A stretch of DNA of 64,000 nt from Gammaproteobacteria bacterium (GTDB lineage: Bacteria > Pseudomonadota > Gammaproteobacteria > Xanthomonadales > Wenzhouxiangellaceae). Below are positions 1 through 64,000 of the stretch, piece after piece. The stretch is taken from contig JAJFKX010000019.1 of the NCBI GenBank assembly GCA_021772985.1, forward strand, positions 372,001 to 436,000. The letters run 5' to 3'. The notes beneath the pieces were generated by a model, which was not told where the DNA came from, made no database searches, and saw only the letters and a program-made list of their open reading frames with translations. The position numbers were made by a program, and so were the translations under genes. Positions within the stretch are counted from its first letter, which is position 1, and each line of letters begins with the position of its first letter.

Positions 1-320
1 AAACTTTCCGGCACTTCGGCGCCGCGGGCTTTGCGCACCCGTTCTACATGCGGCAAATACGCACTACCATCCAGGAACTCAAACGCCCGTGGCAAAGGTG
101 CGGCTAGCTTACTCAAATCCAGTGGCCATGTATCCCGAATTTGCTGTTGATTGAGTTGTGCGGACAATGCATTCAGGCGTGGCGCTGAATTTGCCCAATC
201 ATCCAATGCCTGTTGAAGCGTATCGGCAATGCCTGCTGCCACGACATACTCTGTCAATGCTTTATTAACGACTACCAGCGTACCGTCACGGCCGCCACGT
301 TTTAATGATGCAAGTTTCAT
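1..320 (-). CDS. Fumarylacetoacetate hydrolase family protein (N-terminal part, gene runs off the left edge)
   Basis: Only the first 106 codons are present. The reading frame starts at the ATG complementary to 318-320 and begins MKLASLKRGGRDGTLVVVNK, the typical opening of the bacterial two-domain fumarylacetoacetate hydrolase family. It lies 21 bases downstream of the homogentisate dioxygenase gene on the same strand. The expected role is therefore cytoplasmic cleavage of (maleyl/fumaryl)acetoacetate in the last step of tyrosine degradation. The catalytic and metal-binding region lies outside the window, so the assignment rests on the N-terminus and the operon context. Confidence 0.8.
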   Translation of the reverse strand, partial: MKLASLKRGGRDGTLVVVNKALTEYVVAAGIADTLQQALDDWANSAPRLNALSAQLNQQQIRDTWPLDLSKLAAPLPRAFEFLDGSAYLPHVERVRKARGAEVPES

Positions 321-341
321 AAAAGACTCAGTATCCTTAAT

Positions 342-1475
342 TTATGCTGACTTAGGGTTCTGCCAGGATTGCGCATAAGCATCCCACTCTACCTGCTCGG
401 CCGTATCGGTAGCGACCAGCGCATCCCGGGTATCAATCATGACTGCCACTTCATTGGTAGCTTTAGCTTTTTGCTCCAGCATATTGTTTAGTGCTTTTGG
501 ATGCGGACCATGGGTAAATCCACATGGATGCCAGGTGATCATACCGGGATGGATGTTATCTCGCGAGAAAAACTCACCTTCATGATAAAAAATCAGCTCA
601 TCAAAATCATCATTATTATGAAAAAATGGGACTTTGATAGCATCCGGGTCGGTTTCAAAAGGCCTTGGTACAAAAGTGCACACAACAAACCTGTTGGCCA
701 GGAAAGTCGTATGCGCTGAAGGTGGCAAATGATATCGGTGGCTCATCAAGGGCCTGATATCTCGCCAGTTTATCCTTACCGGCATCAAGTCACCATGCCA
801 GCCAACCGCATCAAGCGGATTGTGAGGATAGGTAATGGTGGTTAATTCGCCCAGGCGTTTGACCACCACCCTGGTTTCATCATCGTGTTGTGACTTAAAA
901 GCCTCATCCAGCCCTGGGGCATCCAGCATCGCCGGGTCAAAAATAGCATGTGGTCCGGCCAAGCCTTTATCAGGCAGCATATAACTGCTGTTGGTTGCCT
1001 CGATCAGCAGTATTTCCACTGGTGCGGCTATTTCCAAACGCCACATGGTGCTGCGTGGCAACATTAAATAATCACCTTGTTTAAGACTTAAATGACCATA
1101 ATCACAATACAGTTCGGCAGTACCGCGGTGGATGAATAAAAGCTCATCTCCATCAGCATTGCGCACCAGGTGATCCATGCTTTGCAAACAGCGCCAAAAC
1201 CGTACTCGCACGCTATTATTCGCTAATAAGCCCGCTGCCTGCCAGGGCGAACCACCCATTTCACTGAGTTTAGTTGCATCATATGCTCGCGGCGATAATG
1301 ACCCCTCAAATTTGACCCAGCCGGTTGGTGGCCGTGGATGGTACATATGCGCCGCCGGGCCAAAAAAACCTTCCTTGCCCAGTTCACGTTCCACTGTACC
1401 TTGGGGGAGATTGCAATGTGCCTGCCTACCGGTCAAACCTTCGACCCGACGGGCGGGAATCCAATGTTTGGCCAT
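342..1475 (-). CDS. hmgA: Homogentisate 1,2-dioxygenase
   Basis: A 377-residue cupin-fold, non-heme iron enzyme that opens the homogentisate ring to maleylacetoacetate in tyrosine and phenylalanine catabolism. It is the shorter bacterial form of the family. The C-terminal half carries the iron site: an HNNDDFDE segment (His286, Glu293) followed by FTHGPHP (His322) as likely ligands. The start ATG lies three bases after the stop of the 4-hydroxyphenylpyruvate dioxygenase gene, and the fumarylacetoacetate hydrolase gene follows, so the three genes should form one operon in pathway order. Control is probably by the operator in front of the dioxygenase gene upstream. Confidence 0.93.
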   Translation of the reverse strand: MAKHWIPARRVEGLTGRQAHCNLPQGTVERELGKEGFFGPAAHMYHPRPPTGWVKFEGSLSPRAYDATKLSEMGGSPWQAAGLLANNSVRVRFWRCLQSMDHLVRNADGDELLFIHRGTAELYCDYGHLSLKQGDYLMLPRSTMWRLEIAAPVEILLIEATNSSYMLPDKGLAGPHAIFDPAMLDAPGLDEAFKSQHDDETRVVVKRLGELTTITYPHNPLDAVGWHGDLMPVRINWRDIRPLMSHRYHLPPSAHTTFLANRFVVCTFVPRPFETDPDAIKVPFFHNNDDFDELIFYHEGEFFSRDNIHPGMITWHPCGFTHGPHPKALNNMLEQKAKATNEVAVMIDTRDALVATDTAEQVEWDAYAQSWQNPKSA

Positions 1476-1477
1476 GA

Positions 1478-2560
1478 CTACAATACTCCGCGCTTTTGCT
1501 GATCACGCTCAATGGCTTCAAATAGTGCCTGAAAATTACCTTCTCCAAAACCTTCATTGCCTTTGCGTTGAATCACTTCAAAGAACACTGGGCCGATATT
1601 GGTCTCGGTAAAAATTTGCAGCAATTGCTTATCTTGATCATTGGTTTCAGCATCAATCAAAATATTATTTTTACGCATCCGGTCAAGATCTTCTCCATGA
1701 CCCGGAATACGCTGATCAATGACTTCATAATAGGTATCAGGAGTTTTCAGGAATGCCATTTCCTGCTGGTGCATTGCCTCAACAGTGGTATAGATGTCAT
1801 CAGTATATAAAGCGATATGCTGTACACCTTCACCATTGTATTCATTGATATATTCGTTGATCTGGGATTTCGGATCAGAAGATTCATTGATTGGAATACT
1901 GATACAACCGTCAGCAGCGGTCATCGCACGTGAGCGTAAGCCGGTCTGTTTACCCTTAATGTCAAAGTATTTAACTTCGAAGAAATTGAACAGCCGGGTG
2001 TAAAAGTCGGCCCAATAATCCATATTGCCATCAATCACATTGTGGGTCAGGTGATCAATAAAACTGAGCCCGAAACCAGCCGGTTTTCTATCCACACCAT
2101 CCAAATATTTGAATGATTCTGCAAATACATCACCATTGAGGTGATCACACACATACAAGCAGCTGCCACCAATGCCTTCTACCACCGGAAAAACAACCGG
2201 TAAATCATCGGCAGCTGGATGCTGAAGAGCGCCTTTATCCAGCAACTGTTGATGCGCATCATGCGCATTGGCCACACGTAATGCAAAGCCTGTTACACAA
2301 GGACCATGCAGGCGCGTGAACTCGGCTGCAAATGAATTGGGTTGCTCATTCACCAAAAAATTTATATCGCCTTGACGATATAAGCTGATTGCCTGATCAC
2401 GATGTCGGGCAACCATGGTAAAACCCATGCCGACAAACAACCGGTGTAACAAGTTTGCATCCTGCGCGGCAAATTCGACAAACTCAAAGCCACTGACGCC
2501 TAGTGGATTCTCACGTGGGTTGGCTTGCTGATGCTGTGCGGATATATCCGTTGCCGACAT
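1478..2560 (-). CDS. hppD: 4-hydroxyphenylpyruvate dioxygenase
   Basis: A 360-residue enzyme that converts 4-hydroxyphenylpyruvate to homogentisate in the cytoplasm. It has two vicinal-oxygen-chelate domains. The iron ligands are visible as the His in DHLTHN (near residue 170), the His in GEGVQHIAL (near 250) and the Glu in the C-terminal GPVFFEVIQRKG segment. The alpha-helical tail with GFGEGNFQALFEAIE is typical of bacterial members. It is first in the tyrosine operon, preceded by a GGAG ribosome-binding site and a strong promoter whose spacer is an inverted repeat (see 2633-2661). Confidence 0.95.
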   Translation of the reverse strand: MSATDISAQHQQANPRENPLGVSGFEFVEFAAQDANLLHRLFVGMGFTMVARHRDQAISLYRQGDINFLVNEQPNSFAAEFTRLHGPCVTGFALRVANAHDAHQQLLDKGALQHPAADDLPVVFPVVEGIGGSCLYVCDHLNGDVFAESFKYLDGVDRKPAGFGLSFIDHLTHNVIDGNMDYWADFYTRLFNFFEVKYFDIKGKQTGLRSRAMTAADGCISIPINESSDPKSQINEYINEYNGEGVQHIALYTDDIYTTVEAMHQQEMAFLKTPDTYYEVIDQRIPGHGEDLDRMRKNNILIDAETNDQDKQLLQIFTETNIGPVFFEVIQRKGNEGFGEGNFQALFEAIERDQQKRGVL

Positions 2561-2609
2561 GATTGATCTCCGTAATTACTGTTGATTGTTAATGCTTGCC
2601 AGGCAGGAC

Positions 2610-2637
2610 TTGCAGGCAGGCCAATAATGACCATAAT
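2610..2637 (+). promoter_or_regulatory. Candidate promoter of the divergent MarR regulator
   Basis: On the plus strand TTGCAG (2610-2615), a 16-base spacer and CATAAT (2632-2637) form a reasonable sigma-70 promoter. Transcription would begin inside or just after the inverted repeat at 2635-2656, giving a leader of about 20 bases and making autoregulation likely. No strong ribosome-binding site precedes the ATG at 2667. Confidence 0.45.
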
Positions 2638-2661
2638 AGTTACAGATGTAACTATTCGCAA
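2633..2661 (-). promoter_or_regulatory. Promoter of the tyrosine-catabolism operon with a MarR-type operator in its spacer
   Basis: Read on the minus strand there is a -35 TTGCGA (2661-2656), a 17-base spacer and a -10 TATTAT (2638-2633). The spacer and -10 are occupied by a perfect 9-base inverted repeat, AATAGTTAC (2635-2643) and GTAACTATT (2648-2656), separated by AGAT. A protein bound there would block RNA polymerase. Length and symmetry suit a MarR dimer, and the divergent marR-type gene starts 11 bases away. The repeat is seen directly; the regulatory role is inferred. Confidence 0.75.
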
Positions 2662-2666
2662 GCAGT

Positions 2667-3164
2667 ATGACCAACACTTTTCTAGACTGTGCTAAGCCCA
2701 TCGAGGAACAGGTTGATCCCTTAGACCTGGAACATTTCCTGCCATATCGGCTATCGCGCCTGAGCAATCTGGTCAGCAGGGGGATCGCAGATGCCTACCA
2801 GACGCGTTATGGCTTGAGTATCGCAGAATGGCGCGTAATCGCTGTAGTCGCTAAACACCCTGCGATCAATGCGAGTGAACTGGTAAGACATACAGCAATG
2901 GATAAGGTCGCTTTACATCGGGCAGTGCATTCGTTGTGCACAAAAAAATTACTGGAACGACGGGAAAACAATCGTGATCGCCGCCAGCGCCTATTGCAAC
3001 TCAGTAACAAAGGAAGACATCTGCATGATGCAGTCGCACCGCGCGCATTAGCCTACGAGCGAATGTTATTAGCCAACCTGGAGCGCACAGAAATACACCA
3101 GTTATTTGATCTGCTTGAGAAACTTGATGCCAGTGTTGCTAATGCAAACAATCACCAAAGGTAA
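2667..3164 (+). CDS. MarR family transcriptional regulator of tyrosine catabolism
   Basis: A 165-residue winged-helix regulator. After a short N-terminal tail, helices around YGLSIAEWRVIAVVAKHP and the recognition region ASELVRHTAMDKVALHRAVH are followed by the wing ERRENNRDRRQRLLQLS, all standard for MarR. It is transcribed away from the 4-hydroxyphenylpyruvate and homogentisate dioxygenase genes and shares with them the 106-base intergenic region holding a perfect 22-base operator. It is therefore most likely a repressor of this operon that responds to a pathway intermediate. The ligand cannot be read from the sequence. It converges with the tryptophan dioxygenase gene, 18 bases apart. Confidence 0.85.
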   Translation: MTNTFLDCAKPIEEQVDPLDLEHFLPYRLSRLSNLVSRGIADAYQTRYGLSIAEWRVIAVVAKHPAINASELVRHTAMDKVALHRAVHSLCTKKLLERRENNRDRRQRLLQLSNKGRHLHDAVAPRALAYERMLLANLERTEIHQLFDLLEKLDASVANANNHQR

Positions 3165-3182
3165 TCAATTTCAGCTTACTGT

Positions 3183-4031
3183 TTAATCCGCCAGTCCGAT
3201 CTCCGAACGGACCGTCCATAACTCTGGAAAGAAGGTCAAGTCTAAAGCCTGCTTAAGAAAACCGACACCGGATGACCCTCCTGTACCTGGTTTGTAACCA
3301 ATAATACGTTCGACTGTTTTCATATGTCTGAATCGCCATAATTGAAATGACTCTTCAACATCAATCAGCCGCTCACATAAGGCATATTCTGTCCAACAAT
3401 GTTGAGGATCTTGATAAATTTTCAGGATACATGCGCGCACCGCATCGGTCTCCTTATAAGGCTCAGCAAAATTACGATCTAGCACTGAATCCGGAATGGC
3501 GTGCCCCCGGCGTGCCAAAAAAGCAAGCAGCTCATCGTATAAGCTGCGCTGCTGCAACGCCTGCTGCAACGCTTCAGTGGTATCCGGATCATGCTGAAAC
3601 AAGCTCAACAGATCACTGTTTTTATTGCCCAATAAGAACTCCAACAATCGATATTGAGGAGATTGAAACCCTGATGCGCGTCCAAGAACATGTCTAAACT
3701 CTGCGTACTCCGCTGGCGTTAAGGTGCTTAAAACGCCCCACTGTTCAAATAGCTGATGTTGCACCTGCCGTACCCGCGCCAGATTTTTTTCACATAACCC
3801 GGAATCATCATCAGCCAGATTACGCAATGCTGCGCGCAATTCATGAATAATCAGCTTAAACCACAGTTCTGCGGTTTGATGCTGGATAATAAACAGCATC
3901 TCGTCATGATGCATCGGATCGCTTAACGGCTGTTGTGCTGTCAATACCTTATCCAGGCACAGATAGGACGAATAACTTAGTTCTTGACCAAGTTTGCGGT
4001 GGATACCGGCTTCAAGTGGACGTTTTTGCAT
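3183..4031 (-). CDS. kynA: Tryptophan 2,3-dioxygenase
   Basis: A 282-residue heme enzyme that oxidises L-tryptophan to N-formylkynurenine, the first step of the kynurenine pathway. Family hallmarks are YSSYLCLDKVLTAQQPLSD near the N-terminus, HDEMLFIIQHQTAELWFKL with the distal-pocket His, and LWRFRHMKTVERIIGYK with the proximal heme His, followed by GTGGSSGVGFLK near the C-terminus. No kynureninase or formamidase gene is adjacent. It lies beside the tyrosine-catabolism genes but converges on the MarR gene, so it is a separate transcription unit. Confidence 0.95.
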   Translation of the reverse strand: MQKRPLEAGIHRKLGQELSYSSYLCLDKVLTAQQPLSDPMHHDEMLFIIQHQTAELWFKLIIHELRAALRNLADDDSGLCEKNLARVRQVQHQLFEQWGVLSTLTPAEYAEFRHVLGRASGFQSPQYRLLEFLLGNKNSDLLSLFQHDPDTTEALQQALQQRSLYDELLAFLARRGHAIPDSVLDRNFAEPYKETDAVRACILKIYQDPQHCWTEYALCERLIDVEESFQLWRFRHMKTVERIIGYKPGTGGSSGVGFLKQALDLTFFPELWTVRSEIGLAD

Positions 4032-4075
4032 AATTCAATGGTTTAATCGTTGACCTTCAAATGGTTATAATAGAC

Positions 4076-4105
4076 GGCTGTTTCGGCTGCGGAGCTTCCC
4101 GCAGC
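4076..4105 (+). promoter_or_regulatory. Candidate -10 box and leader hairpin in front of the 2-oxo acid dehydrogenase operon
   Basis: A consensus TATAAT (4076-4081) has no convincing -35 at the usual distance. It is followed by a perfect 7-base stem, GCTGCGG (4086-4092) and CCGCAGC (4099-4105), with a 6-base loop, then TTTAT. A transcript starting from this -10 would begin almost at the stem, so it may be a 5' stabilising hairpin or a weak attenuator. The E1alpha gene starts 31 bases further on with a GAGGAT ribosome-binding site. Confidence 0.35.
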
Positions 4106-4136
4106 TTTATGTATAGAATAACCCGAGGATGATTGC

Positions 4137-5231
4137 ATGTCGGCAACCATTGCCAGTTTCAAGATAGATTATTTTCAGTTCCTGGATGAACACGGCCAAC
4201 TGGTAGGTGATCAACACCCGCCTTTGGCGCGCGATCTGGGGCAGCTCACTGAGCTGTATCGCTTAATGGTACTGACCCGTACATTTGATAAAAAAGCGGT
4301 AGCCTTGCAACGCACCGGCAAGCTGGGTACCTACGCTTCCTGTCTGGGACACGAAGCGGCGCACTTAGCGATTGGCGCCGCAATGCGCACGGAAGACTGC
4401 TTTGCACCTATGTATCGGGAATATGCGGCACAGATGTATCGCGGTGTAAAAATGTCAGATATTCTTAATTACTGGGGCGGCGATGAGCGTGGCAATGACT
4501 TTTCCGGACCCAAGCATGATTTTTCCTGGTGCGTGCCGATTGCGACTCAGTGCCTGCACGCCGCCGGCGCGGCACTGGCTTACCAGTTACGTGATGAACC
4601 ACGGGTAGCGGTTAGTGTGGTCGGTGATGGTGGTAGCTCCAAAGGCGATTTTCTGGAAGCCATCAATGCAGCCAGTGCTTTTACCCTGCCATTGGTATTG
4701 GTAATTGTGAACAATCAGTGGGCCATATCGGTTCCACGCTCCAAGCAGAACACTGCCAAAACTCTGGCACAAAAAGGTATCGCTGGCGGATTACCCAGCA
4801 TCCAGGTTGATGGCAACGATATCATTGCTTGTCATTGGGCCATGGAAAAAGCCATTGAACGCGCCCGCAGTGGGCAAGGTGCATCAGTAATTGAAATGAT
4901 GACTTATCGTTTAAGCGATCATACCACTGCAGATGATGCGCGCCGCTACCGTGACCAGGAAGAAGTTGATGCCGCCTGGAATCGTGAACCGATCAAACGC
5001 CTGCGCAGTTACCTGACAACCCAAAATGTCTGGTCTGATAATCAGGAAGGCCGACTTGAAGAAAGTTGCGCAGAACAAGTCAACGCCGCAGTTGAGGAAT
5101 ATCTCAATACCGGCATGCCAACCATTGAAAGTATGTTTGACTATATGTTTGCCGAACTGCCTCACGATCTGCAGGCACAACGTGAACGGGCCTTGTGGGA
5201 ATTACCACAACAACCGGAGGGAGGTCACTAA
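4137..5231 (+). CDS. pdhA: 2-oxo acid (probably pyruvate) dehydrogenase E1 component, alpha subunit
   Basis: A 364-residue thiamine-diphosphate enzyme subunit that, with the beta subunit, decarboxylates a 2-oxo acid and acylates the lipoyl group of E2. The cofactor motif is visible as GDGGSSKGDFLEA ending in VIVNN about 30 residues later. The phosphorylation-loop region has the SDHTTADDARRYR pattern. The sequence favours the alpha2beta2 pyruvate dehydrogenase type found in Xanthomonas, but branched-chain 2-oxo acids cannot be excluded given the amino acid catabolic neighbours. Its stop overlaps the next start as TAATG, indicating translational coupling. Confidence 0.88.
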   Translation: MSATIASFKIDYFQFLDEHGQLVGDQHPPLARDLGQLTELYRLMVLTRTFDKKAVALQRTGKLGTYASCLGHEAAHLAIGAAMRTEDCFAPMYREYAAQMYRGVKMSDILNYWGGDERGNDFSGPKHDFSWCVPIATQCLHAAGAALAYQLRDEPRVAVSVVGDGGSSKGDFLEAINAASAFTLPLVLVIVNNQWAISVPRSKQNTAKTLAQKGIAGGLPSIQVDGNDIIACHWAMEKAIERARSGQGASVIEMMTYRLSDHTTADDARRYRDQEEVDAAWNREPIKRLRSYLTTQNVWSDNQEGRLEESCAEQVNAAVEEYLNTGMPTIESMFDYMFAELPHDLQAQRERALWELPQQPEGGH

Positions 5232-6211
5232 TGGCTAAGATCACTCTGGTTGAAGCAGTTACCCAGGCGCTAGCGTGGGAACTGGAGCATGATGATTCAG
5301 TGGTCGTGTTGGGTGAAGACGTGGGTATCAACGGCGGTGTATTCCGGGCCACTAATGGACTGGCAGAGCGGTTCGGTGAGCGACGGGTATTGGATACACC
5401 GTTGGCCGAAGTGATGATTGCCGGTTTAACCGTCGGCATGGCGGCACAAGGCATGAAACCGGTTGCTGAAGCACAGTTCATGGGCTTTATTTACCCGATG
5501 CTTGATCAAATGATCTGCCACGCAGCCCGGATGCGGCACCGCACTCGTGGTCGCTTGCATTGCCCAATGGTTTTACGCGCGCCTTACGGCGGTGGCATTC
5601 ATGCACCGGAACACCATTCTGAAAGCACGGAAACACTGTTTGCTCATATTCCAGGTTTACGGGTGGTGATTCCATCCTCTCCGGCACGCGCCTACGGTTT
5701 GTTGCTCGCTGCCATACGTGACCCGGACCCGGTGGTTTTTCTGGAACCCAAAAGAATCTACCGGCTGGTTAAAGAAGAAGTACCCGATGATGGTGAAGAG
5801 TTACCATTGGATGTCTGTTATGTTATTCGCGATGGCAGTGATGTCACCCTGGTAACCTGGGGTGCGATGATCAAAGAAACCCTGGAAGCTGCTGACAAAC
5901 TGGCTGAACAGGGTATTAGCGCTGAAGTTATTGACGTGGCTACGATCAAGCCTTTGGATACTGAAACCATTATAGAGTCCGTTCAGAAAACCGGCCGCTG
6001 TGTGATTGTGCATGAAGCTGCCCGAACCGGTGGCATGGGCGCAGAAATTGCCGCACAACTGGCAGATGCCGGCCTGTGGCACCTGCAAGCACCGGTTAAA
6101 CGGGTGGCTGGTTATGATTCGGTGATGCCCTTGTATAAGATGGAAATGAAATATATGCCCAGCGTTAACCGCATATTGAATGCCGTTAATGAAGTTATGG
6201 AGGTCTCATGA
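5231..6211 (+). CDS. pdhB: 2-oxo acid (probably pyruvate) dehydrogenase E1 component, beta subunit
   Basis: A 326-residue partner of the alpha subunit, beginning MAKITLVEAVTQALAWELE. I chose the ATG at 5231 because it follows an AGGGAGG ribosome-binding site and overlaps the alpha stop by one base; a longer open frame upstream lies inside the alpha gene. Transketolase-like features include VLGEDVGINGGVFRATNGL, the pyrimidine-domain PYGGGIHAPEHHSES loop and the C-terminal GWSDVT-like region. It overlaps the E2 gene as ATGA. The product acts in the cytoplasm as an alpha2beta2 heterotetramer bound to the E2 core. Confidence 0.9.
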   Translation: MAKITLVEAVTQALAWELEHDDSVVVLGEDVGINGGVFRATNGLAERFGERRVLDTPLAEVMIAGLTVGMAAQGMKPVAEAQFMGFIYPMLDQMICHAARMRHRTRGRLHCPMVLRAPYGGGIHAPEHHSESTETLFAHIPGLRVVIPSSPARAYGLLLAAIRDPDPVVFLEPKRIYRLVKEEVPDDGEELPLDVCYVIRDGSDVTLVTWGAMIKETLEAADKLAEQGISAEVIDVATIKPLDTETIIESVQKTGRCVIVHEAARTGGMGAEIAAQLADAGLWHLQAPVKRVAGYDSVMPLYKMEMKYMPSVNRILNAVNEVMEVS

Positions 6212-7563
6212 GTGTTTTTATCCTGCCTGATCTTGGTGAAGGCTTACCCGACGCGGAAATCGTTGAATGGTTTGTCAAGGAAGGTGAACAAGTTAAAGTC
6301 GACCAGCCGATGGTCTCCATGGAAACTGCCAAAGCAGTGGTTGATGTACCTTGCCCGGAAGATGGCATCATTCTCAAGCTGCATGGTCAGCCCGGCGATG
6401 TCATAGATACCGGTAACCCTTTGGTGACCTTTGGCCAGGCCGGTGATTCAATAGCTGCTGAGACAGCTGAAATCACCACACCCGAGCCAGCTCAACCTGA
6501 ACCTTCAGGTACAGTTGCGGCAACACCAGCAACCGAATCTTCAGAAGAAACCACTGATAATGCACCTGATGACCAGCAGGACCGGCCCGACACCGGCACC
6601 GTTGTTGGCGCTATGGAAAGCACCAACCGGGTTATCAGTGAACAGCTGAGTACTATCGGGAACGTCAAGGTCAGCCCGGCAGTACGGGCTTTGGCACGTA
6701 AATTAAAAATTGACGTGAGCCGGGTGACACCCAGTGGTGCGGATAATGTTGTAACCGCTGCTGATGTTAAACAGGCTGCAGCCAACCCTGCCTTACTCGC
6801 CGCAGAGGTTGTCGCAACAACAGCTCCCGCAGCTGCCGATCAACAACATCAACCAGTGACAGAACCAGACCCGGTATCCGCACCAGAACCGCAAACACGA
6901 CAACCCGTCAAGCGTCCGGCGGCTGTCGGCGAATGGGAACCGGTCCGCGGCACGCGTCGCACCATGGCACGGATCATGTCCGAGGCTCACACCAAAGTGG
7001 TACCAACCACTTTAATGGATGACGCGGATATCCAGGCATGGCTGCCTGGCCAGGATATCACCGTGCGTTTAATTCGCTCATTATGGGCAGGCGCTCAAAC
7101 CGAGCCGGGTTTGAATGCCTGGTACAACGGTGAAGATGGTGTACGGATGCTGCATAAAGGCATGGATGTCGGGATAGCAGTTGACACTGCAGATGGATTG
7201 TTTGTACCGGCATTACGGAATGTCCACAATGCCGACCCGGACGAAATCCGCAACGGCATTAATCGTATGCGAGACAATGTAAAAGATCGCAGCATCCCAC
7301 CTGAAGACCTGAAAGACTACACCATTATGCTGTCCAACTTCGGTGTGTTTGCCGGCCGTTATGCCACTCCGATAATCAACCCACCCTGTGTAGCGATTAT
7401 TGCCGCCGGTAAATTGCGGCATGAAGCGATACCGGTTTTGGGTGGTTTTGAAGCACACCGGATAATTCCATTGTCACTGACCTTTGATCATCGCGCCTGT
7501 ACCGGTGGCGAGGCAGCCAGGTTCCTGAAAGCCATGCTGGATGATTTGGCTCTATCCGACTAG
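6208..7563 (+). CDS. pdhC: Dihydrolipoamide acyltransferase (E2) of the 2-oxo acid dehydrogenase complex
   Basis: A 451-residue E2 with one lipoyl domain (residues about 1-78, lipoyl-lysine in METAKAVV), a Pro/Ala/Thr/Glu-rich linker, a peripheral-subunit-binding domain (about 150-190, VSPAVRALARKLKIDVSRV) and a catalytic domain (about 230-451). The family active site is DHRxxDG; here it reads DHRACTGG, so His428 is kept but the Asp position is Thr432. I think the variant occurs in other E2 proteins but cannot check. No E3 gene follows, so lipoamide dehydrogenase must be encoded elsewhere. A strong terminator ends the operon. Confidence 0.9.
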   Translation: MSVFILPDLGEGLPDAEIVEWFVKEGEQVKVDQPMVSMETAKAVVDVPCPEDGIILKLHGQPGDVIDTGNPLVTFGQAGDSIAAETAEITTPEPAQPEPSGTVAATPATESSEETTDNAPDDQQDRPDTGTVVGAMESTNRVISEQLSTIGNVKVSPAVRALARKLKIDVSRVTPSGADNVVTAADVKQAAANPALLAAEVVATTAPAAADQQHQPVTEPDPVSAPEPQTRQPVKRPAAVGEWEPVRGTRRTMARIMSEAHTKVVPTTLMDDADIQAWLPGQDITVRLIRSLWAGAQTEPGLNAWYNGEDGVRMLHKGMDVGIAVDTADGLFVPALRNVHNADPDEIRNGINRMRDNVKDRSIPPEDLKDYTIMLSNFGVFAGRYATPIINPPCVAIIAAGKLRHEAIPVLGGFEAHRIIPLSLTFDHRACTGGEAARFLKAMLDDLALSD

Positions 7564-7577
7564 CAGCTCAGATTGAT

Positions 7578-7606
7578 AAAAAAAACCCCGCACTGCGGGG
7601 TTTTTT
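7578..7606. terminator. Rho-independent terminator after E2
   Basis: A run of eight A, the stem CCCCGC/GCGGGG around ACT (7586-7600) and six T. The flanking A and T tracts make it potentially functional on both strands. It closes the E1alpha-E1beta-E2 operon. Confidence 0.9.
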
Positions 7607-7729
7607 ATTGTCCTGTTTTTGCTGGGAATCCGTTATACGTTATAAGCAGAACTTCAACCGACCCACCGAGTTATCTGATATGGCAAGCAAAATGATATCC
7701 TTATGTAATAACAAAAACGAGCTAGAGCA

Positions 7730-10567
7730 ATGACAACCATAGACAATTTTCGCTGCAATAAAATGCCAGCGTTGGTAACCTTATTCAGTTTAGTGTTTTT
7801 TATCAGCCTTTGTTCGTCGGTACTGGCAGGACCAGGTATCTGGACCTCTACAGGCCCGGATGGCGGCCAGGCAGTTGGGCTGGTCGCATCACCCAGCACA
7901 CCCAATACCTTTTATTCTGTTTCCCGGGGCGGTGTATTCAAGTCTATCGATGGCGGTTTCAACTGGGCTGCATCCAGTGTCGGGATCACCCGTCAGCTTG
8001 GTGTCACAATCCTGCATAGCCAGACCGCCCCAAACACCCTATATGTATTCGGCCGGTTTAATGTGTACTTCAGCAACAATGGCGCAGCCAGTTGGAACGA
8101 TCGAACGCCGCCGGGCATGATGACAAACAGCGGCATTATTACGGCCACCCTGTCGCGGATATTCCCCGGCAGGATTTATCTGGGTTTAGCAGATGGCTCG
8201 GTATTGCGCTCTGACGATGCCGGTTTGACCTGGTTCGCCACCAGCCCATTGCCAGTGTCCGATATAAGTGTGACTGCAATGGCAGCCCACCCAACCGACC
8301 CCAATGTGTTGCTGGTTGCGGCTCAATCACTAATCTCTACAGATATTCATTTATACCGTGGTTCTGCCGCTGGTGGTGTCTGGACAGAAATAACCTGCCC
8401 CGGCGTTTGTCCATGGGGTACATCAGTGCTGGCAGACATCGCTTTTGCCGGCAGTAGCGGTAAAACCTGGGCGGTCAATTTTAATGGTGTATACCAGAGT
8501 CTGGATTTCGGCAGCACCTGGGTTACCACTCCAACGCTGCCTGTCAACGCTACTGGCGGTCAGTTTCTAGCCCCGAATCCGGATGATAACGATGATCTAT
8601 TTGTTGGTGGTCGTCTGGGGCTGGCATTTACCCAGGACAATGGCACTACCTGGACTGAAGTTCTGAATGGCTTTGTTGGAAACTCTTCGGGCCACATCGG
8701 CATGTCGCAGCAAGTAGTGTACGACCCATTCAACACTACTATTCAACTAGCCGGCTCACTCGGCAATGGTGTATACCGCCGGGTCAGCCCGGCCATGGAA
8801 ATATGGACACCCAATGTATCTGGCATGAATGCCGCCAATATTCGTGCTATTGCCATTGCCACCAGTAGCCGTATCCATGCGGCTATCGGCGATTTATTTG
8901 AACCCACTTTCAGCGCTTTCCGTAGCACCACCGGCGGCAGCAGCTGGACAGCGACCAATACCGGACTGGAAGCAGATCACTTCCGTGATATCAGTGTTGA
9001 CCCGAATAACAACTTGATTGTCTATGCATCTGGCCGTTTTTTACCGCACCAGGATGACATGTTTGGCTTCAACCCCGGCAATGGCGGTATTTATAAAAGT
9101 TCTGACGGCGGTGTTAGCTGGACCACCATCGACAATGGCATTCCATTAAACCCAGGCATATTTAACAATACGGTGTTCGGCACTGTGCGCACTATTACGT
9201 TAGACCAATTTAGTGGATCAGGTGGGGGCAGCGGACCCATTCAGACTTTGTTTGTTGGTGGCACCGGGCGCTTCACAGATGATGGAATGGGCGGTTTTAC
9301 CCAGAATGCCGGACGTATTTACAAAAGCACCGATGCCGGAGCCAACTGGGTGATTATGGATAATGGACTCGGTAACGCAGAATTGGGTGGTTCAGGGCGC
9401 CCACTGTGGGCATCGGTGGTGCAAATTGTGCAGGATCCCAGTGATGTAACCGGCGCTACATTTTATGCCGCTACATTTATCGGCGGAACTGATGGCAGCA
9501 TCCCATTAAGCATACCGAACGGGGTTTTCAAAACAACAGATGGCGGCGCCAACTGGATTCCGAGAAGCAATGGTTTACCCCCGCTGGATGGTATTGCCGG
9601 CTCCACCCAAACCAATGTTTTATCACTGGCACTGGACCCAACCGACCTTACCGGAAACACCCTGTATGCATCCACCAACGACTTTAGTAACGGATTCGTC
9701 GGTACTGCATATAAAACCACCGATGGCGGTTTGAACTGGTTTTTCTCCGGCACCGGCCTGATGGACCGCGATGTTCGTGACCTGATTGTCGAACCAACAA
9801 CCGGGGATGTCTATGCTGCTGTAACCGATCCTTTATCAAACGGTGATGGCGGCGTTTCCCGCAGCACCGATGGCGGCGCCAGCTGGCAATCGATCAGCAT
9901 TGGCTTTCCTGCTACGGCTGTTGCTACCAAACTTGCTTTGGATAATACCGGTGCCAATCTGATTATTCATGCCGGTACTACGCGCAGTGTACAAAGCTTT
10001 GAAATGCTACCCGATATGGATACCGATGGTGTCCCTGATCTGTCTGAAGACAATTCTCCCAACGGTGGTGACGGAAATCTTGATGGCATGCAGGATTCCG
10101 ACCAAAACAATGTTTCTTCAGCACCCATCAATAATACTAACCTCGGACTCAGCGAATATGTAACTGCTGTGGTTACCGCACAGATCGGCAATTGCGCCAG
10201 TCTGGAAAATGTTACCGGACTGGACACAGTAGGCAGCATTCCGCTGGAAACCACTTACAATTTGCCCTTCAATGGTATTCAGTTACGTATACCCGATTGC
10301 CAATCCGCCACCATCGATCTGATTTATCATGACCGCAGCTTTGAAGATAGCACTGAAATACGTACCTATGCTCTGGAGTTTCCTGATGAACTGCGTTTTG
10401 TCTGGCAACAATTGCCTGGCTCCACAGTCATTGGAAATACTTGGAGCTTCAATCTGAATGATGGTCAGCTTGGCGATAGCACACCTGATGATAATGTTAT
10501 TTTGTTTTTGGGTGGACCTGCAGTGTTATCAGAGGTGTTTTTCAGCGACGGAATGGAAGTGGAATAA
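7730..10567 (+). CDS. Exported Asp-box (BNR/sortilin-like) propeller protein with choice-of-anchor-like domain and DGFE-like tail
   Basis: 945 residues with a signal peptide (hydrophobic stretch near residues 12-32, likely cut after SSVLA). At least ten Asp-box loops of the type SxDGGxxW are spread through residues about 60-710, for example YKSSDGGVSW, YKSTDAGANW and YKTTDGGLNW, implying one or two beta-propellers. Next come an acidic calcium-type segment (DMDTDGVPDLSEDN, near 763) and a domain resembling the choice-of-anchor U module (WSFNLNDGQLGDSTPDDNV). The last residues are EVFFSDGMEVE. No catalytic residues of sialidases are evident, so binding or structural roles are as likely as enzymatic ones. 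It is a lone gene between two terminators. Confidence 0.8.
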   Translation: MTTIDNFRCNKMPALVTLFSLVFFISLCSSVLAGPGIWTSTGPDGGQAVGLVASPSTPNTFYSVSRGGVFKSIDGGFNWAASSVGITRQLGVTILHSQTAPNTLYVFGRFNVYFSNNGAASWNDRTPPGMMTNSGIITATLSRIFPGRIYLGLADGSVLRSDDAGLTWFATSPLPVSDISVTAMAAHPTDPNVLLVAAQSLISTDIHLYRGSAAGGVWTEITCPGVCPWGTSVLADIAFAGSSGKTWAVNFNGVYQSLDFGSTWVTTPTLPVNATGGQFLAPNPDDNDDLFVGGRLGLAFTQDNGTTWTEVLNGFVGNSSGHIGMSQQVVYDPFNTTIQLAGSLGNGVYRRVSPAMEIWTPNVSGMNAANIRAIAIATSSRIHAAIGDLFEPTFSAFRSTTGGSSWTATNTGLEADHFRDISVDPNNNLIVYASGRFLPHQDDMFGFNPGNGGIYKSSDGGVSWTTIDNGIPLNPGIFNNTVFGTVRTITLDQFSGSGGGSGPIQTLFVGGTGRFTDDGMGGFTQNAGRIYKSTDAGANWVIMDNGLGNAELGGSGRPLWASVVQIVQDPSDVTGATFYAATFIGGTDGSIPLSIPNGVFKTTDGGANWIPRSNGLPPLDGIAGSTQTNVLSLALDPTDLTGNTLYASTNDFSNGFVGTAYKTTDGGLNWFFSGTGLMDRDVRDLIVEPTTGDVYAAVTDPLSNGDGGVSRSTDGGASWQSISIGFPATAVATKLALDNTGANLIIHAGTTRSVQSFEMLPDMDTDGVPDLSEDNSPNGGDGNLDGMQDSDQNNVSSAPINNTNLGLSEYVTAVVTAQIGNCASLENVTGLDTVGSIPLETTYNLPFNGIQLRIPDCQSATIDLIYHDRSFEDSTEIRTYALEFPDELRFVWQQLPGSTVIGNTWSFNLNDGQLGDSTPDDNVILFLGGPAVLSEVFFSDGMEVE

Positions 10568-10592
10568 TCTACTTAAGTTGCCGTCTGTAATT

Positions 10593-10619
10593 AAAAACGG
10601 CGCCAGCGGCGCCGTTTTT
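10593..10619. terminator. Bidirectional terminator between convergent genes
   Basis: A perfect 12-base inverted repeat, AAAAACGGCGCC (10593-10604) and GGCGCCGTTTTT (10608-10619), with an AGC loop. The A and T ends give a U-tract on either strand, suiting the convergent propeller and protease genes. Confidence 0.9.
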
Positions 10620-10639
10620 AATAGATAAACCGATATTAT

Positions 10640-13003
10640 CTAGATTGGTGGTGCGATAGGCACAGACTCACTAACCGAGACCGTGATTCGTTCGTCTGGC
10701 GATAATCCGCCATCTTCTTCCAATAACACTTCACCAAATGCCATCAAATTACCACTACTCACACTACTGGCAGTTATGGTGAGGATTTGCACTGAGCTAA
10801 CCGGCCCAGCACTTACTTCAGCACCATCCATGAATAACACATCACCTGGCAATAATTCGAAACTGCTGGGTGAAACCGAAACGGTAAAACCATCACCTGA
10901 GCCCGAAGCATTCCAGAGCGCCTGCATGGGTAAGGCATTGCGGACGATACGAGTCCAGCTGCAGGTAGGGCTGCAACTGGTGCTGCGGGTACTGGGAACA
11001 TTAACTGTGCTGGGGTCACCACCAGTCGCCGGGTCGGCAGCCAGCATATTGGCAAAAGATTCATCCATTACCAGGCCTGCCAATGAAGCTTTGGTTAAAT
11101 CGACGGTCCCGGAACCTACCAGATCAGGCGTAGCAGCACTGACACCATCAGCCGCTTTCACATCCGTATCAGCTGTCATCATCAATGCCGACTTGATTTC
11201 CATAATGCTCCAATCAGGATGTTCAGCGATCATCAATGCGCCGGAACCAGCCAGGTGCGGGCTTGACATCGAAGTACCCGACTTAAACCCAAAAATGCCA
11301 TCAGGGTCATTAGCAACGGCAGCAAATATGTTGGTTCCTGGACCATTGATGGAAGGTTTGGTCAGGTCAAAATCCAAGTTAGGCCCGACCAAACTGCCGC
11401 CAGCTAATATGTTGCCGGCCAATGGTTCCAGCGTTACAAATGACTCATCATCCAGCATCGCAGTTGGACCCGGATTGTTACCAATGTAAGTCTCTAATGC
11501 GGCACCATCGGTAGAACCTACCATTAATGATGGAATGGTGGTGGTTTCCAATGCACCCATAACAATAGGTACCGGGCTTGCATTATTGAACACTACCACA
11601 GCTGTAGCACCCGCCGCAGAAGCGTTATTCACTTTGTCTTCAAACGAACAACCGCCGCGGCTGATCAGAGCAATACTGCCGGTAAACGGCGTGCCTGCCC
11701 AGGCATTGCAACCTTCAAAATTTGCGGCGTCAACATCACTTGCAGCTACCATTGGGTCAACAATATCAGCTGGAAAAGCCGGACCTGAACCAACCAGTCC
11801 ATACAGGTCCGTTACCCCATCAGCCGGCACTGGTGCAGGTGCCGTGATACTGACCGCGTTTTTATTAATCCGATCGTGAGAACTGTTGGCGACTGTCATG
11901 ATCCAGGGCCCTCTATGTGACACATCAGCTTCCGGATTGTCATTGGTCCCGGTTCGAGTATTGCCTGCGCTGGCAGCAACAAAAATACCGGCACCTAATG
12001 CATCCAGAAAACCTCGATCCGTAGCTTCCGCCCAGGGACTGATACCTCTGCCACCAGCAGTTGGGCCAATAGAATAATTAAGCGCATCTACGCCATCAAG
12101 AATGCTTTGATTGATTGAACCCACCAAGGCAGCACCACCACAACAGCCGGCATATGAAATGACATTGGCGTGTGGCGCCACACCACTGATCCCGCTGACA
12201 TCAAATAACTGACCGTTCTCATCGATAAACGGACCGTCAACTATATTGCCACCCGAGGTGCTTGCTGTATGTGAACCGTGGCCATCAGTATCCTCAGGAC
12301 CACCAACGGCACCACCGACGAACCCCCAGGCGCCAATAAGTTTGTCGTTACAAACCACCTGATCTCCCTGACCTCCAGGATTGCAATCACCAAGAAAGTT
12401 ACCGCTACCCAATGGATTAGTAACGGTAAAACCGTCACTGCCGGTGGCAGCAAAAGAAGGATGATCGGTATTAATGCCGGTATCGATCACACCGATAATT
12501 GTACCTTCACCCATATTACCAATTGCATTATGTGAAGCAGCACCACTCCAAATTTCATGCGCACCAATAAACTCAGGCCCACGGTCTGTATCCAACGAAT
12601 ATATCTTTTCTTCTTCTATCCAAAGAATGCCCGGCAAGCCAGCGACCTGTCCGGCCTCGGCTGCGCTCAACTCCAGCGCCATACCATTGAGTGCTGCATC
12701 GTAACGGAACATCATTGGAATATTTCTGCCAACTGCTTCTTCAATGGTTTGTAGATGCTGGTCTTGAACCTGATGCAGTTGATTCAAAGCCTGCTGGGCC
12801 ATCGGGCTTTTAACATCAAACTTCTTGCGGCCATTGGCAGCTGTTCTGGTAGTTGCTGTATTACTGACCCCACCCAATTGTTGGACCAGGCTTGCCTCTT
12901 GAAACTTCACAATATATACGGCTGTTTCCTGAGCCAAAAGTGTCATCGAAGATAAGCACAATCCAATAACTGCCAGCCACTTCAATTCCTTTGAAAACCT
13001 CAT
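10640..13003 (-). CDS. Secreted S8 (subtilisin-like) serine protease with PA domain
   Basis: 787 residues: signal peptide (about 1-25, cut near LLAQE), an I9-type propeptide (about 28-125), then the S8 domain. The catalytic triad is seen in VIDTGINTDHPSF (Asp), GHGSHTASTSGG (His) and GTSMSSPHLAGSG (Ser). A protease-associated (PA) insert with NNASAAGATAVVVFNN sits between His and Ser. The C-terminal ~100 residues form a beta-rich domain containing LFMDGAEVS, related to the DGFE tail of neighbouring proteins. It is a paralogue of the next gene upstream (13479-15911), with matching domains and promoter. Likely role: extracellular protein degradation. Confidence 0.93.
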   Translation of the reverse strand: MRFSKELKWLAVIGLCLSSMTLLAQETAVYIVKFQEASLVQQLGGVSNTATTRTAANGRKKFDVKSPMAQQALNQLHQVQDQHLQTIEEAVGRNIPMMFRYDAALNGMALELSAAEAGQVAGLPGILWIEEEKIYSLDTDRGPEFIGAHEIWSGAASHNAIGNMGEGTIIGVIDTGINTDHPSFAATGSDGFTVTNPLGSGNFLGDCNPGGQGDQVVCNDKLIGAWGFVGGAVGGPEDTDGHGSHTASTSGGNIVDGPFIDENGQLFDVSGISGVAPHANVISYAGCCGGAALVGSINQSILDGVDALNYSIGPTAGGRGISPWAEATDRGFLDALGAGIFVAASAGNTRTGTNDNPEADVSHRGPWIMTVANSSHDRINKNAVSITAPAPVPADGVTDLYGLVGSGPAFPADIVDPMVAASDVDAANFEGCNAWAGTPFTGSIALISRGGCSFEDKVNNASAAGATAVVVFNNASPVPIVMGALETTTIPSLMVGSTDGAALETYIGNNPGPTAMLDDESFVTLEPLAGNILAGGSLVGPNLDFDLTKPSINGPGTNIFAAVANDPDGIFGFKSGTSMSSPHLAGSGALMIAEHPDWSIMEIKSALMMTADTDVKAADGVSAATPDLVGSGTVDLTKASLAGLVMDESFANMLAADPATGGDPSTVNVPSTRSTSCSPTCSWTRIVRNALPMQALWNASGSGDGFTVSVSPSSFELLPGDVLFMDGAEVSAGPVSSVQILTITASSVSSGNLMAFGEVLLEEDGGLSPDERITVSVSESVPIAPPI

Positions 13004-13092
13004 AATGAACCTCGCTAACGCTAATTTCGTTTAATAACCTGGGGAAACCCCAATACTTACTACAGCCAAGTAATGCTGTTGTTAACCGACAA

Positions 13093-13121
13093 TGTATAGC
13101 AGGCCTATACCGCAAAGACAA
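13093..13121 (-). promoter_or_regulatory. Promoter of S8 protease 1
   Basis: On the minus strand TTGTCT (13121-13116), a 17-base spacer ending GGCCTGC, and TATACA (13098-13093). This gives a leader of about 80 bases. The element is nearly the same as that of the second protease (16000-16028), including the GGCCTGC-TATACAT block and the distance to the start codon, which supports it as a real conserved promoter. Confidence 0.65.
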
Positions 13122-13439
13122 GTGTCTAATCATGCTTGAAACGGAAAAATTCAGCTTCAGTGGCAGGCTGCTTTTCTGCCAGCCTGGTTGATGGTAGCGG
13201 GTATTTTTGAATGCCAACCTATGCTTGTTGGCTGGTGAAGGTGCGGCTGTTATAGATTTTAATCAGGCTTTCCAGCAAGTTACAGAACTACAACATTTTG
13301 CTTATCCAGCTATGTCACTACCCAGGTAGTAGGGTTCGTCGGTACATTTGTGGCTGAATAATGACTTCTGAATCAATCAGGGGGCTATTTGCTCAATGCT
13401 GTTGATTGACCACACTTAGCTTTCGATAACATGGTTAAT

Positions 13440-13460
13440 CTGCCCTGCATTGCAGGGCAG
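13440..13460 (-). terminator. Hairpin after S8 protease 2 (possible terminator)
   Basis: A perfect inverted repeat, CTGCCCTGCA and TGCAGGGCAG around a single T, 18 bases past the stop of the protease gene at 13479. There is no good U-tract on the minus strand, so termination may be weak or Rho-assisted. Confidence 0.45.
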
Positions 13461-13478
13461 ATCCTGACGATCTATCAA

Positions 13479-15911
13479 TTATGCGTCAGGTGGCGGGGTA
13501 CCACCATAAGGCAATGCTGTATTTACCGTTGCAGTAATAATGGCGTCAGGATGATCACCAGAATCATTACTCATGGTAATAGCGCCAAAATTCATCCCTT
13601 CTGAAACCGTACTGACTGCACTGGCATTAATAACCAGTTGCTGCCAGGAACTGCTCGCTGCTGAACTGGTTTCACTGCCATCCCGGAATATGGTATCGCC
13701 GGATAATACACAGAAACTGGCGGGGCTGGTTGCCAGGGTAAACCCACTGGCTGTATCTGTAACAGTCCAGCATTGTTCTCCGCTGCCGGTATTACGCAAA
13801 TTCCGTTCCCAGGAACATCCACCACCACCGCAAAAACTATTTCGCACGCTGGGCAAGTTCAGTGTTTTGGGATCACCGCCAGCATTTGGATCAGCCGCCA
13901 GGAAGTTTTCAAATGTTTCATGCATGACCACACCGGCATTGGCGGCCATCGCCAGGTCAACCCTGCCATTACCCACATCGTCGGGATCTACAGCAGTACT
14001 GTTGTCTTCTTTTCGACCGGTGGTATCCGCAGTCATCATTAGCGCCGACTTGATTTCAGGCACTGTCCAATCCGGATGCATTGACATCATCAACAAACCA
14101 GCTCCCGCGGTATGCGGACTGGACATTGAAGTGCCGCCCAGGAATTGAAACTCACCTGTAGCAGGTGACGGTGGAACATCTGCTTCCGCGCCTAACACAC
14201 TATCACCAGGAGCGGTGATATCAGGTTTGGTGACGTCAATGCTTAAATTCGGTCCGCGCAGACTGAATCCGGATAAAACATCTGCAGCACTTGGATCGGA
14301 ATCACCTAAAGAAGAACCGGAAATCGTGCCGGTATGGCCTGCGCCACTGGCCAGCCAGGTCCGCAGGCTATCGCCCAAACCCACATCAATATGCACAGCG
14401 GGCAACGCATGCGGGTCGGAATTGACTGAACCGGCGACCACATTTGCCAGGATCATACCGCCGGCACCACCTGCCTGCGCATTAGCACCCTTGGCCACAC
14501 GGGCAATAGTGCCACGATCGCATACCACTATCTCACCGCTGGTCCATGTCCCTGGAGGAAATGGGACCAGGCATTGTTCAGGCGCAGTGGCCGGATCGCC
14601 ATCACCATCGTCAAAATCACCGGCATAAACGATTGTTTCCGGACCATAACCGCCGGTTAATGTGCGCCCGTCCATATCAGCAGGAGCAGGAGTATCACCA
14701 CCGCTCATATTGTTTACATGACCATCGGCTGGGCGATCATGCGTTGAAGAAGCCACAGTCATTACCCAGGGCCCCAGATGATTAACATCAGCAATTGGAT
14801 TGGTATTGTCATCCCGAGTATTGCCTGCAGATGCAGCAACAAAAATACCTGCGGCTACCGCATCCAGAAACAGGCGATCACTTTGGCCTGCTGCCCATGG
14901 TGCATTACCACCGCTGATTGAGTAGTTGAGAGCTGATACACCATCCAGAATGGCTTGCTGAATAGCCCCGTTAGTTGCCGATCCCGGGCAAGTCGCATCA
15001 CAGGCATCGTATGAAATCAGATTGGCATGTGGCGCTACACCGGATGTCTGGTCACGGGGAGGTGAATAAGTACTGGCCGGCAAGTTACCGCCGTTGTCAC
15101 GTAATTCAAAGGGGCCGGATATATGATTGCCGGCGGACAAGCTGGCAGTGTGACTGCCATGCCCATTAGAATCCTCAGGAGCACCTACGTCAGCTCCAGA
15201 TTGCATATCCCACGCGCCGATCAATTTGTTATTACACTGCACAATACCAGGCAATCCAGAAATATTACCAATACAGTTACCGACAAAAACATTATTTCCA
15301 TTAGGGTTGGTAAACACATGACCATCCACAGGGCCAACTTCTGCATAAGCTGGATGATCAGAATTAATACCTGTATCGATCACCCCCATAATTAAGCCTG
15401 CACCCTGGCTTGGAATGCTGGAAGGTGCTGCTGAACCACTCCAGATAGTATCAGCTTCAATCCAGTCCGGGCCGTGATTGGTATCCAGTTGATTCAACGT
15501 ATCAGGCAAAACTAGACGAACACCTGGCATATCAACCAGTGCAGCAGCTTCGCCGGCACTCATGGCAATCGCTGCTCCGACATCTGAAACGGTATAACGA
15601 AAGCTCACATCCAGGCTCCTGCCCAGCTGATTGCTTACTTGATCAAGGCGTTCGCTCAGGCGACTTTCAATGCTGTTTAATGCATTAACAGCTGCCGGTG
15701 AACGTGCATCAAATCGCTGCTTGGCATTACTTTTAGTGAACTCACTGCGCAACGAACCACTGCTGGTTCTTGCCTGGTCAAGTAACGCCTGATCATCGAA
15801 GTAGACCAGATAAAGACCTGTCGGGCTCTCCGGCATTTGTGCAAATAACGCCAACGGTAACATGCACAAAACTGCTATGCTTAACCGCTGCAAACTTAAT
15901 AAAAACCTCAT
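13479..15911 (-). CDS. Secreted S8 (subtilisin-like) serine protease with PA domain, paralogue
   Basis: 810 residues: signal peptide (about 1-25, cut near LFAQM), a propeptide, then the S8 domain with Asp in VIDTGINSDHPAY, His in GHGSHTASLSAGN and Ser in GGTSMSSPHTAGAG. A PA domain (ANAQAGGAGGMILANVV) is inserted before the Ser region. The C-terminal beta domain contains CSWERNLRNTG and IFRDGSETSS, the counterpart of LFMDGAEVS in the adjacent protease. Domain order, leader and promoter match the gene at 10640-13003, so the two arose by tandem duplication and then diverged. Likely an extracellular protease acting on proteins or peptides. Confidence 0.93.
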   Translation of the reverse strand: MRFLLSLQRLSIAVLCMLPLALFAQMPESPTGLYLVYFDDQALLDQARTSSGSLRSEFTKSNAKQRFDARSPAAVNALNSIESRLSERLDQVSNQLGRSLDVSFRYTVSDVGAAIAMSAGEAAALVDMPGVRLVLPDTLNQLDTNHGPDWIEADTIWSGSAAPSSIPSQGAGLIMGVIDTGINSDHPAYAEVGPVDGHVFTNPNGNNVFVGNCIGNISGLPGIVQCNNKLIGAWDMQSGADVGAPEDSNGHGSHTASLSAGNHISGPFELRDNGGNLPASTYSPPRDQTSGVAPHANLISYDACDATCPGSATNGAIQQAILDGVSALNYSISGGNAPWAAGQSDRLFLDAVAAGIFVAASAGNTRDDNTNPIADVNHLGPWVMTVASSTHDRPADGHVNNMSGGDTPAPADMDGRTLTGGYGPETIVYAGDFDDGDGDPATAPEQCLVPFPPGTWTSGEIVVCDRGTIARVAKGANAQAGGAGGMILANVVAGSVNSDPHALPAVHIDVGLGDSLRTWLASGAGHTGTISGSSLGDSDPSAADVLSGFSLRGPNLSIDVTKPDITAPGDSVLGAEADVPPSPATGEFQFLGGTSMSSPHTAGAGLLMMSMHPDWTVPEIKSALMMTADTTGRKEDNSTAVDPDDVGNGRVDLAMAANAGVVMHETFENFLAADPNAGGDPKTLNLPSVRNSFCGGGGCSWERNLRNTGSGEQCWTVTDTASGFTLATSPASFCVLSGDTIFRDGSETSSAASSSWQQLVINASAVSTVSEGMNFGAITMSNDSGDHPDAIITATVNTALPYGGTPPPDA

Positions 15912-15999
15912 AATCTACCTCGCTAACGATAGGTTGTTGGTAACGTGTGAATCCAGAATAGCCCCGACTCTTTTTATTTTTATCGGTGTCAACCTTGGA

Positions 16000-16028
16000 T
16001 GTATAGCAGGCCCGGACTTTAATGACAA
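16000..16028 (-). promoter_or_regulatory. Promoter of S8 protease 2
   Basis: On the minus strand TTGTCA (16028-16023), a 17-base spacer ending GGCCTGC, and TATACA (16005-16000). It matches the promoter of the sister protease at 13093-13121. The leaders also share CGTTAGCGAGGT just before the start codon, which includes the ribosome-binding site. Confidence 0.65.
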
Positions 16029-16093
16029 GTATTTGCGATTAAAATATCATCAGAAAATCAGCTTTGAAACCGTGTATGTAATTGACAGCAATC

Positions 16094-17947
16094 CTATTCG
16101 CCTACGCTGATACCCACTGATCTTTGTCGACCTATACTTTGCAACAACTCAATTTTATCAATGAATTGGTTATCAGCTTCCGGCAACAATGTTGCAGGCC
16201 AGCCATTTTGTTGTCGTTGTTGCCAGTTTTTCATCAGTTGCAAGATTGCCTGTTCTCGATCTCCGGCTGCGGCTATAAAATCAAAACCCTGTAAAGCCAG
16301 AATCAGTTCATGGTTGTTTTGCTTTTCCGCTGCCGCCTGCAATGCTTTGGCTGCAAACCGCCGTACAGCAGGATAACTATCGTCTCGCATCACCCTCAAC
16401 AAATGTGACACCCACCATTCCGGCTGCTGAACACCCTGCTCTATTGCCTGCTGCAACGACCACGCACTGATCGCGCGTTGCACCGGATCTCCGGCATATA
16501 AATCGTAAATACCCGCTGCTACTGCGGTGGGGTCCTGTTCTGTTTCAGGTGCTGCCTGCCACAACCTGGCAGTTTGAGCTGCTGCCCACTGATAGGATTT
16601 ATCCAGGTGGCACTGATTACAGGCATTCGGTCGCTGGTCAAAGGTGTTTTGCTGTGGGTTTGGGATTTCAATACGGTGTGAACGATGGATGGTCATTACC
16701 CCGTAGACTATTTTGGGCATATGACAATTGCTGCATTCGGAACCGACACTGTTTTCAGCATGCTTGGTATGCCCGGCAATGTCGTCTGAATATTCCTGAT
16801 GGCACTCCAGACATGGGCCATTGCCGCGTTGCCATTCGGTGGTCATACCTTCAGGGTCACCGCCATGCATGCTGTGGCAGGTATTGCAGGTCAAAGCCTC
16901 GCTGTCGAGATAACAACGAGATTGTAATATTCCCTGGTATTCGTAAGCACTTAATCTTGGCGTATCATCCGGCCAAAACCGCAACCGGTATCGGTCTGTA
17001 TTACTGTCACCCGGAATGCTGCTGTCTCTCCACACCAGCTTGATAGTTTCCAGCAGATCATCCCCGGCCCGATATACCGGGCCATTGTGTACCCACTCAC
17101 GGGCCAACAGACCATCTGCCGGGGTGCGCTGGCCATGGCATTGACCACAAATCTGCACACTGCGCTCCTGCGGCAGCCTATCCGGGTTGATAATTGACGA
17201 ATCACGTCCTCTGAGCTTGTTCCACATGCGTTTGACAGGGTTTCCATTAACCTTGACATGCCGGGCAGCCGGTCCATGACAGGTTTCACAGGCAATCCCA
17301 AGTTCACTGACCTCGGATCGATAAAGTGATTGCCGCTCCAAATCAATGGTCAAACCCTGGTCCGCTCGTTTTTGAAGCGCCTCAAAATTTTGAATATTGG
17401 GGTCAGGGCCGGTGTTATGACAGAAAATGCAATTGTGATTCCACAATGCCACGTTATCATCAAAGCCCTGCTCATCCGGACTCAAAAAGGCACCATTCAT
17501 ATGCACCCAGCGCTGATCCTGGATATGCCATAACAGATGCAAGCGGTAATAGTTGTCCGCTGCGCCTTCAACCTGCGTTAAATATTGCTGGTATCGGTGC
17601 GAACCAACCGTACGTAATACCTGATAGCTGGTAAATACTTCCTCCTCATCAGGCAGATAATAGTCAAACCAGTATTGGTTATTACGCATCACCGGCCTGA
17701 TAGTCACCCCCCAATAAGTTAACGGCTGACCATCAAACCTGCCTGCCACTGTCGAACTATCAGCTGTTTGTGTCATCGTTCTATGGTAAGTCCGGTACCA
17801 GCTGTCATGCCGATCCTGATGGCAATCGATACAACTATCAGAACCAGCCCACTCTGTTACCAACTGAGCCCGACATGGCATGGCTATGACAACCAGCAAC
17901 ACCACCAAGAGATACGCTGCTTTTAGTTGTATCAACAGCCGCATCAT
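16094..17947 (-). CDS. Exported octaheme c-type cytochrome with C-terminal helical repeat
   Basis: 617 residues from the ATG at 17947, chosen because it overlaps the stop of pgeF as ATGA and places MMRLLIQLK directly before a hydrophobic signal segment cut near MPCRA; an in-frame ATG at 17965 is the alternative. Eight CXXCH heme sites can be read in order: CIDCH, CIFCH, CETCH, CGQCH, CNTCH, CLECH, CSNCH and CNQCH. The last ~150 residues look helical and HEAT-like (AVRRFAAKALQAAAE). It should be periplasmic. The family resembles multiheme cytochromes often labelled cytochrome c554-like or TPR/HEAT cytochromes; electron partners and substrate cannot be inferred from the sequence. Confidence 0.85.
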   Translation of the reverse strand: MMRLLIQLKAAYLLVVLLVVIAMPCRAQLVTEWAGSDSCIDCHQDRHDSWYRTYHRTMTQTADSSTVAGRFDGQPLTYWGVTIRPVMRNNQYWFDYYLPDEEEVFTSYQVLRTVGSHRYQQYLTQVEGAADNYYRLHLLWHIQDQRWVHMNGAFLSPDEQGFDDNVALWNHNCIFCHNTGPDPNIQNFEALQKRADQGLTIDLERQSLYRSEVSELGIACETCHGPAARHVKVNGNPVKRMWNKLRGRDSSIINPDRLPQERSVQICGQCHGQRTPADGLLAREWVHNGPVYRAGDDLLETIKLVWRDSSIPGDSNTDRYRLRFWPDDTPRLSAYEYQGILQSRCYLDSEALTCNTCHSMHGGDPEGMTTEWQRGNGPCLECHQEYSDDIAGHTKHAENSVGSECSNCHMPKIVYGVMTIHRSHRIEIPNPQQNTFDQRPNACNQCHLDKSYQWAAAQTARLWQAAPETEQDPTAVAAGIYDLYAGDPVQRAISAWSLQQAIEQGVQQPEWWVSHLLRVMRDDSYPAVRRFAAKALQAAAEKQNNHELILALQGFDFIAAAGDREQAILQLMKNWQQRQQNGWPATLLPEADNQFIDKIELLQSIGRQRSVGISVGE

Positions 17948-18690
17948 TTGATCCAGATTAAACATGCCTGCCTGCCCGTTTGGCCATCTCGCCGATGCGA
18001 ATAGAAGCGCTGCTCATCTGAGAAAGTACAATATTTTCCACCATAGACATTGATGATACCTGCAGCCTTTAATTGCAGTCTGGCAATATGAAACAAATCA
18101 GCGTACCACCGCTCTTCACGCTTGATAAAGACTGGGGAATAATCGATTGTCTTAGCTAAAAACTGATCACGAAAACCTTCTCCGACAGCATAGTGCCGCT
18201 GACTGATTGCTGGCCCCATCCATGCCATCAGTGCTTTGGGTGGTACTGGCATCTGGGTAACCGCCTGCTGAATAATATCCGCGTCCAAGCCTCGCCAGCC
18301 TGCGTGAACTGCAGCGACACAAGCACCTTTTTCATCACATAACAGCACCGGTATACAATCAGCGGCGAGAACAGCACAAACGGTGCTTGGGGTTGTTGCA
18401 ATGCATCCATCTGCTTCAATGTCCGCAATATGGTTTTGTGCGTTCACCACGTGCTTTCCATGTACTTGCCGCAACCACAAAGGTGCTGAGGGTAAACCCG
18501 CGCTCAGTTCTGCATGGTTGGCCAATACCCGTGTGGTTTTCTCGCCACTATATAAACCCAGGTTAAATTGTGCATAAGTTGCTTTACTATGCCCGACTGA
18601 ATGCAACCGAGTGGTGGCCATTGCCTGAATATTGGCAGGCGAGGGCCAGTCCGGTTGGATGTAATCAGTTGTTTGCACGATTGAGTTCAC
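17944..18690 (-). CDS. pgeF: Peptidoglycan editing factor PgeF (YfiH/polyphenol oxidase family)
   Basis: A 248-residue cytoplasmic protein of the YfiH family, which removes wrongly incorporated amino acids from muropeptide precursors and is also reported as a multicopper-like purine nucleosidase. Characteristic motifs are MATTR near the N-terminus, LRQVHGKHV, the ADCIPVLL cysteine segment and AAVHAGWRG, giving the His-Cys-His metal or active site. It overlaps rluD by 26 bases upstream and the cytochrome gene as ATGA downstream. The rluD-pgeF pairing is common in gammaproteobacteria; the following cytochrome is not. Confidence 0.93.
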   Translation of the reverse strand: MNSIVQTTDYIQPDWPSPANIQAMATTRLHSVGHSKATYAQFNLGLYSGEKTTRVLANHAELSAGLPSAPLWLRQVHGKHVVNAQNHIADIEADGCIATTPSTVCAVLAADCIPVLLCDEKGACVAAVHAGWRGLDADIIQQAVTQMPVPPKALMAWMGPAISQRHYAVGEGFRDQFLAKTIDYSPVFIKREERWYADLFHIARLQLKAAGIINVYGGKYCTFSDEQRFYSHRRDGQTGRQACLIWIK

Positions 18691-19633
18691 TTAACAAATC
18701 GGCGAAATCTTCGGGTAATGGCGCCTGTACTTTAAGCCTTTGTTTGGTCACCGGGTGTTCAAATTGTAATTTAGCGGCGTGTAAACATTGACGGGGAAAG
18801 CCTGCCAGTGATTGCGGCAAACTTTCATTTACCTGCGAGTGAATGACATTACCTTTGCGCCGATAGGTTTGATCACCTACCAGTGGAAACCCCTGGTGAG
18901 TCAAATGCACCCGGATTTGATGTGTTCTGCCGGTTTCCAATTTTACTTCCAGCAGGCTTACCCCGCAGAACCGTTGCTGTAAAAGGTAATGGGTTACTGC
19001 CGAACGGGCGTTATGATCATCAGGCGGTCGCACAGCCATCCGGACTCGATCGACCGGGTGTCGACCCAATGGCAAATCAATCGTTGCCTGTGCTTCAGGC
19101 TCTCCCCATACCAGTGCCAGATAATAGCGTTGAATGTCACGCGCCTTCAGCATCGCAGATAACAATAATCGGGTTGCATCATCACGGGCCACCAGCAATG
19201 CCCCACTGGTGTCCTTATCCAATCGATGGACAATGCCGGCACGCGGTTGCAACGCAAGCCGGGAATCGAAATTCAACAGCGCATTGACCAGCGTACCGTC
19301 GGGATTCCCGGCACCAGGGTGCACCACCATCCCTGGTGGCTTATTAACCACCAGTAAATATTCATCGTTGTATAATATTTGCAGTGGAATATTTTCAGGC
19401 AGATCGTCGCCATGAGCTGTCAGTTCGGCACTCAGGCTTAATTGCTCGGAACCTGCCAAACGATAATTAGGTTTGGCCACAGGCTTACCATTGACGGTCA
19501 GATTGCCATTGCGAATCCATTGCTGCAATTGGCTACGGGAAAAACCCCTGAACAATTCAGCTGCCACTTGGTCTAGGCGTTGTCCCGAATTTGCCGACGG
19601 GACAGCTGCCGATTTAGAGATATGCTCAGTCAT
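18665..19633 (-). CDS. rluD: 23S rRNA pseudouridine(1911/1915/1917) synthase
   Basis: A 322-residue RsuA/RluA-family enzyme. An N-terminal S4 RNA-binding domain (SRSQLQQWIRNGNLTVNGK, about 34-52) precedes the synthase domain with the catalytic Asp in HRLDKDTSGALLVAR and the downstream LETGRTHQIRVHL motif. It modifies helix 69 of 23S rRNA during ribosome assembly. It is divergent from bamD and overlaps pgeF, the standard arrangement in the class, which supports RluD over the paralogues RluA and RluC. Confidence 0.93.
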   Translation of the reverse strand: MTEHISKSAAVPSANSGQRLDQVAAELFRGFSRSQLQQWIRNGNLTVNGKPVAKPNYRLAGSEQLSLSAELTAHGDDLPENIPLQILYNDEYLLVVNKPPGMVVHPGAGNPDGTLVNALLNFDSRLALQPRAGIVHRLDKDTSGALLVARDDATRLLLSAMLKARDIQRYYLALVWGEPEAQATIDLPLGRHPVDRVRMAVRPPDDHNARSAVTHYLLQQRFCGVSLLEVKLETGRTHQIRVHLTHQGFPLVGDQTYRRKGNVIHSQVNESLPQSLAGFPRQCLHAAKLQFEHPVTKQRLKVQAPLPEDFADLLSELNRANN

Positions 19634-19732
19634 GGATGTGGCTTATTTTCTGATTTCTGAATTATTAAACACTGGCATGATAAACCCGTCAGCGGGTAAA
19701 CTGGCAACATAATGTTACTGAACGAGACTTAT

Positions 19733-20551
19733 ATGACCAATCGCTGCATTTTGCATAGAGTTATCTTTTGCTCGCTAATGACTGCCATATTGCTGCTTAG
19801 CGGCTGCGGCGGTGATAAAGAATTACGTGAAGATGATCGCGAAGCAGCGGAGCTATATGAGTCAGCCAGATCCTCATTGAGTGCGCGTGATTACGGGCAA
19901 TCCATAATATTGTACAAACAGCTACGTAACCGCTTCCCGTTTGGCCGCTATGCGGAACAGGGCCAGCTCGATCTGGCTTATGCTTATCACAAGGCAGGTG
20001 AACCGGAAAATGTTTCTGCCACTGTGGATCGGTTTATTCGTACCTACCCAACCCACCCCAATGTCGACTACGCCTACTATCTGCGTGGCCTGACCTATTA
20101 CGAACAAAACATCGGCTTTTTAAGTCGACTGTTCCCTGAACGCATCGCTTCTCGTGACCAGTCATTATCTCGTCAGTCTTTTGACGGTTTCTCAGAGCTA
20201 CTGAGGCGCTATCCGCAAAGCCGGTACACACCGGATGCCCGTCAGCGAATGGTGTTCCTGCGCAATAATCTGGCCGCCTATGAAATTGCTGTTGCTGAGT
20301 ACTATATTCGCCGTAAAGCCTATATTGCTGCGGTAAGCCGTGCCAAATATGTATTGGAAACATACCCTGGAACCCCACCGACCAATGATGCCCTGGCAGT
20401 ATTAGCCAACGCTTATGAAAGACTGGAACTGGCTGAACTGGCTGCAGATGCAAAAAGTATTCTGGAATTGAATGACCCCACACATCCTTTTCTTACCGGC
20501 AAGAGGCGCGACGGACCCGGCTTCTTCAGGCGCTTATTTTCATTTGATTAA
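19733..20551 (+). CDS. bamD: Outer membrane protein assembly factor BamD (lipoprotein)
   Basis: About 272 residues from the ATG at 19733, which follows an AACGAGAC ribosome-binding site; an ATG at 19712 in the same frame would lengthen the signal peptide by seven residues. The lipobox LLSGC places the lipidated Cys at residue 25. TPR-like helices follow with the BamD signatures YGQSIILYKQLRNRFPFGRY and YYLRGLTYYEQN. It belongs to the BAM complex inserting beta-barrel proteins in the outer membrane. The divergent rluD neighbour confirms the assignment. Confidence 0.95.
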   Translation: MTNRCILHRVIFCSLMTAILLLSGCGGDKELREDDREAAELYESARSSLSARDYGQSIILYKQLRNRFPFGRYAEQGQLDLAYAYHKAGEPENVSATVDRFIRTYPTHPNVDYAYYLRGLTYYEQNIGFLSRLFPERIASRDQSLSRQSFDGFSELLRRYPQSRYTPDARQRMVFLRNNLAAYEIAVAEYYIRRKAYIAAVSRAKYVLETYPGTPPTNDALAVLANAYERLELAELAADAKSILELNDPTHPFLTGKRRDGPGFFRRLFSFD

Positions 20552-20583
20552 GCTCACAGATACGACGACCTTGGAACTACAAT

Positions 20584-21033
20584 TCAGCTGCGAGGCAGGA
20601 TGGTCATATAATCATCACTACGCGGCATACCCCGCATCAGTTGGTATAGTGCATCCGGCATCACGATAACTTTACGCTTGAGCAAGTCCAACCAGGCACC
20701 ACGGCAATCGATATTGCCTGCCAGCTCACCTGAAGACTTGAATATCTGGTGACGAATACCCCAATGCTTGCGGTTTTCAGATAGCCCAGTCAATGCCAGA
20801 TCAACTGTGATCAACTCATTTGGTCGGATTTCACGCAAATAACTGGCCTTTTCTGTAAACAACAACGGACCCAGGTTCTCTCGCTGCATGCGGTCAATTG
20901 GGTAACCGTATTCAGAAAAATATGCTATCCGCAACTGGGCTCCATAATCCAGATAAGCACTATGACGCATATGCGCATTCGGATCTAAATCGGCCCAGCG
21001 GATTTCGAAAGTATGCTTATAAGCCGTTGGCAT
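20584..21033 (-). CDS. Acyl-CoA thioesterase of the 4-hydroxybenzoyl-CoA thioesterase (hotdog) family
   Basis: A 149-residue single hotdog domain. The motif DLDPNAHMRHSAYLDYGAQLR (written here in parts: DLDPNAHM, then YLDYGAQLR) matches the active-site loop and helix of YbgC/FcbC-like thioesterases. It hydrolyses an unknown acyl-CoA in the cytoplasm. It lies 45 bases downstream of the Rieske gene and could be the last gene of the SUF transcript, although no functional link to cluster assembly is known to me. It converges with bamD, with no clear terminator in the 32-base gap. Confidence 0.85.
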   Translation of the reverse strand: MPTAYKHTFEIRWADLDPNAHMRHSAYLDYGAQLRIAYFSEYGYPIDRMQRENLGPLLFTEKASYLREIRPNELITVDLALTGLSENRKHWGIRHQIFKSSGELAGNIDCRGAWLDLLKRKVIVMPDALYQLMRGMPRSDDYMTILPRS

Positions 21034-21078
21034 AAGTGGCTCCGATTAACAAACTACTCTATGCATAAGACCGAGCTA

Positions 21079-21399
21079 TCAATCCCAGCGATCATCTCGC
21101 GTATAGACAATGCCGCCTTCAACCTTTACCGGAAAAGTTGCAGTTGGCTCATACGCCGGTGCAGTCAATGCCTCGCCTGTCCTGATATCAAATCTTGCCC
21201 CATGTCTGGGACAGATCAATTGACAACCTTCCCGGCCACCACCTGTTAATTGGCCACCATCGTGGGTACAGACATCTTCTATGGCAAAGAAGCTGCCATC
21301 AATATTAAATACCGCGATATCGGTATCATCCGCAGGAATTACTGTAAAGTCACCTGGGGTTAAATCTGTTACATTTGCTACAACAATCCAATCACTCAT
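21079..21399 (-). CDS. Rieske-type [2Fe-2S] ferredoxin
   Basis: 106 residues from the ATG at 21399 (MSDWIVVANVTDL). A longer frame to 21456 exists, but the extra residues do not resemble the family. The cluster site is complete: CTHDGGQL and CPRHGARF supply two Cys and two His. It resembles the small NirD/BphF-type ferredoxins that feed electrons to oxygenases or accompany SUF operons. It follows sufS on the same strand after a 168-base gap, so it is probably part of the SUF operon and may be a cluster recipient or an electron donor for assembly. Confidence 0.88.
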   Translation of the reverse strand: MSDWIVVANVTDLTPGDFTVIPADDTDIAVFNIDGSFFAIEDVCTHDGGQLTGGGREGCQLICPRHGARFDIRTGEALTAPAYEPTATFPVKVEGGIVYTRDDRWD

Positions 21400-21539
21400 G
21401 AAGCTGTCATCGTTTCTGTTAAACCTTCTCTGGTCAACCGGCAAATAACCAGACAATAAGCACCTGCATTGAATTTAATTAGACAAGGCTCAATTTTTAT
21501 ATTCCATGGGCTTTCAGCATGAATCACTGACCCGGTCAT
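21396..21539 (-). CDS. Possible small ORF between sufS and the Rieske gene
   Basis: A 47-codon frame beginning MTGSVIHAESPWNIKIEP fills most of the 168-base gap in the SUF operon and ends TCATGA, overlapping the Rieske start as ATGA. The overlap is typical of coupled genes, but no ribosome-binding site precedes the ATG and I do not recognise the sequence. It may be chance. Confidence 0.2.
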   Translation of the reverse strand: MTGSVIHAESPWNIKIEPCLIKFNAGAYCLVICRLTREGLTETMTAS

Positions 21540-21567
21540 CGCTGAATCATACTCGATCGAGACCAGC

Positions 21568-22809
21568 TCACAAAAGCATTTTGCAGGCTTTTTCCAATGA
21601 TGGAATAAATGCATCGAGTTCCTCAACAGTATTGTATAAACCCAATGACAAACGTGCTGTAGCAGGCACACCGAAGCGCTTAATCAACGGCATGGCACAG
21701 TGATGACCGGTACGGATTGCAAAACCATCATGGTCCACAATAGTACCCAAGTCATGTGGGTGTACACCGTCTATCGCAAACGAAATCACACTGGCTTTGT
21801 GTTCTGCTTCACCAATTATGCGTAAGCCATCGAATTGTTTTAGAGCGCTGGTTGCGTGCCGTAACAATTGCTGCTCATATGCAGCGATTGCATCCAGGCC
21901 CAGGGTTTGCAAATAGCTGACGGCAGCCCCCAAACCGATGGCGCCTGCGATATTGGGTGTCCCAGCTTCGAATTTAGCTGGCAAATCATTGTAAGTGGTT
22001 TTTTCAAAACTAACTGTACGGATCATTTCTCCGCCGCCATGCCAGGGCGGCATTGCATCCAGAATAGCTTCGCGACCATACAAAATACCTATCCCGGTCG
22101 GCCCATACATTTTGTGCCCGGAAACTGTATAAAAATCACAACCGATGGCTTGCACATCAACATTCAAATGCGGCATTGCCTGAGCACCGTCCAGTAGCGT
22201 AGTGATATTGCGTTCACGCGCCAGCTGGCAGATTTGCTGTACCGGATTAATCGTACCCAATGCATTGGAAACGTGTACCAATGCCAATATTTTGGTGTTA
22301 TCAGTCAGTAATCCGGGAATTGCATCAAGATCCAATTCACCGTTATCCAATACTGGAATAACTTCCAGCTCAGCACCGGTCTGTTGACACACCATTTGCC
22401 AGGGCACAATGTTGGAATGATGCTCCATATAACTGATCAACACCCGGTCGCCAGGTTGTAGTAATGGCCGCGCATAGGCTTGTGCCACCAGGTTAATTGA
22501 TTCAGTGCTGCCGCGGGTAAAAATCACCTCGCGTTGACTGTTGGCATTGATATGTTTTACCAGTGTTTGCCTGGCCGCTTCAAATGCGTCAGTCGCTTCA
22601 CCACTTAAAGTATGCACGCCACGATGCACATTGGCATTAAACTGGTGATAGAACCTATCCATCGCCGCCAATACCTGTTTAGGTCGTTGTGCAGTTGCGG
22701 CTGTGTCGAAATAAACCAGCGGCTTGCCGTGTACCATCCGTTGCAACGCAGGAAAATCCGCTCGCCAGCTTTCGTTGCTGGTTATGTCAGCTTGTACAAC
22801 GGCATTCAT
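21568..22809 (-). CDS. sufS: Cysteine desulfurase SufS
   Basis: A 413-residue PLP enzyme that takes sulfur from cysteine for iron-sulfur cluster assembly. The PLP lysine lies in YTVSGHKMYGPTGIG, and the persulfide Cys in the C-terminal AIRTGHHCAMPL loop, both diagnostic of class II (SufS) desulfurases. The N-terminus (FPALQRMVHGKPLVYFDTAAT) is also typical. Its start overlaps the sufD stop as ATGA. No sufE or sufU is seen next to it, so the sulfur-transfer partner is encoded elsewhere. Confidence 0.95.
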   Translation of the reverse strand: MNAVVQADITSNESWRADFPALQRMVHGKPLVYFDTAATAQRPKQVLAAMDRFYHQFNANVHRGVHTLSGEATDAFEAARQTLVKHINANSQREVIFTRGSTESINLVAQAYARPLLQPGDRVLISYMEHHSNIVPWQMVCQQTGAELEVIPVLDNGELDLDAIPGLLTDNTKILALVHVSNALGTINPVQQICQLARERNITTLLDGAQAMPHLNVDVQAIGCDFYTVSGHKMYGPTGIGILYGREAILDAMPPWHGGGEMIRTVSFEKTTYNDLPAKFEAGTPNIAGAIGLGAAVSYLQTLGLDAIAAYEQQLLRHATSALKQFDGLRIIGEAEHKASVISFAIDGVHPHDLGTIVDHDGFAIRTGHHCAMPLIKRFGVPATARLSLGLYNTVEELDAFIPSLEKACKMLL

Positions 22810-24086
22810 AACATTTGCTCCAACTGCTGTCTGACCAGCACTTCGGTATATGCTCGAAGCTCATCTGCCTCGATGGTTTCCACAATATTGCTGACAAAAC
22901 CACCGACCAACATCTGTCTTGCCAGATCCATATTAAGACCACGGCTGCGAAGATAAAACATCGCGTCTTCATCCAATTGCCCAATAGTTGCACCATGACT
23001 GGCCACCACTTCATCAGCATAAATTTCCAATTCAGGTTTGGCGTCCATTTCTGCGGTATTACTTAACAGCATACTGGCAGTGTTTTGTTGCACATCACTG
23101 CCATCAGCACCCGTTGCCACTTTGGCAGCAGTATTGACCACCCCACGGGCATGCCCACCAAGCACAGTTCGGTAACTTTGTTGACTGCTGCAATTTACCG
23201 CCTCATGGTTTACCTGTACGTGCTGATCCTGATGCTGACGCTGTTGTCCCAGAAGCAAACCAGCATATCGATACCCCGCTTCCGGTTCAGCAAGCTGAAC
23301 CCGTGTTTCCTGCCGAGCCAGTCTTGCGCCAAGATCCAGGTTCAGTTGCTTGCATAAAGAATTGTGTTGCTGTTGGATATGGTTGTGTTGCAACAATACA
23401 AATTCACTGCCGGTTTGCTGGACAGTCAGCCAATTCAGTTCGCTGTTCTCACCCAGTTCTATACTGCGGTAAATATTACCCAGTCCGGCACCGGAATAAT
23501 ATTGATGCTCCATGATGGTTAATTTGGAGTTACCGGCCAGTTTCCAATGGTGCCGCAAGTACCAGGCCTGTGCATTGCTCTGGTTCAAATAAACAACATG
23601 CAACGGCTTTTCAATACTTTTATCAACCGGCAAATTAAATATTAAACCGGTGGTAGCCCGGGTCAGGTTTAACCAGATAAACCCATCACTGCTGCTGTCC
23701 TGAACAAGTGCATCTGCAGTCAGTGCCTGCTGCCCTCCTGTTGATGCATCTGACAACAACATGCTCAGACTATCAGCCCATTCAGGTGCCAACGATAATA
23801 AACAACACTCACCAACAAATATCACCAGCCCTGCACTGGGCAGATCTCCGATAATTTTATTAGCCTGCTGGATCGCAGCCGCTTCATCAAAATCAGTTGA
23901 GTCAGGGTATTCACGACGCTCCAGTAATTTCAGTGAAGTATATTTCCAACGCTCATCACGAAGTGTTGGCAAGCCATACTGCAATACTTTCTTTTGTGCT
24001 TCTTGGCGCAATTTTTCAACACCAACACCAACATCAATATTCATTGATTCATTTGCGTGCATCAGCTTATTGAGCAAAGCAGTCAT
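22806..24086 (-). CDS. sufD: Fe-S cluster assembly protein SufD
   Basis: A 426-residue subunit of the SufBC2D scaffold. The C-terminal beta-helix and helical region carries SDVQQNTASMLLSNTAEMD, EVVASHGATIGQLDEDAMFYLRSRG (in two segments: SHGATIGQ and DEDAMFYLRSRG) and MLVGGF, matching the SufB/SufD family. It lies one base after sufC and overlaps sufS by four bases. It is cytoplasmic and forms the heterodimer with SufB on which the nascent cluster is built. Confidence 0.93.
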   Translation of the reverse strand: MTALLNKLMHANESMNIDVGVGVEKLRQEAQKKVLQYGLPTLRDERWKYTSLKLLERREYPDSTDFDEAAAIQQANKIIGDLPSAGLVIFVGECCLLSLAPEWADSLSMLLSDASTGGQQALTADALVQDSSSDGFIWLNLTRATTGLIFNLPVDKSIEKPLHVVYLNQSNAQAWYLRHHWKLAGNSKLTIMEHQYYSGAGLGNIYRSIELGENSELNWLTVQQTGSEFVLLQHNHIQQQHNSLCKQLNLDLGARLARQETRVQLAEPEAGYRYAGLLLGQQRQHQDQHVQVNHEAVNCSSQQSYRTVLGGHARGVVNTAAKVATGADGSDVQQNTASMLLSNTAEMDAKPELEIYADEVVASHGATIGQLDEDAMFYLRSRGLNMDLARQMLVGGFVSNIVETIEADELRAYTEVLVRQQLEQML

Positions 24087-24087
24087 T

Positions 24088-24864
24088 TCAAGATGCCAAC
24101 GTCAGTGCTTCACTAGCTGTTTTAGTTGCTTTTAGCCAGGCATAGCCTTCCTTTTCCAACTTCATTGCCAGCGATTTATCACCTGAAGCCACTATCTGCC
24201 CGTCTGCCAACACGTGCACAACATCGGGCACGATATGATCCAATAGCCTTTGGTAGTGGGTAATCACAATCATGGATCGCTGTGGGTCACGTAATCGATT
24301 TACCCCCTGGGAGACAATGCGCAAAGCGTCAATATCCAATCCGGAGTCAGTTTCGTCCAGTACCGCCAGTTTCGGTTCCAGGATAGCCATCTGCAAAATC
24401 TCATTGCGCTTTTTCTCACCACCGGAAAAACCATCATTCACCGCCCGTTGCAGCAATTTGTCATCCATATCTAATATGCCGGCCTGCTCGCGTGCCAATT
24501 TCAGAAAACCCATGGCATCCAGCTCTGGCTCTCCCCGAGCTGTCCGTTGTGCATTTAAGGCAGTACGCAGGAAGTAAGCGTTATTAACGCCCGGAATGGC
24601 AACCGGGTACTGGAATGCTAAAAACAACCCCGCTATAGCTCGCTCGTCGGGGCTTAACGTCAATAAATCCTCACCCAAAAACCTGATACTGCCTGCAGTC
24701 ACTTCAAAACCATCACGTCCAGCTAACACATTTCCAAGTGTTGACTTGCCAGCTCCGTTGGGGCCCATCACAGCATGTATCTCACCTGGATTGACTTCCA
24801 GAGTAAGGCCTTTAAGAATTTCCTTGCCGTCGACTTCGACGTGTAAATTTTCAATCTTTAACAT
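24088..24864 (-). CDS. sufC: Fe-S cluster assembly ATPase SufC
   Basis: A 258-residue ABC-type ATPase. Walker A is GPNGAGKST, the signature is FSGGEKKRNEILQ and Walker B is LAVLDETDSGLD, with the SufC-specific DSGLDIDAL. It powers conformational change of the SufB-SufD scaffold in the cytoplasm and is not a membrane transporter despite the fold. It sits between sufB and sufD with 7-base and 1-base gaps. Confidence 0.96.
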   Translation of the reverse strand: MLKIENLHVEVDGKEILKGLTLEVNPGEIHAVMGPNGAGKSTLGNVLAGRDGFEVTAGSIRFLGEDLLTLSPDERAIAGLFLAFQYPVAIPGVNNAYFLRTALNAQRTARGEPELDAMGFLKLAREQAGILDMDDKLLQRAVNDGFSGGEKKRNEILQMAILEPKLAVLDETDSGLDIDALRIVSQGVNRLRDPQRSMIVITHYQRLLDHIVPDVVHVLADGQIVASGDKSLAMKLEKEGYAWLKATKTASEALTLAS

Positions 24865-24871
24865 ATTCTAT

Positions 24872-26314
24872 TTATCCAACAGCCCCTTCCAGGCTTACTT
24901 CCAATAGCGCTCGAGCTTCCACTGCAAACTCCATTGGCAATTTCTGAAAAACTTCTTTGCAAAAGCCATTCACAATCATGGCGACTGCAGTTTCTTCATC
25001 TAAACCCCGGCTTTGGCAATAAAACAGCTGATCTTCACCAATACTTGATGTGGTCGCTTCATGCTCAACCTTGGCGCTGGGGTTTTTACTTTCGATATAT
25101 GGAAAAGTATGCGCGCCACATTGCTTACCGATTAACAGTGAATCACACTGAGTAAAATTGCGGGCATGATCGGCATTTTTACCAACCTTCACCAACCCCC
25201 GGTAACTGTTTTGGCCATGACCGGCGGATATTCCTTTGGAAATAATCCGGCTTTTGGTGTTTTTACCCAGATGAATCATCTTGGTACCGGTGTCAGCCTG
25301 CTGATAGTTGTGCGTTAATGCCACTGAATAAAATTCACCGGAAGAATCATCACCGCGCAAAATACAGCTTGGGTATTTCCAAGTGATTGCAGAGCCTGTT
25401 TCCACCTGGGTCCAGGAAATGCGTGCACGGTCGCCCTGACAGTCGCCGCGTTTGGTAACGAAGTTATAAATTCCACCTTTGCCGTTTTCATCGCCCGGAT
25501 ACCAGTTTTGCACCGTCGAATATCTGATTTCAGCATCTTCCAGAGCAATCAACTCAACCACTGCGGCATGTAGCTGGTTTTCATCCCGCATCGGTGCAGT
25601 ACAACCTTCCAGGTAACTGACATAGCTACCTTTGTCCGCGATGATCAAGGTACGCTCAAACTGGCCGGTATTAATCGCATTAATGCGAAAATAAGTGGAT
25701 AGTTCCATCGGACAGCGCACACCTTTCGGAATGTACACAAACGAACCATCGGTAAATACCGCACAATTAAGTGCGGCAAAGAAATTGTCCGAGGTCGGCA
25801 CCACCGTGCCCAGATATTTTTTAACCAGTTCAGGGTGGGTTTTCGCCGCCTCAGAGAACGAGCAGAATATTACCCCAACATCACGCAATTTATCTTTGAA
25901 AGTGGTTGCCACCGAGACCGAGTCAAACACCGCATCCACTGCCACTCCCGCCAATCGCGCTCGCTCGTGCAAAGGCACGCCCAGTTTGTCATAAGTTTCC
26001 AGCAGTTTGGGGTCTACCTCGTCCAGACTTTGTGGTTTGTCGGATTCTTTTTTAGGCGCTGAATAATAGGATATTGACTGAAAATCGATACCAGGCACCT
26101 GCAGTTTTGCCCAATCGGGCGGAGTCATGTTTAACCAATGACGATAAGCCTCCAATCGCCATTCTGTCAGCCATTCGGGTTCTTCTTTTTTTGCTGAAAT
26201 AAACCTAATGACATTTTCATCTAAACCAGGCGGCACTGTGTCTGAATCGATGTCCGTAACAAAACCATGCTTGTAACGGCTTTCAATTATTTGTTCAATT
26301 TGAGCGTTGCTCAT
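24872..26314 (-). CDS. sufB: Fe-S cluster assembly protein SufB
   Basis: 480 residues starting at the ATG at 26314 ([18 protein letters not shown]), preceded by AAGGA; an in-frame TTG at 26326 is less likely. Family features are [40 protein letters not shown], the [20 protein letters not shown] region and [20 protein letters not shown] with the conserved scaffold residues. It is first of the SUF structural genes, 8 bases after the regulator. It provides the main cluster assembly site in SufBC2D. Confidence 0.96.
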
Positions 26315-26322
26315 GATGTCCT

Positions 26323-26784
26323 TCAATTGGCCTGAAAATGGAGTTTAATGGGTCGAAATTTTGGTTCGTCAATTATCAGCGGCAGCGGTTGCAGCATATC
26401 GGCAATACTCAGGTTATCCAGCACCCGGTGTATTTCGCTGTCGATCACATGCCAGTTGCCGCGCAGCTGACAGACTGGCTCATGACTGCAAGAACCTGGT
26501 TCTACACTGCACTCGGTCACACCAATAGGACCTTCAATGGCAGAAATCACATCAGTAATACTGACCTTATCCGCCGATCGCTGTAACCGGTAACCACCGT
26601 GTGCACCGCGCACCGAGGACAGCAATTCAGCTTTACCAAGCAACTTAAGTACTTTGCTCACTGTCGGCAATTCCAAATGACATTCTTCCGCTAATTGCTG
26701 AGCTGATAAAAGTTCTGACGGCTTCTCTGCCAGGCGTGTTATCACCAGCATTGCATAGTCAGTCAGTTTGTTGATTTTGAACAC
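26323..26784 (-). CDS. Rrf2-family SUF operon regulator (IscR-like)
   Basis: A 153-residue winged-helix protein of the Rrf2 family, closest to the SUF-system regulator type found in Xanthomonadales and relatives. The DNA-binding half has [16 protein letters not shown] and [19 protein letters not shown]. Three Cys in [15 protein letters not shown] can ligate an Fe-S cluster, so it probably senses cluster supply and represses or activates the operon accordingly. It is first in the operon and is divergent from amgK, with a 98-base shared control region. Confidence 0.9.
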
Positions 26785-26795
26785 AATTAATCAGC

Positions 26796-26809
26796 TTACT
26801 ATTCAGTAA
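26796..26809. promoter_or_regulatory. Candidate Rrf2 operator
   Basis: TTACT (26796-26800) and AGTAA (26805-26809) form a short inverted repeat around ATTC, 12 bases upstream of the SUF regulator start. The position fits autoregulation. The arms are only five bases, so chance is possible. Confidence 0.3.
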
Positions 26810-26882
26810 TCTATATAAGACTGAAATTGTACTATTTAAACCGACAAGTGCCAAGCTCTTAACTGTGATCTACAATCGCCAG

Positions 26883-27863
26883 ATGACAACAAACACCGGC
26901 AATCACTCGCAGCGGATAACGGCATTAACAGCCTGGGCTGAACAGCAACTCAAATTGCACATTGATATTCAGCCAATCACAGGCGATGCCAGTAACCGTC
27001 GCTATTTTCGTTTGCTTCACCAACAACAAAGCTGGGTAGTGATGGATGCCCCGCCGGAGTTAGAGGATTGCCGCCCGTTTCTGGATGTTACCCAGCGCTT
27101 ACGTTCAGCCGGTTTGTATGCTCCTGAAATCCTGGGCAAAGATCTACAGCAGGGTTTTTTACTGCTGGAAGATTTGGGTGATGATTTATACCGAGATGTA
27201 AATTTTCAAACACCCGCCAAGCACCCCTATCAACCGATATTCAACACCTTGGCAGTATTTGCCCAATCCGTAAATACCGACGGCTTACCCGATTATGATC
27301 AGTTGATGCTGCAACAGGAACTGGATCTGCTGACTGACTGGTATCTGCCCCACCACTGCAATTTACCTTTATCCACTGATGAGCAATCAACCTGGCGGAA
27401 AATCTGTACAGCGCTAATCAGTTGTGCGCTGCAGCAACCCCGGGTATTCGTACACCGGGACTTTCATAGCTGTAACGTCTTGCAAACCAGTATCAACAAC
27501 CCGGGTATCATCGATTATCAGGATGCAGTCCGCGGTCCATTAAGTTATGACTTGATTTCCTGGATACTGGATCGATACATCAGTTGGCCGAGGACACAGG
27601 TAACCGATTGGTATGAACAACACCGTCAACGATTGGACATAGACGTAGCAGCAGCAGAATGGTTGCGCTGGTGTGACTGGATGGGCTTACAACGTAACCT
27701 GAAAATATTGGGTATTTTTGCCCGATTGGCTTATCGAGATGGCAAGTCTGACTATATTAATCTGATGCCACGGTTTTACCACTACCTAATGGAGACTGCT
27801 GATTTGTATCCTGAAACCACCGCTATAGTCACAATATTACAGCAGCGTCCATGCGTGCATTGA
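26883..27863 (+). CDS. amgK: N-acetylmuramate/N-acetylglucosamine anomeric kinase
   Basis: About 326 residues from the ATG at 26883; a GTG at 26865 in frame is an alternative, and neither has a strong ribosome-binding site. It is a phosphotransferase-fold kinase with ITGDASNRRYFRL near the N-terminus, the catalytic FVHRDFHSCNVL loop and the metal-binding IIDYQDAVRGPLSYDL. AmgK phosphorylates the anomeric carbon of MurNAc in the cell wall recycling bypass that avoids de novo UDP-MurNAc synthesis. The overlapping downstream murU gene (13 bases) makes the specific assignment firm. Confidence 0.92.
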   Translation: MTTNTGNHSQRITALTAWAEQQLKLHIDIQPITGDASNRRYFRLLHQQQSWVVMDAPPELEDCRPFLDVTQRLRSAGLYAPEILGKDLQQGFLLLEDLGDDLYRDVNFQTPAKHPYQPIFNTLAVFAQSVNTDGLPDYDQLMLQQELDLLTDWYLPHHCNLPLSTDEQSTWRKICTALISCALQQPRVFVHRDFHSCNVLQTSINNPGIIDYQDAVRGPLSYDLISWILDRYISWPRTQVTDWYEQHRQRLDIDVAAAEWLRWCDWMGLQRNLKILGIFARLAYRDGKSDYINLMPRFYHYLMETADLYPETTAIVTILQQRPCVH

Positions 27864-28534
27864 TACTAGCCGCTGGCCGGGGTGACCGGATGCGGCCGAT
27901 TACCGAGCAATACCCAAAGCCATTATTGGAAGTTGGTGGCAAGCCACTCATTATCTGGCACCTTGAGAATCTGCGGCGCGCGGGAATCCAGGAAGTTGTC
28001 ATCAATACCAGCCATCTGGCTGGGCAAATTCATGCCGCCCTTGGAGATGGTCGGCAATTCGGCATGCATATTCAGTTTTCTGATGAACAACCAGCACCAT
28101 TAGAAACCCTGGGTGGAATTTTGCGGGCTCTGCCGATGCTTGGTGATCAAGCATTTATGTTAATCAATGGAGATGTCTGGACCGATTTTCCATTTTTTGA
28201 ACTGCGCCGATTGAAGGTCGAGCAGGCACACCTGTTGCTGGTTAGTAATCCCGAACACCACCCAGCTGGAGATTTCAGTTTAAACGGCGCACAACTTCGC
28301 TACCCTCAAGCGGAACAACAAACCTTAACCTATGCCGGCATCGGTGTGTTTCATCCAAACTTTTTTATCGGCCAAACTGATAACGGCCAGCCATTACCAT
28401 TGGCTCCACTGCTGTTTGCCAAGGCCAATCTGGGGCTTGTTACAGCTCAGAAGATGCACCATCAGTGGACAGATGTGGGCACGCCGGCGCGTCTAAAAGC
28501 ACTTGACACTGCACTCGGCGGCTCACGCTGGTAA
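27851..28534 (+). CDS. murU: N-acetylmuramate alpha-1-phosphate uridylyltransferase
   Basis: A 227-residue nucleotidyltransferase. The N-terminal MRALILAAGRGDRMRPIT pyrophosphorylase motif and the PKPLLEVGGKPLI lysine loop are clear, and INGDVWTDF carries the metal-binding Asp. It converts MurNAc-1-phosphate to UDP-MurNAc in the AmgK-MurU recycling route described in Pseudomonas. This route bypasses the fosfomycin-sensitive MurA/MurB steps. It overlaps the end of amgK, and its stop lies 35 bases before pntAA. Confidence 0.93.
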   Translation: MRALILAAGRGDRMRPITEQYPKPLLEVGGKPLIIWHLENLRRAGIQEVVINTSHLAGQIHAALGDGRQFGMHIQFSDEQPAPLETLGGILRALPMLGDQAFMLINGDVWTDFPFFELRRLKVEQAHLLLVSNPEHHPAGDFSLNGAQLRYPQAEQQTLTYAGIGVFHPNFFIGQTDNGQPLPLAPLLFAKANLGLVTAQKMHHQWTDVGTPARLKALDTALGGSRW

Positions 28535-28568
28535 ACTGCACCTCGGTTGCACCACTGGAATCAGATTC

Positions 28569-29699
28569 ATGGCCACAATTGCCATACTCAAAGAACAAGC
28601 AGACGGCGAGCGCCGGGTTGCACTGGACCCCGCTACCTGCGTTAAGCTTATCGGGCAAAATCACAACATAAAAATACAAAGCGGCGCAGGGGCCGAAGCT
28701 GGATTTAATGATGCTGCTTATGAAAAAGCAGGGGCCAGTCTGTATCCCAATGTCGACGATGTATTGAGCGATGCAGACCTGTTGATATGGGTTACGCCTC
28801 CAGATACTGCTCAGCTGCAAAAGCTCTCCCAAGATATCACTGTGATTGGCATGATGCTGCCGGCACAACACCCGCAATTACTGGATTCATTGAAAAGTGG
28901 TCAACAGCAATCGCTGGCGATGGAGTTGATACCGCGGATTACTCGTGCACAAAGCATGGATGTACTATCCTCACAAGCCACTATTGCCGGCTATCAGGCA
29001 GTGTTGATCGCGGCCGACTTATCTCCGCGGTTGTTTCCAATGCTGACCACTGCCGCCGGCACTTTACGCCCTTCTAAAGTTATTGTGATTGGTGCCGGTG
29101 TCGCCGGCTTACAGGCCATTGCCACTGCGCGTCGCCTCGGCGCTCAAGTTGAGGCTTATGATATCCGTGCTGCGGCTCGTGAGCAGGTGCAATCACTTGG
29201 CGCTAGAATGATAGATACCGGAGTAAACGCCGAGGGCGAAGGCGGTTATGCACGCGAATTGACGGACGCTGAAAAACAGCAGCAGGCTGACGTGCTGGCT
29301 GAACATATGTCAAAAGCCGATGTAGTTATCAGCACCGCTGCGATTCCCGGTCGCCCGGCACCCAAAATCATTAACGAAACGATGATCTCGGGCATGCAGT
29401 CCGGCAGTGTAGTGGTAGACCTGGCAGCCGAAACCGGTGGTAACTGTGTCTTGACCCAACCAGGCAAAACATTACTTAGTGATGGTGTAACCATCGCTGG
29501 CCCACTAAATCTGGCCAGCCGCTCACCACTGCATGCCAGTGAAATGTATGCGCGGAATGTCTTGGAATTACTTAAGCTGGTTATCGATGAGAATGGCGCA
29601 GTTGCTCCTGATTTAGATGATGAAGTGATTAAAGGCTGCCTGTTGAGCCAGACAGGCACCATTGTGCATCCGCATTTCGCAGATACAACTGGAGAATAA
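28569..29699 (+). CDS. pntAA: NAD(P) transhydrogenase subunit alpha, part 1
   Basis: 376 residues from the ATG at 28569 (MATIAILKEQADGERRVALD) after GGAATC; longer frames upstream enter murU. This is the soluble NAD(H)-binding domain I, with the alanine-dehydrogenase-like fold and the nucleotide motif VIGAGVAGLQAIATARRLGA. The RITRAQSMDVLSSQ loop is typical. It works with the two following subunits to transfer hydride between NAD and NADP using the proton gradient, supplying NADPH. The alpha subunit is split in two genes as in Rhodospirillum rubrum. Confidence 0.95.
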   Translation: MATIAILKEQADGERRVALDPATCVKLIGQNHNIKIQSGAGAEAGFNDAAYEKAGASLYPNVDDVLSDADLLIWVTPPDTAQLQKLSQDITVIGMMLPAQHPQLLDSLKSGQQQSLAMELIPRITRAQSMDVLSSQATIAGYQAVLIAADLSPRLFPMLTTAAGTLRPSKVIVIGAGVAGLQAIATARRLGAQVEAYDIRAAAREQVQSLGARMIDTGVNAEGEGGYARELTDAEKQQQADVLAEHMSKADVVISTAAIPGRPAPKIINETMISGMQSGSVVVDLAAETGGNCVLTQPGKTLLSDGVTIAGPLNLASRSPLHASEMYARNVLELLKLVIDENGAVAPDLDDEVIKGCLLSQTGTIVHPHFADTTGE

Positions 29700-29701
29700 A
29701 C

Positions 29702-30010
29702 ATGGAAGGATTTTTAGCTCTATATATCCTGATGTTGGCCGCGGTTGCCGGTTATGAGGTAATTGCCAAGGTTCCTGCAGTCCTGCATACCCCTCTGATG
29801 TCAGGCTCTAATTTTATTCATGGCATCGTTTTGGTGGGTGCAATGGTGGCATTAGGTGAAGCCCATGGAACATTAGAACAAACCATCGGTTTTATTGCTG
29901 TATTTCTGGGTGCCGGCAACGTGATTGGCGGTTATGTAGTCACTGAGCGAATGTTACAAATGTTCAAACGCAGTGATCAACCCAAAACTGATACAGGAGC
30001 GGACCTATGA
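29702..30010 (+). CDS. pntAB: NAD(P) transhydrogenase subunit alpha, part 2 (membrane)
   Basis: 102 residues with three predicted membrane helices (about 3-22, 36-55 and 62-82), containing GYEVIAKVPAVLHTPLMSG and FIHGIVLVGAM, standard for the separate membrane part of the alpha subunit. It starts two bases after pntAA and overlaps pntB as ATGA. It forms part of the proton channel in the inner membrane. Confidence 0.95.
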   Translation: MEGFLALYILMLAAVAGYEVIAKVPAVLHTPLMSGSNFIHGIVLVGAMVALGEAHGTLEQTIGFIAVFLGAGNVIGGYVVTERMLQMFKRSDQPKTDTGADL

Positions 30011-31431
30011 GTGATTGGTTGTCTTCTGTCTGGTTTGGCTCGCTGTTAATTCCAACAGCTTATTTTGTTGCTGCGCTGGTACTGATTTTAGGTTTACGCG
30101 CAATGAGCAGCCCGGTCACTGCCCGCAAAGGTATTGTGCTGGCTGGCCTGGCTATGGGTCTGGCCATATTGGTGACCTTCCTGCATCCGCAAGTGGGTGG
30201 CAATTACCTGTTAATGATCGTGGCCATATTAACCAGCGGCATTTTGGCCTGGGTAAGTGCAAAACGTGTAGCGATGACTGATATGCCGCAAATGATTGCT
30301 CTATATAACGGCATGGGTGGTGGTTCTGCAGCAGCCATTGCCGCGGTGGAATTATTGCGTGCAGCACATGGCCACGACGTGGGGTTGCTGACCAATAGCA
30401 TCGCTGGTGTCGGTGCCTTGATCGGCACTATAGCCTTTTCCGGCTCCTTAATCGCGTTCGCCAAACTGCAGGGCTGGATGCGCAAAGTTTGGCGGTTCCC
30501 CGGCCAGCAATATCTGAATTTACTGCTGTTCGCATTAACTGTTATTTGTGGTGTCCTGGTGGTCATTGGGTATCAACACGATGCAATTTCGCTGAACATG
30601 CTGCTACTGGCATTTTTTGTACTGGCGCTGATCGTTGGCTTTGCAATGACCGTTCCGATTGGTGGTGCCGATATGCCGGTGGTCATTTCATTGTATAACG
30701 CACTGACCGGTCTGGCTGTTGGTTTTGAAGGTTACGTGCTTGATATCCCAGCAATGATGATCGCTGGCGTAGTAGTAGGCGCTGCTGGCACATTGTTAAC
30801 CCAGTTAATGGCCAAAGCGATGAACCGGCCTCTGACCAATGTGCTGTTCTCCGGTTTCGGTACCGGCGATGATGGTGGCCCGGCTGATGCCGGTGGCGGC
30901 AGCATGCAGGCAATTGAAGCTGTAGATGGCGCCATTTTGATGGCCTATGCCGAGAATGTCATTATTGTACCTGGCTACGGTATGGCTGTAGCTCAGGCTC
31001 AGCATCGTATCTGGGAATTAACCCAAGTGTTACAGAAGCGCGGTGTACGGGTGCGTTTTGCGATTCATCCCGTAGCCGGCCGGATGCCGGGACACATGAA
31101 TGTTCTGCTCGCAGAAGCAGGCGTCCCTTATGATCTGATCGAAGACCTGGAAGATATCAACGAACAGTTCAGCCAGGCTGATGTTGCTTTGGTTATCGGG
31201 GCCAACGATGTGGTTAATCCCGCCGCTCGAGACGACAGTTCCAGTCCAATTTACGGGATGCCTATTCTGAATGTTGATCACGCCAGTAACGTGGTTATTA
31301 TTAAACGTGGCCGGGGCACAGGGTTCGCCGGTATTGAAAACCGTTTATTTACCGGTGACAACTCACGTATGTTATTTGGCGATGCGCAGAAAATGGCCCA
31401 AGAACTGGTAGCAGGGGTTAAGACTCTCTAA
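30007..31431 (+). CDS. pntB: NAD(P) transhydrogenase subunit beta
   Basis: 474 residues. The N-terminal ~270 residues hold eight or nine membrane helices with MALYNGMGGG-like TDMPQMIALYNGMGGGSAA and ADMPVVISLYNALTG. The C-terminal NADP(H)-binding domain III has IVPGYGMAVAQAQH, FAIHPVAGRMPGHMNVLLAEA (parts: FAIHPVAGRMPGHM, VLLAEAGV) and GANDVVNPAA. It is the last gene of the pnt operon. Two imperfect hairpins (31432-31455 and 31476-31503) follow, but without a clear U-tract. Confidence 0.96.
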   Translation: MSDWLSSVWFGSLLIPTAYFVAALVLILGLRAMSSPVTARKGIVLAGLAMGLAILVTFLHPQVGGNYLLMIVAILTSGILAWVSAKRVAMTDMPQMIALYNGMGGGSAAAIAAVELLRAAHGHDVGLLTNSIAGVGALIGTIAFSGSLIAFAKLQGWMRKVWRFPGQQYLNLLLFALTVICGVLVVIGYQHDAISLNMLLLAFFVLALIVGFAMTVPIGGADMPVVISLYNALTGLAVGFEGYVLDIPAMMIAGVVVGAAGTLLTQLMAKAMNRPLTNVLFSGFGTGDDGGPADAGGGSMQAIEAVDGAILMAYAENVIIVPGYGMAVAQAQHRIWELTQVLQKRGVRVRFAIHPVAGRMPGHMNVLLAEAGVPYDLIEDLEDINEQFSQADVALVIGANDVVNPAARDDSSSPIYGMPILNVDHASNVVIIKRGRGTGFAGIENRLFTGDNSRMLFGDAQKMAQELVAGVKTL

Positions 31432-31638
31432 GTCTTTTCCTAACCAGGGAAAGACCTTATGCTATGGCATTACATGCCGGCTGCTATTATATTGGCAGCT
31501 GGCTGCTTATAAAAAGAAAAGTAAATGCGGCTATTTTCCATCAGCCTGGAAACAACGCAATTAGCTCTGGAAAACAAACTATCCAACTAAAAATTTAACT
31601 AATAAAGCCACATTATCCTCTGTATTTTTAGATTCAAT

Positions 31639-31669
31639 TTGACAAGAATGACTGATATAGTGTTATACT
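31639..31669 (+). promoter_or_regulatory. Candidate sigma-70 promoter of the 585-residue lipoprotein
   Basis: A consensus -35 TTGACA (31639-31644) and TTATACT at 31663-31669 with an 18-19-base spacer. The start codon at 31697 has an AAGGAG ribosome-binding site about 9 bases before it. The long spacer is the only weakness. Confidence 0.5.
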
Positions 31670-31696
31670 GTTGTAATACACCTAAGGAGCACCACC

Positions 31697-33454
31697 ATGA
31701 CAATCAATAAAATTCTACTCGGCGGGCTATTAACTGCTGGTCTGGTAGCGTGTGGAGACAATCCACCTGAGCAGGCCGGTACAACATCATCCGGACAGGC
31801 TTCCGTCAGTGCAGCAAACCTGCTGGAACGGGTCCCTGCAGATACGCCTTATCTTTTCCTGAATACCGAAGGCATGTCGGATGAACTCTACAACCAGCAG
31901 ATGCAGCAATACAGCGGCATGCTGGATGCAATGGCCGAAATGTTCAATGAAATAGAAATTGAAGAAGATAACCCCGAGGCTGAATCAGCCATTGCTTCTA
32001 TGGGCAAGTTCTACGCACTGTTGGCTGATATTGATGACAGTAAAGCATTGCGCGAAAAAACCGGCCTGTCCCCTAATGGACAAAGTATGTTCTATGGTGC
32101 CGGTATCTTTCCGGTCCTCAACATGCAAATTGTGGACCCGGCCAAAGCATCTGCCACATTCAATGGGCTGATATCTGATCAGGACGGTAATAACAATATC
32201 CAAAGCATGGATATTGATGGTGTCAGCATTAATAAACTGACCTTTGCTGAAAATCATCTGGCACTTTATTGGCAGGTCAATGAGCAGCATGCAGTATTCA
32301 GTGTCTTGCCGATAGAAATGGAAAGCAATTACTTGAGCGGCATATTTGGTGATGCAAGACCCGACAATGCAGCAAGCATGGATCAAATCACATCGATAAA
32401 TCAGCGCTATGGCTTTAGTAATTATGGCAGTGGTTATCTTGATTTGATCAGGGTATTTGAGCAATTAACCAACGCAGAGTCACCTGAAGGTGCATCCCTA
32501 GCGGCAATGTTACAGGAGCACGATAATAATTTTCTGGCAGAACCTGCGTGTGTAACGGAAGTGCGTGGTTTGCTGAATAAAGCACCCCGTATGTATTTTG
32601 GGGTTACCGAGCTTAGCGCCGATATAGTGGCTATGCGCAGCATCATCAGCCTGGATAGCGATTTTCGCACTGGTCTGGCCAGCGTGGTCGGCAATGCACC
32701 CATTAACAATGATCCTAAAACACCACTGAATTTTGGCCTAAACCTGAACCTCGCCGGTATGCGTGATTTTATCGCTGAGCAAAGCAGCAATGTGAGCCAA
32801 TCACCTTTCACCTGCTCTCACCTGGAAGACTTAAATGCTGCAGCAGAACAAATGAACGCTGCTGTCAACCAACCGATGTTACCGCTGCTTGGCAACATCA
32901 ATGGTTTGCGTTTTTCTATGGCTAATCTTAATCTGGACAACCTTGATCAAGCAGCACCGGAAGAGATTGCACAAAACATCAACGGCCACGTGGTGCTGTA
33001 TTCTGAGCAGCCTAATATGCTGATCGGCCTAGGCCAAATGACTTTGCCGTTCCTGGCTGGCATGGATCTTGAGCCAGGCGGCGAACCACAATTGATTGAA
33101 AGCGAATTCATCCCAGCCGAGATCGGACCCGCATACCTGGCTGTTTCCGACTCTGCAATTGGCTTGTCAATCGGCGATCAACAACAAACCGGCCTAACTG
33201 CACTACTGAACGCTGACTCTGACTCAGAAGCAGTGCTGTTCAATTTCGGCATGGACTATAAGTTGTATAGTCAGTTCATCAGTTACGCGGAATCACTGGC
33301 TCCAAGCACTGAAGAAGATGGAGAAGATGAGCAATTCAGAAAACTAATGCAGCAGATGTACAGTGGTTACGAAAACCTTGGTTACAGCTACACCAGTGTA
33401 AAGGTGAATGAACAAGGCGTGGTGATGGACCAAATCATGTACATGAATGATTAA
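31697..33454 (+). CDS. Large lipoprotein of unknown function
   Basis: 585 residues beginning MTINKILLGGLLTAGLVACG, a clear lipoprotein signal with the lipidated Cys at residue 19. The mature start is Ser/Gly/Gln-rich, then LLERVPADTPYLFLNTEGM opens an acidic, mostly soluble region without membrane segments or known catalytic motifs. Two Cys (in EPACVTEV and FTCSHLED) could form a disulfide. No +2 Asp inner-membrane retention residue is present (Cys-Gly), so outer-membrane anchoring is likely. I do not recognise the family. It is a single gene with its own promoter and terminator, and a decayed copy of its 3' end lies just downstream. Confidence 0.85.
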   Translation: MTINKILLGGLLTAGLVACGDNPPEQAGTTSSGQASVSAANLLERVPADTPYLFLNTEGMSDELYNQQMQQYSGMLDAMAEMFNEIEIEEDNPEAESAIASMGKFYALLADIDDSKALREKTGLSPNGQSMFYGAGIFPVLNMQIVDPAKASATFNGLISDQDGNNNIQSMDIDGVSINKLTFAENHLALYWQVNEQHAVFSVLPIEMESNYLSGIFGDARPDNAASMDQITSINQRYGFSNYGSGYLDLIRVFEQLTNAESPEGASLAAMLQEHDNNFLAEPACVTEVRGLLNKAPRMYFGVTELSADIVAMRSIISLDSDFRTGLASVVGNAPINNDPKTPLNFGLNLNLAGMRDFIAEQSSNVSQSPFTCSHLEDLNAAAEQMNAAVNQPMLPLLGNINGLRFSMANLNLDNLDQAAPEEIAQNINGHVVLYSEQPNMLIGLGQMTLPFLAGMDLEPGGEPQLIESEFIPAEIGPAYLAVSDSAIGLSIGDQQQTGLTALLNADSDSEAVLFNFGMDYKLYSQFISYAESLAPSTEEDGEDEQFRKLMQQMYSGYENLGYSYTSVKVNEQGVVMDQIMYMND

Positions 33455-33472
33455 GCCCTTTACCTCAAGCAT

Positions 33473-33498
33473 AAAAGCCCCGCATCGCGGGGCTTTTT
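33473..33498 (+). terminator. Terminator of the lipoprotein gene
   Basis: AAAA, stem GCCCCGC (33477-33483) and GCGGGGC (33487-33493) around ATC, then five T. It lies 22 bases after the stop codon. Confidence 0.9.
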
Positions 33499-33755
33499 AT
33501 TGCGTAGTTCAATATGATGACTGGCCAGGTATTAAATCCGCCAACCATCAATTTCTCACACCGTTACAGAGCAGCAAAACACTCCAATTGGCCTGATCCA
33601 ATGATCAGCCATCACCAATGCGGATAATTACCAGTCCCGGGATAGGTGTTCATATCCAACTGGATTAGCTGCAAAGCTTGATAGGCTAAGCAAACAAGAT
33701 GCATAGCTCTTAAACTACTGCTGCCGATGTATAGCGGTGACCAACACCCTGGTTA

Positions 33756-33825
33756 TAGATTCATCATAAAGTTAGTGAATCAGCAAGGTGCCATAATGGT
33801 ACAGATCATGATGATGAATGATTAA
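33756..33825 (+). pseudogene. Remnant of a second copy of the lipoprotein gene (last ~20 codons)
   Basis: The frame ending at the TAA at 33823-33825 reads NQQGAIMVQIMMMND, against NEQGVVMDQIMYMND at the end of the intact gene (stop 33452-33454). The similarity continues past the stop through TTTACCTC, the terminator and TATTGC. Upstream of about 33756 no further similarity is visible, so only the tail survives. The bases AATGATTAA and AGCATAAAA are shared exactly. Confidence 0.6.
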
Positions 33826-33843
33826 ACCATTTACCTCGAGCAT

Positions 33844-33871
33844 AAAAAAGCCCCGCAATGCGGGGCTTTTT
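33844..33871. terminator. Duplicated terminator, now between convergent genes
   Basis: AAAAAA, stem GCCCCGC (33850-33856) and GCGGGGC (33860-33866) around AAT, then TTTTT-like tract. It is a copy of 33473-33498. The A-run gives a U-tract on the minus strand, so it probably also ends the converging gene whose stop is at 33895. Confidence 0.85.
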
Positions 33872-33894
33872 ATTGCACAGTTTAATTTGAATAC

Positions 33895-35748
33895 TTAGTT
33901 TTCAAATCCATCCGCCATGAATTGTTCACCCAGTTCCGGTACCAGAATATCCAGGGTTGTGGTATCCGGTGAGGAGATATCACCAAGACGGATAGTTGCT
34001 TGTCCGTCAATCGGCGGACCAGCAATGAATGTAATGGTGTAAGCGTTACCCCAAGGCATTTCATCACCGCTGCCGGCCTGAATACTGAAGTTGGCACCTG
34101 CGCCCTGTGTCCAATCATTCGCTGCATCGTGATCCACATCATGGAATGTGGTGTTGTTCATTCTGCCGGCAGGCACATTTAAGGCCAGCTCAGATATACC
34201 TGCAGGAGCATCAAAGTTTTCCAACATATAAGTCCAACGGAACTGACCGCCCCCAAGATCTACACTTTTCACAGCCAATTTGAAATGTCCATTCCTTCCA
34301 GGGTCAGCAAATAGTGCACTCTGACTGCCGGTATTGGGGTTGGTAGATGGTGGTACCCATAGGTCAATTACAGGACCTACTACAAAGGTGCCTAAACCAT
34401 AAGTCCAACCATTACCACCGCCTGGGTTATTCGGTGTTATCGGACGGTAACCCATGGAATTAAAAATATCCACATCATCCCGAATTACATAATGAGATTG
34501 GAATAAATACTGTGCACCTGGTGTTTGCAGGTCTTCACGTAGCACCTGCATACGGTTTTCACCCGGGCCACTGGAGAAGTTGTCCTGTACACCGTTGCCA
34601 TCCTGGTCAAAAAATGAACCGGTACTAACAAATACACCGGTTGTAGGATTGACTTCATCCCGCGGGCCGACATCCCGATCCGAGTCATTATTACCTACGC
34701 CATAAACGTCACCACAACCAGGCCAGAGAACCTGATTGTCACTACAGTTAATGGTGCAACTGGAGTTAATCGTCAAAAAAGCATGCTTGATGCCAGAACG
34801 ACCGATTTGCTCAATCACACCGTCAGTCACGCGATATATATTCCAGATCAGATATGGATGCTGGTCAGTATCATAGGGTGGAAAGAAACCTTGGAATTTT
34901 TGTTGCCAGGGTACATCCGCACCATCCAGACCAACCAGACTGCGCAAGCTGCTGCTGGGAGCAATCAACTCGAAAGTGCCACCTGAATTGGTAACCGTAC
35001 CAACATCTGATACTGAACCCATATTGGTCAAACCCACATCAGCAATAAAGCCTTCAGTTGGCCATTTGGGTCGCTCTGCACAAGTACTTCCACGGGTCTC
35101 CAATGCAGCGCCGGCTGGAATATTAAGATTCAAATCTAAAGCCAGTTCACCGATGAACTGATCAGTCAGTTCGGGACGACCTAAGCGAATAGCCAAAGCC
35201 TCTGAAATACGGATGTCCATCCGTTCCATAACCAGCTGTTCACGTTCCTGAGCGACGTAAACATGGATATTGGTCGCATAAAACAGCGTGTTACCGGCAC
35301 TATCCACCAATTCAAATGAATCAAACTCAAAACCACCAACTGGTTTGATCTGCATTTGTGACCAGCTTACTTCAGTGCCCTGACTGCTGATGGTAAATCC
35401 CTGATCAAGGGTTAATACACCGTCAATAAAACCGCCAAAATTGCCGGCTGGACTGTGAAAACTGATACTGCCCAGATTTTGTACCGGCACCAGATAATGG
35501 GTACTGGCGGGAGCACGCTGTCCTGCGCGTAAAGATAAATTCCAATCGGTAAAAATGTCGTCCTGAAACTTCATTTCCACTTCACCGCCCCAGGCTGACC
35601 AAATCTCAGTCGGATTGGCGATGCTGGTGCGATCAACAATACTCTGCGCTAACGCAGACCATGACATTAGCAGGAAGCCGCACAGTGTCAAAATCCTGCC
35701 CAAAAAAACACCGGTTTTCTGATTACTTATCATAGTGTCGTCCATCAT
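33895..35748 (-). CDS. Secreted protein of unknown function ending in a DGFE tail
   Basis: 617 residues (or 612 from a second ATG at 35733). A signal peptide is visible, ending SWSALAQ near residue 35. The rest is beta-rich and has no domain I recognise; it includes paired Cys (STCAERP, SSCTINCSDN), a calcium-type DQDGNGVQDN segment and the aromatic HYVIRDDVDIF region. The protein ends EQFMADGFEN, the same terminal motif as other exported proteins in this window. It is monocistronic and convergent with the lipoprotein gene. Likely extracellular or surface-located. Confidence 0.8.
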   Translation of the reverse strand: MMDDTMISNQKTGVFLGRILTLCGFLLMSWSALAQSIVDRTSIANPTEIWSAWGGEVEMKFQDDIFTDWNLSLRAGQRAPASTHYLVPVQNLGSISFHSPAGNFGGFIDGVLTLDQGFTISSQGTEVSWSQMQIKPVGGFEFDSFELVDSAGNTLFYATNIHVYVAQEREQLVMERMDIRISEALAIRLGRPELTDQFIGELALDLNLNIPAGAALETRGSTCAERPKWPTEGFIADVGLTNMGSVSDVGTVTNSGGTFELIAPSSSLRSLVGLDGADVPWQQKFQGFFPPYDTDQHPYLIWNIYRVTDGVIEQIGRSGIKHAFLTINSSCTINCSDNQVLWPGCGDVYGVGNNDSDRDVGPRDEVNPTTGVFVSTGSFFDQDGNGVQDNFSSGPGENRMQVLREDLQTPGAQYLFQSHYVIRDDVDIFNSMGYRPITPNNPGGGNGWTYGLGTFVVGPVIDLWVPPSTNPNTGSQSALFADPGRNGHFKLAVKSVDLGGGQFRWTYMLENFDAPAGISELALNVPAGRMNNTTFHDVDHDAANDWTQGAGANFSIQAGSGDEMPWGNAYTITFIAGPPIDGQATIRLGDISSPDTTTLDILVPELGEQFMADGFEN

Positions 35749-35827
35749 TAAGTATTTGAATTTAAACGAAAATAAATTGAAAGTGACTAGCCGCTAGCAA
35801 TTGCAATTTACTCCTAACTGATCGTTA

Positions 35828-35855
35828 ACCATATATTATACCCATGAACAGTCAA
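35828..35855 (-). promoter_or_regulatory. Candidate promoter of the 617-residue secreted protein
   Basis: On the minus strand TTGACT (35855-35850), a 16-base spacer and TATGGT (35833-35828), giving a leader of about 70 bases. A TATAAT inside the spacer is badly spaced from any -35. Plausible but not strong. Confidence 0.35.
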
Positions 35856-35887
35856 AAACCTGTAATTTCATTGATACAGCTGGTTAC

Positions 35888-37045
35888 CTAATCGTTCAGG
35901 AGCTGCTGGCAGATATCGTAATACATACTGTGCAACAGCTCCAGATCAGCCACCCTGACATGTTCATCCAGCTGATGAATGGTTTGGTTGACCAACCCCA
36001 GCTCGACCACCTCTACCCCTTTGGCTGCAAAGAAGCGTCCATCTGACGTTCCACCACCAGTATCACAAACCGGGCTAAGGCCGGTAACTGTTTTAACAGC
36101 ATTTTGCACACCGTCCAGCAACGCACCGTTGGTTGTGATAAACGGCAAACCACTGACCCGCCAATCCAGCTCATACCGGCCACAATTGCTCGCTTCGAGT
36201 AAGCCGATAACCTGGTTTTGCAATGCCTCTGCTGAACTGACCGGGCTGTTACGGATATTGAATTGGGCAGACACTGCTCCAGGGGTGACATTGGTTGCTC
36301 CAGTGCCTGCCTGCAGATTGGAAAAATGCAACAAAGTAGCCGGAAAATGCTCATCGCCGGCATCAAACTCGTGATCGGCTATCATCTGTAGTGCTGTAGC
36401 AAAACGATGGATCGGGTTGTCATGCTTATCAGCATAGGCGGTGTGCCCCTGTATGCCATAGCAACGAATTTCTCCATGAATTGAACCACGCCTGCCAATA
36501 CGAATGTTATCGCCCAACTGATGCAGGCTGGAAGGCTCACCAACCAGACAATAATCCGGCAGCAGTCGATTGGTGATCAATTTCGGCAACACCGCACGTA
36601 CACCGTGCTCCGCCAGCCCTTCCTCATCGCTGGTCAACAACAGCGATACCCTTCCCACATGGGCCGGATGATGCTTCACAAAGGCTGCCAAAGCAGTCAA
36701 CATCGCTGCAACTGCGCCCTTCATATCAGCCGCGCCACGCCCGTACAGGTTTCCCTGTGTTTCTGTAGCAATAAACGGCGGGCAACTCCATTCAGATTCC
36801 GGCCCGGATGGAACCACATCGGTATGCCCGAGAAACAACAAATGTGGTGTGCCGTGGCCGTGTGAATACAATGTGTTTGTCACATCGGCTTGTGAATAAT
36901 CACTTGCAGTAAAACCGGCGGCACTCAAATTAGATTCAATAAACGGCTGACAACCGGCATCCACAGGGGTCACTGAACGCCGCTCGATCAGTGCTTTGGC
37001 CAATTCCAATGTGGACATCGGCAGCCAATCATCAATAGCTTGCAT
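35888..37045 (-). CDS. dapE: Succinyl-diaminopimelate desuccinylase
   Basis: 385 residues, or 376 if translation begins at MSTLELAKALIERRS (ATG at 37018), which matches the usual family start better. It is a dinuclear zinc M20-type amidase of lysine and peptidoglycan precursor synthesis. Metal and catalytic residues are seen in LFLGHTDVVP, GRGAADMKGA, LTSDEEG, LVGEPSS and the C-terminal VNQTIHQLDE. Internal RRGSIHGEIRCYGIQGHTAY (18 or so residues) is typical. It is divergent from the transsulfuration gene, and no other dap gene is adjacent. Confidence 0.94.
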   Translation of the reverse strand: MQAIDDWLPMSTLELAKALIERRSVTPVDAGCQPFIESNLSAAGFTASDYSQADVTNTLYSHGHGTPHLLFLGHTDVVPSGPESEWSCPPFIATETQGNLYGRGAADMKGAVAAMLTALAAFVKHHPAHVGRVSLLLTSDEEGLAEHGVRAVLPKLITNRLLPDYCLVGEPSSLHQLGDNIRIGRRGSIHGEIRCYGIQGHTAYADKHDNPIHRFATALQMIADHEFDAGDEHFPATLLHFSNLQAGTGATNVTPGAVSAQFNIRNSPVSSAEALQNQVIGLLEASNCGRYELDWRVSGLPFITTNGALLDGVQNAVKTVTGLSPVCDTGGGTSDGRFFAAKGVEVVELGLVNQTIHQLDEHVRVADLELLHSMYYDICQQLLND

Positions 37046-37264
37046 TGCTCACCAACCTGTTACTGCAGAACCTGCACAACAGGTACTGCCTGATTTTTGC
37101 CTGGCCAGAATGCCGCCGCTGCCTGTGCACAGCTCTGACATGAACACCAGACAGCACGCCAACCTGAACCGATTCGCGACGAATACTGACCAAAATATGG
37201 GTCCTGGGTATGAATACGAATAGCCATGCCGAGTATAATGCCGGATTCGTGAACCCAGACCAAC

Positions 37265-38437
37265 ATGTATTTGAATATGAACAGTGATAAGCAACTTCAA
37301 CTCGCCACACGGGTGATCCACGCAGGCCAGTCACCCGATCCCTCCACCGGTGCGATTATGCCGCCTATTTACGCCACCAGTACCTATGTGCAAAAAAGCC
37401 CGGGCGATCACCAGGGGTTTGAATACTCGCGTTCGCACAATCCCACCCGGTTTGCATTTGAACGTTGTATCGCTGACCTTGAAGATGGGGTTCGTGGCTT
37501 TGCCTTTGCTTCCGGGATGGCGGCTACCGGTACCATTCTCGAATTACTCGATAGTGGCAGCCATGTACTGGCTATGGATGATCTGTACGGCGGCAGCTAC
37601 CGGTTATTTGAGCAGGTTCGTCGGCGCAGCAGCAATCTGGATTTCAGTTTTGTCCCACTGCATCAAGCAGGTGTACTGGAAGCTTCCTGGCGCGAACATA
37701 CCCGTATGCTGTGGATTGAAACCCCAACCAACCCAATGCTGACCCTGGTGGATATTCAACAGGCAGCAGCTTTTGCGCATAGCAAGGGCGCGCTGGTGGT
37801 GGTCGATAACACCTTCGTCACCCCGATGATTCAACAACCACTCAATCTGGGTGCCGATATTGTCATGCATTCCGCCACCAAATACTTAAATGGTCATTCA
37901 GATATGGTTGGCGGTGTTGCGGTAACCAAAACGGCGGAACTGGGTGAACAAATGGCTTTTCTGCAAAACTCCATCGGTGGGGTGCTGGGTCCATTCGATA
38001 GCTTTCTGGCATTGCGCGGGCTGAAAACCCTATCATTAAGGATGCGCGCGCACAATCATAACAGCCAGATTATTGCTGAACGCCTGCAACAACATCCACG
38101 GGTAACAAAAGTGATCTATCCAGGGCTGACGGACTACCCACAAAGGGACCTATGTCAACGCCAGATGCAGGGTATGGGAGGCGGCATGGTCAGTTTTGTG
38201 CTGGACGGCGACCTGGATGCCACCCGCAAAGTGTTGGAAAACTTTTCGTTGTTCTCGTTGGCAGAAAGCCTGGGCGGCGTTGAAAGCCTGGTTAATCACC
38301 CTGCTATCATGACCCATGCCTCGGTACCCAAAGACCGTCGTGATCAACTCGGCATTACTGATAACCTGATTCGACTATCGGTTGGCGTCGAAGACGTCGA
38401 AGATTTGTGGGCGGATATTGAAACCGCGCTGGCCTAA
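37265..38437 (+). CDS. Cys/Met metabolism PLP enzyme (cystathionine gamma-lyase or gamma-synthase type)
   Basis: 390 residues (386 from an alternative ATG at 37277). PLP-lysine is in IVMHSATKYLNGHSDMVGG; FEYSRSHNPTR, AFASGMAA and IETPTNPM are standard transsulfuration motifs. Sequence alone does not separate cystathionine gamma-lyase, gamma-synthase and methionine gamma-lyase. A cystathionine beta-synthase gene at 44631-46010 makes the reverse transsulfuration route (homocysteine to cysteine) likely, so gamma-lyase is my preferred reading. It begins divergently from dapE in a 219-base spacer with no other recognisable element. Confidence 0.88.
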   Translation: MYLNMNSDKQLQLATRVIHAGQSPDPSTGAIMPPIYATSTYVQKSPGDHQGFEYSRSHNPTRFAFERCIADLEDGVRGFAFASGMAATGTILELLDSGSHVLAMDDLYGGSYRLFEQVRRRSSNLDFSFVPLHQAGVLEASWREHTRMLWIETPTNPMLTLVDIQQAAAFAHSKGALVVVDNTFVTPMIQQPLNLGADIVMHSATKYLNGHSDMVGGVAVTKTAELGEQMAFLQNSIGGVLGPFDSFLALRGLKTLSLRMRAHNHNSQIIAERLQQHPRVTKVIYPGLTDYPQRDLCQRQMQGMGGGMVSFVLDGDLDATRKVLENFSLFSLAESLGGVESLVNHPAIMTHASVPKDRRDQLGITDNLIRLSVGVEDVEDLWADIETALA

Positions 38438-38494
38438 GGGGTACTGGAAATTGAGTAAATTGTTCCCAATAAAAAAAACCGGCAGGGTGAGCCA

Positions 38495-38514
38495 CCGTCA
38501 GGTCTTACTGACGG
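38495..38514 (+). promoter_or_regulatory. Hairpin in the leader of the methyltransferase gene
   Basis: CCGTCAG and CTGACGG flank GTCTTA, 13 bases before the ATG at 38528. No U-tract follows, so it is not a simple terminator. It could hide or shape the ribosome-binding region. Confidence 0.35.
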
Positions 38515-38527
38515 ATAAGCCAAGCGG

Positions 38528-39322
38528 ATGACCAAAGACGAATACATTAAGCAGGTTCAAGCTTTCGGGCAGACTGATGATAACTACCTGGAGTGGCATG
38601 CTGATCGCTTTCTGATCACCAAAGCCATAGTTGACAATCGTTTGAGACTTCAAGCAGCTCGCGCAATATTCGATATCGGAGCGCATTGGCTGCACCAGGC
38701 CTATTTGTACGGCGTGGATGGCCATCAGGTAATAGCTACCGACGTGGGCGGTGTGCTGGCAGTGCAATCGGTCCAGGCACTGGCACGGGAGAACGGAATT
38801 CAAATCCAGCAATCTGCAGGTTTTGACCGGCAAGGTGCTTTTGCTGATGTGGCTGATAACAGTATCGATATCGTTCTGTTTACCGAGATTCTGGAGCACA
38901 TCACTTTTAACCCGGTGGAACTTTGGCAAGAGATTCATCGTTTAATGAAACCTGATGCAGTAATCGTCATTACCACGCCAAATTATTACTTTTGGCAATC
39001 ACGTGCCTGGGCATTTTCACGTTTTATAAAACGTATGGGCGGCGGCATTCCGGTAGCAGACATTATTAAGCAGGTCACCTATGGCCACCATTGGAAGGAA
39101 TACTCGGCAAGAGAAATTGTGCGTTACTTTGAGTTGCTACCGATACCTCTTTACGTCGATCACGCCGAGTATCTGTCATTTAATACCGCCCATCGGCTAC
39201 GCGTTCCCAAATGGACAACTAGCTTATTTCATAAACTGGAAAAACAGCTGCCAATTTTAAGGGATTCCATTTATCTGGAAGTACGCAGATGCATGCCCCA
39301 CAATAAATCAACAAGCCAGTAA
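38528..39322 (+). CDS. Class I SAM-dependent methyltransferase, substrate unknown
   Basis: 264 residues. Rossmann-type features are the glycine loop AIFDIGAHWLHQ (a degenerate motif I), VIATDVGG, the post-I acidic turn and FTEILEHITFNP followed by LWQEIHRLMKPDAVIVITTP, typical of methyltransferase type 11/23 domains. The C-terminal half (HHWKEYSAREIVRYFELL) resembles bacterial methyltransferases found in polysaccharide or lipid modification clusters. Its 3' end overlaps the converging chorismatase gene by 15 bases. The substrate cannot be deduced. Confidence 0.8.
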   Translation: MTKDEYIKQVQAFGQTDDNYLEWHADRFLITKAIVDNRLRLQAARAIFDIGAHWLHQAYLYGVDGHQVIATDVGGVLAVQSVQALARENGIQIQQSAGFDRQGAFADVADNSIDIVLFTEILEHITFNPVELWQEIHRLMKPDAVIVITTPNYYFWQSRAWAFSRFIKRMGGGIPVADIIKQVTYGHHWKEYSAREIVRYFELLPIPLYVDHAEYLSFNTAHRLRVPKWTTSLFHKLEKQLPILRDSIYLEVRRCMPHNKSTSQ

Positions 39323-40264
39323 GAAACCATCCAATTCAACCATCAAATCCCGGCGACATATTTCACCAGCCAGTGGTAGCAGATGGTGTTGATCAAAACC
39401 GGATTCCAGCAGTTTTTCGCGAACCAGTTGCCAATCAGACGGATTGCGCAAATACACTCGCAAGCAGGGCAGCTGCGAATCGATTTTTGCGCATCGACTG
39501 CCGCTGACTTCCAACAGCGTATTAAGGTTAATCAACATTTCACTGGTTTGCGATACTGTATCCAGCGGGTGACTGGTCGCATGCCCTACTACACTGGCCG
39601 TACCTGAAATCAACAGCAAACCATGCTCAGCATCCAATGTTGCGCGCGAGAAGTTGGGACTGGAAGGTCCGTAATCACGCGGATATTCCCAGGCACTTGT
39701 TTGGCGTGGGTTTTCAATATTCTGCCCAGTGTTATTACTGGTAACCCAATACATCACCAAATTGGCATCCGGATCCGGAATACCAATAGCAGTCGCCGAT
39801 GGCAATGGGTTCTGATAGCCTGCTTTCATTAAAGTGTGCGCGCGTCCCAAACAAAACTGCCGATAACGCTCATCATCTCCACCACCGTCATTGATACCAG
39901 GTAAATAGTGCCAGGTTTTGAGCAGATGCGGATGGTCCAGTTGCAATGAATATAAAACTTGTTGCCACGCATATGCAGTTGCCTGGGCAAAGCTGTCAAA
40001 TTCGGCAGGATCCAATTGCAACCAAAACATTGAATAGCCATTTGACTGATGCTGTTGAATAGTGCCGCCCGAAATCTGAATAGGTGTTATGCTGACAGCA
40101 TCCTGCACGCACCACAGTTCATCAATTTCTGGCCCCTCCAACACCTGCAAAGGAAGGCTCCACGGTTTTCTATGTGGTGTACTGCGACATTTGATACGCG
40201 CCAGCTCGTACAAGCCGTCAGGCACCACTTGTCCCGGCAAACAATTGATAATTTGCAGCGACAT
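39308..40264 (-). CDS. Chorismatase (XanB2/FkbO/Hyg5 family)
   Basis: 318 residues from the ATG at 40264 (MSLQIINCLPGQ), which overlaps the stop of a small upstream ORF as TGATG. The family is identified by HLLKTWHYLPGINDG, DERYRQFCLGRAHTL, NPRQTSAWEYPRDYGP, NFSRATL and LLISGTASVVGHATSH. Members split chorismate to a hydroxybenzoate (3- or 4-HBA) or a dihydroxycyclohexadiene acid plus pyruvate. In Xanthomonas XanB2 feeds 3-HBA to xanthomonadin and 4-HBA to ubiquinone. The subtype cannot be settled here. No aryl polyene cluster is visible in the window; the ETF genes lie upstream on the same strand. Confidence 0.88.
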   Translation of the reverse strand: MSLQIINCLPGQVVPDGLYELARIKCRSTPHRKPWSLPLQVLEGPEIDELWCVQDAVSITPIQISGGTIQQHQSNGYSMFWLQLDPAEFDSFAQATAYAWQQVLYSLQLDHPHLLKTWHYLPGINDGGGDDERYRQFCLGRAHTLMKAGYQNPLPSATAIGIPDPDANLVMYWVTSNNTGQNIENPRQTSAWEYPRDYGPSSPNFSRATLDAEHGLLLISGTASVVGHATSHPLDTVSQTSEMLINLNTLLEVSGSRCAKIDSQLPCLRVYLRNPSDWQLVREKLLESGFDQHHLLPLAGEICRRDLMVELDGFLLAC

Positions 40265-40431
40265 CAATCTGATAATTGAGGCAGATCGCGAAATAATTTC
40301 AACGCTTCAGGGTTGGTTACTGACCAATCATGCAGCTTCAATTTATATCGACGATTGAAATCTTCCCGAAAAACAGAGATATTGGCTTTCGCGACTGACT
40401 GTTGACCGGGCCGCCATAAGATTTCAGTCAT
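40264..40431 (-). CDS. 55-residue ORF resembling the N-terminus of acetoacetyl-CoA synthetase
   Basis: The frame starts at the ATG at 40431 and ends at TGA 40264-40266, sharing bases with the chorismatase start. It reads MTEILWRPGQQSVAKANISV, continues to LKLHDWSVTNPEALKLFRD and then stops. The pattern W-x-P-x(5)-A-x-A-N-[IM]-x-x-F ... WSVxNPEA matches the N-terminal segment of acetoacetyl-CoA synthetase-type acyl-CoA ligases, which are normally over 600 residues. It may be a decayed ligase, with the rest deleted, or a short protein kept for its own function or for coupling chorismatase translation. It sits 36 bases after etfA. Confidence 0.5.
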   Translation of the reverse strand: MTEILWRPGQQSVAKANISVFREDFNRRYKLKLHDWSVTNPEALKLFRDLPQLSD

Positions 40432-40467
40432 CTCTGATTAACCTGTGTAATTCAGCAGCAATCAGCA

Positions 40468-41406
40468 CTAAGAAAGTGCTTGCTCAAGTTCCGGGATAAC
40501 CTGAAATAAATCACCCACCAGGCCAATATCCGCGATCTCAAATATTGGCGCATCAGCATCTTTATTAACCGCAATAATTGTGCCGGCATCTTTTATTCCC
40601 GTGACATGCTGGATCGCGCCCGAAATACCAAATGCAAAATACAGTTCTGGTGAAATGATTTTTCCGGTTTGGCCCACTTGCATATCATTCGGCACATAAC
40701 CCGCATCAACCGCAGCTCGTGATGCTCCAACGCCTGCCTTAAGCTTTCTGGCCAAAGCGTAGATCATTTCAAAATTTTCTGCACTGCCCAGCGCCCGGCC
40801 ACCAGATATAACGATATTGGCTGTTTGCAGATCTGGTCGATCACCTGCTTCCGTCCGCAATTCAACAAAACGGGTATGCGCTGGACGGTCTGACTGTGGC
40901 GCTGATTGCTCAATCGTGGCGCTACCACCTTCACCCGCGGCCGCCCATGATGCTGTCCGCACAGTGGCCACAACCAGGCTATCAGCAGGCACCGTTACAT
41001 CCACAATGGCGTTGCCGGCATATACCGGGCGTTTAAAGCTGCGTGCTGAGTTCACTGCCATAATATCGCTGACCTGGTTAACCCCAAGCAACGCGGCTGC
41101 TCGTGGCAGCACGTCTTTACCGAACATAGTTGATGGGGCTAATACATAACCATAACCATCGGCTTGAGCGGCCAGCTCAGGCGCAATTTGTGCAGCCAGT
41201 GGGTGGCTAAAGTCCTGATGGTCGATTTGCAGCACTTTGCTGACGTCAGCAAGCCCGGCTGCCTGCTTTGCAACGGCTTGACCATCGTTACTGAATATTG
41301 CCAGGTGAACTTCACCGCCTATTGCTTTAGCACAAGTAACACATTTAGCCGTAGCCTGATTCAATTGACCGTTGGCGTGTTCGGCAAGGATTAAAATTTT
41401 ACTCAT
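40468..41406 (-). CDS. etfA: Electron transfer flavoprotein, alpha subunit
   Basis: 312 residues from the ATG at 41406 (MSKILILAEHANGQ), placed 7 bases after AAGGA; longer frames overlap etfB. The C-terminal FAD domain has IVISGGRALGS, VGASRAAVDAGYVP, QVGQTGKIISPELY and GISGAIQH, all diagnostic. With EtfB it carries electrons from acyl-CoA and other flavin dehydrogenases to ETF-ubiquinone oxidoreductase. It is 10 bases downstream of etfB. Confidence 0.95.
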   Translation of the reverse strand: MSKILILAEHANGQLNQATAKCVTCAKAIGGEVHLAIFSNDGQAVAKQAAGLADVSKVLQIDHQDFSHPLAAQIAPELAAQADGYGYVLAPSTMFGKDVLPRAAALLGVNQVSDIMAVNSARSFKRPVYAGNAIVDVTVPADSLVVATVRTASWAAAGEGGSATIEQSAPQSDRPAHTRFVELRTEAGDRPDLQTANIVISGGRALGSAENFEMIYALARKLKAGVGASRAAVDAGYVPNDMQVGQTGKIISPELYFAFGISGAIQHVTGIKDAGTIIAVNKDADAPIFEIADIGLVGDLFQVIPELEQALS

Positions 41407-41416
41407 CATGTTTTCC

Positions 41417-42163
41417 TTACAACAGTCCACGGTTTTTTAATTCGCCGACTAGACCGGCCACATCATCGACCATAATGCCTTTACTGCGTTGCGCTGGAGG
41501 ACTCCACTGGCCTATTTGCAAATTGGTATCGTCATGGCTGGTCAATTCACCAAGCGCTACTACATCCAATGGTTTTTTCTTGGCTTTCATAATATCCGGC
41601 AACTTCACAAACCGAGGCGTATTCAAACGCAGGTCAGTGGTAACAACCGCAGGCAGATCAATATCCAGAACCTCCAGGCCGGCATCAACTTCGCGGGTAA
41701 CCAGCGCACTGTTGCCGTTTATTACAATTTCGGCAGCATTGGTCGCCTGAGGGCGTCCCCACAATGCAGCCAGCATTTGGCCGGTCTGATTATTGTCATC
41801 ATCAATTGCCTGTTTACCCAACAGCACCAAGCCAGGTTGCTGCTGCTCGATCAGTGCCAAAAACGCACGGGCTGCCGATAACGGCTGCAATGTTTTATCA
41901 GTATCAATCTGAATGGCACGATCTGCTCCCATCGCCAACCCGGTGCGGAGTTGCTGTTGGCACTCATTACCGCCCGCAGAAACCACCACAACTTCATCTG
42001 CAGTACCGGCTTCGCGCATTTGCAAAGCTTCTTCCAGGGCAATTTCATCGAATGGATTAATGCTCATTTTCACACCACCGGTATCCACACCTGAACCATC
42101 AGGGCGCACCTTGACGCGAACGTTGTAATCCACCACGCGTTTAATAAACACGAGTACTTTCAT
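41417..42163 (-). CDS. etfB: Electron transfer flavoprotein, beta subunit
   Basis: 248 residues beginning MKVLVFIKRVVDYNVRVKV. The signature NPFDEIALEEALQMREAG and the AMP-binding GMGADRAIQID-like segment AMGADRAIQI are present, as is the leucine-loop region LNTPRFVKLPDIMKAKKKPL. It forms the heterodimer with EtfA. The promoter is presumably in the 222-base gap toward ETF-QO, which contains a 7-base inverted repeat (42248-42263). Confidence 0.95.
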   Translation of the reverse strand: MKVLVFIKRVVDYNVRVKVRPDGSGVDTGGVKMSINPFDEIALEEALQMREAGTADEVVVVSAGGNECQQQLRTGLAMGADRAIQIDTDKTLQPLSAARAFLALIEQQQPGLVLLGKQAIDDDNNQTGQMLAALWGRPQATNAAEIVINGNSALVTREVDAGLEVLDIDLPAVVTTDLRLNTPRFVKLPDIMKAKKKPLDVVALGELTSHDDTNLQIGQWSPPAQRSKGIMVDDVAGLVGELKNRGLL

Positions 42164-42247
42164 GTTGTTTCCTTAAAGTTCAATCGGTTGTCAGCTTTAC
42201 CCAAAGATGGCCACTTTCCCGGATATTACAAGTTTATCTGTAGAGGA

Positions 42248-42263
42248 TTATGCACCTGCATAA
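42248..42263. promoter_or_regulatory. Inverted repeat upstream of etfB
   Basis: TTATGCA and TGCATAA separated by CC form a 16-base dyad 85 bases upstream of the etfB start, in a 222-base gap otherwise empty. Possible operator. Confidence 0.35.
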
Positions 42264-42385
42264 GCTGGAAAAGCTGCACTCTACTGTGCTCATTTTAGCC
42301 GCGATTTCGGCGCTAGCGAAGTATCTTTCGAGAATAAGCTTAAAGTATCGACGCTGTTACCCATTAAACGCTGCATAGCGCCAAC

Positions 42386-43984
42386 TTACAAATTCTGATA
42401 ATTCGGTCCGGCACCACCTTCCGGCGTAACCCAGTTAATGATTTGATATGGATCCTTGATATCGCAGGTCTTGCAGTGAACACAATTGGCAGCGTTAATC
42501 TGCAGCCGCTTGCCTTGCTCGTCTGTGACCATTTCATAAACATTGGCCGGACAAAACCTGGTGCATGGGTGATCGAACTCTTCAGCACACCGGGTCAAAC
42601 AAACATCTGGTTCCAGAATCTGCAAATGCACCGGTTGATCTTCATCGTGCTCGGTGGCGGCATAATAGACTGATGCCAAACGATCCTTGGGCGGCAATTC
42701 CCGCTCAACCCACTCACGCTGGATAGATAAATTGGTTTTTAATGTTGCATGATCAGCATGATTTTTGAGTGTCCATGGTGACCAGCCTGCTGTTGCTGTT
42801 TCCCAAGCCGCATTAGCCAGACCCAGCCACAAACCTTTGTAAAACCCAGGCCGAATATTACGGACTTTCTTTAATTCACTGACAATTGGCGACCCCCGCA
42901 AAAGCTTATCAAACCCCTGGCTGGTGATGACGTCGCCCTGCGCATGCAAGTGTTCCGCTGCCAGCATCCCGGAGCGGATCGCCTGATGTGTGCCTTTGAT
43001 CTTGGGCACGTTCAACAACCCGGCTGCATCACCAATCAATAATGCACCAGGCATTTCGGTGGTTGGCAATGATTGATACCCACCCTCAATAATCGCTCGG
43101 GCACCCGAACTGATGATTTCTCCGCCTTCCAGCAAGGCACGCATCCGGGGATGATGCTTGAACTGTTGAAACGCTTCAAACGGCATGAACTGCGGATCCT
43201 GGTAATCCAAACCAGCCACGAACCCAAGCGCCACGCGGTTATCATTTAAATGATAAACAAAACTACCGCCATAAATCTGTTTGTCCAGTGGCCAGCCTAT
43301 GGTGTGCTGCACCAGACCCGGCTTGACTCGCCCTTCCGGCAAACGCCACAACTCTTTCATGCCAATGCCGTAGGTTTGCGGATCACAATCCTGATCCAGC
43401 TTGAAATGTTTGATCAATTGCTTACTTAAATGTCCGCGACAGCCTTCTGCCAGGACTGTTACCGGGGCCTGTATTTCAATGCCTTCAACATAGGTATCCT
43501 TTGGCTTACCCGATTTGTCCACCCCCATATCGCCGATGATGACTCCTTTTACTTCACCATTCTCACTCCAACTAATTTCACTGGCGGCATAACCTGGGAA
43601 AATATCCACTTCCAGGTTTTCAGCCCTGGCAGCCAACCATGCACACATCGCCCCCAGTGAAACAATCACATTGCCATGGTTACTCAACTGGGGTGGCGTC
43701 AGCAATTTACGCGCACTGCGCTTACTCAAAAACAAAAATTCATCTTTTATGACCGGCACACAAATAGGTGGCGGATGATCACGCCAATCAGGCAAAAGCT
43801 GATCCAATGGATCTGTTTCAATGACGGCGCCGGATAATATATGCGCACCGACTTCAGCCGCCTTTTCGATCACACAGACATTGACCTGAGGATTCAGCTG
43901 TTTCAGGCGTATAGCACACGCCAAACCAGCAGGACCGCCACCAACAACGATCACATCATATTCCATAATCTCACGTTCGCTCAT
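42386..43984 (-). CDS. Electron transfer flavoprotein-ubiquinone oxidoreductase
   Basis: 532 residues. The N-terminal FAD motif is VIVVGGGPAGLACAIRL, and a second FAD contact is ALLIGDAAGLLNVPKIKG. The C-terminal ferredoxin-like domain binds one 4Fe-4S cluster through Cys in RFCPANVYE and CVHCKTCDIKDP. It is a monotopic inner-membrane enzyme that moves electrons from ETF to ubiquinone. It is upstream of etfBA on the same strand, completing the pathway from acyl-CoA and amino acid oxidation to the respiratory chain. Confidence 0.95.
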   Translation of the reverse strand: MSEREIMEYDVIVVGGGPAGLACAIRLKQLNPQVNVCVIEKAAEVGAHILSGAVIETDPLDQLLPDWRDHPPPICVPVIKDEFLFLSKRSARKLLTPPQLSNHGNVIVSLGAMCAWLAARAENLEVDIFPGYAASEISWSENGEVKGVIIGDMGVDKSGKPKDTYVEGIEIQAPVTVLAEGCRGHLSKQLIKHFKLDQDCDPQTYGIGMKELWRLPEGRVKPGLVQHTIGWPLDKQIYGGSFVYHLNDNRVALGFVAGLDYQDPQFMPFEAFQQFKHHPRMRALLEGGEIISSGARAIIEGGYQSLPTTEMPGALLIGDAAGLLNVPKIKGTHQAIRSGMLAAEHLHAQGDVITSQGFDKLLRGSPIVSELKKVRNIRPGFYKGLWLGLANAAWETATAGWSPWTLKNHADHATLKTNLSIQREWVERELPPKDRLASVYYAATEHDEDQPVHLQILEPDVCLTRCAEEFDHPCTRFCPANVYEMVTDEQGKRLQINAANCVHCKTCDIKDPYQIINWVTPEGGAGPNYQNL

Positions 43985-44074
43985 GGCTTGCTTCCCAAAA
44001 CTTTGTATTTGCTATCTGTCATCCTGATATTATAAAAGATTGTGTCAGCTGACCCCACCCACCAGCATATCTTC

Positions 44075-44108
44075 AATCTTAAAACGTTGATCTCAGAGTT
44101 TTAAGATT
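44075..44108. promoter_or_regulatory. Perfect 11-base inverted repeat between divergent genes
   Basis: AATCTTAAAAC (44075-44085) and GTTTTAAGATT (44098-44108) flank a 12-base spacer, between the ETF-QO start (43984) and the ArsC-like start (44136). It could be an operator serving both genes or a long-loop hairpin. The repeat is exact; its function is inferred. Confidence 0.5.
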
Positions 44109-44135
44109 AAAAGACGAACAGATAGGTATATTGCA

Positions 44136-44504
44136 ATGTTAAGAGTATATGGCTTAAAAAACTGCGACAGCTGCCGCAACGCTCGCCGTCATCTGGATAA
44201 AAATGATATTCAATACCAATTTATCGACTTGCGGGACTCCGTACCGCAGCCAGGGCAGGTTCGAGCCTGGTTGGCGATTCTTGGTGAAGAGCGTTTACTC
44301 AACCGGCGCAGCACCAGCTGGCGGGGATTGCCCGAACAGTTCAAGCTGCCATTGGGTCAATTATCCGAACAACACCTGATCGCGTTGATCTGCGAGCACC
44401 CCACCCTGGTTAAACGGCCCTTATTTGTGAATGGTGCACACATGTTGACAGGTTTTAAAGCCGATGTTCTGGATGATTGGCTGGCGGCAGATGAAGAACA
44501 ATAG
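44136..44504 (+). CDS. ArsC/Spx-family protein (YffB type)
   Basis: A 122-residue thioredoxin-fold protein, MLRVYGLKNCDSCRNARRHL with a CxxC pair, and the C-terminal LVKRPLFVNG motif where family members bind anions or glutathione. YffB-type members have unknown physiological function and are not proven arsenate reductases. It is divergent from ETF-QO. Confidence 0.85.
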   Translation: MLRVYGLKNCDSCRNARRHLDKNDIQYQFIDLRDSVPQPGQVRAWLAILGEERLLNRRSTSWRGLPEQFKLPLGQLSEQHLIALICEHPTLVKRPLFVNGAHMLTGFKADVLDDWLAADEEQ

Positions 44505-44630
44505 CCTTAGCCACCCAGGCAGCAGGCAGTTACTTGCAGCAGCAGGTTTTTATCAATCACGCCCGTTGCCAAAAATCACTCACCCGATCAGGCCTATCAT
44601 CAATACAATCAGCTACCGGCTTGGAAACGA

Positions 44631-46010
44631 TCAGGTCAAACCTGAACTGCGCCGCAGATAGTTCAATAAATCCAATCGGGTAATTAAACCCAAAAATACA
44701 CCGTCCTTTTTGACAATGGCAACAAAACCTTGCTCAAACAATGGTATCAGTTCCGCTATTGGCGCCTGGAAGTCGACTGTTTTCAGATCTGTCACCATCG
44801 CTGAAGACACCGGCTGATCAAAATTATTCGAATCATTCAATACCGCCAGTAAGGTATCGGACTCATCGATAATACCAACAATCTCACGGCCTTTATCCAG
44901 CACCGGCAATTGCGACACATCATAAAGCTTCATCCGTTTGTAAGCATTGGCCAATGGCTCATCGTGCAATACAGTAATGGTTTCATGCTCGCTGACTGGG
45001 CGCGCGATCAGATCACGCAAATCACCAAACTGTTCTGACTCCAGAAAACCCAGATCACGCAGCCACAAATCGTTGTACATCTTCGACAAATACTTGTTCC
45101 CGGTATCACAGGCAAATGTCAGCACTCGCTTGGGAACAGTTTGTTCCCGGCAATATTTCAAAGCGGCAGCCAATAATGTTCCGCTGGATGAACCGGCAAG
45201 AATGCCTTCTTTCATCAGCAATTCCCGACCGATACTAAAACTTTCCTTATCACTGATGGCGTAAGCCTTGGTCACTCTGGTGAAATCGCTGATAGTAGGC
45301 AGAAAGTCTTCACCGATACCTTCGACCAGCCAACTGAAACTTTTCTCGCTTAAATGACCATCATTAATGTACTCTGCCAAAATTGAGCCCTCCGGATCAG
45401 CCAGTATCAATTGCAAATCTGGAGCCGCTTTGGCGAAAAACCGTGATAACCCTGTAACAGTACCGCTGGATCCTACGCCCAACACAATCGCATCAAGATC
45501 GTTACCCATTTGGCGCCAGATTTCCGGCCCTGTTCCCTTTTCATGGGCACTGGGGTTTGATGGGTTGCCAAACTGGTTAATGAAATATGCATTGTCGGTT
45601 TGTTCGGCAATGCGCTTAGCGTAATCCTGGTAATAATCAGGATGCCCCTTGGCGACATCAGATCGAGTCAACACTACGTTGGCGCCCATCGCCTTCAGAT
45701 TGGAAATCTTCTCCCGGCTCATTTTATCGGGAATTACCAAGGTCAACCGGTAGCCTTTTTGCGCTGCAACCAGAGCTAATGCCAGCCCGGTATTTCCGGC
45801 GGTCCCTTCTACCAGCATGTCACCTGGTTTGAGCTTGCCGGCCGCCTCAGCTTCTTCGATCATGCTTAAACCTATGCGATCCTTGATACTGCCGCCAGGG
45901 TTTTGACTCTCCAACTTTATGAACAATTCGCAAGGTCCGGTATCAAGCTTGCTGGCTTTGATAATGGGTGTTTCTCCAATGAGATCGAGAATATTGTTGT
46001 AAATCGTCAT
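44631..46010 (-). CDS. Cystathionine beta-synthase with C-terminal CBS pair
   Basis: 459 residues. The fold-type II PLP domain (about 1-320) has the PLP-lysine in NPGGSIKDRIGLSM, the substrate loop EGTAGNTGLAL and the phosphate cup GVGSSGTVTG. Two CBS domains follow (about 335-455), usually regulatory through adenosine ligands. It condenses serine with homocysteine to cystathionine. With the PLP enzyme at 37265-38437 this suggests reverse transsulfuration in the organism. A cysteine synthase role is possible, but the CBS pair favours this call. Confidence 0.9.
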   Translation of the reverse strand: MTIYNNILDLIGETPIIKASKLDTGPCELFIKLESQNPGGSIKDRIGLSMIEEAEAAGKLKPGDMLVEGTAGNTGLALALVAAQKGYRLTLVIPDKMSREKISNLKAMGANVVLTRSDVAKGHPDYYQDYAKRIAEQTDNAYFINQFGNPSNPSAHEKGTGPEIWRQMGNDLDAIVLGVGSSGTVTGLSRFFAKAAPDLQLILADPEGSILAEYINDGHLSEKSFSWLVEGIGEDFLPTISDFTRVTKAYAISDKESFSIGRELLMKEGILAGSSSGTLLAAALKYCREQTVPKRVLTFACDTGNKYLSKMYNDLWLRDLGFLESEQFGDLRDLIARPVSEHETITVLHDEPLANAYKRMKLYDVSQLPVLDKGREIVGIIDESDTLLAVLNDSNNFDQPVSSAMVTDLKTVDFQAPIAELIPLFEQGFVAIVKKDGVFLGLITRLDLLNYLRRSSGLT

Positions 46011-46041
46011 GTTTGTGCTCGTTAAGTATTAGTCTGCAAAT

Positions 46042-46070
46042 GATAAACCCGTCAATCTGACGGGTTTATC
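46042..46070 (-). terminator. Hairpin between the DUF465 gene and cystathionine beta-synthase
   Basis: A perfect 13-base inverted repeat, GATAAACCCGTCA and TGACGGGTTTATC, around ATC, 27 bases past the stop of the DUF465 gene on the minus strand. There is a short U-rich end only. It lies 32 bases before the CBS start, so it may partly separate the two genes. Confidence 0.6.
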
Positions 46071-46096
46071 GAGCATTTTTATGGAGTAAATTTTAT

Positions 46097-46327
46097 CTAA
46101 CTGACTGCTGCCTCATCCAGATGAACATGCATCATACGGGCAAGATGATCTTTGGTCATCAGTTTTTCTTTTTTCATAGCATTCAGCGCTAGATCTCCCA
46201 TTGGAGCGGTACCGGTTTCTGCGGCGGCGACGCGTTTATCCAATTGCTGGTGCTGGTTATATAATCGGCGAAAATTCTCATCACTTTTCAGCAATTGCTG
46301 CATGACGTCCTGATGATTTTCAAACAT
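46097..46327 (-). CDS. DUF465 (YdcH-type) small protein
   Basis: 76 residues, largely helical and probably a coiled-coil. The pattern FRRLYNQHQQLDKRVAAAE and the ALNAMKKEKLMTKDHLARMM end match the YdcH/DUF465 family, whose function is unknown. An AGGTT ribosome-binding site precedes the start. Confidence 0.8.
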   Translation of the reverse strand: MFENHQDVMQQLLKSDENFRRLYNQHQQLDKRVAAAETGTAPMGDLALNAMKKEKLMTKDHLARMMHVHLDEAAVS

Positions 46328-46677
46328 AGACTAACCTCCAGTTGGTTCTGGCATAAGTAAATACGCGGTAAGTTCGGGGGTAAGCGACCTGCGGATGGCA
46401 AAAGATACACAGGCAATTATGGTCGGCACAGCACTGTCTCTGTTAAGTGCTGGCATAACGTTTTACAATTGTCCCTGGATATTGCAAATCACGCCCCCAA
46501 CTTAGCCCAAATTGCATCGTCTGGCAAGTGGCTGGGAGCAACATTTTTATCCAGGTTCTGTTCAGGCATGAAAATCATTAATCGCAATTAACTATTTCTT
46601 TATCCCTAAACTCACTATACTTGTAAAATTATTGGCTTCTAAATTATTTAGAACTTAAATCTGGAAGTATTCTTAAT
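46328..46677. other. Intergenic region upstream of the small secreted protein
   Basis: 350 bases between divergent genes. It is AT-rich toward 46580-46677, as expected for promoters of the gene at 46678, but I cannot identify a convincing -35/-10 pair, hairpin or RNA gene. Confidence 0.5.
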
Positions 46678-47043
46678 ATGTTTAAAAAGTTAGCTTTTTT
46701 GGCGCTGGTTATGCTGCATACATCAGCCTCCGCCACTTTGATGCTGAATCTGGATGGAAACGATTACAGTCTGCTGACGGCAGTACTGGATACCGATGAT
46801 AACGAATTACGCGTCAATACTGGAGTTGAGTTGTTCTGCAGCGGTGGCACCCCGCCAGCTGTCGGCAGCGTCACGTTAACCTTTATACAGGCAGCACCTG
46901 TATCGTTTGCTCTGGATTCAGTTGACCTTGCTCGGGTGCTTGATGTTACTGAAATCAATGCATTATCCATCAATCAGGACATTTCGTGTAACCCCGATCC
47001 AGGTGAGGACATCTTCTTCCTGGATGGTTTTGAAGGCGAATAA
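46678..47043 (+). CDS. Small secreted protein with DGFE tail, function unknown
   Basis: 121 residues: a signal peptide (MFKKLAFLALVMLHTSASA), then a beta-rich mature part of about 100 residues with two Cys (LFCSGG, DISCNPD) and a terminal EDIFFLDGFEGE. The middle, LRVNTGVELFCSGGTPPAVG, is not recognisable to me. It lies 211 bases before the pilin gene in the same direction but is probably a separate unit. It is the smallest carrier of the terminal motif shared by exported proteins here. Confidence 0.7.
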   Translation: MFKKLAFLALVMLHTSASATLMLNLDGNDYSLLTAVLDTDDNELRVNTGVELFCSGGTPPAVGSVTLTFIQAAPVSFALDSVDLARVLDVTEINALSINQDISCNPDPGEDIFFLDGFEGE

Positions 47044-47099
47044 GTCCAATTGGATTACATCCTGTAACACATTGGTACTTGTCAACAGGACTATATATA

Positions 47100-47125
47100 T
47101 GTGAAAATCTGTTCACAAATGTGAA
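47100..47125. promoter_or_regulatory. Three TGTGAA half-sites upstream of pilA
   Basis: TGTGAA (47100-47105), TTCACA (47112-47117) and TGTGAA (47120-47125) make two overlapping dyads with 6- and 2-base spacers, 130-155 bases upstream of the pilin start. The half-site resembles CRP (TGTGA), but the spacing is not the canonical six bases between TGTGA and TCACA. A TATACT at 47155-47160 could be the -10 of pilA, with a poor -35. Confidence 0.35.
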
Positions 47126-47254
47126 TAACGCCTTCCATTGGTGCGGGAAACGTGTATACTGTTTTATCCGCGGCCTCCACCAGGGATGGCACGATGATAG
47201 TAAGGGAACTACTTTTTTTAACCAGCAACTATGCAATATTTTTGGAGGTTTTCG

Positions 47255-47713
47255 ATGAAATACCAGCATAAAACACTGAACCAACAAGGTTTCACTCTGA
47301 TCGAATTAATGATCGTTATCGCGATTCTGGCTATCCTGTTGGCTATCGCTGTTCCTGCATATCAGAATTACTCAGTTCGCGCTGAAGTATCTGAGTGCAT
47401 CAATCTTGCAGCTTCAGCCAAACTGGCAGTATCAGAAACTGCACAATCTGATCCATTAGGATTAGCAGGCGTAACTGCAGCCAACAGTGGTTATACCGGC
47501 GCAGCAACAGTCAACTGCGGTGCTATCACAGTAGCTGCCAATGGCGTAGTAGCAGCACCAGTACTTGCTGCTGGAACTGGCGCAGCGGCTAACTTTAGCA
47601 TGACATTCACACCTACCGAATCAGGCACTTCTTCAATTACCTGGCTGTGCACCAATGATTCCGGCAACCAGGGTGAAGTTCCACGGGAATGCCGCACAGT
47701 TGCAGCCCCATAA
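47255..47713 (+). CDS. pilA: Type IV major pilin
   Basis: 152 residues from the ATG at 47255, preceded by TTGGAGG; an upstream ATG at 47231 lacks a ribosome-binding site. The class III leader [12 protein letters not shown] is cut by prepilin peptidase before [20 protein letters not shown], with Glu5 of the mature pilin present. The rest is a Gly/Ala/Thr-rich globular head with Cys pairs, ending [10 protein letters not shown] with a likely disulfide loop. It is followed by a second pilin and pilBCD. Confidence 0.93.
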
Positions 47714-47738
47714 GAACTTTGAATTCGACTTTTTACTT

Positions 47739-47765
47739 GAGTCCCGCACTGCGGGACTCACTTTC
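47739..47765 (+). terminator. Hairpin between the two pilin genes
   Basis: GAGTCCCGC (47739-47747) and GCGGGACTC (47751-47759) around ACT, followed by ACTTTCTT. It can act as a partial terminator, giving far more pilA transcript than downstream message. Confidence 0.7.
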
Positions 47766-47794
47766 TTCACATTGAACTACCAGGGAGGTTGACA

Positions 47795-48235
47795 ATGTTC
47801 CAACAACCCAGACCGCCCCAAGCAGGCTTCACTCTGATAGAACTGATGATTGTGATTGCCATTCTGGCTATTTTATTAGCGATCGCCGTCCCTTCTTATC
47901 AGGCCTATAACATTCGGGCTCGCGTATCAGAAGGCTATAATGTAGCTGCACCAGCCAAAGCTGCCATAGCTGAGTTATGCCACACCGCTCCCAATGCAGA
48001 TATCACAGCAGAAACACCTTTCGCCTACACCACGGGACCGGATACTCTGGTTGATACGATTACCATTGGCGGGGACTGTACTACCCCGCAAATCAGCGTT
48101 GTTACAAAAAACACCGGCGCAACTGTTAATCCAACATTTCAGCTGACTGGAACCGCGATTTCCAGTGGCATTTCATGGGTTTGTAATCTTACTGCAGGCT
48201 TGCCACAACATTTACCCACAAACTGTCGGACCTGA
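47795..48235 (+). CDS. Second type IV pilin, pilA paralogue
   Basis: 146 residues from the ATG at 47795 after AGGGAGG; a TTG at 47789 is unlikely. The leader [11 protein letters not shown] precedes [20 protein letters not shown], identical to pilA over the helix, then the head diverges. It has a Cys in [23 protein letters not shown] and a terminal NCRT. The duplicated helix and different head suggest either a minor pilin or an alternative major pilin. No terminator follows before pilB. Confidence 0.9.
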
Positions 48236-48343
48236 AATCGGATTCAGTTTATCGCTTTACTAGCTGATATTATTATAAGAATTAGCCAGACCGGCTGTAA
48301 GGCTGATAAACTAATGCCCAATCCAGGTTGAGTAGCATTAGCA

Positions 48344-50065
48344 ATGTCCACAGACCCTATTCCATTAACATCGCTATCCGGATTACCGCGCCGTTTGTCG
48401 GTTATGGGCTTATTGGATGATACAGATGCTCGCGATTTGAATGGACAAGCCAATGAAGCGAAAAAATCCATCATTCGCTTTTTGCTTGATTCAGCTATTG
48501 TTCCGGCAGAAAACCTGGCGGTAGCTATAGCCAACGAATATGGTGTCCCAGCGGTGGATCTATCCGCACTGGATCTTTCCGACGCCCCGATTGACATTGT
48601 CAAGGAAAGCCTGCTGCGCAAACACCATGCCATGCCGGTGATGCGCAGGGATAATATTTTGTACGTCGCATTTGCCGACCCCACCAACGAGGCAGCACTC
48701 AACGATATCGCTTTCAATGCAAACCTGAGCATCCATCCGCTGGTAGCTCCGGCAAATCAACTGGAACAGGCAATGGACCAGGCACTTGAGCAGTCCAATG
48801 CGATTTTTGATGACCTCAGCAATGAAGAGGGCCTGGACGACCTGGATTTTGATACCGAAGATGATATCGAAAAACGCCAGGAAGAAGCCAGCATTTCAAT
48901 CAGCGATGACAAACCCATCGTAAAGTTTGTTAATAAAGTGCTGGTCGATGCTATTCGCCGGGGCGCATCTGATATTCACTTTGAACCTTATGAAAGCAAA
49001 TACCGTATCCGATTGCGACTGGATGGTGTGCTGAAAACCATCTTAGCACCACCCAACAAAATGGCGCCACGGTTATCATCAAGATTAAAAGTGATGTCCA
49101 ACCTGGATATCGCCGAACGCAGGGTTCCCCAGGATGGCCGCATCAAACTGAATCTGGGCCGTGGCTCAATCGATTTTCGTGTCAGCACCTGCCCTACATT
49201 ATTTGGAGAAAAGGTGGTACTACGTATTTTGGATGGCTCAGTCGCCAAAATGGGTATTGAAAGCCTTGGGTTTGAAAGCGGCCAGATGATTCATTTCAGC
49301 GAGGCCATTCAAAAACCTTATGGGATGATACTGGTCACCGGACCTACCGGTTCCGGTAAAACCGTCACCTTGTACAGCGCAATGAATATCCTGAACGAGG
49401 ATGGCCGTAACATTTCCACCGTAGAAGATCCGGTTGAAATCCGCGTCCCGGGAATTAACCAGGTCCAGCAAAACACCAAACAGGGTATGACATTCGCACG
49501 AGCATTACGCGCCTTTCTGCGCCAGGATCCGGATATCATAATGGTAGGCGAAATCCGTGACCTGGAAACTGCGGAAATTGCCATTAAAGCCGCGCAAACA
49601 GGCCACTTGGTATTGTCAACACTGCATACCAATGACGCACCACAAAGCATCACTCGCCTGGTCAACATGGGAGTACCCGCTTATAACATCACCTCAGCTC
49701 TGCATCTGGTCATGGCTCAACGCCTGACACGATGTCTGCACGATTGCAAAGTCCAGACAGAATTACCTTCCGAAGCGCTTGCAGAAATAGGTTTCAGCGA
49801 GCAGGAAATCGCCAATGAGTTGACCATCTTTGAGGCCGCTGGATGCCAGCATTGCAACGAAGGTTACAAAGGCCGGACCGGCATCTTCCAGGTCATGCCG
49901 GTTAATGATGATATGGAACGGCTGATACTCGAGGGCGCTGGCGCGATTGATTTAGCCACTTTGGCTAGTCAGCAAGGTCATAACGATTTACGCCGTTCTG
50001 CGCTAAACAAGGTTCGTGACGGCATCACCAGCCTGATGGAGATTAATCGCGTCACAAAAGAATGA
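48344..50065 (+). CDS. pilB: Type IV pilus assembly ATPase PilB
   Basis: 573 residues. The N-terminal MshEN-type region (about 1-150) precedes an acidic linker (EEGLDDLDFDTEDDIE) and the ATPase core: ASDIHFEP, Walker A GPTGSGKT, Asp box, Walker B IIMVGEIRD and the His box TGHLVLSTLHTNDA. The zinc site reads CLHDC, with three residues between the Cys, and CQHCNEGYKGRTG. It drives pilus extension at the inner membrane. It starts the conserved pilB-pilC-pilD-coaE set. Confidence 0.95.
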   Translation: MSTDPIPLTSLSGLPRRLSVMGLLDDTDARDLNGQANEAKKSIIRFLLDSAIVPAENLAVAIANEYGVPAVDLSALDLSDAPIDIVKESLLRKHHAMPVMRRDNILYVAFADPTNEAALNDIAFNANLSIHPLVAPANQLEQAMDQALEQSNAIFDDLSNEEGLDDLDFDTEDDIEKRQEEASISISDDKPIVKFVNKVLVDAIRRGASDIHFEPYESKYRIRLRLDGVLKTILAPPNKMAPRLSSRLKVMSNLDIAERRVPQDGRIKLNLGRGSIDFRVSTCPTLFGEKVVLRILDGSVAKMGIESLGFESGQMIHFSEAIQKPYGMILVTGPTGSGKTVTLYSAMNILNEDGRNISTVEDPVEIRVPGINQVQQNTKQGMTFARALRAFLRQDPDIIMVGEIRDLETAEIAIKAAQTGHLVLSTLHTNDAPQSITRLVNMGVPAYNITSALHLVMAQRLTRCLHDCKVQTELPSEALAEIGFSEQEIANELTIFEAAGCQHCNEGYKGRTGIFQVMPVNDDMERLILEGAGAIDLATLASQQGHNDLRRSALNKVRDGITSLMEINRVTKE

Positions 50066-50113
50066 CGCAGCATTTGCTATGTTTGTTTTAACCAGCCAGC
50101 AAGGAAATAAGCT

Positions 50114-51325
50114 ATGGCAGTAGCTCAAGACCAGATTATTTTTCAATGGGAAGGCACCGACAGGCGAGGTGTCAAGCTTAAAGGTGAGCGTCAGGCGCGT
50201 GACCAGAACATGGTCCGTGCCGAACTGCGTCGCCAGGGCATCAACCCATCACGAGTACGCCGTAAGCCCAAAAGCTATAACATCGGTGAGCGGGTCAAAT
50301 CCAAAGACATTTCGATTTTCAGCCGGCAAATAGCCACCATGCTGAATGCAGGCGTCCCTTTGGTTCAAGCGCTGGATATCATTACCACTGCTTCAGAAAA
50401 TGAAAAACTACAACAACTATTGACTACGGTTAAAACCGATGTTGAAGCAGGCAACACCCTAGCTGAAGCTTTACGCAAACACCCCAAATATTTTGATGAG
50501 CTGTACGGTAATCTGGTCGAAGCTGGTGAAGAAGCCGGGGTCCTGGATACAGTGCTGGAAACCATCGCCAGCTACAAGGAGCGAATTGAGTCGATCAAAG
50601 GTAAAGTCAACAAAGCTTTGTATTACCCCGCTGCTGTTGTAGCAGTTGCTATTGGCGTATCAACATTATTACTGGTTAAGGTTATTCCTCAATTCGAGGC
50701 TATTTTTGAAAGTTTCGGCGCCGATTTGCCCGCCTTTACACAATTGGTGGTGGGTATGTCACGCTCATTGACCAGCTACGGCTATATATATCTACTCGCG
50801 ATAATTGGCCTGATCACTGGCTTTATCATGCTCAAAAAGCGTTCCTATAAGTTCCAGCACTTCCTGGATAGAATGGCACTGAGAGTCCCTATTGTAGGCG
50901 GAATTCTCCGCAAGGCTGCACTGGCACGCTTTGCCCGGACATTGAGTATCACCTTTGCCGCTGGTGTGCCATTGGTCGATGCACTGCGTACCGTTTCCGG
51001 CGCTACCGGTAACGAAGTATTCAAGCAGGCAGTGTTACGTGTTCGTGAAGATGTTTCAGCCGGCCACCAATTACAATTGGCCATGCAACAAACCAACGTG
51101 TTTCCAACCATGGTGGTGCAGATGACTGCCATCGGTGAGGAAGCCGGGTCATTGGATCAGATGTTGAACAAAGTAGCTGAGTTTTATGAGGAAGAAGTTA
51201 CCAATGCCGTCGATGCTCTAAGCAGCCTGTTGGAACCGTTGGTGATCGTGGTTGTAGGCGGTATGGTTGGTGCCATGGTAATCGCCATGTATCTTCCTAT
51301 CTTTAAACTGGCGGCAGTTATTTAA
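50114..51325 (+). CDS. pilC: Type IV pilus inner-membrane platform protein PilC
   Basis: 403 residues with two GspF domains (about 70-190 and 275-395) and three or four membrane helices, including the AAVVAVAIGVSTLLLVKV and LLEPLVIVVVGGMVGAMVIAMYLPIF segments. FSRQIATMLNAGVPLVQAL is the family signature, repeated as FARTLSITFAAGVPLVDAL. An AAGGAAA ribosome-binding site precedes the start. Confidence 0.96.
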   Translation: MAVAQDQIIFQWEGTDRRGVKLKGERQARDQNMVRAELRRQGINPSRVRRKPKSYNIGERVKSKDISIFSRQIATMLNAGVPLVQALDIITTASENEKLQQLLTTVKTDVEAGNTLAEALRKHPKYFDELYGNLVEAGEEAGVLDTVLETIASYKERIESIKGKVNKALYYPAAVVAVAIGVSTLLLVKVIPQFEAIFESFGADLPAFTQLVVGMSRSLTSYGYIYLLAIIGLITGFIMLKKRSYKFQHFLDRMALRVPIVGGILRKAALARFARTLSITFAAGVPLVDALRTVSGATGNEVFKQAVLRVREDVSAGHQLQLAMQQTNVFPTMVVQMTAIGEEAGSLDQMLNKVAEFYEEEVTNAVDALSSLLEPLVIVVVGGMVGAMVIAMYLPIFKLAAVI

Positions 51326-51340
51326 GCAAGTTACCCATTA

Positions 51341-52198
51341 ATGATCGAATTATTGCAGGCTGAGCCCTGGTTGTTGTATGTCGGTGTTACCGCACTTGGG
51401 CTGATCGTCGGCAGTTTTTTGAATGTTGTCATCTGGCGCTATCCACGGCGCTTGATGCACGAGTGGAAAACCGAATGCCTGTTATTGCTGGAACAGCCGG
51501 AAGACAATTCACTCAACTCAACACCGCCTGGGCTGGTATGGCCGGCTTCGCATTGTCCAAAATGCGAGAACACCATCAAAGCCTGGGATAACATTCCGGT
51601 CATCAGTTATCTGCTGTTGCGCGGCCGCTGTCGAGAATGTCGGCAAGCTATCAGTTGGCGCTATCCTGTGGTTGAATTGATTACCGGGTTATTGAGCCTG
51701 GTTATTATTTTGCAGGTCGGATTAACCCCGTATGCCGGGCTGTTGATCCTGGTGACCTGGGTTCTAATCACATTGACAGGTATCGACCTTGACCATCAAC
51801 TGCTACCGGATCAGATCACTCTGCCATTGTTGTGGTTGGCGTTAGTCGCCAGTGTTCTAGGGTGGACAGCGGTTACTCCGGACCAAGCCATTATCGGGGC
51901 AGCAGCAGGTTACCTGGTGCTGTGGTCTGTATTTCATGTATTTCGAATAATTACCGGCAAACACGGTATGGGGCATGGCGATTTCAAGTTACTGGCAGCC
52001 CTGGGGGCTTTGTTAGGCTGGCAACTGTTACCTGCTGTGATTTTAATTGCTTCAGCCAGCGGCGCCTTTTTCGGTATTATCTGGTTAATGATACGTAAGC
52101 AAGGTCGTGAAACCCCTATTCCGTTCGGTCCATTTTTAGCGATTGGAGGTTGGGTGGCATTACTTTGGGGAGATTATTTGAAAAGTATTTACTTTTAA
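51341..52198 (+). CDS. pilD: Prepilin peptidase PilD
   Basis: 285 residues, about eight membrane helices. The cytoplasmic zinc loop has CPKCENTIKAWDNIPVISYLL (Cys pair first) and CRECRQAISWRYP. The catalytic aspartates are in GIDLDHQLLPD and GMGHGDFKLLAALG. It removes pilin leaders and N-methylates the new Phe1, and probably also processes pseudopilins of a type II system. It lies 15 bases after pilC. Confidence 0.96.
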   Translation: MIELLQAEPWLLYVGVTALGLIVGSFLNVVIWRYPRRLMHEWKTECLLLLEQPEDNSLNSTPPGLVWPASHCPKCENTIKAWDNIPVISYLLLRGRCRECRQAISWRYPVVELITGLLSLVIILQVGLTPYAGLLILVTWVLITLTGIDLDHQLLPDQITLPLLWLALVASVLGWTAVTPDQAIIGAAAGYLVLWSVFHVFRIITGKHGMGHGDFKLLAALGALLGWQLLPAVILIASASGAFFGIIWLMIRKQGRETPIPFGPFLAIGGWVALLWGDYLKSIYF

Positions 52199-52258
52199 CT
52201 CCGACAACGAATACTTTCTATAGTCGGTTTTTCGTTTGAATCATTCAACAACATATCA

Positions 52259-52897
52259 ATGACTGATCAAAAACAGTCACCACTGTTCACCGTGGTGCTC
52301 ACAGGTGGAATCGCCAGTGGAAAATCTGCTGCTGCCGACTGTTTCGCCAACCTCGGCATACCGGTTATTGACACTGATATCATAGCCCGTCAAGTCGTTG
52401 CTCCCGGAAGCAGTGGCCTGCAACAGGTTATTACTGCATTTGGAGACAGTATTTTAACCATCGATCATGAGCTGGATCGCCGTGAATTGCGAAAAATAAT
52501 TTTCCAGGATGATGCCAAACGCGAGCGACTTGAAGCCATTTTGCACCCTTTGATCGAATCTGAAGCCAAACATCAACTGCGGATGCTCGAGCAGCAAGCT
52601 GATAGACCTGCCTATGCCATTATCGCAGTACCTTTGTATACCGAAACTGAAACTTTCCGCTGGGCGGATCGGATTCTGCTGATCGATACCTCAGCTGAAA
52701 TCCAACTACAGCGGCTGCTGCGCCGTGATCGGATCACGAATGCGCTGGCGCAGCAAATGTTGAGTGCTCAGGCCGATAGGCAAACCCGTTTAAAACTCGC
52801 TGACGATGTCATCAGCAATACAGGCACACTGGAAGACTTAAGCGAAAACTGCAGAAAAATACACCAGCGTTATCTTACCCTGGCAAGCTGGTCATAG
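52259..52897 (+). CDS. coaE: Dephospho-CoA kinase
   Basis: 212 residues with the P-loop LTGGIASGKSAAAD, DTDIIARQVVAPGS and the LLIDTSAEIQLQRLLRRD lid region. It performs the last step of coenzyme A synthesis. Its place after pilD is common in gammaproteobacteria. Confidence 0.95.
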   Translation: MTDQKQSPLFTVVLTGGIASGKSAAADCFANLGIPVIDTDIIARQVVAPGSSGLQQVITAFGDSILTIDHELDRRELRKIIFQDDAKRERLEAILHPLIESEAKHQLRMLEQQADRPAYAIIAVPLYTETETFRWADRILLIDTSAEIQLQRLLRRDRITNALAQQMLSAQADRQTRLKLADDVISNTGTLEDLSENCRKIHQRYLTLASWS

Positions 52898-53088
52898 CCG
52901 GTTATCGACTGCCATTTGATTGGAATTCCCAACACTTTTCTGTTTAACACATGAATTCATACTGCTGCAGATTAACGTATAATAAGTGGCTAAGAAACGG
53001 ATATCTGGATTAGGATATATTTCGCTGTGATCCGAACATTTAGAATCATTAACCCAACCGAAAACCACCTTTATCCCGGGAATAGCCC

Positions 53089-54141
53089 ATGTCTGCTGTG
53101 ATCTTAAATTTTCGCCATGGAACATTAAGAAACCCAACAGTTGACTTCAATATCATAGCGCTACCGATCATAGTTGCAGGTATTGCCTGGTTGGCGGTTA
53201 CAGCCAACCCTGATTGGTTTTGGCCGATATTGCTGGCTGATTTCTGGTTACTGGGCTACCACCATGTGATTGCCACCTTCACCCGCATGGAACGAGATCC
53301 CGAAAGCAGAAAACTGAATTACCCGTTTCTATGGCTGGCAACGCCGCTGATCATCTTTGCCGCGGTGATGGCAATGGTTATATTCTGGGGAGTGATCACA
53401 GTAGTCAGCATTTATTTGTATTGGCAGTTTTGGCATTACCTCAGGCAAAGTGAAGGCATTTCAAAAGCCTATCTGGGTGCCTGCAAAGCCAGTGGCTTTG
53501 CCCACCATCATGTCACCAGAGTGTTGTTTTACGGCGTCCCACTGGCATCATTTTTAACCATGCTCGGCAGGCAACCTAAAACCTTTATTAATATGCCTGT
53601 TTTCATTCCCAGCATACCAACATGGCTAATTATGCTGACATGGGTGATTGTATTGGCAGCTGCTGTTTACATGCTATATGGATTGTTAAAAGGCAAATTG
53701 TCGAACAGCAAAGTATCGCTTTTATACACCGGTTATGCCGCTTCTCATTTAATGATCTTCATCATCGCCTATGCTTTAACAGAAAACCTTGACCATGGTT
53801 GGTTGGCGCTTAATATCTGGCACAACCTTCAATACCTGATATTTGTATGGTTATTTAACAGCAATCAGCAGCAACGAGACAGGCTGAAACATAGACCCAT
53901 TTTGAGTTATCTGAGCTCACCGGGCAGAGCCTGGTTATATTTTCTAACCACATTTACGATCACAACGATTGTTTATACCCTGGTAGAAAATTCAGCCAAT
54001 CTGTTCCCTCAGGACTTCATTACCCTGGCTGCTGCCTTTGTCATTTTGTACCAGACCATTAATTTTCACCATTATGTTGTAGATGCCAATATATGGAAGT
54101 TAAGAAAGCCAAAGATCAAACAATTTGTAGTCGCTCAGTAA
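53089..54141 (+). CDS. His-rich polytopic membrane protein, unknown function
   Basis: 350 residues with about eight or nine membrane helices. Histidines recur at helix ends: YHHVIATFTRME, QFWHYLRQSEG, FAHHHVTRV, NIWHNLQYLIFVWLFN and the near-terminal NFHHYVVDANIWKLRK. This spacing is reminiscent of membrane di-iron or heme proteins, but no known oxygenase motif set is complete, and I recall similar sequences only as uncharacterised. It ends 49 bases inside the acyltransferase gene, so the two are likely co-transcribed. A GGGAAT ribosome-binding site precedes the start. Confidence 0.7.
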   Translation: MSAVILNFRHGTLRNPTVDFNIIALPIIVAGIAWLAVTANPDWFWPILLADFWLLGYHHVIATFTRMERDPESRKLNYPFLWLATPLIIFAAVMAMVIFWGVITVVSIYLYWQFWHYLRQSEGISKAYLGACKASGFAHHHVTRVLFYGVPLASFLTMLGRQPKTFINMPVFIPSIPTWLIMLTWVIVLAAAVYMLYGLLKGKLSNSKVSLLYTGYAASHLMIFIIAYALTENLDHGWLALNIWHNLQYLIFVWLFNSNQQQRDRLKHRPILSYLSSPGRAWLYFLTTFTITTIVYTLVENSANLFPQDFITLAAAFVILYQTINFHHYVVDANIWKLRKPKIKQFVVAQ

Positions 54142-55289
54142 CGCGCGGCTACAATTTTTCTTACTTCTCCCTAGTCAATCATTCCTTTGCCTATCCAGCT
54201 TTGGATGGGTTAAGGGCGATCGCCATTATTCTGGTATTGTTGAGACATAGCGTTACCACTTTTGAAGCACCAACAAACAATACGGCACTGGCCATTTGGA
54301 ATATTTTCCGTAATGGCTGGCTTGGCGTCGATTTATTTTTTGTATTGAGCGGGTTCCTTATCACCCGTTCCTTTTTCTCACTCTACCGCAGGCACAACAA
54401 TTACCCTGCAACAATAAAAAAATTTTACATCCATAGAACATTACGCACCTGGCCGCTCTACTTTGCAATTATCGCACTGATCTCGCTAGGCGCATTTCCG
54501 TATTATCAGGTCAGTGGCAGTACAGTGGCATCTGAACTGCTTCAACACGTGCTGTTCCTGCAAGATTACCTGGGCACTTCAATACTGGTGCCGTTGTGGT
54601 CACTGGCTACCGAAGAAAAATTCTATCTGCTGATACCGTTGTTATTAGCCATATGCGTATATTTGAAAAAATCGCATGCAGCACTATTACTAACCGCGAT
54701 CATTATCGCGTCAGCTATAACGCGGTGCGTCACCTCTACCAGCAACGCCATTACCGATTATGAAAGCTTTTTCTGGATTGCCAGAGCCCCCTTTCATCTG
54801 GCTCTGGATGGCCTGATGGCCGGCTGTGTGATTTATTTCATTCACCAGGCATTGCAGGCAAAACACAGCAGCGGCAATTATCGGAAGTTATCCATAATGC
54901 TTAGCCTATTTATGCTCGGCTTATTAGCTTATAGCGACTACCTGGGTAACTCAGAATGGCTTACCACCGCAGCAATGATCAACGCTGCATCAATTATTTT
55001 TGCGTTATTGGTTTACTTTGCACTGTTTTCAGGGAAAAACTGGTTATCTTGTATTCCGCTTAGAATCATTTCAACCTTGTCTTACAGCCTCTATCTCTGC
55101 CATTACGCGCTATTGCCTTACAGCCAGCATCTCAGCGGCGTAACAGATGCCGCCAGCACCCGTTTCCTATCAACAGACTGGTTTATATTTTTTATCTGCT
55201 TTATCGGACTTAGTCTGGCAGTCTCATTATTACTGCATTATTCCATTGAAAAGCCATTCCTGTTGTGGAAACGCAGATTAAGTCATTAG
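54093..55289 (+). CDS. Acyltransferase 3 (OafA/NodX-like) membrane protein
   Basis: 398 residues. After a ~30-residue tail, FAYPALDGLRAIAIILVLLRH gives the family's Arg-His active-site start (ALDGLRAIA, LLRHS), followed by WLGVDLFFVLSGFLITRSF and ten membrane helices. TEEKFYLLIPLLLA matches the conserved E-x-x-F-Y-L segment. It acylates a carbohydrate or lipid at the inner membrane. The ATG at 54093 overlaps the previous gene; no good later start is seen before the conserved helix. Confidence 0.88.
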   Translation: MEVKKAKDQTICSRSVTRGYNFSYFSLVNHSFAYPALDGLRAIAIILVLLRHSVTTFEAPTNNTALAIWNIFRNGWLGVDLFFVLSGFLITRSFFSLYRRHNNYPATIKKFYIHRTLRTWPLYFAIIALISLGAFPYYQVSGSTVASELLQHVLFLQDYLGTSILVPLWSLATEEKFYLLIPLLLAICVYLKKSHAALLLTAIIIASAITRCVTSTSNAITDYESFFWIARAPFHLALDGLMAGCVIYFIHQALQAKHSSGNYRKLSIMLSLFMLGLLAYSDYLGNSEWLTTAAMINAASIIFALLVYFALFSGKNWLSCIPLRIISTLSYSLYLCHYALLPYSQHLSGVTDAASTRFLSTDWFIFFICFIGLSLAVSLLLHYSIEKPFLLWKRRLSH

Positions 55290-55310
55290 CCTGTTAGCAA
55301 TTGTCCGAGG

Positions 55311-56729
55311 CTATTCAAAACCATCCACCAGCACATCTTCAGAAGTACCAATAGTCACCACAAACCCGGCCGCAGTCTGGGCGTCGACATGCACTGAAAT
55401 TTCGTTGGCATTATCGACGAATGTCTCACCCACGCGCCACATAACACCCTCGGTGTCGGCAAAATTAGCAGCCGGATTATTTTCATCCAGCACCCATGAA
55501 GGTTCCGATCGTCCCGGTATTACCTCATGAATAATCACCGCATCTCCAGGCATCGCCTGATCGTAATCCCCTATCCTTAGACGTGACTCAACTGTGTAGT
55601 AGCGATTGGTTCCGCTGATATCAATTCGCGCCATCCGGAAGTTGCTGGTGTTTTCCACCGCCAACGCATCTATGGTTATGGTTGAGCTGACATTGGCCAG
55701 AAAACGCTCACTGTCATCAATCCATCCCAGATTGCGTTTATGGTAGGCATTGACGTGTTTGCCGATGCGACCATAAACAGGGTCTGATACTGAATAACTG
55801 GTCGCTGCACTCATGACATCCCAGGGACTATCATAAGGATTACTGTCGTTGTCGGAATTATTGGTATGCGGCAAGCCAAAACCATGGCCCATCTCATGCG
55901 CAATAACCGCTTCATCGGCATAACCCCAGGGTGGTTCCCAGGTAGTCCGCCAGACCTTACTGATCCCATCCAAGGTGGCAAATTGGCCACCACCCCAGGC
56001 ACAGCAATCCAGCAGACCATTAAACATCATATTAATGCCCTCAAACCCACCGCTGCCTGCATTAGAAAAATCCACCACCGCATCTGCGGCAGCGGTACAA
56101 TCATTAAACAGCGCCGTCAGGTTCGCAGTTGTGCCTGAACCAGGTGTGGAAATATAGGATGTTTGAGTATTCGGCAAGCTAACCCAATCTACTGCCAGGC
56201 TGCCCACAACATTGATATTCTCGTAAGAAACCTTTCGCCAGTAATGATCCAATTGATTGACCTGGTTACCATACATATTGCTGAAGTAGGCCAGATTCTC
56301 AGGCTCATCGCTGATATCTGAAAACTTGCATAGAATGGAAACCCAAGGCTGAGGACCAAACACGCCGCCACCACGGGTAGTTTGGCTAGCATTGCTGGTA
56401 TCTGCCAGCATCAGCGCTTGTACAGGTGCTGCATCGATGACATCCAAAACAGCTCCAGCGGCCAGCAACACTTCAACTCGCTGGCCATGGAACCCTTGCA
56501 AGCCATTGTGCATGTCAAAAAACGCATCACTGACATCCAATTGATAATAACCACCACCATCGGTTGCCAGTGTAATGACCCGAACCGGCACCTGATTGGA
56601 ATTTGCCTGTGGATCACCCCAATTCACTGTTAACCAGCCAGACACCCAATTTTCAGCGAATGCCTGAGAGCCGCAACCCATCAAAACCAATAACGCGAAA
56701 ATCGCTCTGAATCTGGTCATCAATGTCAT
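55311..56729 (-). CDS. Secreted zinc metalloprotease (M6/gametolysin-like) with DGFE tail
   Basis: 472 residues. A signal peptide ends GSQAFAE near residue 26 (a Cys in LMGC makes a lipoprotein possible but less likely). The zinc site is VIAHEMGHGFGLPHTNN, HExxHxxGxxH, with a Met-turn candidate in SPWDVMSAATSY. The preceding part has DCCAWGGGQF. After the catalytic domain a beta-rich part ends with TSEDVLVDGFE, the motif at the exact C-terminus. Likely an extracellular protease. It converges with the acyltransferase gene 21 bases away. Confidence 0.85.
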   Translation of the reverse strand: MTLMTRFRAIFALLVLMGCGSQAFAENWVSGWLTVNWGDPQANSNQVPVRVITLATDGGGYYQLDVSDAFFDMHNGLQGFHGQRVEVLLAAGAVLDVIDAAPVQALMLADTSNASQTTRGGGVFGPQPWVSILCKFSDISDEPENLAYFSNMYGNQVNQLDHYWRKVSYENINVVGSLAVDWVSLPNTQTSYISTPGSGTTANLTALFNDCTAAADAVVDFSNAGSGGFEGINMMFNGLLDCCAWGGGQFATLDGISKVWRTTWEPPWGYADEAVIAHEMGHGFGLPHTNNSDNDSNPYDSPWDVMSAATSYSVSDPVYGRIGKHVNAYHKRNLGWIDDSERFLANVSSTITIDALAVENTSNFRMARIDISGTNRYYTVESRLRIGDYDQAMPGDAVIIHEVIPGRSEPSWVLDENNPAANFADTEGVMWRVGETFVDNANEISVHVDAQTAAGFVVTIGTSEDVLVDGFE

Positions 56730-57041
56730 CCTTGGAGTAACTGGTGCTAGTTAAAAACATTATAGCTAAACCTATGTGATAACTATAAGAACAGGTTTGC
56801 CGGCTGTGTTTGGATAGTATTCAAGCAGCATAATTATGCTGAGCATTCGGCCACATTAAATCTGGTAATCAGATGCTGTACAACCTGCAATTTCCTGCTG
56901 CTGATAATTCAGCTTATATCCACCGGCACATATCAAACACGAGCTTGTTGCAATGCGCACGGTTAACGGCACAACGGTATACTGTGCCTGCCCAGCAAGT
57001 GCCCTTCCAGTTTAATCACAACACATCACGGTTTGTAAACT
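56730..57041. other. Intergenic region between the metalloprotease and dbpA
   Basis: 312 bases between divergent genes. On the minus strand a TATAAT (56764-56759) lies 30 bases before the protease start, with no clear -35. A perfect 16-base palindrome is at 56826-56841. A TATACT near 56979-56984 could belong to dbpA. No gene or RNA is recognisable. Confidence 0.5.
56826..56841. promoter_or_regulatory. 16-base palindrome, possible operator
   Basis: CAGCATAATTATGCTG is a perfect palindrome about 100 bases upstream of the metalloprotease start and 200 upstream of dbpA. Its symmetry without spacer suits a dimeric regulator. Confidence 0.4.
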
Positions 57042-58424
57042 ATGACGAATGACAGTTTTTCCAGTCTTTTTATATCCAAGGCACAGGTGGCCAACCTGGA
57101 TGTCCTTGGTTATAAAAAAATGACCCCGATTCAGGCGCAAAGCCTGCCGCAGATACTGCAAGGTAAGGATCTGATTGCCAAAGCCAAAACCGGCAGTGGC
57201 AAAACTGCTGCATTCGGGATTGGCCTGCTGGAACAGATTAATCCACGATTTTTTGGCGTTCAGGCGTTGGTCTTATGTCCAACCCGGGAACTGGCAGATC
57301 AGGTGGGCAAAGAACTTCGCCGATTGGCCCGCAGTATCCCCAACATCAAGTTGGTTTCCTTATGTGGCGGTAAGCCGTTTGGACCACAAAGGACTTCACT
57401 TGAGCATGGTGCACATATTGCCGTCGGCACGCCTGGCCGTATTCAGGATCATTTGAACAAAAAAACCATCCAGCTTGATGGATTGAAAATGTTGATCCTG
57501 GACGAGGCGGACAGAATGCTGGATATGGGCTTTTTTGAGGTCATCAATGAGATCATCGCCAAAACACCAAAAACGCGTCAAACCTTACTGTTTTCCGCTA
57601 CCTATCCAAACGCGATCAAACAAATAAGCCGCTCCATTCAGCGCAACCCGGTAACCATTACTGCTGAAGCTGAGCACCAGCCTGGTGTCATTCAACAGTT
57701 ATTTTATGAGGTCAAAAAACACGAGCGCAACAACACCTTACTGGCCCTGTTTGAACACTATAAACCTGAATCCACCCTGGTGTTTTGCCACACTAAAAAG
57801 CAATGCAATGAAGTGGCTTCATTGCTGCGTGAACGGAAGATTGATGCATTGGCCATTCATGGTGATTTGGAACAACGTGAGCGTGATCAGGTTCTGGTGC
57901 AATTTGCCAACAACAGTTGCCCGGTGCTGGTAGCAACCGATGTGGCTGCACGAGGACTCGATATCAAATCATTGCAGGCGGTGATCAATTACGAACTGCC
58001 CCGTGACCCTGAGATATATGTACACCGGATCGGTCGTACCGGTCGGGCCGGGCAAAAAGGCATTGCCTTGAGTATTGTTATCGAGTCTGAACAGTTTCGC
58101 ATCAATGCGATTGAAAAATACCTGTCAAAGCCCTGTATCTGTAGTGTCTTGGCTGCCTTGGACCGTAGCCCCGGTTTCACCCTGCAAGCACCCATGGTCA
58201 CCATCCAGATCAACGCCGGCCGCAAACACAAGATCCGCCCGGGTGATCTATTAGGTGCCCTAACCGGAGATGCAGGGCTGCCAGGGTCACAAATCGGCAA
58301 AATTGATATTTTTGACATGTCGAGTTTCGTAGCACTGGAACGTGCGGCTCTACGTCAGGCGCTGAATTACCTGGCGAACGGAAAAGTCAAAGGCCGAAAT
58401 ATTCGTGCCCGGAAAATAAGCTGA
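57042..58424 (+). CDS. dbpA: ATP-dependent RNA helicase DbpA
   Basis: 460 residues: Q motif MTPIQAQSLPQIL, Walker A AKTGSGKT, PTRELADQ, DEAD box LDEADRMLD, FSATYP, and C-terminal helicase ATDVAARGLDIKS with HRIGRTGRAGQKG. The last ~75 residues (INAGRKHKIRPGDLLGALTG) form the RNA-binding domain specific to DbpA, which binds hairpin 92 of 23S rRNA during 50S assembly. Confidence 0.95.
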   Translation: MTNDSFSSLFISKAQVANLDVLGYKKMTPIQAQSLPQILQGKDLIAKAKTGSGKTAAFGIGLLEQINPRFFGVQALVLCPTRELADQVGKELRRLARSIPNIKLVSLCGGKPFGPQRTSLEHGAHIAVGTPGRIQDHLNKKTIQLDGLKMLILDEADRMLDMGFFEVINEIIAKTPKTRQTLLFSATYPNAIKQISRSIQRNPVTITAEAEHQPGVIQQLFYEVKKHERNNTLLALFEHYKPESTLVFCHTKKQCNEVASLLRERKIDALAIHGDLEQRERDQVLVQFANNSCPVLVATDVAARGLDIKSLQAVINYELPRDPEIYVHRIGRTGRAGQKGIALSIVIESEQFRINAIEKYLSKPCICSVLAALDRSPGFTLQAPMVTIQINAGRKHKIRPGDLLGALTGDAGLPGSQIGKIDIFDMSSFVALERAALRQALNYLANGKVKGRNIRARKIS

Positions 58425-58449
58425 TTCAGAAAAAAATACTCAGCCATAG

Positions 58450-59145
58450 TTATTTGTGTTGCAGCACACTCAATACCAACGGCACTGTAATATGACGCTT
58501 TGCTTCCAGCGCGGTTTGCGCAATGGAACGTAACAGCTTAATCAGCAGTTCTGTGTTTCTAGGCCCATGCTTGATCAAATAGTTGGCAACCTTCTGGTCA
58601 ATTGGTAATGCATACCTTTGCAGATAACTGGATATCAACTCAGGAACATCAGCATCATTCAAAGCTGTTATTTTGTACCTTTGACACTTGCTCAGGCGTG
58701 ATTTCAAATCCGGCAGTTGTATGTCAAGTTCACCAACAGCCGAAGCTGCTGTAGCAATCATCGCTTTTTGCTGCTGGTTGACCCGGTTCAGGCAATGAAA
58801 AACAGCTTCCTGCAAACTGGCTGATTGAGCAACAGCGCTTATATCATCCAGCAACAACAGCTCTGGCGGCTCCATTTGATTGATCAATTCAGCTGCAAAT
58901 GATTGACTACCCAAAGACAGGTATCGGACATCAAAACCCTTGGCTTCTGCTGCTTGTAGCAGCGCCAATAATAAATGAGTTTTACCGGTCGATCGCGCAC
59001 CACTAAGAAAGTGCCAACCTTCCGGCTGTACTGCCAATTGCTGCAACATCCCGACCAGCACCTGGTTTGGTCCAGCAATATAATTCCTAAAAGTCGGCGT
59101 TACCGGCCCATGCAGGTCGAGTACCTGTTGCTCGGCTTTTTCCAT
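58450..59145 (-). CDS. hda: DnaA regulatory inactivator Hda
   Basis: 231 residues, an AAA+ protein related to DnaA domain III. The N-terminal QQVLDLH-like region is a clamp-binding motif candidate (EQQVLDLHGP). Walker A is GARSTGKTHLLLAL and Walker B LLLLDDIS. With the sliding clamp it stimulates ATP hydrolysis by DnaA after initiation. It lies 15 bases after the AI-2E family permease gene, an order seen widely in gammaproteobacteria. Confidence 0.92.
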   Translation of the reverse strand: MEKAEQQVLDLHGPVTPTFRNYIAGPNQVLVGMLQQLAVQPEGWHFLSGARSTGKTHLLLALLQAAEAKGFDVRYLSLGSQSFAAELINQMEPPELLLLDDISAVAQSASLQEAVFHCLNRVNQQQKAMIATAASAVGELDIQLPDLKSRLSKCQRYKITALNDADVPELISSYLQRYALPIDQKVANYLIKHGPRNTELLIKLLRSIAQTALEAKRHITVPLVLSVLQHK

Positions 59146-59160
59146 CAGTGCATTCTGGTA

Positions 59161-60270
59161 TCAATCACCAGTGATGATCTTGGTCTCGGCTGTAGCTGTT
59201 GCTTCGGTAGTATATAAACGGCTTTCAAGATATCGTTTATGCGCATGACGTAACAACACCATGATCACTGCCGCAACCGGCAGCGCCAGCAATACTCCGA
59301 GGAAACCAAACAGCACCCCACCAGCCATCACCGCAAAAATAACCGCTACCGGGTGCATCCCTATCCGGTCACCAACCAGCATCGGTGTCAACAACATGCC
59401 TTCCAAACTTTGCCCAATAATAAACACCAGCCCTACCAGTGCAGTATGTTGCCAATCGCCAAATTGCACCATCGCGGCAATCAGTGCTGCAAGGATACCG
59501 ATAATGGTACCCAGATATGGAACAATGCTTAACAAGCCGGCCATCACCCCGATCAATAAAGCCAGCTTCAAGCCAACCATCCATAAGCCGATGACATAAA
59601 TTACACCGAGCGCCAACATTACCAACAACTGCCCACGGATAAATGCACCCAGAACCTGATCAGACTCACCAGCCAATTGTCCAACCGTCACTTGCATGGA
59701 TTTCGGAATCAGACTACGGATATTTTCGATTAACACATCCCAATCGCGTAACAGATAAAAAGTAACTACCGGGATCAATGCCAGGTTGACCAGCCAGCCA
59801 ACCAGCACCAGACCGCTTTTTGATAACGAGTTCAGTATTGTTGTTGCCACTCCGCCGGCACTGCGCCAATGGTCCTGAATCAAGATCAGCAAAGAATCCG
59901 ATTCGGGCAAGGTCAAATCAATATTAAAGCGCGTTGTAAACCAGGGTAAGGCGGTATCTCGCAACCAGGCAACATAGGCCGGCAACCGTTGAATCAGATA
60001 ATTAAGCTGGCTTTCCAACAGCGGGATCAAACCCAACAACAGTGATACCATAATCATGGTCATCAGCATGAAAACGATAATCACAGCTACTGTTCTGCTT
60101 AGTTTATACCTTTCAAGCCGATCAACCAGTGGATCCCCAAGATACGCCAGTAAAGCACTCGCTACAAACGGGGTCAAAATCGGCGCCAGTAACCAGATAA
60201 TCCAACCACTGAGTAGCATAAACAGCACCCATGGCCAATGTTCCCAACTGGAATGATGTTCAGTACTCAT
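59161..60270 (-). CDS. AI-2E family (PerM-type) permease
   Basis: 369 residues from the ATG at 60270 (MSTEHHSSWEH), which overlaps the pgsA stop as ATGA; a longer frame enters pgsA. About seven or eight membrane helices, with PILTPFVASALLAYLGDPLVD and the C-terminal GDRIGMHPVAVIFAVMAGG and FGFLGVLLALPVAA regions typical of the family. Substrates are mostly unknown; some members export AI-2 or act as Na+/H+ antiporters. Confidence 0.9.
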   Translation of the reverse strand: MSTEHHSSWEHWPWVLFMLLSGWIIWLLAPILTPFVASALLAYLGDPLVDRLERYKLSRTVAVIIVFMLMTMIMVSLLLGLIPLLESQLNYLIQRLPAYVAWLRDTALPWFTTRFNIDLTLPESDSLLILIQDHWRSAGGVATTILNSLSKSGLVLVGWLVNLALIPVVTFYLLRDWDVLIENIRSLIPKSMQVTVGQLAGESDQVLGAFIRGQLLVMLALGVIYVIGLWMVGLKLALLIGVMAGLLSIVPYLGTIIGILAALIAAMVQFGDWQHTALVGLVFIIGQSLEGMLLTPMLVGDRIGMHPVAVIFAVMAGGVLFGFLGVLLALPVAAVIMVLLRHAHKRYLESRLYTTEATATAETKIITGD

Positions 60271-60833
60271 TGTTGTTCCGTATGCTTCATTCGAAAGGCT
60301 TTTACCGACCAGGTCCACACGTATTGCACCAGCGTAATTGAGGTCAGCACGGCAACAGCATAAATCAATAACTTAATCAGCCACTCCGGACCAGCCATAC
60401 AACAGCTCAATACCAGGGTCACAGCCACCAGCAACACTTGCATGGTGGTATTCAATTTACTCAACATGGTGGGTTGGGCCTCAACCGGTTCAATCAAGTA
60501 ATGATAAAACAAGCCACCGGTAACAATGCTCATATCCCGGATAATGGTCAAAATGATCAGCCACCATGGCAATAACCCCACCCAGGCCAGTGCCGCAAAT
60601 GCGGTAATCATTAATAACTTGTCCGCCATCGGATCTAAAATGCTGCCAATCCGGCTGACCCAGCCAAAACGCTTGGCCAAATAACCATCTGCGGCATCTG
60701 TCAATCCAGCAACAACTGCAATTACCAACGCGGTTGAATGGTTATGCGCAACAATCTGCCAGGTCAACACCGGCACCATGCATAACCTGAAAATCGTCAG
60801 CATGTTGGGAATTTGCTGTCGGATGAAGCTCAT
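60267..60833 (-). CDS. pgsA: CDP-alcohol phosphatidyltransferase (probable phosphatidylglycerophosphate synthase)
   Basis: 188 residues with about five membrane helices. The CDP-alcohol motif is complete: DAADGYLAKRFG followed by GSILDPMADK. The N-terminal NMLTIFRLCMVPVL suits PgsA. It makes phosphatidylglycerol phosphate for membrane lipid synthesis. Its start overlaps the DUF2066 stop and its stop overlaps the permease start, each by four bases. A paralogue with another alcohol acceptor is possible. Confidence 0.85.
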   Translation of the reverse strand: MSFIRQQIPNMLTIFRLCMVPVLTWQIVAHNHSTALVIAVVAGLTDAADGYLAKRFGWVSRIGSILDPMADKLLMITAFAALAWVGLLPWWLIILTIIRDMSIVTGGLFYHYLIEPVEAQPTMLSKLNTTMQVLLVAVTLVLSCCMAGPEWLIKLLIYAVAVLTSITLVQYVWTWSVKAFRMKHTEQQ

Positions 60834-61906
60834 TGCCGTGCTACGTTGACACGTAGAACCTGTGTGGTTTCCAAATCAACCATGCCCGCATCCAGGCTGA
60901 GTTCATCAGACAAACGGATAGCTTGCAATAACCATCGGCGCGGTGCACTTAACGCCAAGGTTAACTCAATCTCAGTTGCCTGCGCCTGTAATAGTGTTAT
61001 TTCCCTTACCTGACTCATGCCTTTAAAAGCCCCGATAGCTGCAGCATACTGCGCTGGTGACTGAATGTTTTGCAATATCACTTTGACTGTCTGCGACACA
61101 TCCGTGTTACTGGAAATCATAGCACTGGCTGCAATGCGGTCTGATAATAAATGAATACCCTCTGCCAGGGCAGCACTTAAATCCGAACCGCGGCTGACAA
61201 AAGTTTCCAAACCAGACTCATTATCCGGCAAACGCCAGCGAACTTGCCAATTCTGGTTGCTTTGGCTGGCGGCTGCAATCACAAAACGATCGGTTGCATA
61301 ACGTTGGCTAGCAAGTTCAGCATTTTCGTAAAAACCACCCCAAATAGCATCTGCATCCAGTAGCGAATAGTCGGTCTGATCCTGTACCGGCAGTACCAGT
61401 GGCAAGCCTCTTTGTTGAGCGGTTTGTTCTAACACAAACCGGTGCGCGCGGTCATCACCAGCCAACATGTCGCGCTGCCGTTGATCATCCTCAATGGCCA
61501 GCCACAACAAAATTTCCGGGCGCTCGAAACTCCACAGCTCAACACCTTGCTGCTGCAGTTCAGCCAGAATCTGCCGTTGGTTGAATTGTGCATTCAGAAC
61601 TGTTTGCCGCTCTCCAAACCCACCGTTGGGAATCAACAGTTCCTGATAGCTGAAGCTGATCAGGTTTGCCTGCGGATTTCTCCGCAGTGCTGATAAACGC
61701 CCATCAAATAATCTATTTCGCTGACCCGTCAACTTCACCAGTACAGCGTCCAGCGCCATGCTGATCTGATCTGCCTGTCCAGAATCGGGATCAACTGCAA
61801 CAGCTGCCGCAAATAAATTCTCATCGGCAGCATGGATTACCGGCAAACCTGCCAGAGCCATTGAAATTGCGCTGAGCAGCAGAAGTTTCGCTAAACTGCG
61901 GCGCAT
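60830..61906 (-). CDS. DUF2066 exported protein
   Basis: 358 residues from the ATG at 61906, which has GGTGA nine bases before it and begins the signal peptide MRRSLAKLLLLSAISMALAG; the ATG at 61930 has no ribosome-binding site. A signal peptide cut near VIHAAD is followed by a periplasmic domain with VLVKLTGQRNRLFDGRLSALRRNPQANLISFSY-type sequence (LVKLTGQRN), the DUF2066 hallmark. Function unknown; the family is usually next to hda or purM, as here. Confidence 0.88.
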   Translation of the reverse strand: MRRSLAKLLLLSAISMALAGLPVIHAADENLFAAAVAVDPDSGQADQISMALDAVLVKLTGQRNRLFDGRLSALRRNPQANLISFSYQELLIPNGGFGERQTVLNAQFNQRQILAELQQQGVELWSFERPEILLWLAIEDDQRQRDMLAGDDRAHRFVLEQTAQQRGLPLVLPVQDQTDYSLLDADAIWGGFYENAELASQRYATDRFVIAAASQSNQNWQVRWRLPDNESGLETFVSRGSDLSAALAEGIHLLSDRIAASAMISSNTDVSQTVKVILQNIQSPAQYAAAIGAFKGMSQVREITLLQAQATEIELTLALSAPRRWLLQAIRLSDELSLDAGMVDLETTQVLRVNVARQ

Positions 61907-62158
61907 TGTATGAATCACCGATACCAACATGCTTTAAGACTATAATTGTTTGTGCGCATATTAACTTATCAGGAATTTGTCTGCCTCAAACCTGTAGTGA
62001 TAGTTGTTAAACACTATCGATATCCATCGTAACCATACAAAAATCAAGACAAAACAAACCTTTTTGTGCATAATGCTGAACATAATTGTTAACCAGTATT
62101 AACAAAACTTAGAGCAGAATTCTGTTTTTAACTTGGGTCTATATTTACGGGGACGCAT

Positions 62159-64000
62159 ATGCACGCCAAGGCATTTTCCATTCGCATCGGTATATTAGTA
62201 CTGATTTCACTATTTTTTTCTACCGCCAATGCACAAACGGTCAGTTACGACATCCTGCTGGATACTGATCGTAATTCTGCTACCGGTTGTTCGGTAACGC
62301 CGATTGGTCAAGGCAATTCCAACGGCTTTGAACGCCGCATACAAGCCATTGTAGATAGCGGAACATTAACCGTAACTGAAGTTAATCTGGCTTTTTGTAA
62401 TGCTGGCACTTTTGGTCCCGCTGCAGTCATCGGCGGACCCCATCCGGTAGGTTTGAATAATGGTGTCAACGGCACCGATGTTGTGGAACTGTCGACCTCA
62501 CTGAACAGCCTGCAACCACTCAGTAACGGGGTTATCCAGATCACTGTAGCAGCTGAAGACGGTGTTGGTTCCGACCTGCTTGCCACTACCACAGGTGATA
62601 CCGGCGGCGGCCCGATTCTAATCTTCATCCCCATTGCAGTACCGGCACTTGGCCTGCTTGGCTTGTTGTTGTTGATTGCTGCCATTGGGGTTATTACGGT
62701 CCGAGGAAGGCAACGCCGCTGGCTCAGCATCAGCCTGCTGGCAGCTTCCGGGGTTGTATTGGCTGCCAACTTTATTGTCGATGGTAATGTGAATGACTGG
62801 GGTGTGATTAATCCCGACGCCACCGACCCGGCCAATGACTCCACCAACGGCGCCGCCGGCAATGACCTGCAGGCACTGTTTATTGCCCAGGAAAACGATA
62901 CTTTGTTTTTCCGGCTGGATGTTACTGATCTGGAAAATACCCCACCGGTGGCCCTGGATGATGCCTTTAACGTATTCGAAGACAATACCCTGAATGTTCC
63001 AGCTCCAGGCGTATTGGGCAATGACACCGATGCGGACATGGACCCAATCACAGCTGTGTTGATGACTGGCCCCACCAATGCGCAGGCATTTACCCTGAAT
63101 GCCGACGGCAGTTTCGACTACACTCCAAATGCTGATTTTAACGGCGTTGATACTTTTACATACACTGCCAATGATGGTGCTGCTGATTCTAATCCGGCCA
63201 CAGTTACGATTACTGTTGACCCGGTTAATGACGCCCCTGCGTTTACTGTTCCTGCAGATACCACGGTACTTGAAGATGCTGGTGCACAGAGTCTGGCAGG
63301 ATTTGCCACCGGCATTTCAGCCGGCCCACCGGATGAGTCAGGTCAAACCTTAACCTTTAATATTACCGGCAACGACAATGCCGGCCTGTTCAGTGCCGGC
63401 CCGGCATTGGCCAGCAATGGCACCTTGAGCTTTACCCCGGCAGCCGATGCCAACGGCACGGCCAACATAACCGTAGAGTTGATGGACAACGGCGGTACCG
63501 CCAACGGTGGGGTGGATACCTCTGCACCACAGATGTTTGCCATTATTGTCACCGCTGTCAATGATGCACCCAGCTTTACCGGTGGTCCAAACCAGGTGGT
63601 CCTGGAAGATGCCGGCGCCCAAACCGTTAATGGTTGGGCAACCGCTATCAGCGCAGGTCCGGCAGATGAAGCCGGCCAGACATTAACCTTTAATGTCACC
63701 GGCAATGACAATGCAGCATTATTCAGTGCTGGCCCCGCGGTTAATGCCGCCGGCGACCTGAGTTACACCACTGCCGCTGATGCCAACGGCACTGCCAACA
63801 TCACCATTGAACTGATGGATGATGGCGGTACGGCGGACGGTGGCGTGGATACTTCCGCCCTGTTCAACTTCAGCATAGATGTGACCGCAGTTAACGATGC
63901 ACCTGAATTCACCTTAGGTGCTGATCCGACAGTATTGGAAGACGCCGGCGCACAGAGCATCAATGGTTTTGCTACCGCTATCAGTCCGGGACCAGCCGAT
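62159..64000 (+). CDS. Large surface protein with internal IPTL-like membrane segment and tandem cadherin-like repeats (5' part)
   Basis: 614 codons lie in the window and the frame is still open at its end. A signal peptide (1-25, cut after STANA) precedes a ~125-residue domain. Next come GPILIFIPIAVPALGLLGLL, a hydrophobic helix and VRGRQRR (about 150-184), an IPTL/PEP-CTERM-like tripartite signal, but here internal. A second hydrophobic stretch follows, then a DGNVNDWG domain. From about residue 270 repeats of the tandem-95/cadherin-like type begin (PPVALDDAFNVFEDN; NDAPxFT and VLEDAGAQS). Likely a cell-surface or secreted adhesin. Confidence 0.85.
   Translation, partial: MHAKAFSIRIGILVLISLFFSTANAQTVSYDILLDTDRNSATGCSVTPIGQGNSNGFERRIQAIVDSGTLTVTEVNLAFCNAGTFGPAAVIGGPHPVGLNNGVNGTDVVELSTSLNSLQPLSNGVIQITVAAEDGVGSDLLATTTGDTGGGPILIFIPIAVPALGLLGLLLLIAAIGVITVRGRQRRWLSISLLAASGVVLAANFIVDGNVNDWGVINPDATDPANDSTNGAAGNDLQALFIAQENDTLFFRLDVTDLENTPPVALDDAFNVFEDNTLNVPAPGVLGNDTDADMDPITAVLMTGPTNAQAFTLNADGSFDYTPNADFNGVDTFTYTANDGAADSNPATVTITVDPVNDAPAFTVPADTTVLEDAGAQSLAGFATGISAGPPDESGQTLTFNITGNDNAGLFSAGPALASNGTLSFTPAADANGTANITVELMDNGGTANGGVDTSAPQMFAIIVTAVNDAPSFTGGPNQVVLEDAGAQTVNGWATAISAGPADEAGQTLTFNVTGNDNAALFSAGPAVNAAGDLSYTTAADANGTANITIELMDDGGTADGGVDTSALFNFSIDVTAVNDAPEFTLGADPTVLEDAGAQSINGFATAISPGPAD
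63227..64000 (+). repeat. Tandem 333-base coding repeats
   Basis: Units begin at AAT/AAC codons at 63227, 63560 and 63893, exactly 333 bases (111 codons) apart, each opening NDAPxFT and VLEDAGAQ, then SGPxDExGQTLTFNxTGNDN-like sequence and ADANGTANIT. The third unit is cut by the window end. The constant period with high similarity points to recent duplication of the domain. Confidence 0.9.

Follow-up and report, generated by a model that had tools for sequence, protein, structure and literature searches.

The window (the whole stretch of DNA that was analysed, 64,000 nucleotides) carries, all on the minus strand, genes for both subunits of the electron transfer flavoprotein (ETF) and for ETF-ubiquinone oxidoreductase, a 55-codon open reading frame (ORF) referred to below as the stump, and a chorismatase gene (Table 1). 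The stump is present as given in a preliminary description of this DNA, its TGA and the chorismatase ATG having one base in common (the A of TGATG). The chorismatase matches PF21168, the N-terminal domain, above the cut-off (76.6 bits, E 2.2e-21; cut-off 27), and TIGR04444 below it (141.1 bits, E 4.5e-41; cut-off 325; G001 copy, 138 bits). As judged from these profile scores, it is an intact, diverged member of the broad FkbO/Hyg5 family that falls outside the TIGR04444 subfamily model; it resembles chorismatases of the FkbO/Hyg5/XanB2 type (TIGR04444, PF21168) as a family member and differs from them in scoring 141 bits against a subfamily cut-off of 325, and is predicted to form hydroxybenzoate. 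At residue 301 it reads GEICR where six aligned relatives have GDICR, a conservative change beside the invariant ICR.

Table 1 Features of the stump locus (positions are those of the window; G001, same-genus relative)
Feature	Position	Strand	Remarks
55-codon ATG ORF, stump of acetoacetyl-CoA synthetase (AACS) gene	40264..40431	-	in-frame internal deletion of ~603 codons
Stump codons 1-35	40327..40431	-	homologous to ligase residues 1-35; 21/35 identical to G001
Stump codons 36-39 (WSVT), junction tract	40315..40326	-	may derive from the WS motif on the N side of the ligase or from ALA on its C side
Stump codons 40-55 and stop	40264..40314	-	homologous to the last 16 ligase residues and stop; 13 of first 14 identical to G001
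Chorismatase, FkbO/Hyg5 family, 318 aa, intact	39308..40264	-	69% identical to G001 copy
TGATG stop/start overlap, stump/chorismatase	40262..40266	-	same overlap in G001
Electron transfer flavoprotein alpha subunit (etfA)	40468..41430	-	listed ORF from GTG; likely start at internal ATG (MSKILI)
Electron transfer flavoprotein beta subunit (etfB)	41417..42163	-	
ETF-ubiquinone oxidoreductase	42386..43984	-	

Profile searches recognised the stump weakly (NF002937, E 0.014; TIGR01217, E 0.21, 9.6 bits, below the cut-off of 520.9), and Pfam gave no match. The searches met a single genome of the same genus, G001; it carries an intact AACS of 658 amino acids, flanked by etfA and the chorismatase, and the TGATG overlap is present there as well. 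Residues 1–39 of the stump match the start of this ligase (54% identity, E 9e-9) and residues 37–54 its extreme C-terminus (72%; E 0.011 taken alone, 7e-5 in a smaller search set); in a codon-by-codon comparison with G001, the stop codon of the stump is the ligase's own. The ORF had been described as ligase-like at its extreme N-terminus only and then stopping: the N-terminal likeness stands, the restriction to that end does not. Both ends are found in order, in a single frame and at the exact site where relatives carry the whole gene, and the likeness therefore exceeds chance. Two gene ends, ordered, in frame and at the orthologous site are what we take to mark the remnant of an AACS gene, and by this comparison the stump is almost certainly such a gene, with its interior (~603 of 658 codons, ~1.8 kb; figured from the length of the G001 ligase) lost by in-frame deletion. 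The deletion of a ligase with precise re-joining, one of two possibilities raised earlier, is thus corroborated by the intact gene at the same site in G001 and by the survival of both ends in the ORF. The SSGTTG-type nucleotide loop of the adenylate-forming core is present in the G001 ligase and absent from the 55 residues of the stump; as the entire adenylate-forming body is gone, the peptide cannot be a ligase. Compared with AACS (acetoacetate–CoA ligase; TIGR01217, NF002937), the stump keeps the start, the first 35 and last 16 residues, the stop and the gene neighbourhood; it is without the ~603 internal codons, the adenylate-forming domain and hence ligase activity.

The full ligase that the preliminary description proposed to look for in relatives is found at this place in G001 and, at full length, in 11 of the best 80 of 138 chorismatase loci, obtained by an alignment-based scan (a scan with a single chorismatase sequence matched nothing). 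A ligase lies upstream of the chorismatase in at least 13 of these 80 loci (E <1e-20; 11 full length, two cut by a contig end), a lower bound, as some loci have little upstream DNA. All 11 loci with a full-length upstream ligase also have etfB and etfA (block etfB-etfA-ligase-chorismatase); the ligase at locus L133 is 100% identical to that of G001. A fourteenth linked locus, outside the 13 (L139, on a contig of G189), shows the ligase end alone at the contig edge. In a set of 101 genomes, a chorismatase match was obtained in 81, the window's own included; 57 relatives in this set have both ligase and chorismatase, and in six of the 57 the two are adjacent (3–281 bases apart), a count that adjacencies split across two contigs in fragmented genomes would escape. 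The G001 ligase scores 900.3 bits with the acetoacetate-CoA ligase equivalog TIGR01217 (cut-off 520.9), against 89 bits with the 3-hydroxybenzoate-CoA ligase HbdA (cut-off 1000). Relatives do have ligase and chorismatase as neighbours, but by its scores the ligase is an ordinary acetoacetate ligase. Activation of hydroxybenzoate by the lost ligase, which had been put forward as chemically sensible beside a chorismatase, was accordingly rejected as the leading idea, the intact ortholog being far over the acetoacetate equivalog cut-off and adjacency being a minority arrangement; the functional hint is corrected to that extent. Among the papers searched, none names acetoacetyl-CoA synthetase together with chorismatase.

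At the junction, codons 36–39 (WSVT) fit either ligase end poorly. Near the C-terminus, ALA is common to 35 intact ligases and the stump reads SVT; the profile score of the C part is lower than that of all 35, partly from this replacement, and the score of the N part lies within the intact range (2/35 lower). Because WSVT fits neither end well and the C part scores below all intact ligases, further change at the junction is indicated. Deletion in two steps explains the residues at the junction ~12 bits better than a single step; other weightings shift the best second step with equal gain. No long repeat is recognisable at the junction, and no common stretch of more than 6 bases occurs at the corresponding ends of the G001 ligase. 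Repeat-mediated deletion was considered: the PEA (N-side) and ANPEAL (C-side) motifs are alike, but in 34 ligases (of 36; one was without the motif, one without an open frame) the longest common DNA is only 4–10 bases, a length judged, with no control, to be near chance. If G001 represents the ancestral state, as other linked relatives suggest, the deletion dates to after the split from G001; it is dated no closer, since this was the only genome of the genus met, and could conceivably be strain-level or assembly-specific.

A search of 398 genomes from the order, with matches listed to E 0.5, recognised a stump-like ORF in the window's genome and in none of the other 397, though a far-diverged stump would escape it; homologous short ORFs upstream of chorismatases, which the preliminary description had wished to see searched for, were in this search recognised only in the window. 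Of the short-frame matches listed, eleven were inspected, of which three are ligases cut by contig ends and eight have no ligase nearby. Rejected as stumps were G185 and G189 (C-terminal ligase ends cut by the contig end beside a chorismatase), G190 (a ligase start running off the contig), G068 and G155 (50-aa frames of chance likeness with no surrounding ligase), and G290, G227, G065, G069, G008 (C61) and G107 (surroundings of the match without a ligase at E 0.01). A frame broken in relatives with the chorismatase still intact, named earlier as a sign of decaying debris, was not seen among the genomes searched, which have whole ligases, contig-cut ligases or no stump. In the window's own genome (G000), no other AACS scores above the cut-off (best TIGR01217 match 253 bits versus 520.9) and no match to the G001 ligase reaches 1e-100; the absence of an AACS above cut-off elsewhere in G000 means that the ligase core was not left on another contig. 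An anti-phage library gave no match.

A possible replacement is encoded elsewhere in G000. Contig C28 (L217:6145-8081) has an adjacent ScoA/ScoB 3-oxoacid CoA-transferase pair, the ORFs sharing base L217:6801; genes for a RidA-like protein and a transglycosylase lie next to it. CoA-transferases of this kind are unrelated to AACS in fold and sequence. Both subunits pass their NCBIfam subfamily cut-offs (TIGR02429, 252.5 versus 128.5; TIGR02428, 324.6 versus 243.55), and the pair is predicted to activate acetoacetate with succinyl-CoA; the subfamily names also cover PcaI/PcaJ (3-oxoadipate rather than acetoacetate as substrate), so that acetoacetate is a predicted substrate in G000. No such pair was found at 1e-5 in G001, G003, G004, G008 (only 88% complete) and G092, all of which kept the linked ligase; G080 has a CoA-transferase plus an intact linked ligase. 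The corresponding stretch of G001, bounded by the transglycosylase and the gene that follows (asparaginyl-tRNA synthetase by eye), is without the pair, which was either gained in G000 or lost in G001. The closest ScoB among 369 sampled genomes of the class lies outside the order (76% identity, versus 70–71% in four matching genomes of the order), which hints at lateral gain in G000.

Across the 101 genomes, CoA-transferase and AACS show a tendency to mutual exclusion: nine genomes have both, 22 CoA-transferase only, 60 AACS only and 10 neither (Fisher p 4e-8, kinship ignored), a correlative result in which the count for both includes three weaker CoA-transferase matches (G056, G067, G091; E ~1e-31 to 1e-35) and a partial 43% ligase (G070). 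Within the family alone (43 genomes), none has both, two have CoA-transferase only (G000, G017), 32 AACS only and nine neither, seven of these nine being less than 90% complete. G017, the only other family genome with a CoA-transferase match (C400:1861-3053), has one subunit in two frames, perhaps by a frameshift, and no AACS above cut-off. What accompanies loss of the ligase is a CoA-transferase rather than hydroxybenzoate chemistry.

Breakdown of tyrosine by the 4-hydroxyphenylpyruvate/homogentisate route yields acetoacetate. In the window, a homogentisate dioxygenase-like protein, matching only part of PF20510, adjoins a 4-hydroxyphenylpyruvate dioxygenase that scores over its cut-off (342-2560). 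Since these genes would yield acetoacetate, G000 probably still needs acetoacetate activation. By making acetoacetyl-CoA from acetoacetate by another route, as predicted, ScoA/ScoB would render the ligase redundant, and it seems fairly probable that the ligase became dispensable because G000 carries this pair, the two gene patterns being seen and the causal link between them proposed.

Rates of substitution give no clear sign that the stump decays, and have no power to prove that it is maintained. Against G001, its pN/pS is 0.315 (bootstrap 0.19–0.53), with 0.377 for the N part and 0.220 for the C part; in seven intact ligase pairs, these codons span 0.000–0.724 (N) and 0.217–0.441 (C). The comparison is rough: synonymous substitution has come close to saturation, or reached it, between the window and G001, and each of the seven reference pairs has diverged less at such sites (full-length dS 0.56–1.37). 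The rates do not tell a young deletion and a maintained stump apart, since a young deletion would postdate most of the divergence.

Taken together, the stump is read here, with an estimated probability of about 0.9, as what an in-frame deletion has left of a known enzyme gene, probably once another enzyme was able to take its place. The deletion took the interior of the ligase gene and spared the original start, the final 16 codons and the original stop, so that the TGATG junction with the chorismatase was retained; it has the look of ordinary gene loss that left a tidy trace. Gene remnants that arise when the interior is deleted in frame are a known concept, as is non-orthologous gene displacement. 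The case resembles the latter in that one enzyme is lost and an unrelated enzyme for the same step is present, and differs from other remnants in that the gene ends are kept so exactly that the downstream overlap survives. A chance ORF coincidentally resembling the N-terminus of a ligase, with which the weak profile scores and the C-terminal E value taken alone would agree, is refuted by the G001 comparison, as both ends are matched, in order, at the orthologous place. Loss of the ligase core during read assembly is conceivable in a draft genome of 62 contigs and is nevertheless most improbable: the genome is 98.5% complete, no other contig holds an AACS core, no second copy of the stump exists in it, the corresponding G001 ends offer no shared stretch longer than 6 bases, and the join is exactly in frame with both gene ends kept beside etfA and the chorismatase as in G001. 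Slightly less improbable, though still very unlikely, is a maintained functional microprotein using the N-terminal cap and C-terminal tail of the ligase, for example as a regulator or partner. The preliminary description had considered that a short protein carrying the ligase cap region is maintained; the frame of the stump is indeed open with start and stop intact, its N part scores among intact ligases, and its pN/pS is not raised relative to the seven intact pairs, but a recent deletion predicts the same rates, the ALA of all 35 intact ligases has become SVT, and no homologous short ORF was recognised in the other genomes of the order searched, among matches listed to E 0.5.

A further reading, compatible with a gene remnant, takes the stump as a translational leader for the chorismatase, with initiation at the stump and re-initiation at TGATG. 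Anti-Shine-Dalgarno pairing before the chorismatase is 0.4 kcal/mol in the window and 1.1 in G001, against -3.2 before the stump; among 33 ATG-start genes (out of 44 window ORFs, starts as listed), 31 have stronger pairing than the chorismatase and five have none. A stop/start overlap together with a weak Shine-Dalgarno sequence of the downstream gene, taken as the sequence mark of a coupled pair, is thus found for stump and chorismatase. Stop/start overlaps of the TGATG kind are associated with coupling by termination-reinitiation (PMC6728339, PMC10666635). Ribosomes finishing the stump frame would restart at the chorismatase through TGATG; an out-of-frame deletion would have cut this supply, whereas an in-frame stump would keep the chorismatase coupled, because the latter is almost without a Shine-Dalgarno sequence of its own. 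We tentatively suggest, as a minority reading, that the frame was kept, or that only in-frame deletions were tolerated, because the chorismatase probably depends on ribosomes from the upstream frame, and that the stump is tolerated only in frame, or persists, for this reason. A start without a Shine-Dalgarno sequence is no proof of coupling, as pairing is absent from five of the 33 window genes as well; candidate chorismatase starts in ten other linked loci lie between an overlap with the ligase stop and 122 bases past it, so that coupling is not a general rule for the ligase-chorismatase pair. Otherwise, the stump is in frame by a one-in-three accident and the deletion is young. Rather unlikely is the more far-reaching view that a redundant metabolic gene was pared to a minimal translated stump selected only as a ribosome-delivery leader, an enzyme gene having become a regulatory upstream ORF.

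Whichever of these accounts for the frame, a tiny puzzling ORF can be resolved by matching both its ends to the intact gene of a relative, and the gene remnant described here is a clean candidate for studying gene loss from an operon in which the downstream gene is not silenced. Two minor observations concern the surroundings. Large predicted secreted proteins in the window (7730-10567, 10640-13003, 13479-15911, 33895-35748, 55311-56729) have a short acidic FxDGxE-like motif at or near the end (e.g., SDGMEVE, MADGFEN, LVDGFE), which by eye looks like a common C-terminal tag. Contigs C6, C19, C20, C40 and C61 of G000 (loci L066-L074 and unlisted matches) have frames of ~2500–4750 amino acids in which the ligase model finds several matches of the adenylation type; G000 is probably rich in nonribosomal peptide synthetases.
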